Shown here: piece after piece, positions 1 to 64,000 of the stretch | Layout: the number at the start of each line of letters is the position of its first letter | How positions within the stretch are numbered: position 1 is the first letter of the stretch | NCBI RefSeq assembly: GCF_000428845.1 | Contig: NZ_AUAS01000008.1 | Span: 1 to 64,000, forward strand | Reading direction: 5' to 3' | Source: Dyadobacter alkalitolerans DSM 23607 | Lineage (GTDB): Bacteria; Bacteroidota; Bacteroidia; Cytophagales; Spirosomataceae | Length of the DNA: 64,000 nucleotides | The notes under the pieces: model-generated | Seen by the model: the letters and a program-made list of their open reading frames with translations, nothing else | Database searches by the model: none | What the model was told of the DNA's origin: nothing | Position numbers and translations under genes: made by a program

Positions 1-340
1 AATATTCAATACAGATCAGGGTAGCCAGTTTACTAGCCCATGGTTCGTTAATTCCTTGCTAGAGAAGGGCATAAAGGTCTCAATGGACGGAAAGGGAAGA
101 GCTCTCGACAACGTCTTCATTGAAAGATTTTGGAGATCGCTCAAATATGAATATGTATACCTGAACCCTCCCAATGGTGGGGTGGATTTGTATAATGGAG
201 TAAAAAAATATGTAAAATTCTATAACGCTGAACGCAGACATACTACTATTGGATCTACCCCAAATGACCTGTTTTTTGGCGCAAAAGCATCTTAATCGAA
301 CTTAATTGTAATCACTGGCTGTCCAGCCAAACGGGAGTAC
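1..340 (+). mobile_element. Right end of an IS3-family insertion sequence
   Basis: The window opens inside an insertion sequence, of which only the last part is present. The transposase C-terminus ends at 295. About 20 bases further on, 318-340 reads GCTGTCCAGCCAAACGGGAGTAC, or GTACTCCCGTTTGGCTGGAC when read from the other strand (first 20 bases). This position and look suit the terminal inverted repeat of an IS3-type element. The left end is outside the window, so the inverted repeat, the target duplication and the exact boundary cannot be confirmed. The right edge at 340 is an estimate. Confidence 0.45.
2..295 (+). CDS. IS3-family transposase (OrfB), C-terminal part
   Basis: This is the C-terminal 97 codons of a DDE integrase-core transposase that starts upstream of the window. 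The second catalytic Asp lies in NTDQGSQFTS near the edge, and the catalytic Glu lies in NVFIERFWRSLKYE about 35 residues later, the D-(35)-E spacing of the rve domain in IS3-family OrfB. The tail FYNAERRHTTIGSTP is also typical of OrfB. No frameshift or stop is seen in the visible part, so the element may be intact. The frame is open from base 2, so an internal TTG start at 56 is unlikely to be real. Confidence 0.9.
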   Translation: MFNTDQGSQFTSPWFVNSLLEKGIKVSMDGKGRALDNVFIERFWRSLKYEYVYLNPPNGGVDLYNGVKKYVKFYNAERRHTTIGSTPNDLFFGAKAS

Positions 341-430
341 TTCAGAGCTTTATGGCCAGGATCATTTCGAGCCGAAACGTATACGGAAATAACCTGTGAA
401 GCAAATCATCGTTTTTCGACATTCATGCGA

Positions 431-1495
431 CTACATGTTAAATCGCATGATTACTTCTTTGGCCCAAGAACCAAGAATTTGCCATAGGTCTAAGATGGTA
501 AAAAGGATAACAACTCCCGCAATGGTCATAAACAATCCAGCCCAGAAAGATCTCCCTTTTAACGATCCATTACTGTTTGGAAGAATAATGGCTCGGACGA
601 TTGCAATAAATAAAATGAAAGTGATCAGTGATAAAAAGAAAACAACAAACTTCACCACGCCTCGTATTTCCAAGAACCACGGGAAAATGAATATAAGGAA
701 AAGCGCCATTGAGGAAAAGTACTGGATGGCTGAGAGAATAAATTGTTCCCTTTTAGACTCATCTATTTCCCTATATACATACCGAACATTTAAGTCTAAA
801 ACCTTATTGTACGGCACTATAAAGCAATGCCCTGGAATTCCTATTGCTTCACCTTTTGAACTCGAGAATCGCTTGGCGTCAGTTAAAAAAATTGTCTCTA
901 ATTCTCCTGTCTTGCTCGAAATAGCATAGTCAGATAGAAAGCCTGAAACCATTTTATGTTTTCCCCCCTCTTCTATATTCAAAATGATATCCACATAGGT
1001 TTCGATGACTTTTCCCTTTGGAAGCGACTTGAAATTCTTTGAATAAATGATGTCACCCTTAAAGAAGTAATACCATTGATTATTAAAGCGTAATAGCGAA
1101 AATCGAGAATCCAAGCGTAACGTTCGGACAAGCATATGGGCAATTTGGCCTAATGCCGCGGCTACTACTAAACTAGTTATCAAGTAGCCAAAGGCAACCC
1201 ATAAATATTGAGAAGTAACTTCTTGGAACTTCGCAGTGGTAACCGACTGATATGCACTAGAGGCCGGTTTTTTGATGGTTTCGAAGGTGAAACCATATAT
1301 TTTACCAAGGATTAGGAAGCTAACTATCTGAACCAGAATGCCGAGAAAGATGCTGGTAATTAATCTGTCTGCAAAAATCCCGATTCCGAACTCTTTGGTA
1401 AAATGTCCCTGAAAGTAAAACCTTTTAAGGACTACTCCAGGGACAATCAATAGTACAACAAATATGATGCTGGTAGCCGATACGGGAAATTCCAT
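431..1495 (-). CDS. Multi-pass membrane protein of unknown function
   Basis: This 354-residue protein is mostly membrane and I do not firmly recognise it. Hydrophobic segments lie near residues 7-28, 45-65, 98-120, 260-280, 285-305 and 325-345. A soluble stretch between about 135 and 255 is rich in beta-type sequence (KGDIIYSKNF, KVIETYVDIILN). The plan, a short N-terminal membrane region followed by a soluble domain and C-terminal helices, recalls DUF6338-type proteins, but this is only an impression. The start codon overlaps the stop of the upstream 70-residue gene by one base (TAATG), so the two are probably translated together. The pair sits just inside an insertion sequence end. Confidence 0.65.
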   Translation of the reverse strand: MEFPVSATSIIFVVLLIVPGVVLKRFYFQGHFTKEFGIGIFADRLITSIFLGILVQIVSFLILGKIYGFTFETIKKPASSAYQSVTTAKFQEVTSQYLWVAFGYLITSLVVAAALGQIAHMLVRTLRLDSRFSLLRFNNQWYYFFKGDIIYSKNFKSLPKGKVIETYVDIILNIEEGGKHKMVSGFLSDYAISSKTGELETIFLTDAKRFSSSKGEAIGIPGHCFIVPYNKVLDLNVRYVYREIDESKREQFILSAIQYFSSMALFLIFIFPWFLEIRGVVKFVVFFLSLITFILFIAIVRAIILPNSNGSLKGRSFWAGLFMTIAGVVILFTILDLWQILGSWAKEVIMRFNM

Positions 1496-1707
1496 TAACG
1501 ACTAGAAATGGTCATAGGTCCTGTGGAAAGCGTAATCGTGTCAGACATCCCAGGTTTGAGTTTTTCAACGGCATCAACGTATATCTCCCTGTCTTTGGGA
1601 TTTGCCATGATTTCCTTTGCCTCAGAACTTACCACATCTGTATCTGAAGAGAAAATCGATTCCAGCACCGTCAAAATCGAATTCCAGATTTCTTGATATA
1701 TGTTCAT
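1495..1707 (-). CDS. Small protein coupled to the membrane protein downstream
   Basis: This is a 70-residue protein read from the ATG at 1707; an upstream ATG at 1728 adds seven residues with no hydrophobic character. It has an amphipathic N-terminal helix (IYQEIWNSILTVLESIF) and then an acidic, polar remainder with no signal peptide and no cysteine. I do not recognise the family. Its stop overlaps the start of the 354-residue membrane protein by one base, which suggests translational coupling and a shared function. No promoter box was recognised upstream. Confidence 0.5.
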   Translation of the reverse strand: MNIYQEIWNSILTVLESIFSSDTDVVSSEAKEIMANPKDREIYVDAVEKLKPGMSDTITLSTGPMTISSR

Positions 1708-1908
1708 GGTCGTAAAGTTTGCTTTCAAACTGACTTTTAGTTAACGTGAAACGGACAAATTTTATTCCAACGCTGAGTGAAAGAGAAACGCTAAACGGCT
1801 CGGCTACCTCGAATACCTACATCTTAATATCCACAAGCCAAACGATAGCGCAATTTACTTAAATAATGAAAATCTTGATCAAAAAGTATACTCTTGCATT
1901 ACCTCCCC

Positions 1909-2364
1909 TCAAACCCGCTTCTTAAAAATCTTAACAAACTCCGACACACTTCCTCCTATCAACATCAAACCGCCAGCTGCAAAAAGGATGTAGAGGCCGG
2001 TGTAATGTTTGACTCGTTCGGATGTTGTTGGCAGGAATGCTCTGCCGCTTGCCGGGTCGAAATAGACTGCGATGGTATCTACGCCTGCCAGACTTCGGTA
2101 GTACTTTCTTCCCATCGAGAAATCGTAGGTTTTGCCCAGATATTCTGCGTAAATGCGATCGGGATATTTAACGGTTCCTAAGCCCTTTGTTCCGTAAGTG
2201 ATTTTCATGCAGACAACTGGTAAATGGGGCGACATGTCGTCTTCCCATTTTGCACTGGTGTACATCATGTAGGTTATCACGAGGAGGCAAATACCCAGAA
2301 GAAACGGGACGAAAGGGACTATCCATCCGTATCGCCGGTTTTCAACGATCAGAACCTCATTCAT
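1909..2364 (-). CDS. Small membrane protein, DUF3592-like
   Basis: This 151-residue protein has two membrane helices, near residues 14-36 and 124-143, flanking a roughly 85-residue extracytoplasmic domain. That domain carries a Tyr-rich pattern (GKTYDFSMGRKYYRSL) followed by VDTIAVYFDPASGRAFLP. A helix, beta domain, helix layout with a 'YFDP' turn is typical of DUF3592 proteins, whose role is unknown. It overlaps the upstream 212-residue membrane protein by 8 bases, so both are probably made from one transcript. The 180 bases beyond the start of the neighbouring gene pair (1708-1908) hold nothing I can name. Confidence 0.65.
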   Translation of the reverse strand: MNEVLIVENRRYGWIVPFVPFLLGICLLVITYMMYTSAKWEDDMSPHLPVVCMKITYGTKGLGTVKYPDRIYAEYLGKTYDFSMGRKYYRSLAGVDTIAVYFDPASGRAFLPTTSERVKHYTGLYILFAAGGLMLIGGSVSEFVKIFKKRV

Positions 2365-2995
2365 AGGTTGCCTCGCTTTTGAAAGTTGTGCGGATTAGCG
2401 GGACATGCTGTATGTGGTTTTCCATTGGTATGCCTTTGAAATATTCATTGATGACCCATATGCCTTCTGTTTTAAAGGAGAGCAGGAAGCTGTTGCCGTT
2501 GGTAAGTTGGAATTGGGCAAAGCCCATTTGCAATTTGCCTTCGTTATGATACATCGTGATTTTGCGAATGTCGCCTTCTTTGATGCGTAAGGTTGTGTTG
2601 GGGAGTTGTATGTCAAGTTCATGTTCATCTGGTAATGTCGTAATCACGACGCCGCGGGCATAAGGCCAGTGATTTAAGTCAATCACTAAAATGATCATCC
2701 CCATACAAAGAAGGGCAAAGCCAGAGATGATGAGAATCGTCCGTCCAATCATGGGGTCGGGCCCTGAAAAGGTTGCGAAGAGCGAAGCTTTTAGAATTAC
2801 GAAGCCCATAAAAAGACAAATCAATACAAACACAGATTCGAATCTGACAAAGAACGAGCGGAATGTAGTCTGGTAAATCCGTTGCACTTTAAGCGGAGAG
2901 TTCGTACCGATTGTATTACGTGTGAATCGCAGCAGTCGCCAGAATACCCAACCCATCGGAATAAAGACGATCAGAAATACCAGCAGCGTGCCCAT
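2357..2995 (-). CDS. Membrane protein with a PH-like C-terminal domain
   Basis: This 212-residue protein has an N-terminal helix (residues 3-18) and two further helices (about 55-75 and 85-107). A soluble C-terminal domain follows, with alternating beta strands (VVITTLPDEHELDIQLP, GKLQMGFAQFQLTNG). The strand-rich tail resembles the PH-like domains seen in many small bacterial membrane proteins, which is inference only. The stop overlaps the next gene by 8 bases, so the two form a coupled pair. No lipobox or signal peptidase site is seen. The family is not recognised with confidence. Confidence 0.6.
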   Translation of the reverse strand: MGTLLVFLIVFIPMGWVFWRLLRFTRNTIGTNSPLKVQRIYQTTFRSFFVRFESVFVLICLFMGFVILKASLFATFSGPDPMIGRTILIISGFALLCMGMIILVIDLNHWPYARGVVITTLPDEHELDIQLPNTTLRIKEGDIRKITMYHNEGKLQMGFAQFQLTNGNSFLLSFKTEGIWVINEYFKGIPMENHIQHVPLIRTTFKSEATYE

Positions 2996-3110
2996 TGTTA
3001 CAATGATATGATTTGATCCTTAATATAATTAAATAAAGGTTACATATAAAGAAGATTGAAACATTTTTTGCTGTGATTTTCCTTGCAAAGGCGCTTCGCT
3101 AAAAGCAAAT

Positions 3111-3138
3111 GACCGGTCGTCTTTTCTGGCGACCGGTC
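3111..3138 (-). terminator. Hairpin downstream of susD
   Basis: A perfect 9-bp inverted repeat, GACCGGTCG at 3111-3119 and CGACCGGTC at 3130-3138, encloses a 10-base loop about 30 bases after the susD stop. On the minus strand it is followed by a short, imperfect T-rich run. It is probably the terminator of the susCD transcript, although the poor U tract makes this uncertain. It also lies between two minus-strand units. Confidence 0.45.
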
Positions 3139-3168
3139 GGGAAATGTGCTCGAAATGAGCAGATAGGA

Positions 3169-4803
3169 TTAGTATCCGTTGTTCTGTTTCAAGTTTGCAT
3201 TTTTGTTAAGCTCTGGCCTTGGGATTGGAAGCAGCGTTCGGTAGGCGCCGTTGGGCACGTGGGATAACCAGGATTTGGTTGTAAACACACCAAAACGGAT
3301 CAGATCTTGCCGACGGCGCCCTTCCTGTGCAAATTCCCATCCCAATTCATCGAGGAAACGGCCAAATTTGATATCCGCTCCGCCCTCGTTTGTAGTTGTA
3401 TTGTGGTTTTTCAACCCGTAAGCATAAGTGCTTCCTTTTTGAAGATCCGCAGCAGTAACAACGGCCTTCGCAGGATTTGCTTTGAAATTTCGTGCTCTTA
3501 CAGTAGTCACTATGGTTGCTGCTTCTGCGGCTTTTCCGCTTCTCAGTAACGATTCTGCCTTCATCAGTAACACATCTGCATAGCGCAGCAAGGGCCAGTC
3601 GTTGCTCAGGTTTACCGTGGTTCCTTTTTCAATTTCAAATTTCCCAAGCCTGAAACCATGCACTTCTTCCGACTGATCCACGCCGGGCAGTTGATTAATG
3701 TAGCTCAACGGTTTGCCCGCGTATGCACCCAGGGTGCTCGTTAGCGGTGTTCCGCCTGCCGAATACTGCGGACCTTGTATCCAGTTGCTTACCAGGCGCT
3801 CGTCGTCCTTGTCGAACGAATCAATAAACTGCGGAATGGCGCAAATTCCACCCCAGGGCGTGTTCAGCAGGTTGTAAGTGGCTTGATTGGCTGGCTGCAA
3901 TGTTTCCATGTGAATAGAAAATCCGTTCCAGTCGGTTACGTATTTTATATCAAAAGGTATGGCAAAAATGATCTCCTTAGAAGATTCATTATTTGTTTTA
4001 AACACCTCTTTCTGAGTAGCTTCTAATGCATATCCGGCCTTGGAGTTGATCACCAGGTTGCATTGTTCGATACACTTCTCCCAAGCAGGTGTGCCGGTGT
4101 AAACTTCTGCATTGAGATACATTTTGGCAAGAAGCGTATGTGCCCCCCATTTATTAAAACGTCCGTAGGTTGTCGGATCGTTCTTTTCTGATAGCAGCGG
4201 CAAATTGTCCTGAATATCCTTGACAATAAAATCGAAAACCTCTTTCCGTGTGCTTTGCTTTGGAATAAAACCTGCGGGCACATCAAATTGCGTGATAATC
4301 GGCACATTCCCGAACAGGTCGCAAAGCACATAGTAATAGGATGCCCGAAGGACTTTCAGCTCGGCAATTACCGCCTCTTTCCCTTCTGTAAACGGAATAC
4401 TTCCCGATTCGATCTGGAAAATAAGCCGGTTACAATTGGCAATCCCTGCATAAGACCTGTTCCAGTTATTGATCGCGATCTCGTCGTCGGCGGTCCATTT
4501 GTGATCGTGGATCCTACGGTAAACGCCGCCATCCACCCAGCCATTCGGACGGGAAGGGATAACAAGCTGGTCCCCCGATATCTCCTGGGTTCGGAAAAGC
4601 CCGTTCCATTGCTGCATCACATCCCGCCAATTGGTATAGGCAGCGCCCACCAGCGAGGCCACGTCACCGGAAGCAGGTGTGAACTGATTGGCTATAATAC
4701 GGTCGAAGCTTTCGTCTTTCAGATCAGTACACGAGCTGCCCAGCAACAGCGCTACAACAGCAATTTTACTTTTTAAACCAAAGTGTATATTTTTCATAAT
4801 CAA
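3169..4803 (-). CDS. SusD/RagB family nutrient-binding lipoprotein
   Basis: SusD proteins are surface lipoproteins that form a lid over the SusC barrel and capture oligosaccharides or peptides. The 544-residue length fits the family. The N-terminus is a lipoprotein signal with the lipobox LLGSSC, Cys25, or Cys23 if the second Met is the start. The helical TPR-like core includes NWNRSYAGIANCNRLI and VIAELKVLRASYYYVLCDLFG, typical SusD features. The C-terminal part with LLRYADVLLMKAESLLRSGK and WEFAQEGRRRQDLIRFG is diagnostic. It lies 11 bases after the susC stop in the same operon. No hydrolase gene adjoins the pair, so the substrate cannot be inferred. Confidence 0.95.
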   Translation of the reverse strand: MIMKNIHFGLKSKIAVVALLLGSSCTDLKDESFDRIIANQFTPASGDVASLVGAAYTNWRDVMQQWNGLFRTQEISGDQLVIPSRPNGWVDGGVYRRIHDHKWTADDEIAINNWNRSYAGIANCNRLIFQIESGSIPFTEGKEAVIAELKVLRASYYYVLCDLFGNVPIITQFDVPAGFIPKQSTRKEVFDFIVKDIQDNLPLLSEKNDPTTYGRFNKWGAHTLLAKMYLNAEVYTGTPAWEKCIEQCNLVINSKAGYALEATQKEVFKTNNESSKEIIFAIPFDIKYVTDWNGFSIHMETLQPANQATYNLLNTPWGGICAIPQFIDSFDKDDERLVSNWIQGPQYSAGGTPLTSTLGAYAGKPLSYINQLPGVDQSEEVHGFRLGKFEIEKGTTVNLSNDWPLLRYADVLLMKAESLLRSGKAAEAATIVTTVRARNFKANPAKAVVTAADLQKGSTYAYGLKNHNTTTNEGGADIKFGRFLDELGWEFAQEGRRRQDLIRFGVFTTKSWLSHVPNGAYRTLLPIPRPELNKNANLKQNNGY

Positions 4804-4814
4804 GTTTAGAGTTT

Positions 4815-7800
4815 TTACAATGACAAGTTTAGCCCCAGTGTGAATGTCCTGGTCATTGGATATTTATCGCGGCTGTCATTTCCCGGAGAAAGTCCCAGTC
4901 TGTCCACCTCAGGGTCTACGCCTTTGTATTTAGTAAAAGTGAATGTGTTAAGCGTAGAGCCGTAAACCCGAATGGCTTTAATGTGTTTTGTTTTCAACTT
5001 CGGGATGTTGTAGCCAATCGTGATGTTGTCGATTTTCCAGAAATCCCCGTCTTCAATGTAGTAACTGTTGAATTCCTGTGGCATGGTTGGGCTGAGTACA
5101 GCTTTGTCAAAAACCTTGTCATAGGACGATTTCAGGTTGTTGTACTGTTGAAGGCCAGTGCTTTCGAAGAACATTCGCTGGTAATTCAGGATCTGGTATT
5201 TGAATGCCCCACGCATGGTTACGCCCAGGTCCAGATTTTTGTAACGCAGGTTATTATTGAAGTTGAGATAGAACTTAGGCAAACCGTTTCCAAGCACGCG
5301 TTTGTCTTCAAAGGCATGCTGGAACTCATCGTAATTTTGCGGCTGACCGTCGCGGCCTTCGTAAATCCACTTACCGTCTTCGGATATATCCACCACCTTG
5401 AAGCCATAAAAATCACCCACCTGGTCACCAATACGCACAATGTGCGTAAAAGTCTGAACCGGGTCGCCGGTTGCACCCGTGGTAAAAAAGTCGTTGGTTG
5501 TCTTATAAATGTCATTTGAAAGACTCACCAGCTTGTTGGTATTGGTCGAATAGTTTACACTCGAGTTCCAGGTAAAATTGTTGGTCTGCACCGGCACGAA
5601 GTTCACCAGCAGTTCCAGTCCCCGGTTCTCCATCACGCCCACATTAGCGCGGGTAGATGTGTACAAGTTGGGCGGGCTGGGCACCTGGAAATCATACAAA
5701 AGCCCTTTGATCTTCCTGTTATAAAAATCAATGCTACCATTGATCCTGTTTTTCAGGATGGCAAAGTCAAGACCTATATTCGATTCATGCTTTTCCTCCC
5801 ATCTCAGGTCGGGATTCGGGTTTTGGGCAGGAACCAATGTCTGGACCCACTTGCCATTGCTGTAAAAGAACTTCTGATAATTCAGGATCGCCACGCCGAG
5901 GAACAAGTTATTAGGCTGCGTTCCCGTAACACCATAACCGGCCCTGAGTTTCAGATCGTCGAAGATCGTCTGGCCTTTCATGAATGCTTCGTTGCTGATA
6001 CGCCATCCCAGCGAAACGGCCGGGAATGTTCCCCAAGGGTTTTTTGCGCCATATAGCTGGCTCGCACCTTCGTGTCTGATACTTGCCAGCAACAGGTAAC
6101 GGTCGTCGAAGTTGTAAGTGGCCCTTGCAAAAAAGCCGATCAGGTTCGTTTCCCTTTTGGAGCTGCCAATCGGCGCAAGCCCGGTTTTCAATGCGTCTCC
6201 GATGCCGATATTATTGTAGGAAAACTTATCAGTCGGGAAATCCCAGTTCTGCATGAAAGAATCCGAGAACGAGTTGTCCTGATAGCTGTAACCACCCAGC
6301 AGGGAGAACTTGTGACGGTTCAGGTTTTTGGAATATTGCGCGGTAAGCTCCATAAGCTTATCCACCGACCGCACCGAACCAATCGAGGCGTAACCATTAC
6401 GCCCGTCCCGCAGTGCAGATACGTGGCTTTTGGTTTCTGAATAACCACGGTTCTGATTGTATTGATTGTAGGAAAACAGGGCCGACAGTTTAAGGTCTTC
6501 AATGGGACTGTAGCTGATATTGGATGTTATCCTGGTATTCTGGGAGTTGTTTTTCCCATCACTTTCCTGCAAACGCGCCACAGGGTTATCATAGTTAAAG
6601 ATCCCCGTTTGCTGAAACCAGGTTCCATCCGGGTTCCGCAATGGTGCGGTAGGATTCTGGATGATCGCCTGGCGATAGGTATATCCGTTGAAACTTACGC
6701 CATCGCCGGTGGTAGGATAGCTGTTGTATGAGTTGATGAAACCAAGATTAATGTTGAGTTTATCATTCAACATGGTATGGTTTACATCGGCGCGTCCATT
6801 AAAGGTTTTGTTTTCAGATTTGATAAAAATACCGTCCAGATATCGGTAGTTAAGGTTCACAAGATAGTTGGTACGGTGATTTCCGCCCCGAAACGTAAGG
6901 TTATGGACCTGGCTCAATGCTTTTTTAGAAATTTCCTTCATCCAGTCTGTATCCGCGCCCAGGTCCCACGACGGCTCGCGGATGCCCTGCTCAATGTGCG
7001 CGCGATAATCCGCTGCTGAGAGGAGGTCAAGCTTCCGGGCAACTGTTTGTGTGCTGAAAGAGGTGTTGTACTCAACCGTGCTGTTATAATTGCCACTGGC
7101 TCTTTTTGTAGTGACAATGATAACGCCGTTGGTGCCCCGGGTTCCATAGATCGCTGCCGCAGAACCGTCCTTAAGAACGTCTATTGACTCAATATCCTCG
7201 GGCGCTACGGTTTTAAGGTCGCCGGGAACACCATCAATAAGCACAAGGGGGTTTGAGTTAGCACCCAGCAAAGTTGTATTTCCCCGGAGCAGGATCTGAG
7301 AGCCCTGGGTAGGGTCACCGCTTGGAGCTGAAATGGTAAGACCGGCTACTTTTCCCTGTAAAAGCTGTCCCGCATCCACGGCAGGGGTTTTTACAAAATT
7401 CTCTTGCGTAACACGCACTACTGAGCTGGTAATGTCTGCTTTACGCTGACTTCCGTATCCTACCACAACCACTTCCGTAAGTTCTTTGCTGTCGACAGCC
7501 AGCACAACATCGAAATTTGACCGACTGCCAATGGCAACTTCCTGGGTAACATAACCAATAAAGGAAAAGACAAGCGTGGCAGCCTGATCTTCTGCTTTCA
7601 ATTCAAAATTTCCCTCGGGATCCGTAATAGTTCCGGTAGAAGTTCCTTTAACCACAACACTTACGCCGGGCAATGCTGCATTGTTGTTGTCCAGCACTTT
7701 TCCCTTCAGTACTTTTTCCGCCCTAACCGGCAGCTCCATGCCAGCCGTTGTTGGCGGGTGTACGGCCGCCCTCACCTGGCCAGTAAAGATGGATCCCGCG

Positions 7801-7862
7801 ATCAGCATGGCACAAAGCGGTCTGCCAAACCCCGCGAGAGGAGTAAGTCTATTTGTAATCAT
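4815..7862 (-). CDS. SusC/RagA family TonB-linked outer-membrane transporter
   Basis: This 1015-residue protein is the TonB-dependent barrel that imports the ligand held by SusD. A signal peptide occupies roughly residues 1-33. A CarboxypepD_reg-like domain follows at about 53-135 (LKGKVLDNNNAALPGVSVVVKG). The plug domain, about 140-255, holds the SusC signature GSAAAIYGTRGTNGVII. The rest is beta-barrel, ending in the aromatic-rich strand RTFTLGLNLSL. The gene is complete and precedes susD. No anti-sigma or ECF sigma gene adjoins it, so control is not of the FecIR type in cis. The ligand is unknown. Confidence 0.96.
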   Translation of the reverse strand: MITNRLTPLAGFGRPLCAMLIAGSIFTGQVRAAVHPPTTAGMELPVRAEKVLKGKVLDNNNAALPGVSVVVKGTSTGTITDPEGNFELKAEDQAATLVFSFIGYVTQEVAIGSRSNFDVVLAVDSKELTEVVVVGYGSQRKADITSSVVRVTQENFVKTPAVDAGQLLQGKVAGLTISAPSGDPTQGSQILLRGNTTLLGANSNPLVLIDGVPGDLKTVAPEDIESIDVLKDGSAAAIYGTRGTNGVIIVTTKRASGNYNSTVEYNTSFSTQTVARKLDLLSAADYRAHIEQGIREPSWDLGADTDWMKEISKKALSQVHNLTFRGGNHRTNYLVNLNYRYLDGIFIKSENKTFNGRADVNHTMLNDKLNINLGFINSYNSYPTTGDGVSFNGYTYRQAIIQNPTAPLRNPDGTWFQQTGIFNYDNPVARLQESDGKNNSQNTRITSNISYSPIEDLKLSALFSYNQYNQNRGYSETKSHVSALRDGRNGYASIGSVRSVDKLMELTAQYSKNLNRHKFSLLGGYSYQDNSFSDSFMQNWDFPTDKFSYNNIGIGDALKTGLAPIGSSKRETNLIGFFARATYNFDDRYLLLASIRHEGASQLYGAKNPWGTFPAVSLGWRISNEAFMKGQTIFDDLKLRAGYGVTGTQPNNLFLGVAILNYQKFFYSNGKWVQTLVPAQNPNPDLRWEEKHESNIGLDFAILKNRINGSIDFYNRKIKGLLYDFQVPSPPNLYTSTRANVGVMENRGLELLVNFVPVQTNNFTWNSSVNYSTNTNKLVSLSNDIYKTTNDFFTTGATGDPVQTFTHIVRIGDQVGDFYGFKVVDISEDGKWIYEGRDGQPQNYDEFQHAFEDKRVLGNGLPKFYLNFNNNLRYKNLDLGVTMRGAFKYQILNYQRMFFESTGLQQYNNLKSSYDKVFDKAVLSPTMPQEFNSYYIEDGDFWKIDNITIGYNIPKLKTKHIKAIRVYGSTLNTFTFTKYKGVDPEVDRLGLSPGNDSRDKYPMTRTFTLGLNLSL

Positions 7863-8239
7863 AATGTTACCGGTTTAGTTAATTGTTACTGATATAGATG
7901 TATTTGTTGTTGTTTTTTGATATTTTAAATAATTTAAATCCTATTTATTTTGAGGCGTACTAATCCTTTCTACGTTTTAATGACCGTAATGGGCATAGCA
8001 TGGCCGAAACCATTGATGGTTTATTTCGGGCTTTCTAACGATCTGTAATATACGTAACAAGATGTGCCGAATTGTTCAGCACATCAAATTACAATACAAT
8101 TTTAAGCTTAAATAATGCTAAACAAAATACGGTTTTTGATAACTACTGACTATATTTTGACCTTATTCAGACATAACAGCCAGAAAGGTGCAAATTTTAG
8201 CCGTATCATCGATTCGTGTTTGGATGGAGATTTGTCGCA
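7863..8239. other. 377-bp gene-free stretch upstream of susC with a palindrome
   Basis: This AT-rich interval lies between the start of susC and the stop of the outer-membrane barrel gene, both on the minus strand. It must hold the susC promoter, but no perfect TAnnTTTG box was found. At 8061-8085 there is a dyad: GATGTGC and GCACATC flank GAA-TTG-TTC, giving about 10 bp of stem with one C/A mismatch. It could be an operator or the terminator of the barrel operon, though no clear T tract follows on the minus strand. No ORF of convincing character was seen. Confidence 0.5.
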
Positions 8240-11029
8240 TTAAATTCCAAACTTGCGCAGGTTATACACAAAGCTAAAAACGAAGTATCTTTTCAATACA
8301 ACACTCTGAATATCTTCAATGTAAGTTTCCGTAGTGCTGCGGGCCAGGCTGCGGTTTTGGTTAAAGATGTCGTAGACCTGCAAGCGGATTTCGCCTTGTT
8401 TTCCCTGTAAAAATTGGCGGGATACGGAAGCATTCCAAAGCGTGAATTTTTGATTAAACCCTGTGGTGCGGCCCGTGTTGGCGGTGTAGGTCAGGTCGGT
8501 GGAGAATATAAATTGAAAGGGGAGCTGCCAATGGATATCTGCGGTCATATGCTGTGACCAGTATTGCGTATTTTGCTGAGGCAGAAGCGAATAATGTGCC
8601 TGCTGATAACTGATGCGCGCGCCAAATCCATAGTCCATCTTCCCGTCGAATGCAGATTGAATGTGGATACCCTGGCCTAGTAATGTCGTTTTCGCCTGAT
8701 TTTTGAGGTTGTTCACAATGCTCCGACTGGCCGAAACATTGGCTTGCGTATTGAGCGTAAGGCCGAATTTTAATGAACTGATATTCTTGCTCCATGACAA
8801 GAAGCTGTTCAGCGCCCAATATCCCGGTGTGTTAATAGGCTTAGACAATCTTGCACCATTATCGTTGATTGTAGTCGCATTGCTGATCCGGCTGTTGCTT
8901 TGGTTGAGATTTGCAAACACGAAAAGACTGCGTTCGCCGCTGCTTTCCGAGCTGTTATAGTTCAATGTCAGCGTGTTATAATATTCCGGACGAAGCCCCG
9001 GATTACCACTTTTGATATCAAGCGGGTTGGTATTGTCGATCACGGGCTGCAATTGCGTTACGCTTGCAGGGGCAATGCGTGTGCGATACTGCAATCTCGC
9101 GCGCCGGTTACCCGAAAAAGTATAGCTGAAAAGTGCATTCGGCATCCAATGAAAATACTGTTTGCCTATGCGTGAATCCTGCGATAAATTATCAGAAACC
9201 TGCCTGGACGCTTGTACATCCAAACCCAGTGTGTAACTAAACCGCAGCCGCTGCGTCTGCAATGTTGCGCCCGCTTTATGCCCTGTAAATGTACCCGCAA
9301 AGCGGTTCGTGAGCATGGTGTCAGGCACCGAGTAGTTATTTGTTTCTTCATTTTTATCAAAAACAAACCGGGACTGGCGGTTCTGATTATTGAGCCAGGC
9401 ATATCTTACTTCAATCTTATGACGAAAAGAAAGCGGCTCGGTAAAGTAGAAGTTCAGATTGTTTTGCGCGGAAAAAGTATTTTGCCGGTTCTGCTGATCA
9501 ATGTGGTCAAGTATTTTTTCCAAACCCAAAGAATCGTAAAACACATTTTCGGATTGGTTATAGCCCGTATTTTTTCCGTTTGACAGCACGGTGTTCAGGT
9601 TAGCCGACAATGTCCGGCCTAGCTTCGTAAACTTCCGCATGAATATGAGATTGTTATAACCGTTTATCCCGCTGCCTGCTGAGCGGTAATGTGTTTCTCC
9701 CTGATTCAAAGGAATACCGTTTTTTGAGTACGAAAAATTGCCCAGATCGTTTTTGTAACGAACATTTTGCCAGGAAATATGGGGCGTAAGGCGCAGGCTT
9801 GTGAGGGAATCCAGCTGAAACTCAAACCGCCCGTTAAAGCGCTGATTAAATGCCTGGTTCCGGTTATAGTTTGATTGTTCTGTCAATAAGGATTGGCCCG
9901 GGAGAATGTATTCGCGGCGGCTGTTCTGGTTGGTGGTGGTAATGGCCTGATTTGCAAAGTAACTGGCCGATATTTCAGCACGCTTTCCATAGCGCACTTT
10001 TTCACCTTCTGTCCGGTAATTGAAGCCACCCGCGCGCACTTCGGTAATGTTGGCTGGCGTCTGCCCGTTTTCGTTACCGAAGGATCCCGGCTGCCCGATG
10101 AACATGGGGCCACCCATCCCGCCGCCCGGAAGTCCGCCGTCACCAAGAGAAAAATTCTGCTGATTCAGATTATTGGCCTGGCCAACGAGCGATATCTGTC
10201 TTCCCGGTCCGCCGTTACGGTTATTGAAGCGGTTCAGACTTAGTTTTCCCTCGTAACGCAAGGCATTGTTTTCCGTATTCCGGCCGGCACCTATCGCATT
10301 TTGACCAAAATAACCCTTTCCCTTGTCTTTTTTAATTGTAATATTGATCGTACGTTCTCGGTTGCCATCATCAATGCCCGAAAACTGCGACTGGTCCGAC
10401 GACTGATCGTAAATCTGCACTTTGTCCACAATATCGGCTGGCAAATTGCGCGTCGCCATTTTAGGATCGTCGCCGAAAAACGGCTTCCCGTCTACGAACA
10501 CCCTGCGCACCGCCTGCCCGTTGCTTTTGATTTCGCCGTCACGGGAAACCTCCACGCCCGGGAGTTTTTTGAGCAATTCTTCAAGCTGCGCATTCGGCTC
10601 GGTTTTGAATGATCCGGCATTGAATTGCACCGTGTCACCCTTGATAGTAACCGGTGGCGCTTCCTGTTTGATGACCACTTCTTGCAAATCCGTTCCCTGC
10701 TCGCTCATCCATAATGTATCCAGCCGCACAGGTTCTCTGTCAGCTATCAAGAAGGTAGCAGATTTGTTACGGTAACCAACATACGTCACCAGCAGCCGAT
10801 AACTGCCTGTTGAAATATTTTTGAGGCGGAATTGTCCGTTCCCGTCGGTCACAGCGGCAGTAACATAAGCAGAATCGTGCTGCGTGAGCAGGGATATGGA
10901 GGCTGTGCGCAACGGCTTTCTGCTGATCGAATCGAGCACGATTCCCGACACCTCCGCCCGGACAGTGGTTTTCTGCCCGGCGGCGGTGAAGTGCAGCAGC
11001 ATGATGGCTAATAGCATTGTAAGTTTCAT
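8240..11029 (-). CDS. TonB-receptor-like outer-membrane beta-barrel protein
   Basis: This 929-residue protein has a signal peptide (LTMLLAIMLLHFTAAGQ) and a CarboxypepD_reg-like domain at about residues 25-110. A plug-like region follows with GDTVQFNAGSFKTEPNAQLE and LPGVEVSRDGEIKSNG, and then a long barrel of the OMP_b-brl_3 type. Such proteins resemble TonB receptors, but their cargo is usually unknown. A Gly/Asn/Gln-rich loop near residues 270-330 is typical of the family. It is four bases downstream of a GLPGLI gene and ends in the barrel signature FVYNLRKFGI. Divergent sensor and regulator genes suggest envelope-linked control. Confidence 0.9.
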   Translation of the reverse strand: MKLTMLLAIMLLHFTAAGQKTTVRAEVSGIVLDSISRKPLRTASISLLTQHDSAYVTAAVTDGNGQFRLKNISTGSYRLLVTYVGYRNKSATFLIADREPVRLDTLWMSEQGTDLQEVVIKQEAPPVTIKGDTVQFNAGSFKTEPNAQLEELLKKLPGVEVSRDGEIKSNGQAVRRVFVDGKPFFGDDPKMATRNLPADIVDKVQIYDQSSDQSQFSGIDDGNRERTINITIKKDKGKGYFGQNAIGAGRNTENNALRYEGKLSLNRFNNRNGGPGRQISLVGQANNLNQQNFSLGDGGLPGGGMGGPMFIGQPGSFGNENGQTPANITEVRAGGFNYRTEGEKVRYGKRAEISASYFANQAITTTNQNSRREYILPGQSLLTEQSNYNRNQAFNQRFNGRFEFQLDSLTSLRLTPHISWQNVRYKNDLGNFSYSKNGIPLNQGETHYRSAGSGINGYNNLIFMRKFTKLGRTLSANLNTVLSNGKNTGYNQSENVFYDSLGLEKILDHIDQQNRQNTFSAQNNLNFYFTEPLSFRHKIEVRYAWLNNQNRQSRFVFDKNEETNNYSVPDTMLTNRFAGTFTGHKAGATLQTQRLRFSYTLGLDVQASRQVSDNLSQDSRIGKQYFHWMPNALFSYTFSGNRRARLQYRTRIAPASVTQLQPVIDNTNPLDIKSGNPGLRPEYYNTLTLNYNSSESSGERSLFVFANLNQSNSRISNATTINDNGARLSKPINTPGYWALNSFLSWSKNISSLKFGLTLNTQANVSASRSIVNNLKNQAKTTLLGQGIHIQSAFDGKMDYGFGARISYQQAHYSLLPQQNTQYWSQHMTADIHWQLPFQFIFSTDLTYTANTGRTTGFNQKFTLWNASVSRQFLQGKQGEIRLQVYDIFNQNRSLARSTTETYIEDIQSVVLKRYFVFSFVYNLRKFGI

Positions 11030-11033
11030 AGGG

Positions 11034-11807
11034 TCATCTTCCGCCGTCTCCCGGCATCATTTTCTGCTGACGGAAATCGGCCAGCGCCTTTTCCCGAATG
11101 TCATTTAATTCTTCTTTGGAAATGGCCTGCGCACCAGGCTGCGGCTCCACCTCTTTGCTGTTCACAGCCCTGGGCTGCACTTTGGTTGCCTTAAATTGTT
11201 CACGACTTCCTTCGATCAGCAACACTATACCTTTTTCAGGAGTCAGTTCGTGCACAGGCGAATACGTTCCTGGCAACTCTTCCGTCAGCCATACAGTATA
11301 GGATTCATTTTTAAAGTTGACCAGGGCCTTTTTGCATTGATAACCCGCTATTTTTTTGGTTTGATCCGAATGTTGCCAGCCCGTAACGCGCTTGATTGGC
11401 GATTCACTTTGATAGGTTTTGGCATCCGGACCTTTCATGCTCAGCACGGTAATAACTTTTGAACCCGCCACATCCACACATCTGTTTTCATCAAATGGCC
11501 TGCCGAGGTTGGTCGTTTTGGGAGGCCCGCCGCCTGGGAAAACGCGGCTTACCATTGTATTCTGATCGTCGGAAACCTCTTTTACATAATTTCCGGAAAA
11601 GAGCGATTTCAGTCCCGAAGTGCGCGAGTCGGGGAGGTCGGTAGGGAAATTCGGGTCGCCTGGCTTCACGGGCTCACCATTGATGACCATCCGCAACTGT
11701 GAAGGATCAATCTTGCGGACGATCTCATAGCTGATCTGTCCCGAAAACTGCGCGTAAGCTTGTCCGGCGGCCACCCACATTGCGGCCAGAAAAATCTTGG
11801 TTTTCAT
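11034..11807 (-). CDS. GLPGLI family exported protein
   Basis: I use the ATG at 11807, which gives a 257-residue protein with a clean signal peptide (IFLAAMWVAAGQAYAQ). The upstream ATG at 11864 would put 19 polar residues before it. The GLPGLI family motif appears as TEELPGTYSPVHE near residue 175. These proteins are of unknown biochemical role and are usually encoded beside an OMP_b-brl_3 barrel, as here with a 4-base gap. They are predicted to be periplasmic or surface-bound partners of that barrel. The C-terminus is rich in basic and Gln residues (DIREKALADFRQQK). Confidence 0.88.
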   Translation of the reverse strand: MKTKIFLAAMWVAAGQAYAQFSGQISYEIVRKIDPSQLRMVINGEPVKPGDPNFPTDLPDSRTSGLKSLFSGNYVKEVSDDQNTMVSRVFPGGGPPKTTNLGRPFDENRCVDVAGSKVITVLSMKGPDAKTYQSESPIKRVTGWQHSDQTKKIAGYQCKKALVNFKNESYTVWLTEELPGTYSPVHELTPEKGIVLLIEGSREQFKATKVQPRAVNSKEVEPQPGAQAISKEELNDIREKALADFRQQKMMPGDGGR

Positions 11808-11918
11808 AGCATTCGTTTGTTTAGTTTGAATGTTCCAAAATTGGCGGGAAGCAATGTTAAGCACTGGTATTTAGTGTTAAATAGTGTTACAGCCCTATAA
11901 AACCCGCACGCCGCATTG

Positions 11919-11926
11919 TAGCTTTG
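11919..11926 (+). promoter_or_regulatory. TAnnTTTG promoter box before the sensor kinase
   Basis: TAGCTTTG matches the Bacteroidota -7 consensus exactly. It ends only four bases before the ATG of the histidine kinase at 11931, so a transcript from it would start at or very near the start codon and have no 5' leader. No convincing TTTG -33 element is seen about 20 bases upstream, so this is a motif match and not a proven promoter. Confidence 0.5.
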
Positions 11927-11930
11927 TACC

Positions 11931-13340
11931 ATGAGCAGCGCACGTATCAGGTTCATTTTCTGGATGATGACCATTTGCATTGTAGCGATCAATGCTTTTC
12001 AGGGCTATTGGCTCCTGACCACTTACCGGCTGCACAACTCACAGTTCCAGCATACCGTGCAGGACGTGCTGTTCCAGGTGGTGGATCAGCAGCAGGTCGC
12101 GTGGGCGGATGCCATGTTTGGCCGTAACGGGACGAAACTTGCTGTTCCGGGCGCACCACCTTTGTCGCGGCAGCGGGTGATCGTTCGCAGAATCCAATCG
12201 GATTCGGAAACGCGCGTTTATATAAGCCCAAACATGGATGGTGTAAAAATGGCCCTGGGAGACACACTGGCAAACCGTATTTCTAAAATGCTGGTAACGG
12301 GCTGGGCAAAAGGCGACCAGATCGATAAAAGAAAATTGTTTAAGGCTTATCAATCAAAACTGCAAAAGCGCGGAATCCAGGCTAGTTTTTTAATTGACAC
12401 CATACGCCTCATTCCCAGGTCCGATGGGGAGAATACACTTTATACCAATACCAGGACTGGCCGGTTGAATTCCGCAAAGCAGTTCAAGACCATCCCAGTG
12501 CCTATTAATCCGGTCAAAAACCTTTTTGTGCAGGCCACATTCGATATGCCGTTTTTGTATTTGTTCAAAAAAATGGGTGGCCTGCTGGCGGCAAGCAGCA
12601 TTTTGCTTATCCTGACAACGGGCTGTTTTCTTTATATGCTGCGAACGATTTTAAGACAAAAGCGCCTGTCGGAAATTAAAAATGATTTTATCAATAACAT
12701 GACCCACGAGCTCAAAACGCCCATAGCAACCGTCACAGCGGCTGTGGAAGCGATGATGCATTACGGCGTGCTCGACAATCCGGAAAAAACGCAAAGTTAC
12801 CTGTCCATTTCCCGGAACAACCTCGGCCACCTTTCCGAACTGGTGGACAAAGTGCTACATATGGCTGTGGAAGATAAGCAGGAAATTACGCTTCACCCGG
12901 AACCGGTAAATCTGCGCCGGCTGGTTGGGGAGATCACCGAAAGCTACGCACTCAAAACGACGAAGCGGGTCAGTTTCGAGCATGATTTCAATGAGCATGA
13001 CACGGTTGTCGTGGACCGTGTGCATTTCGGCAATGTACTCAGCAACCTGGTCGATAACGCCATTAAGTATTCTAATGAAGAGGTAACCATAGTTTTCAGG
13101 TACAAAAAGGATGGAGACAACTGGCGCCTGGCCGTCACCGACGATGGGTTAGGAATTGCAAAAAACCATCAGCAAGCTGTTTTTGAGCGTTTTTTTCGCG
13201 TGCCAACGGGCGATTTGCATGCAGTAAAGGGTTTTGGGCTGGGGCTTGCCTATGTGCGGCAGGTTGTGGAACGGCATGGCGGCAGCATTGATCTGGTCAG
13301 TGAGCCGGGAAAAGGAAGCGAGTTTATTTTGAAATTCTGA
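11931..13340 (+). CDS. Sensor histidine kinase, RprX-like
   Basis: This 469-residue kinase has an N-terminal membrane helix (about 7-29), a periplasmic sensor region of about 180 residues, and a second helix (about 216-238). The catalytic core follows. The phospho-accepting His259 lies in NNMTHELKTP. The N box is NLVDNAIKYS, the G1 box DDGLGIA, the F box FERFFRV and the G2 box GFGLGLAYV. It is followed three bases later by its response regulator. It is transcribed away from the GLPGLI/barrel pair, which makes that pair a likely target. The Tyr- and Gln-rich sensor gives no hint of ligand. Confidence 0.94.
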   Translation: MSSARIRFIFWMMTICIVAINAFQGYWLLTTYRLHNSQFQHTVQDVLFQVVDQQQVAWADAMFGRNGTKLAVPGAPPLSRQRVIVRRIQSDSETRVYISPNMDGVKMALGDTLANRISKMLVTGWAKGDQIDKRKLFKAYQSKLQKRGIQASFLIDTIRLIPRSDGENTLYTNTRTGRLNSAKQFKTIPVPINPVKNLFVQATFDMPFLYLFKKMGGLLAASSILLILTTGCFLYMLRTILRQKRLSEIKNDFINNMTHELKTPIATVTAAVEAMMHYGVLDNPEKTQSYLSISRNNLGHLSELVDKVLHMAVEDKQEITLHPEPVNLRRLVGEITESYALKTTKRVSFEHDFNEHDTVVVDRVHFGNVLSNLVDNAIKYSNEEVTIVFRYKKDGDNWRLAVTDDGLGIAKNHQQAVFERFFRVPTGDLHAVKGFGLGLAYVRQVVERHGGSIDLVSEPGKGSEFILKF

Positions 13341-13343
13341 TTT

Positions 13344-14018
13344 ATGCCAAAAGTTTTACTCATTGAAGACGAGGCTGCCCTGGGTATGATTGTGAAAGAC
13401 AGCCTGATTTATCGTGGCTTTACGGTTTTCTATGCTGAAAACGGCGTCGCCGGTCTGGCACAATTTAATGAGCACCATCCGGACATTGTAGTAGCAGACA
13501 TTATGATGCCGGACATGGACGGCTTTACTATGGCGAAGCACATTCGCGAGCTGAACCCCAATGTTCCCATCATGTTTCTGACGGCCCGGTCGCAAACCGC
13601 CGACGTCGTGAAAGGTTTTGAGCTGGGCGGCAATGATTATCTCAAAAAACCTTTTAGTCTCGACGAGCTGGTCGTCCGCATTGAGGCGCTGTTAAGGCCC
13701 AGAAATACCATGAATTTTGCTCCGGCGGTTTTTGAAATCGGACAATACACCTTTGATCCTGCCAAACAAAAACTCACACTCTCCGGAAAAGAGGTGTCAT
13801 TATCTCACCGCGAAGCCGAATTGCTGCGACGTCTGTATCAGCTCCGAAATCAGGTTTTGGAGAAGAATGTTGTGTTATTAGAGCTCTGGGGTGACGATTC
13901 TTTCTTCAATGGCCGCAGCCTGGATGTTTTCATCACCCGCCTCCGCCGCTATCTCAAAGACGACCCGCAGATCCAGATCGTCAATATCCGCGGGATTGGG
14001 TATAAGCTGATATGCTGA
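13344..14018 (+). CDS. OmpR/PhoB-type response regulator, RprY-like
   Basis: This 224-residue regulator has a receiver domain with the acidic pair near residues 8-10, phosphoacceptor Asp52 (VVADIMMPDMDG), Thr80 (MFLTARS) and the conserved Lys in YLKKPF near residue 102. The C-terminal winged-helix domain (about 130-224) contains SHREAELLRRLYQ and the wing VNIRGIGYKLI. It receives phosphate from the kinase encoded three bases upstream. Nothing is missing from either domain. Autoregulation and control of the divergent barrel operon are plausible but inferred. Confidence 0.95.
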   Translation: MPKVLLIEDEAALGMIVKDSLIYRGFTVFYAENGVAGLAQFNEHHPDIVVADIMMPDMDGFTMAKHIRELNPNVPIMFLTARSQTADVVKGFELGGNDYLKKPFSLDELVVRIEALLRPRNTMNFAPAVFEIGQYTFDPAKQKLTLSGKEVSLSHREAELLRRLYQLRNQVLEKNVVLLELWGDDSFFNGRSLDVFITRLRRYLKDDPQIQIVNIRGIGYKLIC

Positions 14019-14057
14019 AACCGGCCAGTGGAATGGCCATGCGAATGCTGATGATTT

Positions 14058-14425
14058 TTAATTCAGGTTTCGGTATTCATTAGGCGTAACGCCCGTTTTT
14101 TGCTTAAAAAGCCTCGTAAAATGCTGCTGATATTTAACCCGAGCTGATATGCTATTTCGCTTAGAGATTGACTGCCTTCAAACATCTTTACTTTGGCCTC
14201 ATCAATTAACCTTGACTGAATAAATTCCAGCGCAGTATGCCCGGTCTCTTTTTTAATTAAATCACCAAAATAATTGGGAGACAAATGCAATTCATCGGCG
14301 CAGTAAGCAACGCTCGGCAAGCCGGATGTCTGCGATTTTCCTGATTTGAAATAATCACTTAATAATTGCAGCCAGCCTGGGCGACCTTTGTCTATGATTT
14401 GGTTAATAAACAATAAAAAACGATC
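14058..14425 (-). pseudogene. Remnant AraC-family regulator, truncated and frameshifted
   Basis: Only the C-terminal DNA-binding region of an AraC regulator survives. The first helix-turn-helix is clear (VAYCADELHLSPNYFGDLIKK). The second starts normally (LSEIAYQLGLN) and then runs out of frame. Restoring one A in the T run at 14133-14135 (minus-strand AAA to AAAA) recovers KYQQHFTRLFKQKTG and VTPNEYRNLN, ending at a TAA at 14058. The N-terminal sensing domain is absent: upstream sequence is taken by an oppositely oriented gene at 14429. The upper boundary is approximate. A single-base sequencing error could explain the frameshift but not the N-terminal loss. Confidence 0.8.
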
Positions 14426-14428
14426 CGC

Positions 14429-14851
14429 ATGCGCCCGTACAAAGTTATCCTGCTTCTCATTTTTATTCTCAGCTCCACGACCATGATGGCGCAACCTAAG
14501 ACGTCCCTCAGCCAAACGAATGCGGAGATGATGGTCCGAATATCAGAAATTGAGATCGTGCCGGAGTTTCTGGCGGAGTATAATGCGATTTTGAAGGAAG
14601 AGGCCGCAGCGTCTGTCAAAAAGGAGCCGGGCGTGGTGGCCATTTTTCCAATGTATATGAAAGATCAGCCCAATCAGATCCGGATCGTGGAGATCTATGC
14701 CGATAGCGCTGCCTATCAGTCGCATTTAAAAACCCCACATTTCCAGCATTACAAAACAACAACTTTGAAAATGGTGAAGGCATTGAAATTGTTAGATATG
14801 AATGCAATCGATTCGCAGACCATGCCGGAAATCTTTAAAAAATTGAAATAA
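14429..14851 (+). CDS. Exported ABM-fold monooxygenase-like protein
   Basis: This 140-residue protein has a signal peptide (VILLLIFILSSTTMMAQ) and then a single antibiotic-biosynthesis-monooxygenase (ABM, dimeric alpha/beta barrel) domain. The pattern RISEIEIVPEFLAEYNAIL, then GVVAIFPMYMKDQP, then IRIVEIYADSAAYQSHLKT and PHFQHYKT matches putative quinol monooxygenases of the YgiN type. Secretion is common for this group in Bacteroidota. Catalysis is unproven, since the fold uses no cofactor and has no strict catalytic motif. It overlies the lost N-terminal part of the broken AraC gene on the other strand. Confidence 0.85.
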   Translation: MRPYKVILLLIFILSSTTMMAQPKTSLSQTNAEMMVRISEIEIVPEFLAEYNAILKEEAAASVKKEPGVVAIFPMYMKDQPNQIRIVEIYADSAAYQSHLKTPHFQHYKTTTLKMVKALKLLDMNAIDSQTMPEIFKKLK

Positions 14852-14857
14852 AGGTTA

Positions 14858-14995
14858 ATGAGTACAGAAAAAGACATTTTCGCCCGGTTGCAGGCCGGTG
14901 AGCTGCTTCGGAAAGATGATCCTGAATATGGGAAATTCGCGGAAGTAGTTGCCCGGACAATCCGGTTGTCGCAGGCATTCCCGCAAGAATTATAA
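14858..14995 (+). pseudogene. N-terminal stub of a sugar O-acetyltransferase
   Basis: This 45-codon ORF begins six bases after the monooxygenase stop and ends at TAA 14993-14995. The sequence (EKDIFARLQAGELL, then RKDDPEYGKFAEVVARTIRL) resembles the first 40-odd residues of LacA/Maa-type left-handed beta-helix acetyltransferases. The hexapeptide-repeat catalytic body is missing, because an alcohol dehydrogenase gene begins 33 bases later. I read it as a deletion remnant. A genuine small protein cannot be excluded, and the family assignment rests on a short match from memory. Confidence 0.5.
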
Positions 14996-15028
14996 AAGAG
15001 AAATTTTAAAAATTTACATATTAAAAAA

Positions 15029-16096
15029 ATGACCGAAACAACAAATGTAAAGGCTTACGGGACAGATGCTGCCGAGGCACCATTGGACCAAATGAATATC
15101 AACCGGAGAAAACCCACTCCTCATGATGTTGAGATAGATATTTTATTCTGCGGGGTCTGCCATTCCGACCTGCATACTGCCCGGAGCGAATGGGGTCCTT
15201 CCATGTATCCCTGTGTCCCCGGCCACGAAATTGTGGGAAAGATCATCAGCGTAGGCGATCATGTGCAAAAATTCAAAGTAGGAGATATGGTGGGCGTCGG
15301 CTGTATGGTTGATTCTTGTCGTGAGTGCGAATATTGCAAGGAGGATCTGGAACAGTTTTGCGAAAATGGCATGACCGGCACCTACAATTCGCCCGACAAG
15401 CATATCCCGGGTTCGCCAACATTTGGCGGCTATTCTGAGAAGGTTGTCGTGAATGAAAATTACGTACTGCGGATCCCGGAAAACATGGATCTGGCTGCGG
15501 CAGCTCCCTTGCTGTGTGCAGGCATCACCACCTATTCGCCGTTACGCCACTGGAACGTTGGTCCTGGTAAAAAAGTGGGCGTTGTAGGCATCGGCGGACT
15601 GGGCCACATGGGGATTAAGATTGCCAAGGCCATGGGTGCGGAGGTGGTTGCTTTTACCACATCGGAATCAAAATTTGGGGAAGCGAAACGCCTTGGAGCG
15701 GACGAAGTGGTTTTGTCCAAAGACGAAGCGCAGATGTCGGCGTATAAAGGAAAGTTGCATTTTATTCTGGATGCCGTTTCTGCCGAGCATGATATCAATG
15801 CTTACCTCAACCTGCTAAGGGTAGATGGTTCGCTTGCGCTTGTCGGCGCACCCGAGCATCCTCTTCCGGTGGCAGCATTCAGTGTGATCCAGGGGCGTAA
15901 AAGTTTTGCCGGTTCTATGATCGGCGGGATTGCCGAGACACAGCAAATGCTGGATTTTTGTGCGGAACACAACATTGTAGCGGACATTGAAATGATTGAC
16001 ATTCAGGAAATCAATGACGCATACGAACGTTTGCTGAAAGGCGATGTGAAATACCGCTTTGTTATTGACATGGCTTCTATTAAGGAGAATGCATAA
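15029..16096 (+). CDS. Zinc-dependent NAD(P) alcohol dehydrogenase
   Basis: This 355-residue medium-chain dehydrogenase is of the cinnamyl-alcohol-dehydrogenase/YahK type and interconverts aldehydes and alcohols. Catalytic zinc ligands appear as Cys44 (GVCHSDLH) and His66-Glu67 (PGHEIVG). The structural zinc site is Cys97, Cys100, Cys103 and Cys111. The nucleotide-binding loop is GIGGLGHMGIKIA. YahK-type enzymes usually prefer NADPH, but the preference here is not determined. An aldehyde oxidoreductase operon follows about 100 bases downstream, so the two may share aldehyde substrates. A large hairpin separates them. All key residues are present. Confidence 0.95.
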   Translation: MTETTNVKAYGTDAAEAPLDQMNINRRKPTPHDVEIDILFCGVCHSDLHTARSEWGPSMYPCVPGHEIVGKIISVGDHVQKFKVGDMVGVGCMVDSCRECEYCKEDLEQFCENGMTGTYNSPDKHIPGSPTFGGYSEKVVVNENYVLRIPENMDLAAAAPLLCAGITTYSPLRHWNVGPGKKVGVVGIGGLGHMGIKIAKAMGAEVVAFTTSESKFGEAKRLGADEVVLSKDEAQMSAYKGKLHFILDAVSAEHDINAYLNLLRVDGSLALVGAPEHPLPVAAFSVIQGRKSFAGSMIGGIAETQQMLDFCAEHNIVADIEMIDIQEINDAYERLLKGDVKYRFVIDMASIKENA

Positions 16097-16100
16097 ACCA

Positions 16101-16139
16101 GTTATCTCAGGCATGCCAGCAGGCAATGCCTGAGATAAC
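16101..16139. repeat. Long palindrome between the dehydrogenase and pao genes
   Basis: GTTATCTCAGGCAT at 16101-16114 is perfectly complementary to ATGCCTGAGATAAC at 16126-16139. The loop can add GCC/GGC pairing with one bulged A, so the stem reaches about 17 bp around AGCA. There is no T tract on either side. It could be a factor-dependent terminator, a processing hairpin or a repeated palindromic element; no second copy was noticed in this window. Confidence 0.6.
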
Positions 16140-16202
16140 CAACTTCTGGCCTGATCTTTATAGTTTCTGCGCCCCTGGCCCGCGCACAAATCAACAATCA
16201 CC

Positions 16203-16841
16203 ATGGACAAAAATAAATCTGCCGAAAAGCCTGAAAAAGTGCTGGATAATGAATCCCGGCGCGACTTCCTAAAAACAACTTCCATCCTCACCGCCATTGC
16301 TGTTGCACCGGCAACAGTTGCGAAAGCAGCAAAGCATGAATTGGGAGAAAAGATCAGTGTAGCATTGGAAACTACACCTGTGAGTTTCAAGGTAAATGGT
16401 GTAAAGAAACAGCTCAACCTTGAACCACGCTCCACACTGCTGGACGTGCTCCGCGAACAGTTGCATTTGACGGGAACCAAAAAGGGGTGTGATTATGGTC
16501 AATGTGGTGCGTGTACAGTCCATGTGAACGGCGAGCGCGTGCTATCGTGTCTGAGTTTGGCTGTTATGCATGAAGGTCAGGAAGTTACAACCATTGAAGG
16601 ATTAGCAAAAGGCGAAGAGCTGCACCCGATGCAGCAGGCGTTTATCAAGCACGACGGTTTTCAGTGCGGTTACTGCACGCCGGGGCAGATCATGTCGGCT
16701 GTGGCTTGCATTAACGAAGGGCACGCGAATAACGAAGACGACATCAGGGAATTCATGAGTGGGAATATCTGCCGTTGCGGAGCATATCCCAACATTGTGA
16801 AGGCGATTCAGGAAGTTAAAAACGGGGGGCAGAAATCATGA
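16203..16841 (+). CDS. paoA: Aldehyde oxidoreductase, [2Fe-2S] subunit (PaoA type)
   Basis: This 212-residue subunit passes electrons from the molybdenum site to FAD through two [2Fe-2S] clusters. A twin-arginine signal at the N-terminus (SRRDFLKTTSILTAIAVAP) predicts export of the folded complex to the periplasm. The plant-ferredoxin-type cluster motif is GCDYGQCGACTVHVNG plus a later Cys in VLSCLSL. The second cluster uses CGYCTPG and CRCGAY. The stop overlaps the next gene's start by 4 bases. Order and features match E. coli PaoABC (YagTSR), which oxidises aromatic aldehydes. The substrate here is not shown. Confidence 0.93.
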   Translation: MDKNKSAEKPEKVLDNESRRDFLKTTSILTAIAVAPATVAKAAKHELGEKISVALETTPVSFKVNGVKKQLNLEPRSTLLDVLREQLHLTGTKKGCDYGQCGACTVHVNGERVLSCLSLAVMHEGQEVTTIEGLAKGEELHPMQQAFIKHDGFQCGYCTPGQIMSAVACINEGHANNEDDIREFMSGNICRCGAYPNIVKAIQEVKNGGQKS

Positions 16842-17821
16842 TACAATTTCAATACGAACGCGCGGCAACCACGAAAGCAGCTGTGAATGCATTGGCCAAC
16901 AGCAGCAATGCGAAGTTCATTGCCGGAGGTACGAACCTGGTGGATCTGATGAAGCGGAACATTACCGCACCAACCAAGCTGGTGGATATTAACCAGGTCC
17001 CGCTCAAAGATATACAACACCAAAATGACAAGATCAGCATTGGTGCCCTGGCATTAAACAGCCGCGTTGCCGAACACAAACTGATCATTGAAAAACATCC
17101 ACTTCTATCACAAGCATTAAATGCAGGCGCATCGCCGCAAATCAGGAATATGGCCACCGTAGGCGGAAATATGATGCAGCGTACGCGATGCCATTATTTT
17201 TACGACACAGCGCTGCCCTGTAATAAGCGCGAACCAGGTTCCGGCTGCGGCGCATTGGAGGGATTGAACCGGATGCACGCCGTTTTCGGGACGAGTGAAC
17301 AATGTATTGCTGTGCACCCGAGTGACATGTGTGTAGCGCTTGTAGCATTGGATGCAACGGTGCTGGTGGCAGGCCCGAAAGGAGAAAGAAGGATCCCGTT
17401 TGAAGAGTTTCACAGGCTCCCGGGCAATCAGCCTGAAAAGGACAATACGCTCCAAAATAACGAAATGATCATTTCAGTTGAGATCCCGGATAATGGATTC
17501 AGTAAAAACAGTCACTATATGAAGGTCCGCGACCGGGCTTCTTATGCGTTTGCATTGGTGTCGGTGGCGGCGGCTTTGAATTTGGATGGAAAGGTGATTA
17601 AGGAAGCAAGGCTCGCAATGGGGGGTGTGGCGCATAAGCCGTGGCGTTTGAAAGAAGCAGAAAAAGCGTTGATCGGCAAACCAGCCACCGAAGAGACTTT
17701 CAGGCAGGCCGCCGAAATTGCCATGCAAGGTGCAAAGGCTTTTAAATACAATGCATTCAAGCTGAAACTGGGTCCGAATGTAATTGTAGAAGCATTGAAA
17801 AATGCAGCTAACCTGGCGTAA
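16838..17821 (+). CDS. paoB: Aldehyde oxidoreductase, FAD subunit (PaoB type)
   Basis: This 327-residue FAD-binding subunit belongs to the xanthine dehydrogenase family. The FAD loops are seen as IAGGTNLVDLMK (about residues 28-39) and ATVGGNMMQRTRC (about 106-118). An insert with RCHYFYDTALPCNKREPGSGC followed by EQCIAVHPSDM closely resembles the stretch that carries an extra [4Fe-4S] cluster in E. coli PaoB, with four Cys in this region. That supports PaoABC over ordinary xanthine dehydrogenase. It has no signal of its own and is presumably exported with the Tat-tagged small subunit. It starts inside the last codons of paoA. Confidence 0.92.
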   Translation: MIQFQYERAATTKAAVNALANSSNAKFIAGGTNLVDLMKRNITAPTKLVDINQVPLKDIQHQNDKISIGALALNSRVAEHKLIIEKHPLLSQALNAGASPQIRNMATVGGNMMQRTRCHYFYDTALPCNKREPGSGCGALEGLNRMHAVFGTSEQCIAVHPSDMCVALVALDATVLVAGPKGERRIPFEEFHRLPGNQPEKDNTLQNNEMIISVEIPDNGFSKNSHYMKVRDRASYAFALVSVAAALNLDGKVIKEARLAMGGVAHKPWRLKEAEKALIGKPATEETFRQAAEIAMQGAKAFKYNAFKLKLGPNVIVEALKNAANLA

Positions 17822-17844
17822 TCCTAACCCTGAATTCCAAGATC

Positions 17845-20091
17845 ATGAACGAAGCATTTTTCGATAAAAAAGAATATAAGCCACTCGACCGGGTGGATGG
17901 ACGCCTGAAAGTTACCGGCGCGGCGCAATATTCAGCAGAATATCCCTTACCGAATATGGCCTATGCCGTGCTGGTTGGCAGCCGGATCGCCAAAGGCACC
18001 ATTAAAAGCATTGATACCAAAGCGGCCGAGCGCGCCCCGGGTGTGCTGGCGGTTATATCGCACCTCAATGCGATCAAAGTGCCTGGATACCAGCCCAAAG
18101 GCGAGCATCCCTCGGAGCCGTCGACCAGTGGCCAGCCGCTGCGCGTATTTTTTGACAATAAGATTTATTCCAATGATCAGCCTATTGTAGCGGTTGTTGC
18201 AGTGAGTCTGGAAAAGGCGCAGCATGCCGCGTCGCTGGTCAAAGTCCAGTACAATAAGGAGCAACATCAGACCGATCTGGAAGCAAACGCTAAAAATGCG
18301 AAGCTGCCTGAATCTGCCAAGAAAAACCCAAAGTCACCGACTGCGGATTACGACCGGGGACAAAAAGACGCATTTCAAAATGCCGCTGTAAAAATCGAAG
18401 CGGAATATGTGTTGCCTACCGAAATGCATAATCCAATGGAGTTGCAGGCGATAATCGCTCATTGGGAAGCCGATGACAAGCTCACGGTTTATGATAAGGT
18501 GCAGGGCACAAAAATGACGCAGAAGAATTTTGCAAAAGAATGGAATATTCCGGAGCAGAATGTGAAAGTGATCGCGACGTTCGTAGGCGGCGCATTCGGG
18601 AATGGACTGCATAACTGGCCGCATGAAACGGCTGCTATCATTGCTGCAAAACAGGTGAAAAGGCCCGTTAAGCTGGTTTTAACCCGCGAGCAAATGTTCA
18701 CGATGGTCGGTTACCGGCCACGGACCTGGCAAAAAATACAAATGGGAGCCATGCAGGACGGAAAACTGGTGGCTATCAACCACGAATCCATCGGCCAGAC
18801 GTCGAGCTACGAAGAGTTCACCGAATCGACTTTACAGCAAACGCGAATGATGTATGCTTCGCCCAGCATAAGCACGCGTTATCGAATCTTGCCACTCAAC
18901 CTGGCTACGCCTATATGGATGCGTGGGCCGGGTGAAGCAACCGGTGCTTTTGGGTTGGAATCTGCCATGGACGAAATGGCGTACGCCATCGGAATGGACC
19001 CGATCGATTTCAGGCTTGCAAACTATACGGAGTCCGATCCGGACAAAAAAATGCCGTGGTCTACCAAGTATATGCGGGAATGTTATGAGGAAGGAAAAAA
19101 GCGCATTGGCTGGGAAAACCGTAAGCTGAAACCGGGCGAAGTGCGCGAGGGGGAATGGCTTGTAGGTTACGGAATGGGCACCGGCACATTTGGTGCAAAC
19201 CGCAATTCGGCCACTGTACATGCAGAGCTGGACAGGGAAGGCAACCTCATTATGCATTGCGCTATCACCGATATCGGCCCCGGCACCGGAACGGCAATGG
19301 TACAAATCGCATCCAATGCTACGGGCATCTCGACCGACAAAATAACATTTCACCTAGGAAGTTCTGAATTTCCGAATGCAGGATTGCAGGGAGGTTCTTC
19401 GACTGTGAATAGCGTGGGGCCGGCAGTGCTTGCTGCTTGTAATGCGCTGAAAGAACAGCTCATTACCATGGCAGCGGCCAAAGGAAATGCAGCATTCACT
19501 TTGGCAAAGGCTGATGATCTGATGTTTGATAAAAATGAATTGCAGCTCAGTGGCAAGTCTGCAAAAACAACGCTCGCCGATTTATTTAAACAAAATAACA
19601 TTGAAAAAATAGAGACCACCAACGAGTCCAAGCCCGACGAAAACCGGAATAAATATTCGATGTATGCATTCTCCATGCACTTTGCCAAAGTGCACGTGCA
19701 TCCGTTCACAGGCCAGGTGCGGGTGAAAAAAATCGTATGCTGCGCGGATGCGGGCACCATCGTAAGCCCCAAAACCGCGGCAAGCCAGATGATCGGTGGC
19801 GCTACGGGTGGCATTGGAATGGCATTGACAGAAGATGCGGTAATGGACCACCGTTATGGACGATACGTTACCAAGGACCTGGCGGATTACCACATGCCGG
19901 TTCACGCCGACGTGCCCGACATTGATGTGTATTTTGTAAACAAACCCGATTTACTGGCTGATCCGGTGGGCAGTAAAGGACTGGGCGAAATTGCAATCAT
20001 CGGCGTAGCGCCTGCCATTGCAAACGCAGTCTTCAATGCAACGGGAAAACGGGTCCGCGAGCTGCCGATCACGCCGGATAAGCTGATATAG
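17845..20091 (+). CDS. paoC: Aldehyde oxidoreductase, molybdopterin subunit (PaoC type)
   Basis: This 748-residue catalytic subunit of the xanthine dehydrogenase family follows paoB by 23 bases. The N-terminal a/b hammerhead domain (DRVDGRLKVTGAAQY) is followed by Mo-pterin-binding segments, including FVGGAFGNG, MRGPGEATGAF and the C-terminal GSKGLGEIA. The Glu in the last segment is the usual base that activates the hydroxylating water. Subunit order small-FAD-large is that of PaoABC. Cofactor assembly needs a PaoD/XdhC-type chaperone, which is not in this window. The neighbouring alcohol dehydrogenase suggests aldehyde detoxification, an inference. Confidence 0.93.
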   Translation: MNEAFFDKKEYKPLDRVDGRLKVTGAAQYSAEYPLPNMAYAVLVGSRIAKGTIKSIDTKAAERAPGVLAVISHLNAIKVPGYQPKGEHPSEPSTSGQPLRVFFDNKIYSNDQPIVAVVAVSLEKAQHAASLVKVQYNKEQHQTDLEANAKNAKLPESAKKNPKSPTADYDRGQKDAFQNAAVKIEAEYVLPTEMHNPMELQAIIAHWEADDKLTVYDKVQGTKMTQKNFAKEWNIPEQNVKVIATFVGGAFGNGLHNWPHETAAIIAAKQVKRPVKLVLTREQMFTMVGYRPRTWQKIQMGAMQDGKLVAINHESIGQTSSYEEFTESTLQQTRMMYASPSISTRYRILPLNLATPIWMRGPGEATGAFGLESAMDEMAYAIGMDPIDFRLANYTESDPDKKMPWSTKYMRECYEEGKKRIGWENRKLKPGEVREGEWLVGYGMGTGTFGANRNSATVHAELDREGNLIMHCAITDIGPGTGTAMVQIASNATGISTDKITFHLGSSEFPNAGLQGGSSTVNSVGPAVLAACNALKEQLITMAAAKGNAAFTLAKADDLMFDKNELQLSGKSAKTTLADLFKQNNIEKIETTNESKPDENRNKYSMYAFSMHFAKVHVHPFTGQVRVKKIVCCADAGTIVSPKTAASQMIGGATGGIGMALTEDAVMDHRYGRYVTKDLADYHMPVHADVPDIDVYFVNKPDLLADPVGSKGLGEIAIIGVAPAIANAVFNATGKRVRELPITPDKLI

Positions 20092-20106
20092 CTTCACTAA
20101 GCTCCT

Positions 20107-21225
20107 TTATTTAACTTCTATACTGGACCAGTAGGGCTTTGATTCTGTCTTATCCGGAAAAACGCCCGTTACAATGTATGAGCCCGATGGCAGGTTTGCC
20201 GGGATTGTATATTTGCCGATGGCAAAAGTTACCCCAGCCATTCCCCAGTTGTAAGTTGCCAGCTCTGGAACGAGGTCGATTGCTTTTCCAGCAGATTTGA
20301 GGCGCAGCCGCGGCAGGTGGTTTACATCAAATTCAGTTCTGGGATGAATGAACAGAGCCGGTGTTGATTTGGCATAAAAAACGTCGCCTTTGCGAAGTGA
20401 CAATTGCTCAACGCTCCTGTTGAGACTCTGGTTGAGATCGCCTTTCCAGATGCTTTCCAGACAATTTGTCTGCGCCTTTCCCAGATACACGGCTCCTTTT
20501 CCAATCAGCTTGTCTTTTTCATAATAGGAGAGGAGATAGGAGCCGTCGGGCCAACCGGCAGGGATTTTATCCAACATCAAGGTATGAACATCATGCACCC
20601 GCACAGGAAGCACTACCGGCACAGGCAGCGAAACACTCGAAACGGTCATGGTGTATTTTTCTGTGGGCAAAAAGAAACCACCTCCTGCCTTAATGGTATC
20701 CTGCCGTGCATATTGAAATGGAATATAGCCAAAATCACGCACGACGGGCGTATCCCGCCTGAATCTGATTCCTTTGAAAACCACCGGATTCTGATTGTAA
20801 AACCTGATTTCCATAGTTAAGGGATCATTGGTGGCCAGCGCCAGCGCATTGGACAGATACATATGCGGATCGCCGATATAGAAAGTGGCTTCCTCAGAAT
20901 TGCCTGATTTTTCATTGGTAATCTTAATCAAGGGATCGCCCGAATCCGGCGCAGAGGGCGAACTTCCTTGCTTCACATTAAACTTAAAAGGCAGCTTAAT
21001 CGCATCCGCATTAACCGCAATCTCTCTTTGCAGCAATTCGATTTGAGGTGTTCCTGAAAAATTGAAATAGATGTTTATATGGGTGAAATCATTGTCTGCC
21101 TTGTCCTGCAACGATAAGTACAAAGGCGGAGTGCCTTGAAATTTGTAGCTGATTACGCTATCCCGCGTTGGCTCACTTGCATTATAGAGCAGTAGATTTA
21201 TTCGCAGTGCACATTTAACTATCAT
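20107..21225 (-). CDS. Unknown beta-rich protein coupled to an FtsX permease
   Basis: This 372-residue protein is not recognised. It is rich in beta-strand patterns and paired hydrophobic residues, with a repeated 'PAGWPDGSYLLSYYEKDK' and 'LPSGSYIVTGVFPDKTES' flavour that suggests Ig-like or macroglobulin-like extracytoplasmic domains. The annotated start gives no convincing signal peptide (LRINLLLYNAS is short), which is odd for such a protein. The true export signal may be lost or an alternative start used. The ATG overlaps the stop of the permease gene (ATGA), so it is translationally coupled and may be a partner of that transporter. It converges on the pao operon. Confidence 0.6.
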   Translation of the reverse strand: MIVKCALRINLLLYNASEPTRDSVISYKFQGTPPLYLSLQDKADNDFTHINIYFNFSGTPQIELLQREIAVNADAIKLPFKFNVKQGSSPSAPDSGDPLIKITNEKSGNSEEATFYIGDPHMYLSNALALATNDPLTMEIRFYNQNPVVFKGIRFRRDTPVVRDFGYIPFQYARQDTIKAGGGFFLPTEKYTMTVSSVSLPVPVVLPVRVHDVHTLMLDKIPAGWPDGSYLLSYYEKDKLIGKGAVYLGKAQTNCLESIWKGDLNQSLNRSVEQLSLRKGDVFYAKSTPALFIHPRTEFDVNHLPRLRLKSAGKAIDLVPELATYNWGMAGVTFAIGKYTIPANLPSGSYIVTGVFPDKTESKPYWSSIEVK

Positions 21226-23864
21226 TCATTCTTCAAACTATTCACCGGATTTAAAATGGCGGCTTTCACCGCCTGAAAACTGACTGTGGCGAGGCTGATG
21301 ATAAAAGCGCCTGCAATGGCTGCTGCAAAAATCCACCAGGATAATGATGTTTGATAAGTGTATTGTTGCAACCAGTCGTGCATGAGATAATATGCGATGG
21401 GTGTCGCCAGCAGGCAGGATATCATTACCAGGGTCAGGAAATCTTTGGAAAGCAGTTTCCATAAGTTGGCCACGGAAGCGCCAAGGACTTTTCGGATACT
21501 GATCTCTTTCTGGCGTTGTTCGGCAAAGAACGTAGCTAAGCCAAAAAGACCGAGGCAACTAATAAAAATTGCCAAAGACGCAAAAGTTGTCGAGATTTGC
21601 CCGATCCGCTCTTCTGCCCGGAATTTCCGTTCATATTCATCACTGGCAAACTTATATTCAAAAGGACTTCCGGGATTGTGTTTCTTGAAAACCGGTTCAA
21701 GCTTTGAAAGAGCCTCCCGGGTCGGAATAGCCGGATTAAGCCTGATGTGAATGAAAGATACCCAATCTTCTTTCAGCATAAAAACGGTGGGCTGGATAGA
21801 CATAAACGGCGAACCGGTAACCACATCATGAATCACGCCGATAATGGTATACTGATCTCCATTCCATTGCACGCGGGTTCCGACGGCTTCTTTGAGTCCC
21901 ATGAATTTGACTGCACTTTCATTAATCACCATGCCAAGGCTGTCGGTAGAAAAAGCGCGCGAAAAGTCACGTCCCTGCTTGATTTTCCAATTAACAGTTT
22001 TGCCATAATCGTGGGTGACACCAACAGTTCCCAGATCACCCAGCTGGTGGGGATCTTTGCCGGTCCAGTTGAAACTTGCATCGCTGCTCCAGACCTCCGA
22101 AGTCGGACTCGAAGATTTAGAAATATCGATAGCAGCACCGGTTTGGAGTAAATCGTCTCGGAGCGGCTGTGAATGTGCTTGCAGATCTGGGGTGTTTATT
22201 TCAACGGACAGTAATCCCGAACGATCGAAACCCACCGGTCTGTCTTTGGCATACTGGATCTGGCGAAGCACAACCAAAGTGCCAATTATCAGCGTGATAG
22301 AAACTGTAAACTGGACAATAACCAGGGTTTGACGGGGTAAGGCGGCAAGCCGCCCTGCATGAACCTGTAACGACGAACCAGCGCCTTTCAGAACTTTGAT
22401 CGGACGAAAGCCTGACAAGTAAATCGCGGGATAACTGCCAGCCAGAAGCCCGGTCAAAAGCGTAAAGCCCACACCAATAACCCAGCTCGTCTGATTTGTC
22501 CACGGAAATGTAATTTGCTTATCAGAAATCTGGTTGAACCAGGGTAATAGCAGCTGTACCAACAGCAAAGCCAGCATAAATGCAAATATTGCGACCATCA
22601 CCGATTCTCCCAGGAACTGCGCCACCAGCTGACTACGCAGGGAGCCCACTGCCTTGCGAATGCCCACTTCCTTGGCCCGCTTTTGCGACCGGGCCGTGGA
22701 CAGGTTCATGAAGTTGATACAAGCCAGCAGCACTACAAATGCACCAATGATGCCAAACAGCCATACAAATTGTATCCGCCCACGGACCGGCACGCCGTTT
22801 TCCCACTCCGAATACAAATGCCAGCGGCTCATCGGGTGAAGAAATGCTTTTGGGCTAAATCTGGCTTCTTCTTTTGCATGACGGGCTTTGATATTTTTAA
22901 TCTTGGCGTTGATCTGGTCGAAGCTTGTGTTCGGCGCGATTTGTGCCAGCAAAAGGAAAGAATTATTTCCCCAGTTTGTTTCTGAGCGTTTTACCCAGGG
23001 TGTTTCCTCTAAAAAGTGCTTCCAGGGCAGCAGGAATGTTACATCATGGAATTCCGTCGCGTAAGGAAGGTCCTCGTAAATGCCGGTAACCTTGAAGTAA
23101 TTTTTGTTGTCAACCTTTATCGTTTTGTTAATCGGGTCTTCTTCGCCAAACAAAGCTTCTGCAACTGATTCCGATAGCAGGGCTGAAGCCGGGTTATCAA
23201 GACCGGTGGCCGTGCCCCTGATCATCCGCAGCGACATCATGAATGGAAAATCCGGCTCGACGCAATTGCCCTTTCTGGAAATCTTCTTTTCGCCAGATGC
23301 TAAAATATGTTCCTCAGTCCATGACGAAGATGCGATATACGTGAATTCACTGGCATGCTCACTTTGTAAAGCCGCTCGCATGGGCAGGGGAGTGGCGGGA
23401 AAAGTATTAGTGATCCCGTTATAAGTTTGATGCTGCATGACCCGCGCAATGCGGTCGTAATGCTGATGATTTTTATTGTAGGAAAGCTCATCCCACATCC
23501 AAAGCCCTATCAGAATGGCCGTTGTCATCCCGATGGACAAGCCAACAATGTTGATGCCGGAATAAGTACGATTTTTTGCAAGATTGCGAAAGGCGATCTT
23601 CATGTAGTTTTGCAGCATATCTGTATGGCTTGGGTTTGGATATTGAGTGGATTTATCTCTCATGAGTGAAGGCCGCAGCAGGCTAAATACATCCATAATA
23701 TAGCGCCGCCTAGCCTTACGCAAGCCTATTGCCTGAATCCGTTGCTGGAACAGCTCATATAAGTCACCTTCCATTTCATTGGCCAGGTGCGCGGGGCAGA
23801 ACAATTGTAGCAGCCATGTTGCCCAGCGTGGCGGGACTTTACCGGCAGGTTTTGAAGCGCTCAT
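21222..23864 (-). CDS. FtsX/MacB-type ABC transporter permease
   Basis: I place the start at 23864, where ATG overlaps the stop of the PadR gene (ATGA). This gives 880 residues. The N-terminal ~90 residues form the 'permease prefix' seen in Bacteroidota (WATWLLQLFCPAHLANEMEGDL and ARRRYIMDVFSLLRP). Two FtsX/MacB units follow: a helix, a large periplasmic domain (MacB_PCD) and three helices in each half. KRAKEVGIRKAVGSLRSQL and QKEISIRKVLGAS are the typical cytoplasmic loops. No ATPase is encoded nearby, so it must use one elsewhere or act without it. PadR probably controls expression. Confidence 0.92.
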   Translation of the reverse strand: MSASKPAGKVPPRWATWLLQLFCPAHLANEMEGDLYELFQQRIQAIGLRKARRRYIMDVFSLLRPSLMRDKSTQYPNPSHTDMLQNYMKIAFRNLAKNRTYSGINIVGLSIGMTTAILIGLWMWDELSYNKNHQHYDRIARVMQHQTYNGITNTFPATPLPMRAALQSEHASEFTYIASSSWTEEHILASGEKKISRKGNCVEPDFPFMMSLRMIRGTATGLDNPASALLSESVAEALFGEEDPINKTIKVDNKNYFKVTGIYEDLPYATEFHDVTFLLPWKHFLEETPWVKRSETNWGNNSFLLLAQIAPNTSFDQINAKIKNIKARHAKEEARFSPKAFLHPMSRWHLYSEWENGVPVRGRIQFVWLFGIIGAFVVLLACINFMNLSTARSQKRAKEVGIRKAVGSLRSQLVAQFLGESVMVAIFAFMLALLLVQLLLPWFNQISDKQITFPWTNQTSWVIGVGFTLLTGLLAGSYPAIYLSGFRPIKVLKGAGSSLQVHAGRLAALPRQTLVIVQFTVSITLIIGTLVVLRQIQYAKDRPVGFDRSGLLSVEINTPDLQAHSQPLRDDLLQTGAAIDISKSSSPTSEVWSSDASFNWTGKDPHQLGDLGTVGVTHDYGKTVNWKIKQGRDFSRAFSTDSLGMVINESAVKFMGLKEAVGTRVQWNGDQYTIIGVIHDVVTGSPFMSIQPTVFMLKEDWVSFIHIRLNPAIPTREALSKLEPVFKKHNPGSPFEYKFASDEYERKFRAEERIGQISTTFASLAIFISCLGLFGLATFFAEQRQKEISIRKVLGASVANLWKLLSKDFLTLVMISCLLATPIAYYLMHDWLQQYTYQTSLSWWIFAAAIAGAFIISLATVSFQAVKAAILNPVNSLKNE

Positions 23865-24187
23865 GACCAGGCGATTTTTGGAATGGTATCCCACATCTGA
23901 TTGCGAAGCTGCCTGATTTCCTCCAATGCGCGTCGGCCCAATGCGGTCACGACATAGAGCCGTTTGCTCCTTCCGCCCCGCTCGCCCGTGGCGCCACCCA
24001 TTTCGGATTTAACAAGTCCTTTCTCTTCAAGCCGGTGCAGGGCAGTATGCACTGCTCCTAAGTTGACTGCCCGACCAAGTTGCTGCTCAATTTCATTAAC
24101 CACAGCGGCCCCATAAGCATCTCCCGTCCGTATGGCGACGGCCAGCAAAACCACTTCTTCAAATTCTCCAAGGTAAGTTCCTTTCAT
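23861..24187 (-). CDS. PadR-family transcriptional regulator
   Basis: This 108-residue winged-helix repressor contains the PadR pattern EEVVLLAVAIRTGDAYGAAVV, then VHTALHRLEEKGLVKSE and the basic wing GERGGRSKRLYVVTALG. It is a short (subfamily-2) form with a minimal C-terminal dimerisation helix. Its stop overlaps the permease start, an arrangement repeated across Bacteroidota in which PadR controls its own FtsX-type permease. The ligand is unknown. Upstream bases 24188-24370 should hold its promoter and the end of the GH15 gene region; no perfect box was found. Confidence 0.92.
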   Translation of the reverse strand: MKGTYLGEFEEVVLLAVAIRTGDAYGAAVVNEIEQQLGRAVNLGAVHTALHRLEEKGLVKSEMGGATGERGGRSKRLYVVTALGRRALEEIRQLRNQMWDTIPKIAWS

Positions 24188-24370
24188 CGTCTCGTATTAG
24201 TTATGTAAATGTATAACAAATACCTTACCAACAATCCAAATAAGCTCAGAACGCCAGGAAAGCCACATTTTAAAATTTAAGGTGTTCAAAAACGCACAAT
24301 TTCGCGTTCAGATCTGGACAAACGAATGATTGGATAGCAGGCATAAATGCGTCATTATCGAGGCACTTGC

Positions 24371-26176
24371 CTATCTATCCAGCTGCTTGTCAATTTCCAA
24401 TGCAGCGCTGATTAATGCCAGGTGCGTAAATGCTTGCGGGAAGTTGCCCAGGTGCTCGGCTTTGTGGCCGATTTGTTCGCTAAACAAGCCCAGGTGATTG
24501 GCATAACCTATCATTTTTTCAAAACTATCGAGCCCTTTCGCGACTTCGCCGCTCTTGGCGAGGGATTCAATATACCAGAAGGAGCACATGTTAAATGTGC
24601 CTTCTTCACCTTCCAGACCATCAAATGATGCTTCACCGTTTTTGTAACGATACAGCAGCACGTCCACACCCAACTGTTCTTCCACGACTTTCAATGTGGA
24701 CAACCAGCGCGGTTCGTGAGGTGAGATAAAATGCATTAGCGACATCAGCAAGACGCTGGCATCCACCGTTTTTGCACCTTTGTGCTGCACCCAGGCACCG
24801 ATCTCATCGTTCCAGAAATTTTCATAAATGTCTGTATAAATGTCGTCACGCACTTTTTTCCAGTCATTTTCGGGAAAAGGGAATGAGCGGTGCTGCCCGA
24901 TCTTTATTGCGCGGTCCATGGCGACCCAGCACATAAGCCTGCTGTGCAGGAAATGTTTCTCGGTGTTCCTGATCTCCCAGATCCCGTGATCGGCCGTATT
25001 CCACTGTTTGGTAACCACATTTACCTGTTTCACAATTGTTTCCCAAAATTCAAACGTGATCGCCGTATGCTGTTTGTTGTATATGTAAATGGTGTCGATC
25101 AGCTCCCCGTAAATGTCGAGCTGATACTGATCTTGTGCACCGTTGCCGATCCTTACAGGCTTTGAATCCAGGTAGCCGCTTAGGTGTTCCAGCTCCTTTT
25201 CTTCCATATCATGGCCGCCATCGATCGTATACATCAGGTAAAGCTTATCTTCCTGGGCACGGTCGTGGATCCATTCCAGAAATGCCGTGGCCTCTTCTGT
25301 ATAACCCAGCCGGAGAAATGCGTACATCGTAAATGCCGCGTCCCGGATCCACATAAAGCGGTAATCCCAGTTTCGCCCGCCGCCGATCACTTCCGGCAAG
25401 CTGAACGTCGGGGCAGCCACCATGGAACCCTGCTCGCGGGAAGTGAGCAGTTTGAGCGTAATAGCCGAACGGTTCACAGCGCCCGTCCAACGACCTTTAT
25501 AAGTCGACTTCTTGGACCAGTTCCGCCAGAAATCAACCGTATCCTGGTAGGTATCTTTTTTATAAACATCAATTGGATTTTCATCCTCCACCTGCGTTTT
25601 GCCACATTCCAGCACCAGATAAGCCGTGTTTCCCTGTCCCAGCGTAAATTCCGCATAACCTGCATTTTTCCTGATCTGCAACGGAACATCCGCTATCAGG
25701 CGCATAACAGTTCCATCCTTGTCATCTGCTTTGAAATAAACACCCTCATCACGCATCTCGCAAGTGTGTGAAGCGCCGGCGTAGTCAAAAGCAGGCTCAC
25801 ATCTCGCCTGAAAAGTAATGTTGCCACGCACTGTTTTAACCTGCCGAACGATTGCATTCGATTTGTCCATCTGATCATTAACTGGCATGTAGTCCGTCAC
25901 TTCTGCGATCCCGTATTGCGAAAAAAACCGGGTAAGCAGCACAGCCGTTGCCGGAAGATAGAGCTGCTTGGTATTATACCCGTCCATTTGGGGGAATATA
26001 CCAAAGCTGCCACCGCTTTTGTTATCCAGTAATTTTGCAAAAACGGTCGGCGAATCAAACGCAGGATAACACATGAAATCGATAGAGCCTTCTACGGACA
26101 CGAGGGCAACGGTTTTGAGGTTTCCAATCAATCCATAATCCTCAATCCGCGCATGTTCAGGGTTCTTTCTGGGCAT
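24371..26176 (-). CDS. Glycoside hydrolase family 15 protein
   Basis: This 601-residue protein has no signal peptide and is probably cytoplasmic. The N-terminal beta-sandwich starts with IEDYGLIGNLKTVALVS and GSIDFMCYPAFDSP. An (alpha/alpha)6 barrel follows, with RNWDYRFMWIRDAAFTMYA at about residue 270 and GNGAQDQYQLDIYGEL. GLEGEEGTFNMCSFWYIESLA near residue 545 carries the conserved acidic region. GH15 proteins of this bacterial type act as glucoamylase-like or trehalase-like enzymes. The substrate cannot be told from sequence alone. It stands alone between a PadR unit and a divergent lipoprotein cluster. Confidence 0.93.
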   Translation of the reverse strand: MPRKNPEHARIEDYGLIGNLKTVALVSVEGSIDFMCYPAFDSPTVFAKLLDNKSGGSFGIFPQMDGYNTKQLYLPATAVLLTRFFSQYGIAEVTDYMPVNDQMDKSNAIVRQVKTVRGNITFQARCEPAFDYAGASHTCEMRDEGVYFKADDKDGTVMRLIADVPLQIRKNAGYAEFTLGQGNTAYLVLECGKTQVEDENPIDVYKKDTYQDTVDFWRNWSKKSTYKGRWTGAVNRSAITLKLLTSREQGSMVAAPTFSLPEVIGGGRNWDYRFMWIRDAAFTMYAFLRLGYTEEATAFLEWIHDRAQEDKLYLMYTIDGGHDMEEKELEHLSGYLDSKPVRIGNGAQDQYQLDIYGELIDTIYIYNKQHTAITFEFWETIVKQVNVVTKQWNTADHGIWEIRNTEKHFLHSRLMCWVAMDRAIKIGQHRSFPFPENDWKKVRDDIYTDIYENFWNDEIGAWVQHKGAKTVDASVLLMSLMHFISPHEPRWLSTLKVVEEQLGVDVLLYRYKNGEASFDGLEGEEGTFNMCSFWYIESLAKSGEVAKGLDSFEKMIGYANHLGLFSEQIGHKAEHLGNFPQAFTHLALISAALEIDKQLDR

Positions 26177-26468
26177 TTGTTATTTTGTAAGTGTGAGAAC
26201 GGAGTGTGTAAATTATCACGCCAGGAGAAGGGCCTCACAGCCTTTCCAACGAAGAATAGTCTCTCTTTAAGAGCTGATTTGCGAACAAAATCCCCAGTTC
26301 CCAGCCTTGGAACATTTGCAAACCAAGGTTTACTCAAACACTTTACCGTTCAATCATCCATCCCTGCCGGAGGGAAACCCTATTGCGTAAATCGCGGGGT
26401 AGGGCATAGGTTTCGATGTTGGGTTTGAAAGTTTAATTATCATTTTTTCACTTAAATTAAAATCAAAC

Positions 26469-26876
26469 ATGAAGACGAACAGATCAATTATAGTTTTAGC
26501 TGCTTTGGCGGCACTATCAGCATGTAAGGAAAAAGAAGTTCCGAAAGCAGATTCTTCATACATCACGGTGACCTCTCCGACCTGGAAGCAGGAGATTAAT
26601 GATAATACGGACATCGTTGTAAAGGCCGTTATCAAGCCCCAGGAAAAATCTGTGGTTAGTTATCACATATTTCTTGTAGATGACAAGAAAAGGGAGATAT
26701 ATAATACAAAAACAGACTGTGACTGCAAAGACAAGAGTGAAGTTCAGTTGGAGGCAGCATTCAAATATGACATTAAGAAAACCTCAGAACTGCTCCTCCG
26801 CATTGATGCTGTGCTCAGTGATGGCAGCTCTATCAGGGAGGAAATTCCATTCAAATTAATTGACGCCAAAAAATAG
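26469..26876 (+). CDS. Small lipoprotein with C84-x-C86 pair, paralogue 1
   Basis: This 135-residue lipoprotein has the lipobox ALSAC (Cys19). The mature part starts acidic (KEKEVPKADSS) and then shows an Ig-like strand pattern (YITVTSPTWKQEI, then VVKAVIKPQEKSVVSYHIFLVD). The remarkable feature is a CDC pair at residues 84 and 86. The family is not recognised. Two paralogues lie downstream (26942 and 30940) with the same length, start and Cys spacing, around a TonB receptor and DUF4249 genes. Surface or periplasmic attachment next to the receptor is likely. Metal binding by the CxC pair is possible but only inferred. Confidence 0.8.
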   Translation: MKTNRSIIVLAALAALSACKEKEVPKADSSYITVTSPTWKQEINDNTDIVVKAVIKPQEKSVVSYHIFLVDDKKREIYNTKTDCDCKDKSEVQLEAAFKYDIKKTSELLLRIDAVLSDGSSIREEIPFKLIDAKK

Positions 26877-26941
26877 AAAGCGCCAGCATTCACCAGAACT
26901 GAGCCAATCAATTGAATATCCTTTCACTAAATTCAAAAGAC

Positions 26942-27349
26942 ATGAAAACGAACAGATCAATTCTCACCATAGCCGTTTTGATAGGGACATTAGGTTCATG
27001 CAAGATGAAGGACGTCTCAAAAGATTCCCCGCTGATAACCGTGATTTCACCTTCCCGCAAGCAGGATGTGAAAGACATCGTTCCATTTAATGTTGAGGCT
27101 ATTGTTGAACCAAAAGATAAGTCGGTGGTCCAATACACTTTAACACTGCTTGACAGCGAAAAACGCAAGGTTTTTGAAAAAGATGTAGACTGCGATTGCA
27201 AAGGAGAGAAGCGCGTTAAAATTAAAGAATCCATTGAATATGATGTGAATCAATCGACCGATGTGTTATTGCGACTATGGGTCATCTTTGAGGACGGCAC
27301 CAGCGTCGTAGAAGAGGTTCCATTCAAAATGATTGACACCAAAATTTAA
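26942..27349 (+). CDS. Small lipoprotein with C84-x-C86 pair, paralogue 2
   Basis: I use the ATG at 26942, since the preceding ten codons in frame are not signal-like. The protein has 135 residues with lipobox TLGSC (Cys20). It is a clear paralogue of the preceding gene: both begin MKTNRSI, both contain PxxKQ-type strands and DKSVV, and both hold DCDC at 84-86. The C-terminal EEVPFKMID matches EEIPFKLID in the first copy. The gap to paralogue 1 is 65 bases and to the receptor gene 180 bases. The latter stretch contains short inverted repeats (CCTGG and CCAGG) but no clear terminator. Confidence 0.8.
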   Translation: MKTNRSILTIAVLIGTLGSCKMKDVSKDSPLITVISPSRKQDVKDIVPFNVEAIVEPKDKSVVQYTLTLLDSEKRKVFEKDVDCDCKGEKRVKIKESIEYDVNQSTDVLLRLWVIFEDGTSVVEEVPFKMIDTKI

Positions 27350-27529
27350 ACTCAGACATTTTGATTCGTTGGTTAACTCCCGACAAAGTTCTTTCGAGTT
27401 AACCATCATTTTCCACCACGCATTCAAGCGGGGATGCTAACCCTATGTTCAGGCGAGCCAGAACCAATGATCTGGCGTGCCTGGACTTACCAGGACGTGC
27501 GTCTTTGAATGCAATAAGCTTGATATTAT

Positions 27530-29935
27530 ATGAGAATAAACATCTTTATAGCCCTATGGCTGGCTTCTGTGGCCGCACTTGGGCAAAAACGTATAACCAT
27601 TAGCGGTTTTGTGAAAGAGAAAGGGAGCCAGGAATTGTTGACCGGGGCAAATGTTTATGTTCCGGGAACATCTTCTGGCGCTACAACCAACAATTATGCA
27701 TTCTATTCACTCACCATTTCAGCAGCTGATTCGGTGAGCGTGACCTATTCTTTGGTTGGTTATGAGAGTCAAACAATACGCATTTCCGCGCAGAAGGATA
27801 CGGAATTGAATGTGTATCTGCCTTCCATTCGTCAGCTGGATGAGGTGACCATTTCTGCGCGGAAGCAAGAGGATAATGTCAGCAGCTCGGCCCAAATGAG
27901 CGTGCTGGAAATCCCGATTGACCAGATTAAAAAAATTCCATCGCTGCTGGGAGAGAAGGACGTTTTGAAAGGTCTCCAACTCATGCCCGGCGTCCAAAAA
28001 GGAACCGAAGGCCAGACCGGATTATATGTACGCGGCGGCGGGCCAGACCAAAACCTGATCATTCTGGATGATGCCGTGGTTTACAATGCAAGTCATTTGT
28101 TTGGCTTCTTTTCGGTCTTCAACAGCGATGCTATCAAGCGCGTTGAATTGACAAAAGGCGGCTTTCCGGCTCGCTATGGCGGGCGGCTTTCTTCGGTTGT
28201 GGAAATGGATATGAAGGAAGGAAATAAGGAAAAGCTGCATGGAGAGGGCGGGATTGGGCTAATTTCGTCTAGACTAACATTGGAAGGGCCGATAAAAAAG
28301 AATAAATCCTCCTTCCTGATCTCAGGGCGAAGGACTTACCTGGATGTTCTGGCAGGTCCATATTTGAATTATAAAGAAAAACATGGTGGAAACGGAATTC
28401 GGCCAGGATATTATTTCTACGATTTAAACGCAAAAGTCAATTACGACCTTGGTACAAGAGACAAACTCTATGTAAGCGGCTATTTGGGAAAGGATAAATT
28501 ATCTGTAAAAAAAGAGCATGGAAATTCTAAACTGAAAGCGGGGCTGAATTGGGGAAATGCAACGGCAACCATGCGCTGGAACCACGTGTTCAACCGAAAA
28601 CTTTTTGCAAATACAGCCCTGATCTTCACCAATTTCAACTTTGCTACAGCAAGCTATACCCGGGAACCCGGAGTTGGTGATGGTAGCCCTGCGACCGAGT
28701 CGAGGCTCAAATACCATTCGCGAATCCAGGATCTGAGCTTTAAAAGTGATTTTGACTTTTATCCCAATGCAGCTCATGCGATAAAATTTGGAATCCAGGG
28801 CACGCGACATAAATCTACACCGTCGGCGTTGGCGATTTCAGACACAAATGCCGAGGGAACGATTGACCCATTAGAGAAGCCTCTGTATTCTTTGGAAGGC
28901 GGAGCTTATGTGGAAGACACCTGGCAGCCGTTTGACGCACTTAAAATGAACCTGGGCTTCCGCATGAGTTATTTTAAAGCAGATAAAAAAACATATCTTA
29001 ACCCCGAGCCGCGCTTTTCGACAGCGTTGAAGCTGGCCCCTGATTTTTCTGCCAAGGCTTCCTACGCCCGTATGAACCAGTATGTGCATCTGCTTTCCAA
29101 CACAGGCTTGGGTTTACCGACTGACTTATGGGTAACCAGCACAGACCGCATTGCTCCTCAGCAATCGAGCCAGGTTGCACTGGGATTGGCAAAGGATCTT
29201 CATAATAAAGGCTTGACCATTACATTGGAAGGGTTTTATAAGGATATGAAAAGCATTCTTAGTTATCGTGAAGGAGCCAGTTTTCTAGGTGTGAACGGAG
29301 AAAATGCTAATGATGTAAGCTGGCAGGACAACGTTACATCAGGGAAGGGTTGGTCGTACGGCTCTGAATTTCTGATTCAGAAAAAAAGCGGAAAGTTCTC
29401 AGGGTGGGTTGGTTATACATTATCCTGGATTTACTGGAAATTCCCCGAATTGAACAACGGGCAAACATTTCATCCGCGTTACGATCGCAGGCATGACGTT
29501 TCGGTGGTTGGGATTTATGAGCTGAACAAGCGGGTTACCATATCAGCAAGCTGGGTTTACGGAACCGGAAACGCGCTTACTGTTCCTGCGGCAACATTTT
29601 ATCCAGTCAGTGATAATTTTTTCACACGATTTGATCCGTCTGAGAATATTTTAAACAGCAGTTACAGAGAATTGAAAGCTTCTGAATTCCCTGCCAAGAA
29701 CAGTTTTCGAGCGGAAGCATTTCACAGGTTGGACCTCGCTATTCAGTTTCATAAAAAAAAGAAACGCCACGAACGGACCTGGGAATTTAGCGTTTACAAT
29801 GCCTACAACCGCAAAAATCCATTTTTTTATGATCGCTCTGAAGAGAAAATAAGTGAAAGCGAACAGAAAAGTGTATTAAAAAAGTACTCGCTATTCCCAG
29901 TGGTGCCCTCAGTTATTTACAATTTTAAATTTTAA
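27530..29935 (+). CDS. TonB-dependent receptor with CarboxypepD_reg domain
   Basis: This 801-residue outer-membrane receptor has a signal peptide (IFIALWLASVAALGQ) and a CarboxypepD_reg-like domain at about 22-105 (ISGFVKEKGSQELLTGANVYV). The plug is at about 115-230, with KDVLKGLQLMPGVQKG and GLYVRGGGPDQNLIILD. A TonB-dependent barrel ends in PVVPSVIYNFKF. The following DUF4249 lipoprotein starts three bases after its stop, an association typical of this receptor class. These pairs are thought to import unknown nutrients with the lipoprotein as a surface accessory, in the manner of SusCD. No frame disruption is seen. Confidence 0.94.
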   Translation: MRINIFIALWLASVAALGQKRITISGFVKEKGSQELLTGANVYVPGTSSGATTNNYAFYSLTISAADSVSVTYSLVGYESQTIRISAQKDTELNVYLPSIRQLDEVTISARKQEDNVSSSAQMSVLEIPIDQIKKIPSLLGEKDVLKGLQLMPGVQKGTEGQTGLYVRGGGPDQNLIILDDAVVYNASHLFGFFSVFNSDAIKRVELTKGGFPARYGGRLSSVVEMDMKEGNKEKLHGEGGIGLISSRLTLEGPIKKNKSSFLISGRRTYLDVLAGPYLNYKEKHGGNGIRPGYYFYDLNAKVNYDLGTRDKLYVSGYLGKDKLSVKKEHGNSKLKAGLNWGNATATMRWNHVFNRKLFANTALIFTNFNFATASYTREPGVGDGSPATESRLKYHSRIQDLSFKSDFDFYPNAAHAIKFGIQGTRHKSTPSALAISDTNAEGTIDPLEKPLYSLEGGAYVEDTWQPFDALKMNLGFRMSYFKADKKTYLNPEPRFSTALKLAPDFSAKASYARMNQYVHLLSNTGLGLPTDLWVTSTDRIAPQQSSQVALGLAKDLHNKGLTITLEGFYKDMKSILSYREGASFLGVNGENANDVSWQDNVTSGKGWSYGSEFLIQKKSGKFSGWVGYTLSWIYWKFPELNNGQTFHPRYDRRHDVSVVGIYELNKRVTISASWVYGTGNALTVPAATFYPVSDNFFTRFDPSENILNSSYRELKASEFPAKNSFRAEAFHRLDLAIQFHKKKKRHERTWEFSVYNAYNRKNPFFYDRSEEKISESEQKSVLKKYSLFPVVPSVIYNFKF

Positions 29936-29938
29936 GCC

Positions 29939-30895
29939 ATGAACACATTGAAATCCATATTGAGCATTACGCTCATATTCATCAGCTTTTCTGCTTGTGA
30001 AACGCAAATGACAAACATTCCGCCTTCCAAATTACCACAAGCAGATTCAAAGTTGGTAGTCAACTCCATCATTTCACCCGAGCTCCCTTTTATCAATGTG
30101 GTAGTAACGGAATCTATCCCTTTATTTGCACAAACAGATGCGACCGAAAGGCGTGTTGAAGATGCTACTGTCAAGCTTTCCGATGGGGTAAATGAGATTT
30201 TAATTCCATACAGTGTTGAGAATAAACTTTACAGTATTCCACAATCCAAATTCCCAATTAAAGATTTAAAAACATACTATTTATTTGTGTCGGATAAAAG
30301 CAGAAGCGTTACTGCCAAATGTACGGTTCCAGGTAAAAGGCCGGTTATTAAATCCTACGAATTTGACACCCTCATTGTTGATAACATTAGTATGAAAGAT
30401 ACCGTCCTGACAGTTCGAATGAGCTGGCAGGACGTTCCGGGCGATACTAATTATTACAAGGCCGATGCCGCGGTCGATTTGCAATATTCTGTTGCAAAGA
30501 GAACGGATAAAAATGAAATACAAGAGAAAATATTAACAGACCGTTTTCACTTTTACTGGCAAGGACAAGATGGGAAAACTGAATTGAGTAGTGATAAACA
30601 TCGCGACGGCACCATAATGCATTCGCTGTTTGGAAAGTTTAATTTATTCAGTCCAACTCAGTTGACTATGACGGATGGAAAGAAGGTACTTTATCATTCA
30701 AAAAATAAAGTTTTGGGCCTGCTGCTGCAAGTCTTTAACATAGATGTGAACTACTATAAATACTTACGGTCAATAGAAAATACTCAAAACTCTGACACTC
30801 CATCCGCCGAACCCGCACCGCTGTATTCCAATGTTAATGGCGGGTTGGGATGCTTCGCGGCGTACAACGCAGCGCAGGTGAAGGTGGCTTTTTAG
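29939..30895 (+). CDS. DUF4249 lipoprotein, copy a
   Basis: This 318-residue lipoprotein has lipobox SFSAC (Cys20) and the DUF4249 pattern: SKLVVNSIISPELPFINVVV, then the Ig-like domain with ATVKLSDGVNEI and VPGKRPVIKSYEF. The C-terminus carries DVNYYKYLRSIENTQ and GGLGCFAAYNAA, diagnostic of the family. It is translated right after the TonB receptor. A second copy lies at 31413-32370 with long DNA identity in the middle of the gene (for example 30340-30390 versus 31814-31864). The role is inferred from the receptor partnership. Confidence 0.93.
   Translation: MNTLKSILSITLIFISFSACETQMTNIPPSKLPQADSKLVVNSIISPELPFINVVVTESIPLFAQTDATERRVEDATVKLSDGVNEILIPYSVENKLYSIPQSKFPIKDLKTYYLFVSDKSRSVTAKCTVPGKRPVIKSYEFDTLIVDNISMKDTVLTVRMSWQDVPGDTNYYKADAAVDLQYSVAKRTDKNEIQEKILTDRFHFYWQGQDGKTELSSDKHRDGTIMHSLFGKFNLFSPTQLTMTDGKKVLYHSKNKVLGLLLQVFNIDVNYYKYLRSIENTQNSDTPSAEPAPLYSNVNGGLGCFAAYNAAQVKVAF
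30239..30460 (+). repeat. Near-identical segment shared by the two DUF4249 copies
   Basis: Bases 30239-30460 align to 31713-31934 at a constant offset of 1474 with only scattered changes. One stretch starting at GTTCCAGGTAAAAGGCC (30328; mate 31802) is exact for more than 40 bases. Flanking parts of the two genes are visibly more diverged, which suggests recent gene conversion or selection on this central domain. Recombination between them would delete the third small lipoprotein gene and fuse the two copies. Confidence 0.8.
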
Positions 30896-30939
30896 GCAAG
30901 GAATATTCAAAATTCAATTTCACAATAAATCTTACAATT

Positions 30940-31338
30940 ATGAAAAGCAACAGATTAGGTTTAGCAATATTAAGTTTAGCAATGCTTGTAGGTGCTTGCA
31001 AAGAAAAAAATGTTTTTGAAGACTCACCATACATTACCGTTATATCACCAGTCCGTGATCAGGTTTTTCAGGACAAAGACAGTATTCGAATTAAGGCCCA
31101 AATTGAACCAAAAAACACATCCGTTATTAATTCAAGGGTTAACATTATAGACAAGAAGGGAAAAGTTTTGTTTTCATCTAATCTCGGATGTGCTTGCTCG
31201 AATATGCCACTGATCAAAATCGAAAAATCAATTCTATATCCTGTAAAGAAAAAGCAGGATGTCTATCTTGAAATCTGTGCGGATTTGGAGAATGGTCAAT
31301 CAATCTGTGAAAAAATACCATTCGTTATTACAAAGTAG
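30940..31338 (+). CDS. Small lipoprotein with C84-x-C86 pair, paralogue 3
   Basis: The ATG at 30940 gives 132 residues with lipobox LVGAC (Cys20). A longer frame runs back into the end of the DUF4249 gene but is not signal-like. It is the third member of the family at 26469 and 26942: the start is MKSNR, the strand DSPYITVISP matches paralogue 2, and the Cys pair GCAC falls again at 84 and 86. It is the most diverged copy. It sits 44 bases after DUF4249 copy a and 74 bases before copy b, so lipoprotein plus DUF4249 looks like a duplicated unit. Confidence 0.78.
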   Translation: MKSNRLGLAILSLAMLVGACKEKNVFEDSPYITVISPVRDQVFQDKDSIRIKAQIEPKNTSVINSRVNIIDKKGKVLFSSNLGCACSNMPLIKIEKSILYPVKKKQDVYLEICADLENGQSICEKIPFVITK

Positions 31339-31412
31339 GAGCAATTATTTCTCTAAATTTTTCAGCCTTGTTAGTTTTTGGCTAGTGATTGCTAAACTAT
31401 AAAGTGAAAGCC

Positions 31413-32370
31413 ATGAAATTCATTAGAACCTTTTTCAGTATCCTGCTGATGAGCATTATACTATCTGCTTGTGAAACGTCGTTGCCCAACATTCCGCTTT
31501 CCAAGCTTCCGCATGCAGAATCCAAATTGGTAGTCAACTCCATCATCTCACCCGAACTGCCTTACATCAATGTTGTTGTAACGGAGTCAATTCCATTGTT
31601 TACCGAAACAGATGCAACCGAAAAACGAGTAGAAAATGCTGTTGTCCGAATTTCTGACGGAGTGAATGAAATAACCATTCCCTTCGATGCCGAGAAAAAG
31701 CTTTACAGCATTCCACAATCCAAATTCCCCATTAAAGACTTAAAGACATACTATTTATCTGTTTCGGATAAAAGGAGAAGCGTTACTGCCAAATGTAAGG
31801 TTCCAGGTAAAAGGCCGGTTATTAAATCCTACGAATTTGACACCCTTATTGTCGATAACATCATTATGAAAGACACCGTTCTGACAGTTCGAATGAGCTG
31901 GCAGGACGTTCCGGGTGATACAAATTATTACAAGGCAGATGCAGCGGTCGACTTGCAGTATTCTGTTGCAAAAAGGACAGATACAAACGAAATACAAGAG
32001 AAAATGCTAACAGATCAGTTTCACTTTTACTGGCAAGGACAAGATGGGAAAACTGAATTTGTAAGTGACAAACATCTCGATGGTAGCACGATGCATTCGC
32101 TATTTGGAAAGTTTAATTTATTAAGTCCAAAATCAGCTGATTATGACTGATGGAAAGAAGGTGATTTATTATCCAAAAAATAAAGTTTTAGGGTTGTTGC
32201 TCCAAGTATTTAACATAGATGTGAACTACTATAAATACTTGCGATCATTAGAAACTACTCAAAACTTAGACACTCCCTTCTCCGAACCCGCACCGCTATA
32301 TTCCAACATTCAAGGCGGGTTGGGATGTTTCGCAGCATACAACGCAGCGCACGTAAAGGTGGCATTTTAG
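31413..32370 (+). pseudogene. DUF4249 lipoprotein, copy b, frameshifted
   Basis: The start at 31413 gives lipobox ILSAC (Cys20) and a protein that tracks copy a closely. At residue ~246 the frame shifts: copy a reads LFSPTQLTMTDGKK, but here the frame gives LLSPKSADYD and stops at 32148-32150. Removing one A from the run 32129-32132 restores SPNQLIMTDGKKVIYY and continues to GGLGCFAAYNAAH and the stop at 32370. So one extra A in CCAAAA breaks the gene. Everything else looks intact, so the change is recent, an error in the sequence, or slippage. If real, the product lacks its last 72 residues. Confidence 0.85.
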
Positions 32371-32475
32371 GCCGTTGCCCTTACAAACAGGCACGGGTGA
32401 ATGCATAAACATCTTGTTAATTGGGTCAAAAAGAAGAAAATTTGCTTAACCCAATTACTTCAACCTTACATTATA

Positions 32476-32838
32476 ATGAACATTATATCGCATACTGCAG
32501 GCGAAGTCCAGATCGCGGAAGTCACTTCTGACAAGCTGATTATCGAAACAGCCGAAGATGGACTCGAACTGCTTGGAAACCTTTATTACCAAGGTTTTGA
32601 CAGCATTATCATTCATGAGGCAAACATCACATCCTCCTTCTTCGACCTGAAAACCGGCATCGCCGGAGAAATCCTTCAAAAATTCTCCAACTACCGAATG
32701 CGTCTGGCTATCATCGGCGACTTTGACAAATATCCCGGAAAGAGCATTCAGGATTTTATTAGGGAAAGTAACCGCGGTGGGAGGGTTAATTTTTTAGGTG
32801 GCGTTTCTGAGGCGTTGGAGAGGCTTTCTAATCGGTAG
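32476..32838 (+). CDS. DUF4180 protein
   Basis: Starting at 32476, this 120-residue cytoplasmic protein matches DUF4180 in length and pattern: AEVTSDKLIIETAEDGLELLGN, then FDSIIIHEANITSSFFDLKTG and LAIIGDFDKYPGKSIQDFI. It ends in GGVSEALERLS. The function is unknown; members are often single genes near regulators. Upstream in-frame codons (from 32401) are Lys-rich and unlike the family, so the shorter start is preferred. Just upstream, TAATTGGGT (32418-32426) and ACCCAATTA (32449-32457) can form a hairpin 18 bases before the ATG, which might affect expression. Confidence 0.85.
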   Translation: MNIISHTAGEVQIAEVTSDKLIIETAEDGLELLGNLYYQGFDSIIIHEANITSSFFDLKTGIAGEILQKFSNYRMRLAIIGDFDKYPGKSIQDFIRESNRGGRVNFLGGVSEALERLSNR

Positions 32839-32899
32839 GGAGAGAGCAATATTGATTGGTGATTGTAGTGGCAGCTTTGCAAGTTTTATGTTTCGCATG

Positions 32900-34789
32900 C
32901 TAGTGTTTAACCAACTTTACTGATTTAATTTGATCCTGATCTTGAATGGTCAGGATATATTGGCCGGTAGGAAGCGACTGATCCACCTCAATATTGACCT
33001 CGTTTTCAACAAATGTGACTCTCCTTATGAAGATGCTTTGTCCTGAACTATTGCTCAAATTGACCGTCGAGCTTTGCGACAATGCCCAGGGGACTTGAAC
33101 CATGACCCTGTTGCTGAATGGATTGGGGCTGCCAAATGCAGTTGGCTGTTGTGAATCCGTCTTTATGTTTATGATACGGCTATAAGTAAAACTGGCATCT
33201 TTATCAACCATTTTAAGGCGGTAGTAAATTGAGCCTCCGGCGGGCAATCCTTGCACAAATGCTGTGTCCACTATGCGGTAGGCATGTTTTCCTTCAAGAT
33301 ATTGCTCTTCCAAAATTTTGGTAAAGACTCTTCCATTCAAACTTCTTTCCACCTCGAAATGGCTCACGTTCACTGCATCGGCTGTCAACCATTTTAAGGA
33401 AATCGCTTTTTCTTCCTGATTGGCCTCAAATTTTACAAGCCTGACGGGCAAGACCTCGTCATCTGCAACTGCAAAGCGGCCCATCTCCACGTTACTGCGG
33501 CTCAACGTGTAAGGACCTGATCCACTTGCGGCTTTTAATTCGTCACACTGCCAGCGACTACCTATGGAGTTGCCAATAATGGTTGCAAGACCGCATATCT
33601 CCCTATTAAACCCGGGTTTTTCGTCTGTGCTATTCCATTGCAGAGTGAGCGATATCTTACCGTGTTCTATCCCTCCGGTACCTTCAAAAGCAAACCAACT
33701 CTTATTCACTACTCCGTTGGCAATAGGCATACCCTGGGCATCCCCTCCATTGAAGTGCTCGTATGCACCATCTAAAACCAAACATTTAACGGGATAGGGA
33801 TCACCATCATGCACAACGGTCATTGGTGTATAGCTGGTAGCTGTTCCAATTGGAAATATCTGTCCGGCTTGATCTGTATACATTACCAATCCACCGCCCA
33901 TAGAGTAGTTCACCACAAAATACCTGTCCTTATCAAAGTTTGAAACGGTTGCAGAAGGCCCCATATAAAGGCTGGATAAGCCCAAGAGAAACTTGCCCGA
34001 GGCAAAATCAAAATTTTCAAGCACAGTAATGTCACTCCCGTATTGCTCCATAGTCTTGTTGCCTCCTACAATACGTATGTTTGCGTATGTCCCGCTGCGT
34101 ATTTCTTGCGGCCCATTTGCAGAAAATACTGTAAGTGCATTAGGAGCGGTCGCGTTATAGCCATATCCAATAATCTTTCCGGCCAACATAAATGTTCCTC
34201 CGGAAGAAACTGTTAAGGATCCGGATGTTATTTGCACATTTCGCGCAGCCGAATTCGCAGTAACAATTGGGCTCCGTTGATATAGATATAGGATTTCGAC
34301 GTCTGTGTTTATATCTGGCACCGCATTACACGACCAGTTTGCCGCATTGTCCCAATTGCTATCCACGGCGCCGGTCCAGGTCGATTTGATCGCTATATTC
34401 GCTTCGGAAGAAGTTGTTGTTTCGCCGGAATTGCTTGCTATACAACGATATACAAAATCTTGATAGGCAGACGGAACATTTGTTATTTTTAAATTAGGGG
34501 TGTTTACATTACTGTAAGGTGGCAGCTCGGCAAGATCTGTGAACCCAGTTCCCGTATTCACCTGCCATTGGTAAGATGTGGCCCCGATTGCGACAATGCT
34601 GAAAGTGGCGTCTGAGTTGGCACAAATTGCTTGTGATGAAGGTTCTTGAGTAATGATTGGTGCTGCTGATATTTCGTGCCTAGTGCCGCTCCATTCCCTA
34701 TTTGTGATCCCATAAGTCTTTGGGATTGATAAAACGATTAAATAAAATGCTAATAAACAGAATCTGGGATTTTGTAAATGATTCCTCAT
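32900..34789 (-). CDS. Secreted T9SS cargo protein with Ig-like domain
   Basis: This 629-residue protein has a signal peptide (CLLAFYLIVLSIPKTYG). An Ig-like domain lies at about 42-135 (ITQEPSSQAICANSDATFSI, then SYQWQVNTG). A repetitive beta region follows, with TWTGAVDSNWDNAANWS, common in Bacteroidota surface proteins. The last ~75 residues are a type A T9SS sorting domain: SPNPFSNRVMVQVP, then LSNSSGQSIFIRRV and LPTGQYILTIQ. It would be moved across the outer membrane by T9SS and its tail cut by PorU, whose gene begins at 61793. No enzyme domain was recognised, so adhesion or structure is likely. Confidence 0.9.
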   Translation of the reverse strand: MRNHLQNPRFCLLAFYLIVLSIPKTYGITNREWSGTRHEISAAPIITQEPSSQAICANSDATFSIVAIGATSYQWQVNTGTGFTDLAELPPYSNVNTPNLKITNVPSAYQDFVYRCIASNSGETTTSSEANIAIKSTWTGAVDSNWDNAANWSCNAVPDINTDVEILYLYQRSPIVTANSAARNVQITSGSLTVSSGGTFMLAGKIIGYGYNATAPNALTVFSANGPQEIRSGTYANIRIVGGNKTMEQYGSDITVLENFDFASGKFLLGLSSLYMGPSATVSNFDKDRYFVVNYSMGGGLVMYTDQAGQIFPIGTATSYTPMTVVHDGDPYPVKCLVLDGAYEHFNGGDAQGMPIANGVVNKSWFAFEGTGGIEHGKISLTLQWNSTDEKPGFNREICGLATIIGNSIGSRWQCDELKAASGSGPYTLSRSNVEMGRFAVADDEVLPVRLVKFEANQEEKAISLKWLTADAVNVSHFEVERSLNGRVFTKILEEQYLEGKHAYRIVDTAFVQGLPAGGSIYYRLKMVDKDASFTYSRIINIKTDSQQPTAFGSPNPFSNRVMVQVPWALSQSSTVNLSNSSGQSIFIRRVTFVENEVNIEVDQSLPTGQYILTIQDQDQIKSVKLVKH

Positions 34790-35068
34790 ATTTAGTTCAG
34801 TTTTCAGGATGATATTTATACTCTGTTGAAGAGAAGCCTTTCATCAAACTTTATAAACGTTGAGGATTACAAAGTAACTGATTTAAACCAAGATCTATAT
34901 ACACCATGAAGGAAATTATAATTATTCTCTATTTGTACTGCTAGAATTATCCTTCTTAATACGATCATGTACTTTCAAGTATCCAAGTCGCCCTGGAATG
35001 TTGAATGTCCCACTTCTGGCACAGATTTTTATCTACCCTTATCACAATTCATCAACAAGCTAAAAAAC

Positions 35069-35224
35069 ATGAAATCGTCAGCAAAAAATCAGGAATTATT
35101 CGAAGACCAAAACATATTTGAAAACACCAATCCTTTTCAGCGTGAAAGTGCTTCAGCCGGGATGCAGAAATCGGGTAAAAGACCGAGAATTATGAAGCCG
35201 CTTTATTCGGTTCGCTTGTCTTAA
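35069..35224 (+). CDS. Possible 51-residue polar peptide
   Basis: A short ORF from ATG 35069 encodes a polar peptide ending in RPRIMKPLYSVRLS, with an acidic, Asn/Gln-rich first half (NQELFEDQNIFENTNPFQ). It has no signal, no Cys and no membrane segment. An upstream ATG at 34967 gives 85 residues but reads like non-coding sequence. It lies between two minus-strand genes and is followed 58 bases later by a strong hairpin with a T tract, which supports a real transcript. I do not recognise the product. Confidence 0.35.
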   Translation: MKSSAKNQELFEDQNIFENTNPFQRESASAGMQKSGKRPRIMKPLYSVRLS

Positions 35225-35281
35225 AAGTGGAAAGCGGCATTAAGCACACCATAAGCAGCACTAGACACACTATAAAAATAT

Positions 35282-35329
35282 GGCCTGGAAGTTGAGATAC
35301 ATATCAACTCGCCAGGCCTTTTTATTTTT
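35282..35329 (+). terminator. Intrinsic terminator, probably bidirectional
   Basis: GGCCTGG (35282-35288) pairs with CCAGGCC (35312-35318), and inside it AGTTGA pairs with TCAACT. A T-rich run follows (TTTTTATTTTT). A-rich sequence precedes the hairpin, so it can also end minus-strand transcripts from the AraC gene that finishes at 35371. Confidence 0.85.
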
Positions 35330-35370
35330 GCTTTCGCTTAGTTTGCAGTCCAAGCTCAATCTATAATTAT

Positions 35371-36261
35371 CTAATTCAAACTCATCTTCTTGAATTCCAG
35401 CGGTTTCATGCCGGTTTGCTTTTTGAATAACCGCGTGAAGTAGGAGCTGTTTTCAAACCCGAGTCCGTACGCAATTTCTGCAACGCCCTGACTGCCTTCT
35501 CTCAACATATTTTTCGCTTCCGAAATCAATGATATATGAATGAGGTCCATGGCGGTTTTGCCTGTTTCCTGACGGAGCAGGTCACTGAGGTAACGTGAGG
35601 AAACATTGAGCTGCTCGGCGATTGAATTTACGCTGGGTAACCCCTTGGTTTGCAAATATCCCTGGCCATAATATGCCCCCAGCGCGTCGTTGAACCTGGT
35701 GACGGTTTTGCCCGACATGTCGGTGCGGTTGAGGAATTGCCTTTTGTAAAACCGCTGCGCATACATCAAAATCGAGGCTATGTGGCTCAGAATGATCTCC
35801 CGGCTATATTCGTCGGGATTATTTTGGTATTCCGCTTTAACCTTATCATGAAGCTCCCAGATCACAGCTTCTTCTTTTGGGGAAAGGTGCAGCGCTTCAT
35901 TTACCTCGTAATCAAAGTAACCGTATTTCTGAATGGCGTGGTGCAGTTCGTGGCCGGCCAGGAAATCTTCGTGAATGAGGATCATAAATCCCTTTTCTTC
36001 AAACTCAACGTCCTTAATTTCAATGATCTGCCGGGGTTTGACAAACATCATCGAGCCCTCGCTATGGTCATATTCTGTTCGGCCATAACGGATAATGCCG
36101 GACCTTAACTTCTTGAAACCAATCATGTAAGCATCGCTGGTGAACTCGCGGTCACCGAGCGTGCAGGCATTGTTACAAGCATTGATGCTGAATAGCGGAT
36201 TTTCCGGTGGCGCCCAGCCATTGCCCTTATGGATCTCGCTTATCGTTTTATAATGTTTCAT
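35371..36261 (-). CDS. AraC-family transcriptional regulator
   Basis: The second in-frame ATG (36261) gives 296 residues and the family-like start HYKTISEIHK; the first at 36297 adds 12 residues. The N-terminal cupin-like sensing region runs to about 180. The AraC DNA-binding domain follows with two helix-turn-helix motifs: SVNSIAEQLNVSSRYLSDLL and VAEIAYGLGFENSSYFTRLF. The ending KKQTGMKPLEFK is canonical. It is an intact relative of the broken regulator at 14058. The neighbouring SDR gene starts upstream on the same strand, 64 bases between them, and is probably controlled by or linked to it. Confidence 0.93.
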   Translation of the reverse strand: MKHYKTISEIHKGNGWAPPENPLFSINACNNACTLGDREFTSDAYMIGFKKLRSGIIRYGRTEYDHSEGSMMFVKPRQIIEIKDVEFEEKGFMILIHEDFLAGHELHHAIQKYGYFDYEVNEALHLSPKEEAVIWELHDKVKAEYQNNPDEYSREIILSHIASILMYAQRFYKRQFLNRTDMSGKTVTRFNDALGAYYGQGYLQTKGLPSVNSIAEQLNVSSRYLSDLLRQETGKTAMDLIHISLISEAKNMLREGSQGVAEIAYGLGFENSSYFTRLFKKQTGMKPLEFKKMSLN

Positions 36262-36324
36262 TTGTATTGCTAAAAACGAATTGTTCAGAGTTAACAATTT
36301 AGCTGTTTTTATAATTCGGCCTAT

Positions 36325-37149
36325 TCAATGTCCGTGCGCCGCAATGCTGACGTCCTTCCAGGCCTGAATATCTTTTAAGCGTTCTGTATAAGCCTGATTC
36401 ATACCATGATAAGCCACTTTTCCCAACAATAATCTCAGCGGAGGATTTTCACTGTCTATCACTTTCAGAATAGCATCCACGGTTGCTTCCGGCTTGCCCC
36501 AGCCATCCGGATTCTCGCCTGATTCAGCAAATGCAGCGCGTAAGGGCGCATAATCTTCGATGTCCGATGTGGTCTGAACTGCGGAATTTCCAGCCCATTC
36601 TATTGCATATCCGTTGGGCTCGATCAAGGTGAATTTAATGCCGAGATGTGCCACTTCGCTCGCAATGGTTTCGCTTAGGCCTTCCACTGCAAATTTGGAT
36701 GCATTATATAAGCCCAGCATAGGCAAGGTTGTTAGTCCCAAAAAGCTTGAAACCTGGATGATATGACCTTATTTTTGCGCTCTCATTACGGGCAGCACCG
36801 CTTGTGTGACCCAAAGCAAACCAAAGAAATTGGTTTCCATTTGTGCCCTTGCCTGCTCTTCTGTGGTTTCTTCCACCGTTCCGAATACCCCATATCCCGC
36901 ATTATTAATTAGGATATCAATGCTTCCGAAATGCTCTTTTACCTGTGCAACGGCTTTGTTTACTGCATTTCTGTCGTTGACATCGAGCTGAACGGGCAGA
37001 ATGTTGTCGCCGTACGTGGCAACCAAATCGTCCAGGGCCGCAATGTTGCGAGCGCTGGCGGCAACTTTATCTCCGCGTTTCAGGAGTGCTTCTGCCCATA
37101 ATTTTCCAAATCCTCTGGATGCGCCGGTAATAAAAATGGTTTTTGACAT
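36325..37149 (-). pseudogene. Short-chain dehydrogenase interrupted by an in-frame stop
   Basis: The two halves lie in one frame. The first (37149 to 36769) has the NAD(P) loop TGASRGFGKLWAEA and the motif NNAGYG, and ends in VMRAQK followed by TAA at 36769-36771. The second continues with GHIIQVSSFLGLT and the catalytic YNASK (Tyr-x3-Lys) and runs to 36325. SDRs commonly read K-S-G at this point, so a TCA to TAA change (one base) would explain the stop. Both the Ser and the Tyr/Lys are in the second half, so a truncated product could not be active. Otherwise the gene is intact, about 274 residues. Confidence 0.85.
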
Positions 37150-37272
37150 GATCTTATTTTTTTGTGTTTTTAATGTTTATTTTGATGACACAAAGTTGGC
37201 GTACATGCCGGCGGATAAATAGCTCATTTGAGCGGAAGAATAGCACAGAATTACCTTGTTCTGTGGCAAGCC

Positions 37273-39546
37273 ATGAATCATAAACAAAAAGCCATGTATC
37301 AGGAATTTATTGAAATCCGGGGTGCCCGTGAAAACAATCTGAAAAACGTTTCACTGCGCATTCCGAAACGCAAGATCACCATCTTCACAGGCGTGTCGGG
37401 ATCTGGGAAGTCGTCCATCGTTTTCGATACGATCGCCACGGAGGCGCAACGCCAGCTGAATGAGAATTTCAGCATGTTTATCCGGAATTTTCTCCCCAAA
37501 TACGCCCAGCCACACGCCGATGCGATTGAAAATCTCAGCATGGCCATTGTGGTCGACCAGAGGAGGTTAGGCGGGAATTCACATTCAACATTGGGCACGA
37601 TTACGGACATTTCTCCGGTGTTACGATTGCTGTTTTCCAGGATCGGGAAGCCGCATATCGGGAATTCCAATGCGTTTTCATTCAACGATCCGCAGGGAAT
37701 GTGCCCGGAATGTAATGGGATAGGAAAAAAAATGGGCGTTGTGGCGGACTCGTTTCTGGACATGTCCAAGTCCCTCAACGAAGGCGCCGTGCAGGTTCCG
37801 GTGTTTGCGACCTGGGAAAAAAGCAGTTACGCGAGTTCGGGGTTTTTTGACAATGATAAAAAACTTTCAGATTTCACGGATGAGGAAATGAAGCTGCTGC
37901 TCTATGGTAAGGACCTGAAATACAAGTTACAGGTTGGAGGCGGAACGATGAATGCGACTTACCTGGGCGTGATCGAGAAATTTGAAAAGTCATATATTAA
38001 AAGAGACATTAAGACATTATCGGAGCGGACGCAAAAGAGTGTTGCGCCTTACATTGCCCTCAAACCGTGTCCATCCTGCCACGGCGCGCGGCTGAGCCAG
38101 GCTGCATTGAACTGTAAAATTGATGGCAGGAATATAGCCGAAATGTCGGCGATGGAAGTGTCGGAACTGGTGTCATTGATCAGTAAAATCAAAGATCCGC
38201 TGGCCGCATCCATGGTAGCTACATTATCCGAAAGGTTGCAGCATTTAGTGGATATTGGCCTGGAATATCTGAGCCTGGACCGGGAAACGACCACTTTGTC
38301 GGGCGGAGAATCACAGCGGGTGAAGATGGTTAAGCATTTGAGTAGCAGCTTGATCGATGTTATGTATATCTTCGATGAGCCGAGTGTGGGTTTGCATCCG
38401 CGCGATGTGCACAGGCTGAATGAACTGCTGGGGAAATTGCGCGACAAAGGCAATACAGTGATTGTGGTCGAGCATGATCCGGATGTGATTAAGGTCGCGG
38501 ACCACATTGTAGATGTAGGCCCGCACGCGGGAAGCAATGGCGGTAACATTGTTTTTGAGGGAACATATGCCGAGCTTGTCAAGGCGGACACGCTTACCGG
38601 CCGCCATATCAAGCAGTCTTTGCTGCTCAAAGAAAAATCCCGCAAAGCTTCGGGCAAGCTTTCTGTAAAAAATGCAAAGATCAATAACCTGCATGATGTA
38701 AGTGTGGACGTTCCGGTTGGCGTGCTGACAGTGGTTACGGGCGTGGCCGGTTCGGGCAAAAGCTCACTCATTAATCATGTGTTTTTGAAACAACATCCTA
38801 AGGCAATCGTCATTGACCAGTCGGCCGTGGGAACATCCACGCGCTCCAACCCTGCCACATATACGGGTGTAATGGACGACGTGCGTAAGGCTTTCGCGAA
38901 GGAGAATGGCGTAAGTGCCTCATTATTCAGTTTCAATTCGCAGGGTGCTTGCCCGAATTGTCAGGGGCTGGGTGTGATTTACACCGATCTGGCCTTCATG
39001 GACGGGATCAAAACACCTTGCGAAATTTGCGAAGGGAAGCGTTTCAAGGAGGAAGTCCTGGCTTATAAGCTGGATGGAAAGTCCATTTCCGATATTCTCG
39101 AAATGACCGTTTTACAAGCATTGGATTATTTTACACAAAAAGACATTCTGCATAAGTTGCAAGCTATGAGCGATGTCGGGCTTGACTATCTTACGCTTGG
39201 CCAGCCGCTAAGCACTTTATCCGGCGGGGAATGTCAGCGCATTAAGCTTGCCAGCGAACTGCATAAAAAAGGCAGCATTTACGTCCTTGACGAGCCTACG
39301 ACGGGGCTGCATATGTCGGATATAACGCATCTGCTTTCCATCATGAACCGCCTTGTAGATGCCGGAAACACCATGATCGTCATCGAGCATAACCTGGATG
39401 TGATCAAGAATGCGGACTGGATCATTGATATGGGGCCGGATGGTGGCACGAAGGGTGGAAAAGTTGTTTTCGAAGGCACGCCGGTCGAATTATTAAGTGC
39501 GAAAGGATCGATTACCAGCTTATATCTGAAAAACGCAACAGCTTGA
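37273..39546 (+). CDS. UvrA-like ABC ATPase, short form
   Basis: I use the ATG at 37273 (757 residues); the ATG at 37294 is also possible, and 37228 gives a non-family extension. Two ABC ATPase units are present: Walker A GVSGSGKSS and GVAGSGKSS, and signatures TLSGGESQR and TLSGGECQR. CxxC zinc modules are seen as CPECNG/CPSCHG and CPNCQG/CEICEG. Canonical UvrA has about 940 residues; this one is shorter and resembles the UvrA2/DrrC-like class that lacks the UvrB-binding region and is tied to drug or DNA-damage tolerance. Whether it repairs DNA is not shown. It is divergent from the SDR gene. Confidence 0.92.
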   Translation: MNHKQKAMYQEFIEIRGARENNLKNVSLRIPKRKITIFTGVSGSGKSSIVFDTIATEAQRQLNENFSMFIRNFLPKYAQPHADAIENLSMAIVVDQRRLGGNSHSTLGTITDISPVLRLLFSRIGKPHIGNSNAFSFNDPQGMCPECNGIGKKMGVVADSFLDMSKSLNEGAVQVPVFATWEKSSYASSGFFDNDKKLSDFTDEEMKLLLYGKDLKYKLQVGGGTMNATYLGVIEKFEKSYIKRDIKTLSERTQKSVAPYIALKPCPSCHGARLSQAALNCKIDGRNIAEMSAMEVSELVSLISKIKDPLAASMVATLSERLQHLVDIGLEYLSLDRETTTLSGGESQRVKMVKHLSSSLIDVMYIFDEPSVGLHPRDVHRLNELLGKLRDKGNTVIVVEHDPDVIKVADHIVDVGPHAGSNGGNIVFEGTYAELVKADTLTGRHIKQSLLLKEKSRKASGKLSVKNAKINNLHDVSVDVPVGVLTVVTGVAGSGKSSLINHVFLKQHPKAIVIDQSAVGTSTRSNPATYTGVMDDVRKAFAKENGVSASLFSFNSQGACPNCQGLGVIYTDLAFMDGIKTPCEICEGKRFKEEVLAYKLDGKSISDILEMTVLQALDYFTQKDILHKLQAMSDVGLDYLTLGQPLSTLSGGECQRIKLASELHKKGSIYVLDEPTTGLHMSDITHLLSIMNRLVDAGNTMIVIEHNLDVIKNADWIIDMGPDGGTKGGKVVFEGTPVELLSAKGSITSLYLKNATA

Positions 39547-39606
39547 TCAGGGCCGTTGCGCCAGGTTGCTATCTCCTCATTTACCTCATCCTTTCCAGCG
39601 CAGCGG

Positions 39607-40749
39607 TTACCAGAATTTGGGTTTTTCCAATGTCCCGCCCTGCTCCCGACAGTCGGTGCAGCTGGGCGGGGCACCCAAGAGGAATTCTCCCCTCAGGCCT
39701 GTGTATGACAATAATAATGAGGTAGTTTCGAGTCCGCATTGTCTGTTGCTCGTAGGGCTGCACACTACATCAAATGTATCGGGCATCATGCAGGTCGGGA
39801 ATTTTCCAAGCTTTGGTGTGATCGTAAGCCTTTTCGTTTCTTCGGTTGATGCACTGAAGTAGCCAAACACGAGTTCTTTTCCGTTTGTAATGTTTTTGAT
39901 ATTGCCGGTAACCTGCGAAGGCTGGGGATCAAAAAGGCTTCCTGTTCCCTGTGTGGTTTTAGAAAGTGCGGTCCAGTATTCGAACGCAGGCCTGGAAAGG
40001 CCATATTGTCGCACCAGCACGCTGTATTTAATGTAAAGTTTATTAGTCGAAACAGGGACTTTGAAAAGTGGCAGATCTTTGATAATGTCACTGGAAAGTT
40101 TCACCGTTGTCCCAAGCAGAATGCTTCCGGAGCGCATATTTCCCCAACATTGATTAATGTCTTTAATCCGGGAAACATATTTCTTGTCAATCACTTCGAT
40201 GCCCGTTTGGTAGGCCGCACGATATTCCCAGGTTTCTTCAAATTTCCAGCGGTAAAACTGTGTCTTTCCCTGCGCGTCGTGGGCGTTTACGTAAAATATC
40301 ATTGCATCCTGGAAGCTGTCAAACTTGGTGGTCAGGCTGTCGATGGCAGGAGTAACACTAACCGTCACATAATCAGACAAATATTCATTTCCATCCTGCG
40401 TCTTGATCCGGATCCGGTATTTGTCGGCAGCATTGTATTGTCGTGGCGGAAGCTCATACAAGCCCGCACGCGACTCAGTAAACGCATTAATTTCTCCCGA
40501 TTCCGATTCAACGGAGACGGCTGCATGGGATTCGATCGTGGGGCCGGCGGTTTGGTTTACATTCTGCGTTCTCCTGAGTTCTATCCTGCTAGTGTCCTTC
40601 CCCACATTCAGAAATCCATCCACAACCAGGTGATTTTCAACAGAATTGACCTCCGGCGGAGAGAATGGCTCAATGCAGCTGTCCATAAAAAACAGCAGGG
40701 CAAAAGAAACAAACTTAAGTAAACGATTTCGCATAGCCACTTTTCTCAC
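39607..40749 (-). CDS. DUF4249 lipoprotein, stand-alone
   Basis: This 380-residue protein has lipobox FFMDSC (Cys25 from the first Met; Cys20 if Met6 is the start). The family pattern is NHLVVDGFLNVGKDTSRIEL, an Ig-like middle and the C-terminal LVFGYFSASTEETKRL. The end is Cys-rich (CGLETTS and CTDCREQGG), with six Cys in the last ~65 residues, unlike the copies at 30-32 kb. No TonB receptor adjoins it, which is unusual, since DUF4249 is normally beside one. It lies 60 bases from the convergent UvrA-like gene. It is intact. Confidence 0.9.
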   Translation of the reverse strand: MRKVAMRNRLLKFVSFALLFFMDSCIEPFSPPEVNSVENHLVVDGFLNVGKDTSRIELRRTQNVNQTAGPTIESHAAVSVESESGEINAFTESRAGLYELPPRQYNAADKYRIRIKTQDGNEYLSDYVTVSVTPAIDSLTTKFDSFQDAMIFYVNAHDAQGKTQFYRWKFEETWEYRAAYQTGIEVIDKKYVSRIKDINQCWGNMRSGSILLGTTVKLSSDIIKDLPLFKVPVSTNKLYIKYSVLVRQYGLSRPAFEYWTALSKTTQGTGSLFDPQPSQVTGNIKNITNGKELVFGYFSASTEETKRLTITPKLGKFPTCMMPDTFDVVCSPTSNRQCGLETTSLLLSYTGLRGEFLLGAPPSCTDCREQGGTLEKPKFW

Positions 40750-40832
40750 TAAGTTCTGAAATTGTCAGTAAATCGAGAAACAATGTACCAAAATTTATCG
40801 GCGGATGGTTACTTATGCCTGTGGTAACCACC

Positions 40833-41630
40833 TTACTTCCCCATCCATTTCTTAAAATCATTCGTTTTTTCCCGGCTTACAATGGATTCTTTTTCGAAGG
40901 TTGGTTTTAATGTCAGGGCCAGGCGGTTATTGTAGTAGGGTTGGATCTGGGTTACGGATTGGTGGGTGACAATGAGGCCGCGGTTGATGCGGAAGAAGCG
41001 GTCGGGATCGAGAAACAGTTCCAATTCATCCATGCGATAATCCACGACGAACTTTTGACCCTGCTGGTTTTTGAAGAAGCTGACCCCGTCTTCAATGTAA
41101 AAATAAGCAATTTCTGAAATTTCAACTGACAGCATTCTTGCACCTTGCTTCACAAGAAAACGCTTCCGGTAATCGGCGGCTGGCTGCTGTAATTGGAGGT
41201 TTTTAAGGATGTTTTCCAGGTTAGCAGGCAATGTTGGCATTTCTTGTTTCCGCTGGCTTCCGGTAAGGTCGTAGAACTTCCTGATGCTGCGTTGCAGATC
41301 TTCCTGCTGCACGGGTTTCAGCAGATAATCAATGCTGTTGACCTTGAATGCCTGCAGTGCATATTCGTCATAGGATGTCGTGAAAATCACGGTGCTCCTG
41401 ATTTCTATGCGGTTAAATATTTCAAAGCTCTGCCCGTCTGCCAGCTCAATGTCCAGAAAAATAATGTCCGGCTCAGCACTGCCCTTTTCGCGGTTTTCCG
41501 AAATCCATTCCACCGTAGCTTCAATGCTGGGTGTAATGCCTTTAATGACAAATTCCGGAGCGGTCTCTTCCAGCAGTTTTGTGAGTTTGCGCACGGCAAG
41601 CTTCTCGTCTTCAACAATTAAGATATTCAT
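40833..41630 (-). CDS. LytTR-type response regulator
   Basis: This 265-residue regulator has a receiver domain with acidic residues at 7-8 (VEDE), phosphoacceptor Asp60 (IIFLDIELADGQ) and Lys in YLLKPV. The C-terminal LytTR domain (about 155-255) contains KQGARMLSVEISEIAYFYIE and FFRINRGLIVTHQSV. It is the last gene of a three-gene operon: two kinases precede it, each overlapping the next gene by 4 bases (ATGA). This family usually controls envelope or signalling functions. Targets are unknown, but the divergent LytTR-only gene at 44101 is a candidate. Confidence 0.94.
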   Translation of the reverse strand: MNILIVEDEKLAVRKLTKLLEETAPEFVIKGITPSIEATVEWISENREKGSAEPDIIFLDIELADGQSFEIFNRIEIRSTVIFTTSYDEYALQAFKVNSIDYLLKPVQQEDLQRSIRKFYDLTGSQRKQEMPTLPANLENILKNLQLQQPAADYRKRFLVKQGARMLSVEISEIAYFYIEDGVSFFKNQQGQKFVVDYRMDELELFLDPDRFFRINRGLIVTHQSVTQIQPYYNNRLALTLKPTFEKESIVSREKTNDFKKWMGK

Positions 41631-42706
41631 TGGTTATCAGGATTTTGCATAAGCAAGGGCAACAGTACGACAAAGTGGTCGGTGCTCAGGTCTATCACGG
41701 GCTGCCTGTCGGACAGCAGCCTGTATTTAGCTTCAATGTTGGCAAGGCCCAGCCGGGTTGATTTTACGCGGGTTGATTTTTCCAAGAGATTATTACGCAC
41801 TTCCAGCTGATCGTTGTCGATCGAAGTGATCGCTATCAGAAGCGGATTTTTTTCCAGAATCGTATTGTGCTTTACGGCATTCTCGACTAGTAATTGCAAT
41901 GTTAAAGGCGGAATATATTTGTTTAAAGCGCTGTCGCTCACGTTAATCACAAGTTCCAGTCCCGTATCGTATCTGGTCCGCAGGAGGTGATAATAGGATT
42001 TGATAAAACGGATTTCGGTGGCCAGCGTCGTGAGCTCGTGCTGGTTGGTTTGCAGCAGATAACGGTAAACCTTTGCCATTTCATCCACAAATTGCTCGGC
42101 CCGGGCAGGCTCGTCATGGATGAGTGCCGAAAGTGTATTCAGACTATTAAACAAAAAATGCGGGTTAACCTGGCTTTTAAGGCTTTGGAGCTGTCCCTGT
42201 AATCCGGCCTTTTTGATGGCCTCTTTATTGATCTTGATCTCTTTCCATTTTCGCAGTGAATAATTTACTTCATACAAACAGGTCAAAAGCAGTATCGCCA
42301 GCATTTCAAACAGATATACATTTATCATTTTCCCGAAATCCAATTGTGCATTTAATGGCCGGAAATGAATGATGAATAGGCCATATGCCGTCACATAAAC
42401 GCCCGTAAGGACGCAAAATGAGAGCGCGGTGTACACTGCCCTTTTCAGTGAGGAATGGATGGACGGATATTTCCGGGCAATGTATTGCGCCGCCCAGTCA
42501 TGCGGAATAAATGCCAGAATGGTCATGGACAAGACCATTAATGTACCTAAAATGAAATTCGGGATGCTGGCAAAATAAGGATCACCGATGAGCAAATAAC
42601 TGATCGTGGGCACAAACCAGGGCACAAGCAGGACAAACATCCACCTGCCGAAGAGGCTCAGCCATATCAGCTGGCCAATGTGCTGAAATCTGTAATGTTT
42701 TATCAT
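41627..42706 (-). CDS. LytS-like sensor histidine kinase, second of two
   Basis: This 359-residue kinase has four predicted helices in its first ~150 residues and no large extracytoplasmic domain. The His_kinase (LytS/AlgZ) motif is NPHFLFNSLNTLSALI, with the phospho-accepting His in it. A degenerate HATPase follows with LTLQLLVENAVKHN and LGLANIEAKY. It overlaps both neighbours by 4 bases. It resembles the kinase upstream closely in layout (VDEMAKVYRYLLQTN versus VDEMSKVYRYLLSVN), so the two arose by duplication. Both would be expected to act on the single response regulator downstream. Confidence 0.93.
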   Translation of the reverse strand: MIKHYRFQHIGQLIWLSLFGRWMFVLLVPWFVPTISYLLIGDPYFASIPNFILGTLMVLSMTILAFIPHDWAAQYIARKYPSIHSSLKRAVYTALSFCVLTGVYVTAYGLFIIHFRPLNAQLDFGKMINVYLFEMLAILLLTCLYEVNYSLRKWKEIKINKEAIKKAGLQGQLQSLKSQVNPHFLFNSLNTLSALIHDEPARAEQFVDEMAKVYRYLLQTNQHELTTLATEIRFIKSYYHLLRTRYDTGLELVINVSDSALNKYIPPLTLQLLVENAVKHNTILEKNPLLIAITSIDNDQLEVRNNLLEKSTRVKSTRLGLANIEAKYRLLSDRQPVIDLSTDHFVVLLPLLMQNPDNQ

Positions 42707-43791
42707 GTATAGATCAGGGGCAAAAGCACTGTGAATTCTGATCCTTCTTCCTTGATCTGAATGGTTCCTGCCTGGTTGAAAAGCATTTTATAGCGCGATA
42801 TCAATGTGGCTAGACCGGCATTGCTGAATGGCGTGCGCACGGTCCTTTTTTGTAAATTATTGACCACTTCCAGCTGGCCGGTGGCGGTAGTCCGGATAGC
42901 AATCCGCAGCGGATGGTCGGCGGAAATAATGTTGTGCCGGATCGCATTATCGATCAATGTTTGCAATGTTAATGGCGCCATTTGGCCATTCAGATACAGG
43001 TCCGCAGCTTGAATGGAAATGCTTATGCCGTTTTCAAAACGCGTCTCCAGTAAGTAAATGTAGGAGCGGATGTAACGCAGCTCGGCATCGAGCGTAACCA
43101 TGCTTGTTTCGCGGTCGGGGCCATTAACGCTTAGCAGATAGCGGTAGACTTTGGACATCTCATCCACGAATTTCTCAGCCGTAGCAGGCGATTCTGAGAT
43201 CAGTACGGACAGGGAGTTAAGGCAATTGAATAAAAAATGCGGGTTAACCTGCTGTTTGACCACTTCCAGCTCAGAGAGCAATTGCCGCTGCTCCATCTGC
43301 TGCAATTCATCCTGATTGGTTTTCCACTGCATGAATGTATAAGCCAGTTCCGTAAGCCCGGCACCGATCAGCGAAGCCGCAAGAAGCAGGAATACGGACC
43401 ACATGGCCCGTTCACGCTGGATCGAAAAGCCGAATAAATGGATCTGGTCATAGGCCAGCAGCACCGCCATCAGAATACAAACATTAACAATTGAATAAAG
43501 CACAAACCAGAACAACACGCGGAAAACGGACTGGTGTGTGTCGGGATATATTTTGGCAATGATAATGGCGATGATCTGATTGATATGATTGGCTATCAGG
43601 CAGAGTATAAGGTTAATAAAGCTCCCGCCCAGAAAAACCCGCAGATCCGAAAAGTAAATGCTTCCCCACATCAGGTAACCCACCACAGGAACCAGCCAGG
43701 GGATCACTAATACAAGAATGAAGAAGTTTAGACGGTTTTTTCGAAGCGTATCAAAATATTTATCGAAATACCTGAACCGGATTCGCATCAT
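42703..43791 (-). CDS. LytS-like sensor histidine kinase, first of two
   Basis: This 362-residue membrane kinase has four helices (about 22-40, 50-70, 85-105 and 125-148). The motif NPHFLFNCLNSLSVLI carries the conserved His, and LTLQTLIDNAIRHN marks the ATPase. The N-terminal helices have little loop, so it may sense the membrane itself or form a dimer with the second kinase. It is the first gene of the kinase-kinase-regulator operon. The intergenic region upstream is described separately. Confidence 0.93.
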   Translation of the reverse strand: MMRIRFRYFDKYFDTLRKNRLNFFILVLVIPWLVPVVGYLMWGSIYFSDLRVFLGGSFINLILCLIANHINQIIAIIIAKIYPDTHQSVFRVLFWFVLYSIVNVCILMAVLLAYDQIHLFGFSIQRERAMWSVFLLLAASLIGAGLTELAYTFMQWKTNQDELQQMEQRQLLSELEVVKQQVNPHFLFNCLNSLSVLISESPATAEKFVDEMSKVYRYLLSVNGPDRETSMVTLDAELRYIRSYIYLLETRFENGISISIQAADLYLNGQMAPLTLQTLIDNAIRHNIISADHPLRIAIRTTATGQLEVVNNLQKRTVRTPFSNAGLATLISRYKMLFNQAGTIQIKEEGSEFTVLLPLIYT

Positions 43792-44100
43792 AGTAAAAAC
43801 ATGAACAGCAAAAATAGGAATGCAAGGAATAGGGCAGAAACGGATCGGCTGTCAATTGTATAAAAAAAGTGCTGAAATGTCATTAATCTTCTTCTAAACT
43901 GCTTACCTCCGACATTCATGTAAACCATTGGTGAAAACGGCGATACATACAGATCATCCGCCAAAAAGTGTAATACAGATACCAAATCTTACAGTACGGA
44001 TAATATCTGTTTCCCACCGCAACAATTGCGAGCGAATTTTGTGTCATTCTAATAGCCAGGGCATTACCCTAAAATCAATTTAACTTTTATCTATTAAGCC
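43792..44100. other. Divergent intergenic region with inverted repeat
   Basis: This 309-bp region lies between the kinase operon (leftward) and the LytTR-only gene (rightward). A 65-codon minus-strand ORF at 43788-43985 touches the kinase start, but its sequence gives no recognisable family and I do not call it. ACAGATA (43975-43981) and TATCTGT (44004-44010) form an inverted repeat, and a further ACAGAT occurs at 43949. These might be binding sites for the LytTR proteins or promoter-proximal operators. No perfect TAnnTTTG box was found. Confidence 0.4.
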
Positions 44101-44490
44101 ATGAAAACAACTTTAATGAATCCATTCTCCTGGACAGCCGAACCAACCGACGTTGACAATGCTCACCTTATTGCAGTGCACATGCACGGCAAGATCTTGT
44201 GGGTTTCTGCGCAAGAGATCACGTTTCTGGAAGGGGAAGGGAACTACACTTACATTCATACGCGTCAGGGCAAGAAATATCTGGTGTCCAAAACGCTGAA
44301 AGTAGTGGTGGAGATTTTGAATGTCGATTTTATCCGGATCCACAAATCATACATTGTTAATCCAATGTACATTACGGCGCAAATCGAACCTGACACGCTG
44401 TTGCTGAGCTGTGGACGGAAGGTGCCTATTGCAAGAAGAAGAATGCGTGAAATTCATGAAATGCTTGCGGGTGAATCCCTGGCAGCGTAA
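44101..44490 (+). CDS. Stand-alone LytTR DNA-binding protein
   Basis: This 129-residue protein consists of about 25 residues plus a LytTR domain: GKILWVSAQEITFLEGEGNY, then YLVSKTLKVVVEIL and FIRIHKSYIVNPMYI. It has no receiver domain, so it cannot be controlled by phosphorylation in the ordinary way. It is divergent from a LytS/LytTR operon and is probably part of the same circuit, either as target or as competitor for sites. A strong terminator follows 16 bases after the stop, so it is transcribed alone. Confidence 0.9.
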   Translation: MKTTLMNPFSWTAEPTDVDNAHLIAVHMHGKILWVSAQEITFLEGEGNYTYIHTRQGKKYLVSKTLKVVVEILNVDFIRIHKSYIVNPMYITAQIEPDTLLLSCGRKVPIARRRMREIHEMLAGESLAA

Positions 44491-44506
44491 GGATTATATA
44501 GAAGCA

Positions 44507-44538
44507 AGCCCCGGATCAGCAAAGGTCCGGGGCTTTTT
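44507..44538 (+). terminator. Intrinsic terminator after the LytTR gene
   Basis: AGCCCCGGA (44507-44515) pairs perfectly with TCCGGGGCT (44526-44534), loop of 10 bases, followed by a T run at 44534-44538. Confidence 0.92.
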
Positions 44539-44602
44539 CGTTTCCCGGCGGGCGGGCACAGATATTTAATGTCTGGCCGAAACACTTAACACGGCATCGA
44601 TT

Positions 44603-44815
44603 ATGGCTAAGAAGGCAAAGAAAAAAGGCGGTACAAAAGCAAAGACCAGCGGCAAGAAAAAGAACAAATTAGGCGTCAAAAACTCCCTCGTCAACAACAT
44701 CAACGCCCGAAAGAAAAAAGGAACCTCCCGCCCCAAAAGCAAAAAAACAGTCAGCAAGAAGTCCTATACCAAGATGAAAAAGAACTGGGGTAAGGGGAAG
44801 AAGACCAGGAAGTAG
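44603..44815 (+). CDS. Small lysine-rich basic protein
   Basis: This 70-residue protein consists largely of Lys, with Gly, Ser, Thr, Asn and Arg: KKAKKKGGTKAKTSGKKKNK and later KKTVSKKSYTKMKKNWGKG. It has no acidic residue, no Cys and no hydrophobic stretch. Such proteins usually bind nucleic acid and recall the Lys-rich tails of histone H1-like proteins, but the family is not identified. Codon use is normal, so it is not a sequence artefact. It sits between a terminator and the toxin/antitoxin pair on the opposite strand, with its stop three bases from that pair's end. Confidence 0.75.
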   Translation: MAKKAKKKGGTKAKTSGKKKNKLGVKNSLVNNINARKKKGTSRPKSKKTVSKKSYTKMKKNWGKGKKTRK

Positions 44816-44817
44816 GA

Positions 44818-45216
44818 TTATAAAGTGTATTTTCTTGGGTTAATGTATTTTAACCCAGACACTTTTCCAAAATCTGAATCATTATCTGAAAGCAGGATCA
44901 GGTCGCTGGTTAATGCGGTCGCAGCAATGATTGCATCGGGAATTTTGATCCTGTAAGCTTTTCGTATTTTAATCGTCTTTTGCACGATATCCTCAGCAAT
45001 GCCAAATTCATTGAAGATTTGAAGAAACTGCTTAATAAACTGAGCGAGATGATCGCTTTTTGGAGCAAAGCCTAATAATTCAATCCTGGATATGACGGAG
45101 ATTTGGGCGTCGCCTGCATCTATTATCGAATCGATCAGATCAAGACCATTCTCGGAAAGTTCTTCGGTTAAATATTTTGTAACAACATTGGTGTCAATCA
45201 GATATCTCTTTCCCAT
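44818..45216 (-). CDS. PIN-domain toxin, VapC-like
   Basis: This 132-residue PIN-fold ribonuclease has acidic residues in the expected places: Asp8 (YLIDTN), Glu46 (ISRIELLG), Asp94 (IPDAIIAAT) and Asp111/Asp113 (LSDNDSDF). VapC toxins cleave tRNA or rRNA and are held by a cognate antitoxin. The preceding gene overlaps its start by 19 bases and encodes the likely antitoxin. The core looks complete, so the toxin is probably active. The target RNA cannot be deduced. Confidence 0.92.
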   Translation of the reverse strand: MGKRYLIDTNVVTKYLTEELSENGLDLIDSIIDAGDAQISVISRIELLGFAPKSDHLAQFIKQFLQIFNEFGIAEDIVQKTIKIRKAYRIKIPDAIIAATALTSDLILLSDNDSDFGKVSGLKYINPRKYTL

Positions 45217-45434
45217 TCAGTCCTGATATTGTCGAAGTAGCTTTGGATTTCTTTCTTGTCCGCGTCTTTCCAGGCTCCTCTCAATTGCGTAGAAGGGCGG
45301 GGCATTGATTTTTTTTCTTCTTCCGCGACCTCATCTGTGAAAGTTACAAAAACTTTAACACGCTGTTTAACGGCCGGTTTCTCTTTCAGGATAATCTGTC
45401 CGTTCTCGTAAATTCCTTCAACTGCGGTAAGCAT
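45198..45434 (-). CDS. Antitoxin for the PIN toxin, DUF2281-like
   Basis: This 78-residue protein begins with VEGIYENGQIILKEKP and VKVFVTFTDE, an N-terminal beta module of DUF2281/AbrB-like antitoxins. An acidic, helical C-terminus (WKDADKKEIQSYFDNIRTEW) is suited to wrap around the toxin. It overlaps the toxin gene by 19 bases, so antitoxin is made first. A TAnnTTTG box lies 18 bases upstream of the ATG. Autoregulation of the pair is expected from the family but not visible in the sequence. Confidence 0.85.
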   Translation of the reverse strand: MLTAVEGIYENGQIILKEKPAVKQRVKVFVTFTDEVAEEEKKSMPRPSTQLRGAWKDADKKEIQSYFDNIRTEWERDI

Positions 45435-45452
45435 AATCTTTTAGTTTGTAGT

Positions 45453-45460
45453 CAAATATA
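45453..45460 (-). promoter_or_regulatory. TAnnTTTG promoter box of the toxin/antitoxin operon
   Basis: On the minus strand the bases read TATATTTG, an exact match to the Bacteroidota -7 element. It sits 18 bases before the antitoxin ATG, giving a 5' leader of roughly a dozen bases. No TTTG -33 element is obvious. Confidence 0.5.
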
Positions 45461-45495
45461 AACATTTCGGATTATAAATGTTCCTCTAAATGGTT

Positions 45496-46443
45496 TTACG
45501 AAACCACATTCTCCGGTTCATCGTGCATGAAGTTTTCGAGGTTGTCGGCTACCATTTGTAGCAGGCGTTTTCTGGCTTCGAATGTGGCCCAGGCTACGTG
45601 GGGGGTGATGATGCAGTTGGGTGCGGAAAGTAAGGGGTTATCGGATTTGGCCGGTTCTGTGGATAAGACATCCAGTCCGGCTCCGGCGATGGTGCCGTTT
45701 TTCAGTGCTTCTGCAAGGTCGTGCTCCTGGATGAGTGGGCCGCGGCCGGTGTTGAGAATGATAGCGTTACGCTTCATGCGGGCTAGCCGCTCTTTGTTGA
45801 CGATCTCTTTTGTTTCGTCGGTTAAGGGGCAATGCAGGCTCACGACATTACTTTTTTCAAAAACTTCTTCCAGCGAAACCATTTCAACTCCTTCTGTTGG
45901 CGTGGGATGCTTCCTGTATGCAATCACATTCATCCCGAATGCCAGCGCAATTTTCGCAACCTGTGATCCAATGTCTCCCAAGCCGATCAATCCCATTGTT
46001 TTTCCTGCCAGCTCGGTTAATGGCGTTTTCTAGTAACAAAAATCCGGTGAAGCGGCCCAGTCGCCCGCGAAAACGCTTTGGCTGTGCAGCTCGGCGTGGT
46101 TTACAACCGCCAGCAGCAACGCAAATGTCTGCTGCGCCACGGAAGCAGGGCCATATGCCTTCACATTGGTAACTGTAATGTTGTGTTTTCGGGCTGCATT
46201 GATATCGATATTATTAAATCCCGTCGCCATCACACCAATGTATTTCAATTTCGGCAGTTGATCCAGGATCGCCTCTGTCAGCACGACCTTATTTACCAAA
46301 AGCACCTCCGCGTCTTTCGCCCGTCCGACAATTTCCTCTGAATTAGAGCGGTCATAAATATCGGCATGCCCCAGCTTATGGATCGGTGCCCAGTCCAGGT
46401 CACCAGGATTAAGGGTGTAGCCGTCAAGAATTACGATGTTCAT
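45496..46443 (-). pseudogene. D-2-hydroxyacid dehydrogenase broken by an amber codon
   Basis: The gene spans 948 bases in one frame, with a TAG at 46030-46032. Before it lies the N-terminal half with VATGFNNIDINAARKHNITV; after it lies the NAD domain, with GLIGLGDIGSQVAKIA and the catalytic Arg (ILNTGRGPL) and His (ITPHVAWA). The stop falls in SPDFCY-stop-KTPLTELAGKTMG, where relatives read Trp (YW). So TGG to TAG, one base, is enough. Without suppression neither half would be active. A sequencing error is possible. The enzyme would reduce 2-ketoacids with NAD(P)H. Three short repeats lie upstream. Confidence 0.87.
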
Positions 46444-46477
46444 GCTATGTATTGAATTGTAATCGTTTATAAATTGA

Positions 46478-46542
46478 ATTTTGAATTACATGACTTCCAT
46501 TTTGAAATTACATAGAATCCATTTTGAAATAACATAAAAAAA
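46478..46542 (+). repeat. Three ~22-base tandem repeats upstream of the dehydrogenase
   Basis: Units begin with ATTTTGAA at 46478, 46499 and 46521. Each reads ATTTTGAA(A)TTACAT or a close variant followed by GACTTCC, AGAATCC or AAAAAA. The repeats lie between the 46443 start and a terminator, so they form the 5' region of the dehydrogenase pseudogene. They could be slippage products or binding sites. Confidence 0.6.
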
Positions 46543-46578
46543 CCTCCCCGAAACAAGGCTCGGGGAGGTTTCGTTTTT
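46541..46578. terminator. Intrinsic terminator, bidirectional
   Basis: AACCTCCCCGA (46541-46551) pairs perfectly with TCGGGGAGGTT (46560-46570) around an 8-base loop. Runs of A before it and T after it (46573-46578) allow termination on either strand. On the minus strand it ends the M1 peptidase transcript, whose stop is at 46592. Confidence 0.93.
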
Positions 46579-46591
46579 TGTTAAAAAAGCT

Positions 46592-48973
46592 TTAATTCTT
46601 CGGATCGGTGGTGATTTTTCCGGCGCCGGTTCCCTGCATTTGCATCGGGTTAGGCGTCTTTTTTAGTTGCTGCTGCTTGAAGATCTGGAACCTTGTGGGC
46701 GCAGCTACGCGCGGGAAGGCGTTGTTTTCTGTATCAATGTCTGCAATTTGCTGGTATGGGTCCAATGTCCATTGCACGACTTTCTTTTTGGTCGAAATCA
46801 CCTTATTAACCTGTGCGTCGTTGAAGCGCCAAATTTCGGCAGGGAATACGGCCACAGAATCAGTGCCGTCTTCAAAACCCATTTTCACGATCACCGGCAT
46901 GGGTAATCCGCCTTTGTTTTTGATAGAAAGCGTGTAAAAATTGCTGTTTTCCTGGATCAGCGCCTTTTCGTTGTCCGAAAGTGTCGCCAGGTATTGGTTG
47001 TATTTCTGCTTGTCCGCTTCCGTAACCTTGAATGGATCGTAGCGGTTGTAGAAGTCGGCCATGGTGGAATCCTGTGCAACCACGGTTTCGCCCTTGGTTT
47101 TGGCATCCTGCATTTTACTCATTGTCTGCTGCTTGCGCGCAGCTTCTTTCCTGGCGATTTCCTTTTCTACTTCGGGATTTTGCGTATCAATGCTAAACCA
47201 ATCCACGCTTACGAGATCCTGGTCCACAGCCTCTGTTCCATAAAACCAGCCTTTCCAGAACCAGTCCAGATCCACGCCTGAGGCATCTTCCATGGTGCGG
47301 AAAAAGTCGGCCGGGGATGGGCTTTTAAATTTCCAGCGCGTTGCATATTCTTTGAATGCATGGTCGAACAGTTCACGACCCATCACGGTTTCGCGGAGAA
47401 TGTTGAGTGCTGTGGCAGGTTTTGCGTAAGCATTTGGTCCCAAGCCGATTACATTTTCTGCGGAAGCCATAATAGGCGTCAGTACCGATTTGTCAGACGA
47501 CATATAATCTGTGATCTGGTTAGGCTCGCCGCGGCGGGTAGGGAAGTTGTAATCCCACTCTTTCTCAGCCAGATATTGGCAGAATGTATTCAAGCCCTCG
47601 TCCATCCAAGCCCATTGACGCTCATCGGAATTCACGATCATAGGAAAGAAGTTGTGCCCTACTTCATGAATAATCACCCCGATCATGCCATATTTCACGG
47701 CCTCACTGTAAGTCCCGTCTTCCTCCGGGCGACCGCCGTTGAAGCTGATCATCGGATATTCCATCCCGCCGCCTGCTACGCCATGGCATGAGATTGCAAC
47801 CGGATAAGGATATTCGAATGTGCGTGCGCCGTAAGATTTCAATGTATGGGCAACGGCACGGGTCGAATATTGTTCCCAAAGCGGATTCCCTTCTTTTGGA
47901 TAAATAGACATACACCAGATTTTACGGCCGCTTTTGTAAACATCGGTTTGCATGGCGTCCCAGATGAATTTCCGGCTGCTCGCAAAGGCGAAATCGCGCA
48001 CATTATCTGCTTTGTAAATCCACGTTTTCTTGCCTGGGTTTTTGTTTTCGCGTTTTTCAGCTTTTTCTGCTTCTGCCTGCGTAACGATCAAAACGGGCGT
48101 TTTGGAAGTTTCAGCTTGCTTCAAACGTTGTTTTTGTGTTGCAGTCAAAACCTGTGCGTAGTTCTGGCATTCGCCGCTGGCTGCAACCACGTGGTCGGCG
48201 GGAGCGGTGATGGCTACTTTATAGTTACCAAAAATCAATGCAAACTCGCCTTGTCCCAGGAATTGCTTGTGGTTCCAGCCATTAATGTCGTCATAGGGAG
48301 CCAGGCGGGGGAACCAGTGTGCGATGAAATAGTTGGCATTGCCGTCTTTTGGAAAAAACTCATATCCGCTGCGACCGTAGTATTCTGTAATGTTATAAGT
48401 CCAGCTAACGCCAAAAACGAAGCTTGTTCCCGGTTTCATTATCGCTGGCAAATCAATGCGCATCATTGTGCCATTGATGGTGTAAGGCAATGCTTTTCCG
48501 GCTTTGTCTTTTACTGCGCCAATCTTATAACCATATTCTGTTTTTGGGTCCAATGATGAGCCTCTGCCGTTATTCAATGCAGCTAGCTGAGCCGGGCTCA
48601 TGCCTTTTTCGTTAATGGCACCGGTCCTGGAAGTGGCGCCAATTCCGTCTTTTTTGAAAAGGTTTTGATCCAGTTGCAGCCAGATGTATTTCAGATCGTC
48701 CGGGGAATTGTTGTAAAATGTAATGGTTTCGGAGCCGATGATCTGACGGTTGTCGTCATCGAGTTCCACCTTAATGTCGTAATCAGCGCGTTGCTGCCAG
48801 TATTCACGTCCCGGTGCACCGGATGCGGCGCGGGTGGAATTGGGAGTCGGGAGTATGGTGCCCAGCTGTTCAAAACGATCATTCGCCTTGTAATTGGGAT
48901 TCATCGGAAGCTGCTGTGCCATCGCAGAAACCGTTATCAGCAGGATCAGTAACGGGAGAAGTGCTTTTTTCAT
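46592..48973 (-). CDS. M1-family metallopeptidase, exported
   Basis: This 793-residue protein has a signal peptide (LLPLLILLITVSAMAQ). The zinc site is HEVGH at residues 436-440 with Glu437, and the third ligand Glu459 comes 18 residues on, the gluzincin spacing. The N-terminal beta domain (about 65-290) includes DDNRQIIGSETITFYNNSPD. A second gluzincin-like feature, the exopeptidase GxMEN motif, appears as GGGMEYP, the usual variant in this family. It probably degrades peptides in the periplasm or outside the cell. The HupE-like gene lies 32 bases upstream and may be cotranscribed. Confidence 0.93.
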   Translation of the reverse strand: MKKALLPLLILLITVSAMAQQLPMNPNYKANDRFEQLGTILPTPNSTRAASGAPGREYWQQRADYDIKVELDDDNRQIIGSETITFYNNSPDDLKYIWLQLDQNLFKKDGIGATSRTGAINEKGMSPAQLAALNNGRGSSLDPKTEYGYKIGAVKDKAGKALPYTINGTMMRIDLPAIMKPGTSFVFGVSWTYNITEYYGRSGYEFFPKDGNANYFIAHWFPRLAPYDDINGWNHKQFLGQGEFALIFGNYKVAITAPADHVVAASGECQNYAQVLTATQKQRLKQAETSKTPVLIVTQAEAEKAEKRENKNPGKKTWIYKADNVRDFAFASSRKFIWDAMQTDVYKSGRKIWCMSIYPKEGNPLWEQYSTRAVAHTLKSYGARTFEYPYPVAISCHGVAGGGMEYPMISFNGGRPEEDGTYSEAVKYGMIGVIIHEVGHNFFPMIVNSDERQWAWMDEGLNTFCQYLAEKEWDYNFPTRRGEPNQITDYMSSDKSVLTPIMASAENVIGLGPNAYAKPATALNILRETVMGRELFDHAFKEYATRWKFKSPSPADFFRTMEDASGVDLDWFWKGWFYGTEAVDQDLVSVDWFSIDTQNPEVEKEIARKEAARKQQTMSKMQDAKTKGETVVAQDSTMADFYNRYDPFKVTEADKQKYNQYLATLSDNEKALIQENSNFYTLSIKNKGGLPMPVIVKMGFEDGTDSVAVFPAEIWRFNDAQVNKVISTKKKVVQWTLDPYQQIADIDTENNAFPRVAAPTRFQIFKQQQLKKTPNPMQMQGTGAGKITTDPKN

Positions 48974-49005
48974 ATTAGTTGGTTATTGAGAATAATGCAG
49001 AAATG

Positions 49006-49617
49006 TTAGGATAAAAGGCTTTGCAGGAATTCGTTATTAATGATCAGCGAGAGCGACATGCCGACAATGATGCCCGACAAAATATGTATCCAGCTCAGCC
49101 GCTGCACTCTTAGTATTTCAATCACAACAAATGCGATTGATAAAATAATAAAGACGATAATCAGCTGCCCCAGTTCCAGTCCGACATTAAAACCCAGCAG
49201 CGGATTGAAGATTTCAGCTTCCTTACCCAGCAATGTTCGCAGATAATTGGAAAACCCAAGACCATGAATCAACCCAAAGAATAAAGCAAGCGGATAGCGA
49301 ATGTTGGAAGCTTTTTCACTCGACGCCAGACCGGCTTTTTGTACTTTATAAAAAAAATTAAGAGACGCCGTGATCACAATGGTAACCGGGATCAAGAGCT
49401 CAATCCAGTCGGGATTCACATTTACAAAGCCCATCGTGGCCAGCGCAAGCGTGATGGAATGCCCAATGGTAAAAGCCGTGACGAGGATGATTACTTTTTT
49501 CCAGTCGATAAGTGTGTAAACAGTGCAAAGCGCCATGATAAACAGGATATGATCATAGCCTAAGGAATCGGTAATGTGACTAAAACCTAGTTGTAAGTAA
49601 GCCTGGAATTCGGACAT
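49006..49617 (-). CDS. HupE/UreJ-family membrane protein
   Basis: This 203-residue protein is almost wholly membrane, with about six helices. It starts with GFSHITDSLGYDHILFIMAL and contains VIILVTAFTIGHSITLALA, the two His-bearing helices that define HupE/UreJ. GLIHGLGFSNYLRTLLG adds a third. Family members are metal (Ni) permease-like proteins in hydrogenase or urease operons, but no such enzyme is near, so the substrate here is open. It lies just upstream of the M1 peptidase. Confidence 0.88.
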   Translation of the reverse strand: MSEFQAYLQLGFSHITDSLGYDHILFIMALCTVYTLIDWKKVIILVTAFTIGHSITLALATMGFVNVNPDWIELLIPVTIVITASLNFFYKVQKAGLASSEKASNIRYPLALFFGLIHGLGFSNYLRTLLGKEAEIFNPLLGFNVGLELGQLIIVFIILSIAFVVIEILRVQRLSWIHILSGIIVGMSLSLIINNEFLQSLLS

Positions 49618-49760
49618 TAATAAGTTGTAAAGTGGATCGGCATTAAAACAGAATACTTGTCAAGACAAAAAAAGGAATTCGAATATATTCTATTCATGTC
49701 ATTATTACAATAGAAGTGCGTACACGAAGCAATGCGGAAGCCATTCAAAACGGCCAGAAG

Positions 49761-49792
49761 CAAAAAAAAGACCGGGAGCATCTGCCCCCGGC
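49761..49792 (-). terminator. Intrinsic terminator of the 49.8-54 kb operon
   Basis: On the minus strand GGCCGGGGGCA and TGCTCCCGGT form a GC-rich hairpin with one bulge, followed by eight T (the A run at 49762-49769). It lies about 40 bases after the stop at 49831. Confidence 0.9.
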
Positions 49793-49830
49793 CTTTCGAA
49801 ATTCTGACACCAATTATATAAGACTATTAT

Positions 49831-51177
49831 TTATTTCTGAATTTCGTAGTTGGCATTCTGTGGATCCCAGTTAGCCCATTTGTCAGTCCAGTCGGTTGCT
49901 CCGAAAGCACCTACCACTGTGTTTGCTTCAAATCCTGCTGGCAATGTTGCACCGCCGGTCAATAAAGCGGAACCTGTTGTTGGAAGAAGACCTGGCTTAG
50001 CAGTGATCGAGTTATATCCGGCAGGCAGTTTAAGATCAGCAACAGCCGCAACTTTGTTTTTGCTTGCAGCAGGAGCGAAAAGCGCCTCAGTAATGCCTTC
50101 AATAACACCTTCTTTCGGAGTGCCGGTGATTGCTACCGCATTACCATCCATTTTGATCTTGCCAGTCGTGAAGTTTGCAACAGAAGGTGCGCCTTCTATT
50201 CTCACAGCTGAACGTGGCCAGGCGCCAGTTACCAATGTATTGTAAACCGAGATAGCAGAATTTTTTCTCACGCGGATTGCTGATGCGAATTTCGCGTTAG
50301 GCGTTCCTTCTGCCATTGCGATTGTTATGTTAGCAAATTTCGCAGAAGTTTGAGGTGTTTTTTCAGATCCGGCATTGTCATTATCTGACTCAAAACCATT
50401 TGAATCACCTGCCAAGTCAGCTACTGCCGGGTCGCGCAGGATAAAACCGTATTGTACGTTTCCTGAAAAACCGTTATCCGTATCAAAATCATCATCCAGG
50501 CCACGGTAAGCGATAAGGTGTTTCGCATTTACTGCTCCACCAAACCATTCGTATGAATCATCACCCGAGTAAGAAACCTGTACATAATCGATCTCAGTTC
50601 CTGAACCAACTCCACCAAATGTAAGACCGTTGATCTCTTTATCCGTTTCGTAAGCGATACCAGCAAACTCAATACGAACATATTTCAGTTGTCCTGAATT
50701 GTCGGCTGCATCCGTTCCGCCGAATGTCGATTGGTTTTCACCTTCGATTACTGCATCTGGCTTGTTAACCGGAGCTTTTCCAAGTAAGATCAAACCACCC
50801 CAGTCACCCGCTTTACGCTGACCTGCTGGCTTGCTCGATGTAAAAATGATAGGCTTATCAGCAGTTCCTACGGCAACAATTTTTCCGCCTGGCTTTATGA
50901 TCAGAGAGCCTTTTTGGTTTCCATCACCTTTGATGATTGTTCCCGGTTCAATAGTCAATATTGCGCCAGATTCAACATATACAAATCCTGAAAGCAAGTA
51001 TTGGTTCGAAGCAGACCAGGTCGTATTGGCAGTGATTTTGCCTGTAACGGTTTTTATTTCACCCACCGGTGTTACAATCGGCTCCTCGTCATCATCGTCA
51101 TCATTTGTGCAAGAGATAGATCCGAAAATGGTAAGCCCCAACATCAGCAAGCTTAAAAGTTTACCTGTGTTTTTCAT
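49831..51177 (-). CDS. Surface lipoprotein paired with a TonB receptor
   Basis: This 448-residue lipoprotein has lipobox FGSISC (Cys23) followed by an acidic patch (TNDDDDDEEP), a +2-type surface-export signal. The rest is a repetitive, beta-helix-like protein with VYVESGAILTIEPGTIIKGDG and WGGLILLGKAPVNKPD. It is a known Bacteroidota group of unknown function, usually encoded beside a TonB receptor. Here the receptor is 63 bases upstream in the same direction, so they likely form a SusCD-like pair with a different lipoprotein. Ligand is unknown. A strong terminator follows. Confidence 0.85.
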   Translation of the reverse strand: MKNTGKLLSLLMLGLTIFGSISCTNDDDDDEEPIVTPVGEIKTVTGKITANTTWSASNQYLLSGFVYVESGAILTIEPGTIIKGDGNQKGSLIIKPGGKIVAVGTADKPIIFTSSKPAGQRKAGDWGGLILLGKAPVNKPDAVIEGENQSTFGGTDAADNSGQLKYVRIEFAGIAYETDKEINGLTFGGVGSGTEIDYVQVSYSGDDSYEWFGGAVNAKHLIAYRGLDDDFDTDNGFSGNVQYGFILRDPAVADLAGDSNGFESDNDNAGSEKTPQTSAKFANITIAMAEGTPNAKFASAIRVRKNSAISVYNTLVTGAWPRSAVRIEGAPSVANFTTGKIKMDGNAVAITGTPKEGVIEGITEALFAPAASKNKVAAVADLKLPAGYNSITAKPGLLPTTGSALLTGGATLPAGFEANTVVGAFGATDWTDKWANWDPQNANYEIQK

Positions 51178-51240
51178 AATTCAATTGTTTGTTTTTCTGT
51201 TTAAAGTTTTTTGTGATAAAAGAGCGGGTTCAGGACTTAA

Positions 51241-54057
51241 TTAAAATTTGTACGTAACGCCAATGGTTGAGTAGCTTCCTCTTTTGAAGCTTTGGTATGT
51301 CTCATCTACGTCGGTAATGTTCTGGTCTTGGTTGCTATCCTGGATCAGGCGGAAACGCTGGTTAAGCAGGTCCTGGATTCCCAGCTTAATTTCAAGATGT
51401 TCTCCTAATGCTTTCACAATATTCAGGTCAATGATATTCCTTGGCATTTCGTATACTGTTGGCTGCAAATCCTTATCGCCTACCAGGAAGATCCTGCGGC
51501 CCACCACATTGTAAAGTGCGTTCACCTGCCATCCGCGGTTTACGTCATTGTAGTAAAGACCTGCATTGATCAGGTAAGGAGATTGTCCCTGTAACTGGCG
51601 GTCATTTTCCTGTCCCGCAAAGCCTGTTAATACATTACTATGGATGACAGATGCATTCAGCAACACACTCAGGTTATCCACGAATGGGGAAACGGTCAGG
51701 TTTTTAAGGGATTTGCGCAGTTCGATTTCTGCACCGGCTGTGTAAGCAGACTTTGCATTATCCACATAGAACGACACACCTGAGCCTGCGTAGCGGATAC
51801 GCGTTTCGATCGGGTTAACAAAGTGCTTGTAGAATGCTGCAACCGAGATCATTTCCCCATCTTTCGGATAGAACTCATAGCGAAGGTCAACATTCTGGAT
51901 CGAAGGCGTTTTCAGGTTCGGATTACCCACACGGGATACATCGAAGTTAAAGTCATAGTAAGTAAATGGCGCCAGTTCGCGGAACTCAGGACGGTTTACA
52001 GAAACCGAGTAGGCTAGTCTTACCAGCGATTTTTCGGTGAAGTTGTAAGCTAAGTTCGCAGAAGGAAGGAAACGGAAGATCGGGTTGTTAACACGAATGC
52101 GTGCGCCACTTCCACGCTGCCTGCTTTGCAGTTTCTGAATGTTGTTCTCAACACGCAGACCAACCGAAACATTGAATTTTTTGGTAAAAGGAATATAAGA
52201 ACCCAGATAACCTGCCATTAATGTGTTTTGCGCAGTATATTTATCATCTGTGTTGGTTCTTTCTGCATAATAAAGTTTGTCGCCAGCAATGTTCTGTGAA
52301 TCGAAAAGCTGCGCTGGTGCCTGTCCAAGCAATTCCTGAGAAGCATTACCGGAATTGGTCAGGTTAAACCATCTCGCTTTGAAAGCCCTGTCTTTAAGCT
52401 CGCCATAAGCCCCTGCACGCAATTTTATTTGCATGCTCTCGTCGTCTTCATAGCCGCTGCGTTCGATGCGGTGTTCAAGATCGGCACGGAATGAACTGGT
52501 ATATTCAGTTAATTCAGAGTAAAATCTGGCACCTCTTGTCAAGCTGGCGTTGCTTCCCGGAACAAGTTCCACCTGGAAAGGGCCAGTGCTACCGATGGAA
52601 CGGGTTGAAATAAAGCGGCGGTAATCAGGTTCGCTACGGAATGTTGTTCCCAATGCGCCAAGCCATTTCAATGTCGTATGTGCGCCCAACTCGTGGGTCC
52701 CGCCTAACTGGCCTGAGTAAATGCTCTTCGACTCGTAACGGAATGCGTAATTTTGAACTTCCACATCATTGTCTGTATTGTAACCCTGGCGGAAGTTGGT
52801 CTCTTTATTAGAAAGCTGATTGAACAGGTTTCTGAATTCGATCTTGTGATTCGGATTGATGATCAAAGCCCAGTTGGACATGACGCCCAGACGGACATTG
52901 TTTTGATACAACTCATCCTGATAAGCGCTTTGAATGTCTGATTTTTGCTTTTCCTTGTCGAAGCTCAGATAACGGAATTGCGTTGTTGGCAAAAATTGAT
53001 TTGTTGATGAATAGTTGACATTATTGAATGTTGTCAACTTCATATTTCCTAATTCAAACTTATGGTTGTAACCCAGTGAAGCGCGCAAATCAGGCGTCAC
53101 CGATTTCGATTTCAAATCATAAAATTCGGGAAGGTTACGAAATGCATTTAAAGATGCATCTGATGGAGAACCTTCGCTTTGCAATCTTTTTGTAGATGGG
53201 AAGCCGTTGGGAAGTGCTCTGTCCGGTGCACCGAAACCCGTCCAGTCCAGTGAGGAACCTGCGTAGTCAAGAACATTCTTGAACGTGGTATTTCCGCGGT
53301 AACCGCCCGTTAAGCTGAATGTAAATCCGTTGTCGTCAGGGATTGTTTTTGTATAAATTTTGATAATCCCGCCTGCAAATTCACCTGGAAGTTCAGGTGC
53401 GCCGGATTTGTAGATCATCATCCGGTCAATGGCCGTGCTGGGAATCAGATCAAATGAAAAGGATTTTACATCAACCTCTGTTGAAGGTGTGATTGCATCA
53501 TTTAACATTACGGTGTTGTAACGCTCGTTCAAACCACGGATGATCACGAAACGGTCATCCTGGATAGAAACGCCCGGCACGCGGCGCACAACTTGTGAAG
53601 CATCGCGGTCCTGCGATTTCTGGATTTGTTGGGCAGAAATACCCACGGCGATTTGCTCTGCTTGCTTAATTTCAGTGATTACAGAAACGTCGGTGAAGGA
53701 TTGACGTTGTCCTACGATCTTAACCTCTTCCAGGTTTGCCACATCTTCCTCAATAGTTGTATTAATGAGGACGGCCTGATTTGGGTAAACTTCAATCGCA
53801 ATTTCTTTCGGCTTATAAGAAACGTAGCTTACAATGACCGTCTGTTTTCCTGTGGGGATATTCTGAATGTCGAAATTTCCTTCAACATCTGTTGCCGTTC
53901 CGATCGGAGGAGTGGAGCCTTTTAAAACAACGCTGGCTCCAATGACAGCTTCTTTGGTCTTGTAATCAACAATGTTCCCCTTAATCGAACCCGTTTGGGC
54001 ATATACCAGCGTGGTAGTAAAGAGGAAAAATAAGAGAGAGGTAATTTTTAAGTTCAT
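51241..54057 (-). CDS. TonB-dependent receptor
   Basis: The second in-frame ATG, 54057, gives 938 residues and a clean signal peptide (ITSLLFFLFTTTLVYAQ). The first at 54087 overlaps the promoter box. A CarboxypepD_reg-like domain is at about 22-105 (GSIKGNIVDYKTKEAVIGASV). The plug follows with DASQVVRRVPGVSIQDDRFV and a beta-barrel ends in YSTIGVTYKF. IRGLNERYNTVMLNDAITP is typical of receptors with large ligands. It lies 63 bases before the lipoprotein gene. A TAnnTTTG box at 54085-54092 gives a 5' leader of about 22 bases. Confidence 0.94.
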   Translation of the reverse strand: MNLKITSLLFFLFTTTLVYAQTGSIKGNIVDYKTKEAVIGASVVLKGSTPPIGTATDVEGNFDIQNIPTGKQTVIVSYVSYKPKEIAIEVYPNQAVLINTTIEEDVANLEEVKIVGQRQSFTDVSVITEIKQAEQIAVGISAQQIQKSQDRDASQVVRRVPGVSIQDDRFVIIRGLNERYNTVMLNDAITPSTEVDVKSFSFDLIPSTAIDRMMIYKSGAPELPGEFAGGIIKIYTKTIPDDNGFTFSLTGGYRGNTTFKNVLDYAGSSLDWTGFGAPDRALPNGFPSTKRLQSEGSPSDASLNAFRNLPEFYDLKSKSVTPDLRASLGYNHKFELGNMKLTTFNNVNYSSTNQFLPTTQFRYLSFDKEKQKSDIQSAYQDELYQNNVRLGVMSNWALIINPNHKIEFRNLFNQLSNKETNFRQGYNTDNDVEVQNYAFRYESKSIYSGQLGGTHELGAHTTLKWLGALGTTFRSEPDYRRFISTRSIGSTGPFQVELVPGSNASLTRGARFYSELTEYTSSFRADLEHRIERSGYEDDESMQIKLRAGAYGELKDRAFKARWFNLTNSGNASQELLGQAPAQLFDSQNIAGDKLYYAERTNTDDKYTAQNTLMAGYLGSYIPFTKKFNVSVGLRVENNIQKLQSRQRGSGARIRVNNPIFRFLPSANLAYNFTEKSLVRLAYSVSVNRPEFRELAPFTYYDFNFDVSRVGNPNLKTPSIQNVDLRYEFYPKDGEMISVAAFYKHFVNPIETRIRYAGSGVSFYVDNAKSAYTAGAEIELRKSLKNLTVSPFVDNLSVLLNASVIHSNVLTGFAGQENDRQLQGQSPYLINAGLYYNDVNRGWQVNALYNVVGRRIFLVGDKDLQPTVYEMPRNIIDLNIVKALGEHLEIKLGIQDLLNQRFRLIQDSNQDQNITDVDETYQSFKRGSYSTIGVTYKF

Positions 54058-54084
54058 GTCTTGTGTCAGAATTATTTTCTGATA

Positions 54085-54092
54085 CAAAAGTA
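54085..54092 (-). promoter_or_regulatory. TAnnTTTG promoter box of the TonB receptor operon
   Basis: Minus-strand TACTTTTG matches the -7 consensus exactly and lies 27 bases before the ATG at 54057. A weak CAAT-like TTG element occurs near the expected -33 position but is not convincing. Confidence 0.5.
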
Positions 54093-54174
54093 GACTCCCA
54101 ATATTACCCCAATGTTACCCCCATGTTATGGCTCGGTTATTTCGGGGTGTGGTTTTTTGTTTAAAATCAGGGAC

Positions 54175-55665
54175 TTACTCAATAATCCCGTTTCCAATTC
54201 CTGCTTCATAATTGTCCAGGTCGTAAACAAAGCCATTGATGACAGCATACTTCACTACGGCACCTTTTTTGAGGATAAATGTGGCTGTATTGCCTAATAC
54301 CGGCGTGCCGGATGGAGCAGCTTGTCCGCTTCGCAGCACGTGCAGTGGAGTTGTTGTAAAGTACAGTCCAAGGGCGCGGGTGTTGCTGTCGGATGCAAGA
54401 CGGACGTAGGTGTAACCCTGTTTGAGCAGGCTTAATGCGTTGAGTTTGCTGACCTCGCTTACATTCTTATATGTCGTGGGATAGACCTTGCCTTTTTCAA
54501 TGGTTAATCCTTTTGCATCAATTTCTTCACTGCCGAATTGCGGGTGCAGATCACCGAAATCTTCTATTTTGCTGTAATAAAAAAACTTAGTTGCATTGGA
54601 ATAACTTACTTCATTGCGGTTAATGCCCAAATCTGCCAAAAACGATTTTCCGGATTGCTTCACCGTTGCATTCCGCACCACGAGGTCATAAACCCAGCGG
54701 CCGTTTTCAGGGATTTTATAGTAATCGTCGCGTTTTTCTTTGGTCAGGGAGTTGTCAGCGATTTTATCTAAAGCAGAAAGGATCGCCATGAAATTGAGCT
54801 TCCTGATATATTGTTTTTCAGGATCGCCTACATAGCCGCCCGATTCGATCAGTACCAATGTGGTTCCCCATTTCTGAACATTATCACCAAAGCCACGAGG
54901 TTCGTGATCGTCGGAATAGCGTGCAACCTGACCGGGAATGTATTTTTGTAAAACCTTATTCATGCCCACGATCAGCTGCATGGAACGCTCGCGAACGGGG
55001 TTGATATTTAGCTCGTAATCATAGGAAGTAGCCAGGAAAGAAATGGTCGCAACCTTGGCGCTTCTGCCAGCCGAATAGCGTGGGCTCTGGTCGTGCAAGT
55101 TGAAGCCGTAATCGGGTTTTAATTGATCCACCAAACCTTTCAGCACCACTGCTTCGGGGGTTTGACGAGAAGCGGCATCACGGTTCATGTCGATGCCCTG
55201 CATGGTGCGGCGCTGGTAACGTTCGGCGCCGTCGGGGTTGAGCATGGGAACAAAATATAATGTTGTTTTTTCGAGCAGCTCTTTCCGGAAATCGTCGAAA
55301 CCGTCATTCTTTCCTTCCAAAAAATTAAATATATCAAAGCTCGCCATGGTTGCAGTGGGCTCATCGCCATGCATTTGGGTCCATAGGAGCACTTTTCTCT
55401 TACCCGTCCCGACTTTGATCATTTGTATTGTCCTGCCCTCGAAGGATTGGCCGACGGTTTCGATTTTGTAAAGCGGGTTGCCCTGGCGCTTGGCTATGAG
55501 CGGAAGAATGTCTTTTTGTTTGAAGCGGCGCTGTGTTAATGTGGTCTCGCGGTAAGTGTCGTGCACTTTAAAAAGCCGGTTCGCCAGCTCGTCAGACTGT
55601 GCCTGGGATGTAACGGTGGTCAAGGTAATTAGAAAGAAAAATAGTTGTGAAATTATAATGCGCAT
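54175..55665 (-). CDS. M14-family zinc carboxypeptidase, exported
   Basis: The ATG at 55665 gives 496 residues and a signal peptide (IIISQLFFFLITLTTVTSQAQ). The zinc-binding HxxE appears as QMHGDEPTA, with the third ligand His in FNLHDQSPR. The catalytic Glu is in VLIESGGYVGD. The C-terminal domain after about residue 330 is beta-rich. It trims C-terminal residues of peptides, probably outside the cytoplasm. It is divergent from the his operon, so the intergenic region carries promoters for both. Confidence 0.92.
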   Translation of the reverse strand: MRIIISQLFFFLITLTTVTSQAQSDELANRLFKVHDTYRETTLTQRRFKQKDILPLIAKRQGNPLYKIETVGQSFEGRTIQMIKVGTGKRKVLLWTQMHGDEPTATMASFDIFNFLEGKNDGFDDFRKELLEKTTLYFVPMLNPDGAERYQRRTMQGIDMNRDAASRQTPEAVVLKGLVDQLKPDYGFNLHDQSPRYSAGRSAKVATISFLATSYDYELNINPVRERSMQLIVGMNKVLQKYIPGQVARYSDDHEPRGFGDNVQKWGTTLVLIESGGYVGDPEKQYIRKLNFMAILSALDKIADNSLTKEKRDDYYKIPENGRWVYDLVVRNATVKQSGKSFLADLGINRNEVSYSNATKFFYYSKIEDFGDLHPQFGSEEIDAKGLTIEKGKVYPTTYKNVSEVSKLNALSLLKQGYTYVRLASDSNTRALGLYFTTTPLHVLRSGQAAPSGTPVLGNTATFILKKGAVVKYAVINGFVYDLDNYEAGIGNGIIE

Positions 55666-55768
55666 GATCGTACAAAACCGTTTTGTAATCGCAATGTACA
55701 AGAATTTTCTAAGCAAATTTTAATTTTAATATTTGTTCCTATGCTTTCTACTTCTTGCAATTATTACT

Positions 55769-55776
55769 TACATTTG
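55769..55776 (+). promoter_or_regulatory. TAnnTTTG promoter box of the his operon
   Basis: TACATTTG is an exact match to the Bacteroidota -7 element. TTTC at 55745-55748, 20 bases upstream, could be a weak -33 element (consensus TTTG). The box ends four bases before the ATG of the histidine-rich leader peptide, so the transcript would start at or next to that ATG. Confidence 0.6.
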
Positions 55777-55779
55777 TGC

Positions 55780-55845
55780 ATGTTTAAAGCTGAAACAAAT
55801 CATCATTTTCATCAAGGCCATCTGGCTTTCGGACGTCTTGGGTGA
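55780..55845 (+). CDS. Histidine-rich leader peptide of the his operon
   Basis: This 21-codon ORF (stop TGA at 55843-55845) contains the core HHFHQGH, with His at codons 8, 9, 11 and 14. Four His in seven codons, placed just before an intrinsic terminator and the hisH gene, is the classical mark of a leader peptide whose translation senses charged tRNA-His. There is room for almost no ribosome binding site, since the promoter box ends four bases upstream, so leaderless initiation is likely. Its product probably has no other function. It is much shorter than any ordinary gene and would be missed by length cut-offs. Confidence 0.8.
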   Translation: MFKAETNHHFHQGHLAFGRLG

Positions 55846-55900
55846 TGTGTTTTTGCAAGTAGTGTTGTAATAAGGTTGAATACATAGTATCCCAGAAGCC
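55814..55900 (+). promoter_or_regulatory. His attenuator, antiterminator segments
   Basis: Three segments can pair in exclusive ways. Segment 1, AAGGCC (55814-55819), pairs with segment 2, GGCTTT (55824-55829), over a 4-base loop. Segment 2 can pair instead with segment 3, GAAGCC (55895-55900), which includes the base of the terminator's 5' arm. A ribosome stalled on His codons 8-9 (55801-55806) would cover segment 1 and free segment 2 for segment 3, blocking the terminator. With ample His the ribosome runs on and the terminator can form. The pairing was drawn by hand, not computed. Confidence 0.6.
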
Positions 55901-55927
55901 CGATTTTCAAAAATCGGGCTTTTTTTG
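55897..55927 (+). terminator. Attenuator terminator upstream of hisH
   Basis: AGCCCGATTTT (55897-55907) pairs perfectly with AAAATCGGGCT (55910-55920), with a tight CA loop that opens in practice to a few bases. Seven T (55920-55926) follow. No ordinary gene on this strand ends before it, and hisH begins 22 bases later, so its purpose is to control the his operon. Confidence 0.93.
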
Positions 55928-55948
55928 TTTTGCCTCAAATCACATTGG

Positions 55949-56539
55949 ATGAAAACAGTCATTATTAAATACAACGCAGGCAATGTGCAGTCGGTCATGT
56001 ACGCCCTCGACCGCATTGGCGCAAGTTACCTGTACACGGACGACGAGGAAGAAATCCGTTCGGCGGATAAGGTCATTTTCCCGGGTGTGGGAGAGGCCAG
56101 CACGACGATGAACTACTTGCGCAAAGTGGGCTTGGATAAAGTCATCCCGACATTAAAACAACCTTTTTTCGGAACCTGCATTGGTATGCAGCTTATGTGC
56201 CGTTTTTCGGAAGAAAACAATACCGAATGCATGGGCATTTTTGATGTGGACGTAAAGCGGTTTCCAGCCACTCCGGGATTAAAGGTGCCGCATATGGGCT
56301 GGAACAACATTACCGGCTATAAAACTCCGCTTACCACCGGTTTGCCCGACAATGCTTATGTTTACTTTGTGCACAGTTATGCCGCGCCGGTTTGTGATTA
56401 CACCGTTGCCAGCTGCGAATATGTGCTCCCGTTCAGTGCTATGCTGCATAGGGACAATTTTTATGCTGCCCAATTTCACTGTGAGATTAGCGGCGATGCC
56501 GGACAGCAGATCCTTCAAAACTTTTTAGACATCGTATAA
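55949..56539 (+). CDS. hisH: Imidazole glycerol phosphate synthase, glutaminase subunit
   Basis: Starting at 55949, this 196-residue class I glutamine amidotransferase makes ammonia for HisF. The triad is Cys77 (GTCIGMQ), His177 and Glu179 (QFHCEIS). Most HisH proteins have Pro between His and Glu; here it is Cys, a minor departure. The oxyanion-forming segment PGVGEA is present. It is the first gene after the attenuator and precedes hisA by 10 bases. The product acts with HisF at the fifth step of histidine synthesis and links it to AICAR. Confidence 0.95.
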   Translation: MKTVIIKYNAGNVQSVMYALDRIGASYLYTDDEEEIRSADKVIFPGVGEASTTMNYLRKVGLDKVIPTLKQPFFGTCIGMQLMCRFSEENNTECMGIFDVDVKRFPATPGLKVPHMGWNNITGYKTPLTTGLPDNAYVYFVHSYAAPVCDYTVASCEYVLPFSAMLHRDNFYAAQFHCEISGDAGQQILQNFLDIV

Positions 56540-56549
56540 ACCCTTTGAA

Positions 56550-57272
56550 ATGATTGAAATAATACCAGCCATTGACCTGATCGAGGGAAAGTGCGTGCGC
56601 CTTACCCAGGGCGATTACGGGCAAAAAACCATTTACAATGAAAACCCGCTCGAAGTAGCGATGCAATTTCAGGATGCCGGACTGAAACGTTTACACCTGG
56701 TGGATCTGGACGGAGCGAAAGCGAAGAAAGTGGTGAACTGGAAGGTTTTGGAAAAAATTGCATCAAAAACTTCGCTGCACGTTGATTTTGGCGGAGGTGT
56801 TCAGTCGGATGATGATCTGAAAGCGGTTTTTGAAAGTGGCGCCAAACAAGTTACCGGCGGAAGCATTGCCGTGAAAAATCCTGAGCTTTTTTTGAACTGG
56901 ATTTCCGTTTACGGGGGAGAAAAGATCATACTCGGAGCTGATGCGAAGAAAGAAAAAGTGGCGGTAAGCGGCTGGGAAGAGGGGACGGAGATCTGGGTTT
57001 ACGATTTTGTTGAGAATTATGTTGATAAAGGTGTTAAATACACGATCAGCACCGATGTGGCGAAGGATGGTTTGCTGCAAGGCCCATCGTTTGACCTATA
57101 TAAAAATTTGCAGGACAAATGTCCCGACCTGAAAATCATCGCTAGCGGAGGAATAAGTGGTTTGGAAGATGTGGAAAAGCTGGCCGAAATGAACATTTAC
57201 GGCGTGATCATCGGAAAAGCAATTTACGAAAACCGGATCAAGCTGAGCGAGTTACAGCGTTTTTTGAATTAA
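56550..57272 (+). CDS. hisA: Phosphoribosylformimino-AICAR ribotide isomerase
   Basis: This 240-residue (beta/alpha)8 isomerase converts ProFAR to PRFAR, the substrate of HisHF. Asp9 (IPAIDL) and Asp131 (ILGADAKKE) match the acid and base of the family. The phosphate loops are VDFGGGVQ and IIASGGISG. It is placed between hisH and hisF with gaps of 10 and 3 bases. Length and ends are normal. Confidence 0.96.
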   Translation: MIEIIPAIDLIEGKCVRLTQGDYGQKTIYNENPLEVAMQFQDAGLKRLHLVDLDGAKAKKVVNWKVLEKIASKTSLHVDFGGGVQSDDDLKAVFESGAKQVTGGSIAVKNPELFLNWISVYGGEKIILGADAKKEKVAVSGWEEGTEIWVYDFVENYVDKGVKYTISTDVAKDGLLQGPSFDLYKNLQDKCPDLKIIASGGISGLEDVEKLAEMNIYGVIIGKAIYENRIKLSELQRFLN

Positions 57273-57275
57273 GAT

Positions 57276-58049
57276 ATGCTAACAAAACGAATCATTCCAT
57301 GTCTGGACGTGAAGGACGGGCGGACAGTTAAGGGCGTTAATTTTGTGAACCTGCGCGACGCGGGCGACGCGGTGGAACTGGGCGCATTGTACGCGGCACA
57401 CGGCGCGGACGAGCTGGTTTATCTGGACATTACGGCTACGGTTGACGGGCGTTCCACATTCATTGACCTGGTCAGGAAAGTCGCACACACGATTAACATT
57501 CCGTTTACAGTTGGGGGAGGCATTTCTTCTATTGCGGACGTTTCCGCACTGTTGCACGCCGGGGCCGATAAGGTTTCTATTAACTCAGCGGCGGTAAAAA
57601 ATCCAGATCTCATCAACGAGCTTTCGCTGGAATTCGGAAGCCAGTGCATTGTGGTTGCGATTGACACGCGCTACATTGAAACGGAAAATGGCCGGGAGCA
57701 CATTGTGCACACACATGGCGGACGCAAGCCAACCGAACTCCGGACTATTCCATGGGCAAAAGAAGTGGAAGACCGTGGTGCTGGCGAAATTTTACTGACT
57801 TCGATGGACACCGACGGAACTAAGGCTGGTTTCGCTTTGGAGCTTACGGCCACCATCAGCGGAAATGCGAACATTCCGGTGATCGCTTCCGGTGGGGCGG
57901 GAAATATGGAGCACTTTTACGATGTTTTTACTGCCGGAAAAGCCGACGCAGGGCTGGCAGCAAGCATTTTCCACTTCCGCGAGATTGATATTCCGGATCT
58001 GAAAAAATACCTTCATGACAAAAACCTTCCTATGCGTATGACGCGCTGA
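57276..58049 (+). CDS. hisF: Imidazole glycerol phosphate synthase, cyclase subunit
   Basis: This 257-residue (beta/alpha)8 cyclase joins ammonia from HisH with PRFAR to give imidazole glycerol phosphate and AICAR. Catalytic residues are Asp11 (PCLDVKDGR) and Asp130 (VVAIDTRY). Phosphate loops are TVGGGIS and VIASGGAG. It follows hisA by three bases and precedes hisIE by 84 bases. It is the usual HisF length. Confidence 0.97.
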
Positions 58050-58133
58050 AGCGGGAGATTCGGTAACTATTACCGGCAACATTCTTTAAAATAGCCGGAA
58101 AGAATGCAACTTTGTCCAAATGACTAAACTACA

Positions 58134-58763
58134 ATGAGCGATACTTTTTCAACTATTGATTTTAATAAATCCCCGGACGGGCTTATACCGGCTATTATTC
58201 AGGATATCAACACCAGCAAAGTGCTGATGCTCGGTTACATGAGCCAGGAAGCACTTGAAAGAACGAAGGAACTGGGGACCGTAACGTTTTTCAGCCGCAG
58301 CAAGCAAAGGCTCTGGACTAAGGGCGAAACTTCGGGCAACTTCCTTTTTGTGAACGAGATAGCCGCTGATTGCGATGGCGATACGATCCTCATAAAGGCA
58401 ACTCCGGCCGGCCCTACTTGCCACACCGGAGCAGATACATGTTTTGGGGAAAAAAATAGTCAGGATGCCCGAATCGGGGAAGCATCTTTTCTCAATTACC
58501 TGCAAAAGGAAGTGATCCGGGAAAGAAAATTAAACCCCCTCGACGAGTCTTACACCAGCAGCCTGTTCCGCAAGGGAATCAATAAAATAGCGCAAAAGGT
58601 GGGAGAAGAGGCAGTGGAAGTTGTGATAGAATCCAAGGATGACGACGCGGACCTTTTCAAAAATGAAGTATCCGATTTGCTTTTTCACCTGCTCGTCCTT
58701 TTGGAGCAAAAAAACATTGACTTAGATGAGGTAATTGGCGTACTTCGCAGCCGTCATCAATAA
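58134..58763 (+). CDS. hisIE: Bifunctional HisIE (PR-AMP cyclohydrolase/PR-ATP pyrophosphatase)
   Basis: This 209-residue fusion performs steps two and three of histidine synthesis. The N-terminal HisI domain (to about 115) carries zinc-binding Cys and Asp residues in EIAADCDGDTILIKA and PTCHTGADTCF. The C-terminal HisE domain (about 120-209) has KVGEEAVEVVIESKDDD and NEVSDLLFHLLVLLEQ with the acidic metal ligands. It ends the visible his operon: hisG, hisD, hisC and hisB are not in this window. The 84-base gap before it contains no clear terminator. Confidence 0.96.
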   Translation: MSDTFSTIDFNKSPDGLIPAIIQDINTSKVLMLGYMSQEALERTKELGTVTFFSRSKQRLWTKGETSGNFLFVNEIAADCDGDTILIKATPAGPTCHTGADTCFGEKNSQDARIGEASFLNYLQKEVIRERKLNPLDESYTSSLFRKGINKIAQKVGEEAVEVVIESKDDDADLFKNEVSDLLFHLLVLLEQKNIDLDEVIGVLRSRHQ

Positions 58764-58776
58764 AAATACCCTGCTT

Positions 58777-59112
58777 ATGAAATTAATAATACGTCTGTTA
58801 ATCAGCACATTAGCAATTTTGCTTGCTGCTAAATTAATTCCGGGAGTTGTTGTGGCGAGCACAACCACCGCCATTATTGTAGCTATTGTGCTGGGGATTT
58901 TAAACACATTTTTGAAACCCGTATTGCAGATTCTCGCACTGCCGATCACGATCATGACATTGGGGCTATTCTATTTTGTTGTGAACGTTTTCATCATTTA
59001 CCTTGCCACCTATCTTGTTTCCGGGTTTTCCATAGACGGGTTCATTCCTGCATTGCTTTTCGGTTTCGTCGTTTCTATCATTTCAGGTATTCTTGGTATG
59101 TTTTTGGATTAG
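58777..59112 (+). CDS. Phage holin family 4-type membrane protein
   Basis: Read from ATG 58777, this 111-residue protein has four close helices (IIRLLISTLAILLAAKLIPG, then IIVAIVLGILNTFLKPVLQ and others). It matches the Phage_holin_4_2 family, small membrane proteins found in many bacteria outside prophages. Function is unknown; there is no sign of phage genes here. It starts 13 bases after hisIE and could be cotranscribed with it. Confidence 0.85.
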   Translation: MKLIIRLLISTLAILLAAKLIPGVVVASTTTAIIVAIVLGILNTFLKPVLQILALPITIMTLGLFYFVVNVFIIYLATYLVSGFSIDGFIPALLFGFVVSIISGILGMFLD

Positions 59113-59171
59113 TGTCAAGTCCAGCTCCGTAAGAGCCTTAAATTGATACACATGATTGAAAACTACTGCTT

Positions 59172-59510
59172 ATGCTTAGTCAACTAGAGGAAATTAAGGA
59201 CACGCTTTTTAAGTACTTCGAGACCCGTATCGATCTGTTTAAAATCGAAACAAGGGACAAGATCGAACGTGCGGTTGTAATGGGGCTTTATGGCGCCATT
59301 CTGCTTTGTATCGCGCTTACAGTGCTTATATTGATGGTAATTCTACTCGGGACTTTCCTGAACAAATGGCTCGACAGCGATTATCTGGGCTATCTGATTC
59401 TGTTGGGAGTGTTCATTCTGAAACTGATAATCTGGATTGTTTTCAGAGAAAAGCTGATTCAGTTTATCCGTGGAATTATCGTTCGTTTTGTCAAAATAAA
59501 AGAGGATTAA
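59172..59510 (+). CDS. Phage holin family 3/6-type membrane protein
   Basis: This 112-residue protein begins with a helical cytoplasmic segment (EEIKDTLFKYFETRIDLFK) followed by two membrane helices (GAILLCIALTVLILMVILLG and LGYLILLGVFILKLIIWIVF). This layout is that of the holin-X group often encoded with YtxH-like proteins. The role is unknown, possibly in envelope stress. It lies 59 bases after the preceding holin-like gene and before an Ala/Lys-rich membrane protein. Confidence 0.82.
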   Translation: MLSQLEEIKDTLFKYFETRIDLFKIETRDKIERAVVMGLYGAILLCIALTVLILMVILLGTFLNKWLDSDYLGYLILLGVFILKLIIWIVFREKLIQFIRGIIVRFVKIKED

Positions 59511-59608
59511 CACTTTTGAAATAGTATTTTGGGAAAAAATTCACTCAAATTGCTATTTTTGGGTTCCTTTTGAAAATTTCTCAGGTTCATCATTAAACTA
59601 AAAATGAA

Positions 59609-60031
59609 ATGAGTGCTTCAATAGATTCTTCCGTAAAGATCACCAAACCATTCTCATCTGATACGGATAAGGATAAGCAAGACCTACTGCTCGATGCGGA
59701 TTTATATAAGGACAAGCTTGAATTACAGTGGAGCGGTTTAAAAACGAACGCTTCTGAATATGGAAAGAAAGCATTGATTATCGGCGGTGTGGTGGCAACC
59801 ACATATGTTATAATGAATGCGATTTTACCAAAAAATAAGAAAGACCAAAGGGCGGCAGAGGAAGAGGCTGAGGCATATGAGCGAGCTCAGGCATTCAAGG
59901 CAGGAGAGGCGAAACAGAAAAGCAAATTTGCGGTTGGAGCAGCCGTTCAAAGTTTAGCCTGGACGTTGGCTGTGGGGTGGGCACGCCAGAAGCTTAAACA
60001 TTTAATTGCAGATGATAGAAAAATCGAATGA
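59609..60031 (+). CDS. Unknown protein with one membrane helix and coiled region
   Basis: This 140-residue protein has a polar N-terminus, one membrane segment (ALIIGGVVATTYVIMNAILP, about residues 54-73), then a charged helical region (DQRAAEEEAEAYERAQAFKAG) and a second weak hydrophobic patch (AVGAAVQSLAWTLAVGWA). It is not assigned to a family. Together with the two holin-like genes it forms the kind of stress-related small-membrane-protein cluster seen in Bacteroidota. The stop overlaps the start of the next gene by 4 bases. Confidence 0.7.
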   Translation: MSASIDSSVKITKPFSSDTDKDKQDLLLDADLYKDKLELQWSGLKTNASEYGKKALIIGGVVATTYVIMNAILPKNKKDQRAAEEEAEAYERAQAFKAGEAKQKSKFAVGAAVQSLAWTLAVGWARQKLKHLIADDRKIE

Positions 60032-60801
60032 AAACAGCGAATCATAAAATCGCAGACCTCCTTTCAGCAAGAAAAATAGAGAAAAGGAAATCGTTTGCTG
60101 TTCTCTTGGATCCTGACAAAATTAATTTTTCAACATTTCCGAAATTCCTGGAATTCGCGGTTGAGCATGGCGTTGACTTTTTTTTCGTAGGAGGCAGCCT
60201 CATTACCAATTACGCGATTGACCAGCTTATTGCCGCTATACACCAGTACACGAACATTCCTGCTATCCTTTTCCCCGGAAGCAGTCTTCATATTGATCCT
60301 TCCGCCGACGCAGTCCTTTTCCTTTCCCTTATTTCGGGCCGCAACCCGGAACTTCTTATTGGTCAGCATGTTATAGCAGCGCCATTATTGAAAAGAAGTG
60401 GAATTGAAGTTTTGCCTACTGGTTATCTGTTAATAGAAAGCGGAAAGCTCACAACTGTTTCCTATATCAGTAATACTACACCCTTACCAAGGGACAAGCC
60501 GGGCATTGTAGCTTGTACTGCATTAGCAGGAGAATTTTTGGGTCTCAAACTCATGTTCCTGGACGCCGGCAGCGGCGCACAGTTTCCGGTTACATCCGAA
60601 ACCATTAGAGCTGTCCGCGAAACCGTGGACACACCCATCATCGTGGGCGGCGGCATCGATTCGTATGAAAAAGCTGATGCCGCACTAGGCGCGGGAGCCG
60701 ACGTAATCGTAGTCGGTAACGGAATAGAACAAAACCCGGACCTGCTTCCCGAAGTTGCAGCATGCGTAAAGGCTTTCAATAGGAAAACAGAAAGCGTTTA
60801 A
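60028..60801 (+). CDS. Geranylgeranylglyceryl/heptaprenylglyceryl phosphate synthase
   Basis: This 257-residue TIM-barrel prenyltransferase joins glycerol-1-phosphate to a polyprenyl diphosphate, an archaeal-type ether-lipid step found in many Bacteroidota. FAVLLDPDKINFSTFPKFLE holds the conserved DPDK; FFVGGSLITN, LFPGSSLHI, DAGSGAQFPV and IIVGGGIDS are the phosphate and prenyl loops. Chain length cannot be told from the sequence alone. What the lipid is for in these bacteria is unclear. It is translationally coupled to the upstream membrane protein. Confidence 0.94.
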   Translation: MKTANHKIADLLSARKIEKRKSFAVLLDPDKINFSTFPKFLEFAVEHGVDFFFVGGSLITNYAIDQLIAAIHQYTNIPAILFPGSSLHIDPSADAVLFLSLISGRNPELLIGQHVIAAPLLKRSGIEVLPTGYLLIESGKLTTVSYISNTTPLPRDKPGIVACTALAGEFLGLKLMFLDAGSGAQFPVTSETIRAVRETVDTPIIVGGGIDSYEKADAALGAGADVIVVGNGIEQNPDLLPEVAACVKAFNRKTESV

Positions 60802-60918
60802 GGAAACAATAGGAGATTTTATTGTACAAAATAAAGGGATTTGGGTGTTTTCTAAGGAAATTTTAAGTTCTTGGAAAAATACAATAGCAAACGTTAGGAA
60901 CATTCGGTTTAATCCTGC

Positions 60919-60926
60919 TACATTTG
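60919..60926 (+). promoter_or_regulatory. TAnnTTTG promoter box of the small lipoprotein
   Basis: TACATTTG, the same eight bases as at the his leader, lies 27 bases before the ATG at 60953. It would give a normal 5' leader of about 22 bases. A -33 element is not clear. Confidence 0.55.
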
Positions 60927-60952
60927 TATCGAACCTTAATTACACCCAAGAA

Positions 60953-61132
60953 ATGAAAAAAATATTTGCACTTGCGTTCGTTGCCGGGATGGTAACTTTC
61001 GCTGCTTGTACTAGCAAACCAGCTGACGAGTCTGCTGATACTACTGCTGTAACTGTTGAAACTCCTGCTGTTGATACTGCAATGGTTGATACAATGTCAA
61101 CAGATTCAGTTGCTGCTGATTCAGTTAAGTAA
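60953..61132 (+). CDS. Small lipoprotein with Thr/Asp-rich tail
   Basis: Read from 60953, this 59-residue lipoprotein has lipobox TFAAC (Cys19). The mature part is a low-complexity run of Thr, Val, Asp, Ala and Ser (TTAVTVETPAVDTAMVDTMS). Similar short lipoproteins are common and abundant in Cytophagales, but no role is known. An excellent promoter box and terminator flank it, so it is transcribed alone and may be strongly expressed. The longer frame from 60845 lacks a signal-like start. Confidence 0.78.
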   Translation: MKKIFALAFVAGMVTFAACTSKPADESADTTAVTVETPAVDTAMVDTMSTDSVAADSVK

Positions 61133-61156
61133 TTAGACGTACAAGTCGAAATTCGC

Positions 61157-61190
61157 GAAAAGCGCTATGAAAATAGCGCTTTTCTTTTTT
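61157..61190 (+). terminator. Intrinsic terminator after the small lipoprotein
   Basis: GAAAAGCGCTAT (61157-61168) pairs perfectly with ATAGCGCTTTTC (61173-61184) over a GAAA tetraloop, and six T follow. It is 24 bases after the lipoprotein stop and just before the SprT-like gene. Confidence 0.95.
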
Positions 61191-61200
61191 TATTTAAGGA

Positions 61201-61815
61201 ATGAAAAACATATCCTTCGGCCTCCATGTTCCCCAGGCGGCAATTGCATATTGCGAGGAGTTACACCAGGTTTATAAATTTGATTTCTTTCTCTCCCGGC
61301 CCCGCCGCACCAGACTGGGCGATTTTACGGTCCGTCCGCGCTGCACTCCCAGAATAACGGTTAATGTTAATCTTAATCCCTACAACTTTCTGATCACGTA
61401 TCTACATGAAGTGGCACATTGCGTGGTGCATTTGAATTATAAAGTCCGGCTGAGAAAGCGTGTTGCACCGCATGGAGTGGAATGGAAGCAGGAGTTTAGT
61501 AAATTATTGCAGCCCGTACTCGACGGAAATCACTTCCCGGCAGATATTTTGGAAGCATTAATACGTTATGCTAAGAACCCGAAGGCGTCAACAGGCGGTG
61601 ACCTGATTCTGTATAATGCGATCCGTAAATACGACAGTCAGGAGCTGAATGCATCCAGGATAGCATTGTTTCAGCTTCATGAAGGAAGTAATTTCGTGTT
61701 TCAGAACAGGTTATTCGTCCGTGGATCGCTTAGAAGGACACGTGTGCTTTGCACGGACAAAGCTTCCCAGCGTCTTTACACCATTCCAGCCCATGCATTG
61801 GTTGAAGCATGTTAA
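61201..61815 (+). CDS. SprT-like zinc metalloprotease-fold protein
   Basis: This 204-residue cytoplasmic protein has HEVAH at residues 69-73 with Glu70, in a helix that follows VNLNPYNFLITYL. A downstream His in APHGVEWKQEF is a third possible ligand. SprT-like proteins relate to proteases that act on DNA-protein crosslinks, though bacterial members are poorly known. It begins 10 bases after the preceding terminator. The last 23 bases overlap porU, so the two are probably translated together. Confidence 0.9.
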   Translation: MKNISFGLHVPQAAIAYCEELHQVYKFDFFLSRPRRTRLGDFTVRPRCTPRITVNVNLNPYNFLITYLHEVAHCVVHLNYKVRLRKRVAPHGVEWKQEFSKLLQPVLDGNHFPADILEALIRYAKNPKASTGGDLILYNAIRKYDSQELNASRIALFQLHEGSNFVFQNRLFVRGSLRRTRVLCTDKASQRLYTIPAHALVEAC

Positions 61816-64000
61816 TGTGCCTGATCGCCTGATCCATTCAGTACTCTGCTGTTTGGGATTACTCATTTCTTTTTCTTCCGAAGCACAGGAAAAATCTATT
61901 CTTTCAAGCGGTAACTGGTTCAAGCTGGCAGTTACCAAAATGGGCGTTCACCGTCTGGACGCAGCTTTTTTCAAAAAGCTGGGCATTAATGCGTCAGAAA
62001 TTGATCCCAGACAAATCCAGATTTACAGTCAGCAAGCAGGAATGCTGCCGCAGGCTAATAATGCATTGAAATCAAATGCAATGCTGGAAAATGCGGTTTG
62101 GGTTGCAGGGGAGGCGGATGGCAAGTTTGATGGAAACGACGCAGTTTACTTCTTTGCCGAAAGCCCGCACGAAATCTTATACGATTCGGCCAAGGCAGAG
62201 TTGAAGCATCAGATTAACACATACACCGATTCCAATTATTATTTCCTGACCTATGGACAGCAAAATGGGCTTAGGGTGAAGCCCCTGGCAGCACTTGCTT
62301 CTTTGAATGGCAAAATCATCAATCAGTTTGATGACTATTGGTTTCATGAAACTGAAAAATACAACCTGCTTAAATCTGGCAGGGAATGGTTGGGCGAGTA
62401 TTTGAATAATACGCCGCTTGCCTTTACTGCGAACATTCCCGGCATTGTTCCGGCGTCGAAAATTAAGCTTCGTACTTCTGCTATCGGCGCAGCCCAGATC
62501 GCCACCAAATTCCTCTGGCAACTGAATGGCAAGCAAATAGGAGAGTCTCCCATTGGAACCGTCAGCAGCGGAACTTATGACATCAAAGCATTACGGTCCG
62601 ATGCAACATTTACAGTAAATGCAGATAACGCGCCAGCCGAGGCGTTCAACATGGCTGTAACCTACGAGCGAAACGGTCAGAATTCCGCACAGGGATATCT
62701 GAATTATATGGCCCTGCATGTGAAACGACAACTTCGTCGCTACGATAATCAACAGGTTTACAGGTTTTTACCGGAAATTGCTGACACGGTTACCTATCAA
62801 TTCGCAAATGCAATCCCGGAATGGCAGCTCTGGGATGTGACCAATGCGCATGTCCCTTCAGTCGTGAATCAAAATATACGGAACGGCACATATTCATTTA
62901 CAACAATAGGCGGGACGCGAGGCAGGCAATATGTAGGCTTTCTTGCAAGCCAGGCGATTGAGCCGGTTTTTTTGCAAAAAATTAATCTGCAAAACATTAT
63001 TAGCAATGCTACGCCAGACTTCCTGATTGTTACACCTCCGGCATTCAGGCAAGCTGCTGAAAGGCTGGCTGCATTCCGCGAAAGCAATGATGAGCTGGAA
63101 ACGCTGGTGGTGACTACGGACGAGATTTACAATGAACTTGGAGGAGGAAAGCCCGATTTGACAGCGATAAGAGACTTTGTAAAGCACCTTCATGATATGA
63201 ACCCTGAAAAGCTGAAATATCTGCTTTTGTTCGGTGATGCGACATTTGATTACAAAAATCTTTTACAAAATCAATCGGAGTCACAGCAGCGGCTTTGGGT
63301 GCCGGTTTACGAAAGCAGAGAGTCTTTAAATCCGGTTTATACGTATTCTTCCGATGACTATTTCGGTTTCATGAAGGATGGCGAGGGCGCATGGCAGGAA
63401 TCGGCTTCGGGCGATCATACGATTGACATCGGGGTAGGAAGACTTCCGGTCATAACATTGGTTGAGGCAGAGCTCATTGTAGACAAATTGATCCGCTATG
63501 GTTCGTCTGGCCGTGGTTTTGGGAATTGGCGGAACACCGTTCAGTTCGTTGCTGACGATGGCGACGGTAACATTCACCAGCGTCACGCGGACGAGCTGGC
63601 GACATTGCTTCAAAACGATTTTATGCCTTCACGGGTGTTCATTGATGCATTTTCGCAAAATACAGGTGCGGAAGGGCAAAAGGCGCCAGCTGTAAATCAA
63701 GTTATCAACAAAAAGATCAACGAGGGCACATTGATCCTGAACTACACGGGTCACGGCGGCGTGAGCGGCTGGGCGGAGGAACAGGTGCTCACGCTGGCAG
63801 ATATGCAATCGGCGCGCGGGATAGATAATTTGCCACTGCTTTTTACAGCGACTTGCGATTTTGGTCGCTACGATGATCCCGGGCTGGTTTCGGGCGCGGA
63901 AATAATGGTTTTAAGTCCGAGAGGTGCAGCGATTGGAGCCATCAGCACCACCCGGCCGGTTTATTCCAGCACCAATTTTACACTTAGCAAAGCATTTTAC
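61793..64000 (+). CDS. porU: Type IX secretion sortase PorU, start of gene
   Basis: The frame is open from ATG 61793 to the window edge, 736 codons. A signal peptide follows (LIHSVLCCLGLLISFSSEAQ). The N-terminal ~400 residues form a beta domain beginning KLAVTKMGVHRLDAAFFKKLG. The peptidase C25 (gingipain) domain has catalytic His654 (NYTGHGG) and Cys688 (TATCDFG), and DIGVGRLPV is also diagnostic. PorU cuts the C-terminal sorting domain from T9SS cargo and joins it to lipid. The T9SS cargo at 32900-34789 is one possible substrate. The 3' part lies outside the window. The start overlaps the SprT gene by 23 bases. Confidence 0.93.
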   Translation, partial: MHWLKHVNVPDRLIHSVLCCLGLLISFSSEAQEKSILSSGNWFKLAVTKMGVHRLDAAFFKKLGINASEIDPRQIQIYSQQAGMLPQANNALKSNAMLENAVWVAGEADGKFDGNDAVYFFAESPHEILYDSAKAELKHQINTYTDSNYYFLTYGQQNGLRVKPLAALASLNGKIINQFDDYWFHETEKYNLLKSGREWLGEYLNNTPLAFTANIPGIVPASKIKLRTSAIGAAQIATKFLWQLNGKQIGESPIGTVSSGTYDIKALRSDATFTVNADNAPAEAFNMAVTYERNGQNSAQGYLNYMALHVKRQLRRYDNQQVYRFLPEIADTVTYQFANAIPEWQLWDVTNAHVPSVVNQNIRNGTYSFTTIGGTRGRQYVGFLASQAIEPVFLQKINLQNIISNATPDFLIVTPPAFRQAAERLAAFRESNDELETLVVTTDEIYNELGGGKPDLTAIRDFVKHLHDMNPEKLKYLLLFGDATFDYKNLLQNQSESQQRLWVPVYESRESLNPVYTYSSDDYFGFMKDGEGAWQESASGDHTIDIGVGRLPVITLVEAELIVDKLIRYGSSGRGFGNWRNTVQFVADDGDGNIHQRHADELATLLQNDFMPSRVFIDAFSQNTGAEGQKAPAVNQVINKKINEGTLILNYTGHGGVSGWAEEQVLTLADMQSARGIDNLPLLFTATCDFGRYDDPGLVSGAEIMVLSPRGAAIGAISTTRPVYSSTNFTLSKAFY

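Follow-up and report, generated by a model that had tools for sequence, protein, structure and literature searches.

A probable histidine attenuator with a His-rich leader peptide upstream of hisH in Dyadobacter and related Bacteroidota

In the genome of Dyadobacter alkalitolerans DSM 23607, a short open reading frame (ORF) with several histidine codons is followed by a terminator and by a set of histidine biosynthesis genes. This arrangement raises the question whether expression of these genes is controlled by attenuation. The locus was analysed within positions 1 to 64,000 of contig NZ_AUAS01000008.1, a stretch of 64,000 nucleotides referred to here as the window; all features described lie on the forward strand unless stated otherwise. 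Judged from its sequence, the locus is very probably a ribosome-mediated histidine transcription attenuator.

The leader, the operon and their conservation

The leader ORF, MFKAETNHHFHQGHLAFGRLG, extends from an ATG at 55780 to a TGA at 55843-55845 (55780-55845) and comprises 21 codons, of which codons 8, 9, 11 and 14 encode histidine (starting at 55801, 55804, 55810 and 55819). An earlier sequence-only reading of this DNA had pointed out the 21-codon ORF, in which four of seven successive codons encode His, as well as the motifs AAGGCC (55814-55819), GGCTTT (55824-55829) and GAAGCC (55895-55900), all of which are confirmed on the sequence. That reading had also called an intrinsic terminator, which is indeed present, although not at 55897-55926: the 13-bp stem with its 4-nt loop occupies 55894-55923, and the terminator including its T tract covers 55894-55928. 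It was the one terminator found in a scan of positions 55600-56000, compared with 0.2 expected from shuffled sequences. Downstream follow hisH (55949-56539, TIGR01855), hisA (56550-57272, TIGR00007), hisF (57276-58049, TIGR00735) and hisIE (58134-58763, NF002747), every one of which scores above an NCBIfam cut-off, in agreement with the operon assigned before. HisH is 96% identical to the HisH proteins of Dyadobacter psychrophilus and Dyadobacter sp. CY347. Thus, two elements of ribosome-mediated attenuators, a leader ORF rich in the codon that matches the operon and a terminator before the first gene, are both present.

Elsewhere in the same genome, hisG sits after hisS, the region 5' of hisS showed no His leader, and the switch was seen only at the hisH half of the histidine pathway. 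A second hisH-like gene (L002:1501-2103, C10) encodes a protein with 44% identity to the HisH of the window. The genome also contains a RES/Xre toxin-antitoxin pair (L144:3019-3938, C2; antitoxin TIGR02293 and toxin NF049844, both above their cut-offs), which is located 3' of hisS-hisG between ORFs that resemble hisD and hisC by eye.

Conservation upstream of hisH was assessed in 80 named loci, the best of a larger set, which includes Dyadobacter, Telluribacter, Rhabdobacter, Persicitalea, Spirosoma, Larkinella, Rudanella, Siphonobacter, Flectobacillus and others. Within 450 nt 5' of hisH, 64 of these 80 best loci have a short ORF that encodes three or more His in a run of eight residues, whereas the same peptide test gave three hits among the reverse strands of the 80 loci and averaged 1.85 (largest value 3) over 20 rounds of dinucleotide shuffling. 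When at least two His codons and a linked -7 box were asked for, a leader together with a terminator was detected in 71 of the 80. By this second test no leader was detected in the remaining nine (L033, L046, which has one His codon, L047, L050, L068, L075, L076, L078 and L082). At L047, a Rudanella metagenome-assembled genome, the -7-like box TATCTTTG abuts the terminator about 50 nt before hisH with no leader in between, which may mean either that the leader was lost in nature or that the assembly is faulty. Two loci have hisH genes and leaders that do not fit their titles, since those of L065 (titled Flavobacterium sp. SUN052) resemble Rudanella (L040) and those of L070 (titled Cellulophaga sp. 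BC115SP) resemble Flectobacillus (L072); both organism labels may be wrong.

The same peptide test was applied to hisG, which was found in 291 of 345 genomes of the phylum. Sixty upstream regions were taken from these 291 genomes for their spread of family labels, among those with listed coordinates, and 53 of the 60 contained a His-rich ORF, compared with a mean of 2.15 in shuffles. Such an ORF is present in 50 of the 53 regions labelled as belonging to Dyadobacter's own family, order or class, and in three of the remaining seven regions. Within the own family, a His-rich ORF was found within 520 nt 5' of hisG in three of 30 loci. With counts this far above shuffles at both genes, the relatives strongly support the peptide-based his attenuation proposed from the window.

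For a closer view, 29 of the 80 hisH relatives with Dyadobacter-type leaders were aligned with the window (alignment A1; 30 rows, 26 of them distinct), omitting the near duplicates L028 and L030, the diverged L031 and leaders of other types. The ORF remains open in each of the 30 rows and has 16-21 codons, at least two of them for His. Codons were counted in 24 distinct rows, from which L025 and L027 were dropped (L027 carries a 1-nt gap within the aligned ORF and encodes a shorter peptide). In these 24 rows all length changes are whole codons, and differences from the window amount to 134 non-synonymous and 34 synonymous ones. The peptide drifts while the ORF and the His codons persist, which indicates that His codons and RNA are kept and the peptide is not. 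The variable sites at codon positions 1, 2 and 3 number 8, 11 and 12 of 20 in the same rows and give no codon-bias support for translation of the ORF.

Promoter spacing and the 5' end of the leader mRNA

A -7 box of the Bacteroidota sigma-A type, TACATTTG, recognised by its sequence at 55769-55776, directly precedes the leader ORF. In the 64 hisH leaders that had been picked by their peptide alone, an exact TAnnTTTG is found 3-5 nt before the ATG in 62, with spacings of 3 nt in three, 4 nt in 57 and 5 nt in two. One of the two outliers has a spacing of 22; the other, L080, lacks an exact box, the automatic test having taken another ORF there, and in this locus the variant box TAAATTTA precedes an ORF with two His codons. 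An exact box within 60 nt was found at three of the 38 window ORFs of at least 200 amino acids, at distances of 4, 17 and 27. In Flavobacterium psychrophilum the -7 box is reported to lie at -12 to -5 (PMC9723704), and given this position a spacing of 4 would put +1 on the A of the AUG. Because the box adjoins the ATG in 62 of 64 leaders, the his leader mRNA is probably leaderless, starting at or beside the A of the AUG. Leaderless mRNAs are a minority in Bacteroidota; they are given as 5.5% in F. psychrophilum (PMC9723704), and for B. thetaiotaomicron about 3.7% of 5' UTRs are put at less than 10 nt.

An attenuator could also be real without being leaderless, if transcription began at a more distant upstream site and the TAnnTTTG beside the ATG were incidental or belonged to a second promoter. 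In favour of such an arrangement, the spacing in the window, where the G of the box sits 3 nt before the ATG, is 3 and not 4, and the start site is placed from sequence alone. Moreover, an exact box is absent from 13 of the 52 hisG leaders from outside the own family and lies 6-48 nt away in the other 39, and among Trp leaders of the own family, a WW-bearing leader being present at 26 of 30 trpE loci, the spacing is 4 in just seven of the 26. Against it stand the spacing of exactly 4 in most hisH leaders and the position of the F. psychrophilum box (PMC9723704), so that a start farther upstream seems rather unlikely. The single own-family leader among the 53 phylum-wide hisG leaders has a spacing of 4, as have all three hisG leaders found in this family. 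Outside the family, the hisG leader L104 has a spacing of 4 if an earlier in-frame ATG is its start, and the tight-spacing form is therefore not strictly confined to Dyadobacter's family.

Leaders of other amino acid operons were noticed in the course of this comparison. At trpE of the own genome (L158:2473-2697, C27), a Trp-rich leader peptide (IWWW) and a terminator-like hairpin lie 5' of the gene. A leaderless start of this trp leader (TATATTTG, followed after 3 nt by an ATG) was considered and dropped, as the peptide conserved in relatives starts later; the conserved peptide is MKNYLNTIWWWRARLNKMDE, with the box 48 nt away. Likewise in the own genome (L157, C13), the short ORF MKFILIVPVLILVTR lies about 130 nt 5' of an ORF at 2800 that resembles ilvD by eye; a hairpin and a T run come after it, and it is likely a branched-chain amino acid leader peptide.

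Competing RNA structures and a model of the switch

The regulatory codons of the window are part of a protector stem, a further element of ribosome-mediated attenuators. The 5' strand of this stem A (segment 1, 55789-55804) comprises codons 4-8 and the first base of codon 9, with codons 8 and 9 encoding histidine, and its 3' strand (segment 2, GGTGATGTGTTTTTGC, 55841-55856) spans the stop codon and is common to stem A and the predicted antiterminator. In folding predictions for the window, stem A forms by nucleotide 80 with -20.9 kcal/mol. In alignment A1 it is paired in 91% of cells, with changes on both sides in one of 16 pairs; this pair shows a C-G to U-A replacement in a single row (L027), several other changes are of U-G to U-A, and one position is mismatched in 25 of the 26 distinct rows, the window having a second mismatch. 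Hairpin P1 (55814-55829), formed by AAGGCC and GGCTTT, had been recognised in the sequence-only reading and is backed by covariation, being paired in 83% of cells with three of six pairs changed on both sides; it coexists with the predicted antiterminator. Ignoring kinship and with a mis-registered terminator helix (paired in 63% of cells) included, the covariation score of the whole structure exceeded all 500 shuffles, and under these same conditions the count of double-sided changes was unremarkable (54/500). Sliding the partners by 1-3 columns lowered pairing from 80% to 34-63%, again for the whole structure with the mis-registered helix.

The predicted antiterminator pairs a 5' strand at 55829-55852 with a 3' strand at 55878-55903 (segment 3), which overlaps the 5' arm of the terminator, and encloses an inner hairpin at 55853-55870 (55853-55858 with 55865-55870). 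It is paired in 96.6% of cells, compared with 32-48% when slid, and none of its pairs is changed on both sides; its columns barely vary, and covariation therefore neither supports nor refutes it. Covariation is thus seen for stem A and for P1, the latter being one of the pairings named in the sequence-only reading. The antiterminator of that reading, GGCTTT with GAAGCC, is absent from the predicted fold, in which the stronger competitor is the pairing of codons 4-9 with 55841-55856. As the main antiterminator it was rejected, a composite built on it reaching -10.3 kcal/mol versus -26.4 kcal/mol for the predicted fold, a comparison that is not like for like because the latter value includes P1 and the inner hairpin; GGCTTT and GAAGCC can pair in 93.5% of cells.

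If RNA polymerase starts at or beside the A of the leader AUG, the 5' end could take up a ribosome as it emerges, with no need for a Shine-Dalgarno site. With ample charged tRNA-His, it would reach the stop codon and cover 55841-55856, or it would leave, in which case codons 4-9 would pair with this segment in stem A; with 55841-55856 engaged either way, no antiterminator would form, and the 13-bp terminator would end transcription before hisH. If charged tRNA-His runs short, a stall at His codons 8-9 would place the ribosome over the 5' strand of stem A. Set free in this way, 55841-55856 would pair with the spacer and with the terminator's 5' arm while the 3' arm is still to be transcribed, and the polymerase would read through into hisH-hisA-hisF-hisIE. 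Stalling at codons 8-9 had been suggested before and retains its place as the trigger in this model; the strand that it would free according to the predicted fold is 55841-55856 and not GGCTTT.

Folding of partial transcripts is consistent with such a sequence of events. When nucleotides 1-34 are masked and the RNA reaches as far as the terminator's 5' arm, the predicted fold is the antiterminator, at -26.4 kcal/mol with P1 included; a ribosome at the stop codon leaves just a weak hairpin of -1.9 kcal/mol. The complete RNA folds with terminator and stem A when no ribosome is present, and it still folds with the terminator (-36.1 kcal/mol) when nucleotides 1-34 are masked. Thermodynamics alone thus does not make the switch and timing must decide: as in attenuators generally, the antiterminator would have to act ahead of synthesis of the 3' arm. 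When no ribosome is present, the antiterminator fold is favoured at nucleotides 121-127, before the terminator is complete.

Sequestration of the terminator arm was computed over 72 hisH leaders. Its mean is 0.60 when the ribosome occupies the best His codon versus 0.27 when it occupies the stop codon, part of this difference being trivial, since a ribosome at the stop leaves less RNA free, and codons before the first His already give 0.49. The stalled value exceeds that at the stop in 70 of the 72 leaders and that without a ribosome in 57. Compared with shuffles, stalled-state sequestration is weak (9 of 72 leaders at the 5% level or below); in the window it is 0.56 versus 0.50 in shuffles, 42% of which are as high, and five Larkinella leaders (L034, L036, L039, L058 and L059) fall below their shuffles.

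Pairing was further examined in 38 of the 72 hisH leaders, one to a few per genus or sub-type, and in the 53 hisG leaders. The segment with the His codons pairs downstream better than in shuffles at hisH (combined p 1e-4) and at hisG (combined p 2.5e-24), and segment 2 pairs with both of its neighbours with a combined p of 3e-5 in the 38 leaders, although these combined values overstate certainty because the leader sequences are related. Individually, 5 of 38 hisH and 30 of 53 hisG leaders reach p of 0.05 or less for downstream pairing (window p 0.19), and for the two-neighbour score of segment 2 ten of the 38 are at or below 0.1, with a median of 0.20 and a value of 0.17 for the window alone. 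Competing pairings can be read by hand in other lineages, namely GCCTTT with AAAGGC and GGCTTCGGG with CCCGAAGCC in Persicitalea L031, and TTCTG with CAGAA and CAGAAC with GTTCTG in Larkinella L058. For L031 the two tests disagree, with p 0.01 for the two-neighbour score of segment 2 versus 0.98 for downstream pairing of the His codons. The pattern suggests that other lineages keep the same switch logic in different letters.

Between ORF and terminator lies a near-invariant block of 19 nt, TGTAATAAGGTTGAATACA (55866-55884), for which the predicted antiterminator provides a role. The own genome has one copy of it at up to two mismatches. Among 150 genomes of the family, the exact block is present in 17 of 17 genomes of the same genus and in six others, and the exact copies were placed at hisH for the window and the named loci. 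That the block might recur at other operons was considered and dropped, the exact copy occurring once per genome in 23 of the 150; the remaining matches carry one or two mismatches, and a control with the reversed pattern gives matches as well. In the Dyadobacter form, the block may in addition serve as a pause site or as a target of a trans-acting factor. A covariance model of this form scored at least 173 bits in the five same-genus genomes drawn, the own genome included, and gave some match at an E value of 0.01 in 46 of 194 genomes, the next best at 42 bits. These weak matches were not taken as further switches, since the seven loci inspected resemble, by eye, ordinary terminator hairpins.

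Several other accounts of the locus have to be weighed. Control might act on translation of hisH, with the hairpin hiding the start or ribosomes reinitiating, and in most Spirosoma and Larkinella loci examined the hairpin does end 4-7 nt before the hisH start; in the window, however, 25 nt separate it from hisH and a T tract comes after it, and hairpin and T-rich tail are kept among relatives at distances from hisH that vary up to about 180 nt (L025), which makes translational control very unlikely. Somewhat less improbable, but still unlikely, is an additional action in trans of the terminated leader RNA or its peptide, as with rnTrpL/peTrpL of Sinorhizobium: the S. meliloti trp leader, an RNA that starts with AUG, is reported to act in this way (PMC7298713), and the near-invariance of the block 3' of the ORF would suit such a role. 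The predicted antiterminator and its inner hairpin would explain the block as well, and the peptide is not conserved as a whole. Finally, terminators of the GCCCGA...TCGGGC type are common in the order, as the look of the weak covariance-model matches at the seven loci suggests, so that a His-rich ORF might lie ahead of one by chance. Conservation compared with shuffles, the fixed promoter spacing and the covariation of stem A and P1 all speak against coincidence; furthermore, the gene 5' of the leader (54175-55716 as listed) is on the opposite strand, and the terminator therefore ends no upstream gene on the forward strand. Coincidence is accordingly hardly credible, and ribosome-mediated attenuation remains the preferred reading.

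Implications and known systems

The data widen the known range of peptide-based his attenuation to include a large phylum in which promoters are unusual and Shine-Dalgarno sites are not relied on. It is tempting to speculate that such attenuation is the predominant mode of his gene control in the class (Bacteroidia) and that in Dyadobacter's own family it is tied to leaderless initiation, with promoter, start codon and switch forming one fixed unit in which a ribosome binds the bare 5' AUG as this emerges from the polymerase; we regard this wider proposal as possible, at somewhat less than even chances. If true, it would solve the problem of early coupling between transcription and translation where initiation does not depend on Shine-Dalgarno sites. 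The leaders provide a defined set for testing early ribosome-polymerase coupling, and the fixed TAnnTTTG-N4-ATG spacing makes a clear prediction on leaderless translation.

Leaderless attenuators have reportedly been described by Canestrari in 2020 as mycobacterial polycysteine sORFs, that is, in another phylum and for cysteine, and Lopatovskaya is said to have published a comparative study of attenuators in 2010. In a survey of his genes in the superphylum, the word attenuation occurs once, for enterobacteria. The trpL leader of S. meliloti shares with the present one a leader RNA that begins at the AUG of the regulatory sORF, and differs in phylum and in responding to tryptophan and not histidine (PMC7298713). 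Bacteroid-trp (RF01692) is listed as a candidate cis-regulatory RNA of Bacteroidetes named for trp, in a paper whose main text does not use the term histidine (PMC2864571); no RF01692 match was obtained up to an E value of 0.5 in 16 loci, including the trp leader of the own genome.

Closest in phylogeny is F. psychrophilum, for which strong clues for leader-peptide attenuation at amino acid operons and a structured 5' element at hisG have been reported, the latter without an Rfam match and also present in other Flavobacteriaceae (PMC9723704). The passages on these elements from the same phylum name no His peptide, hisH leader or leaderless leader (PMC9723704). The sequence-only reading had left undecided whether a Bacteroidota form was described: the Flavobacterium clues and the hisG element are in print (PMC9723704), and in the literature searched, which covered few subscription journals, no description of a hisH leader element or of leaderless his leaders in Bacteroidota was found. 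The principle is known, and the hisH element and its leaderless form appear to be undescribed.

In Firmicutes, attenuators with His leaders are reported from the B. cereus group, some Eubacteriales and Erysipelotrichales (PMC9413887). By their description, they share the peptide with His codons, the terminator, the antiterminator (a predicted one in Dyadobacter) and discovery by comparative genomics, and differ in phylum and in having three to five consecutive His codons (PMC9413887).

The classical reference is the enterobacterial his attenuator (RF00514, His_leader). No Rfam family, RF00514 and RF01692 included, matched positions 54000-58000 of the window up to an E value of 1, and no RF00514 match above the cut-off was obtained in 16 other loci; the sole match among these 16, at 36 bits (cut-off 49, E 0.04), was in a hisG leader of the same class (L107:662-767). 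With the enterobacterial system the Dyadobacter leader shares the short His-rich ORF, hairpins predicted to be mutually exclusive, a terminator and his genes downstream (PMC9413887). It differs in being located before hisH-hisA-hisF-hisIE and not before hisG, in being probably leaderless, and in a protector stem that spans the stop codon of the leader ORF.
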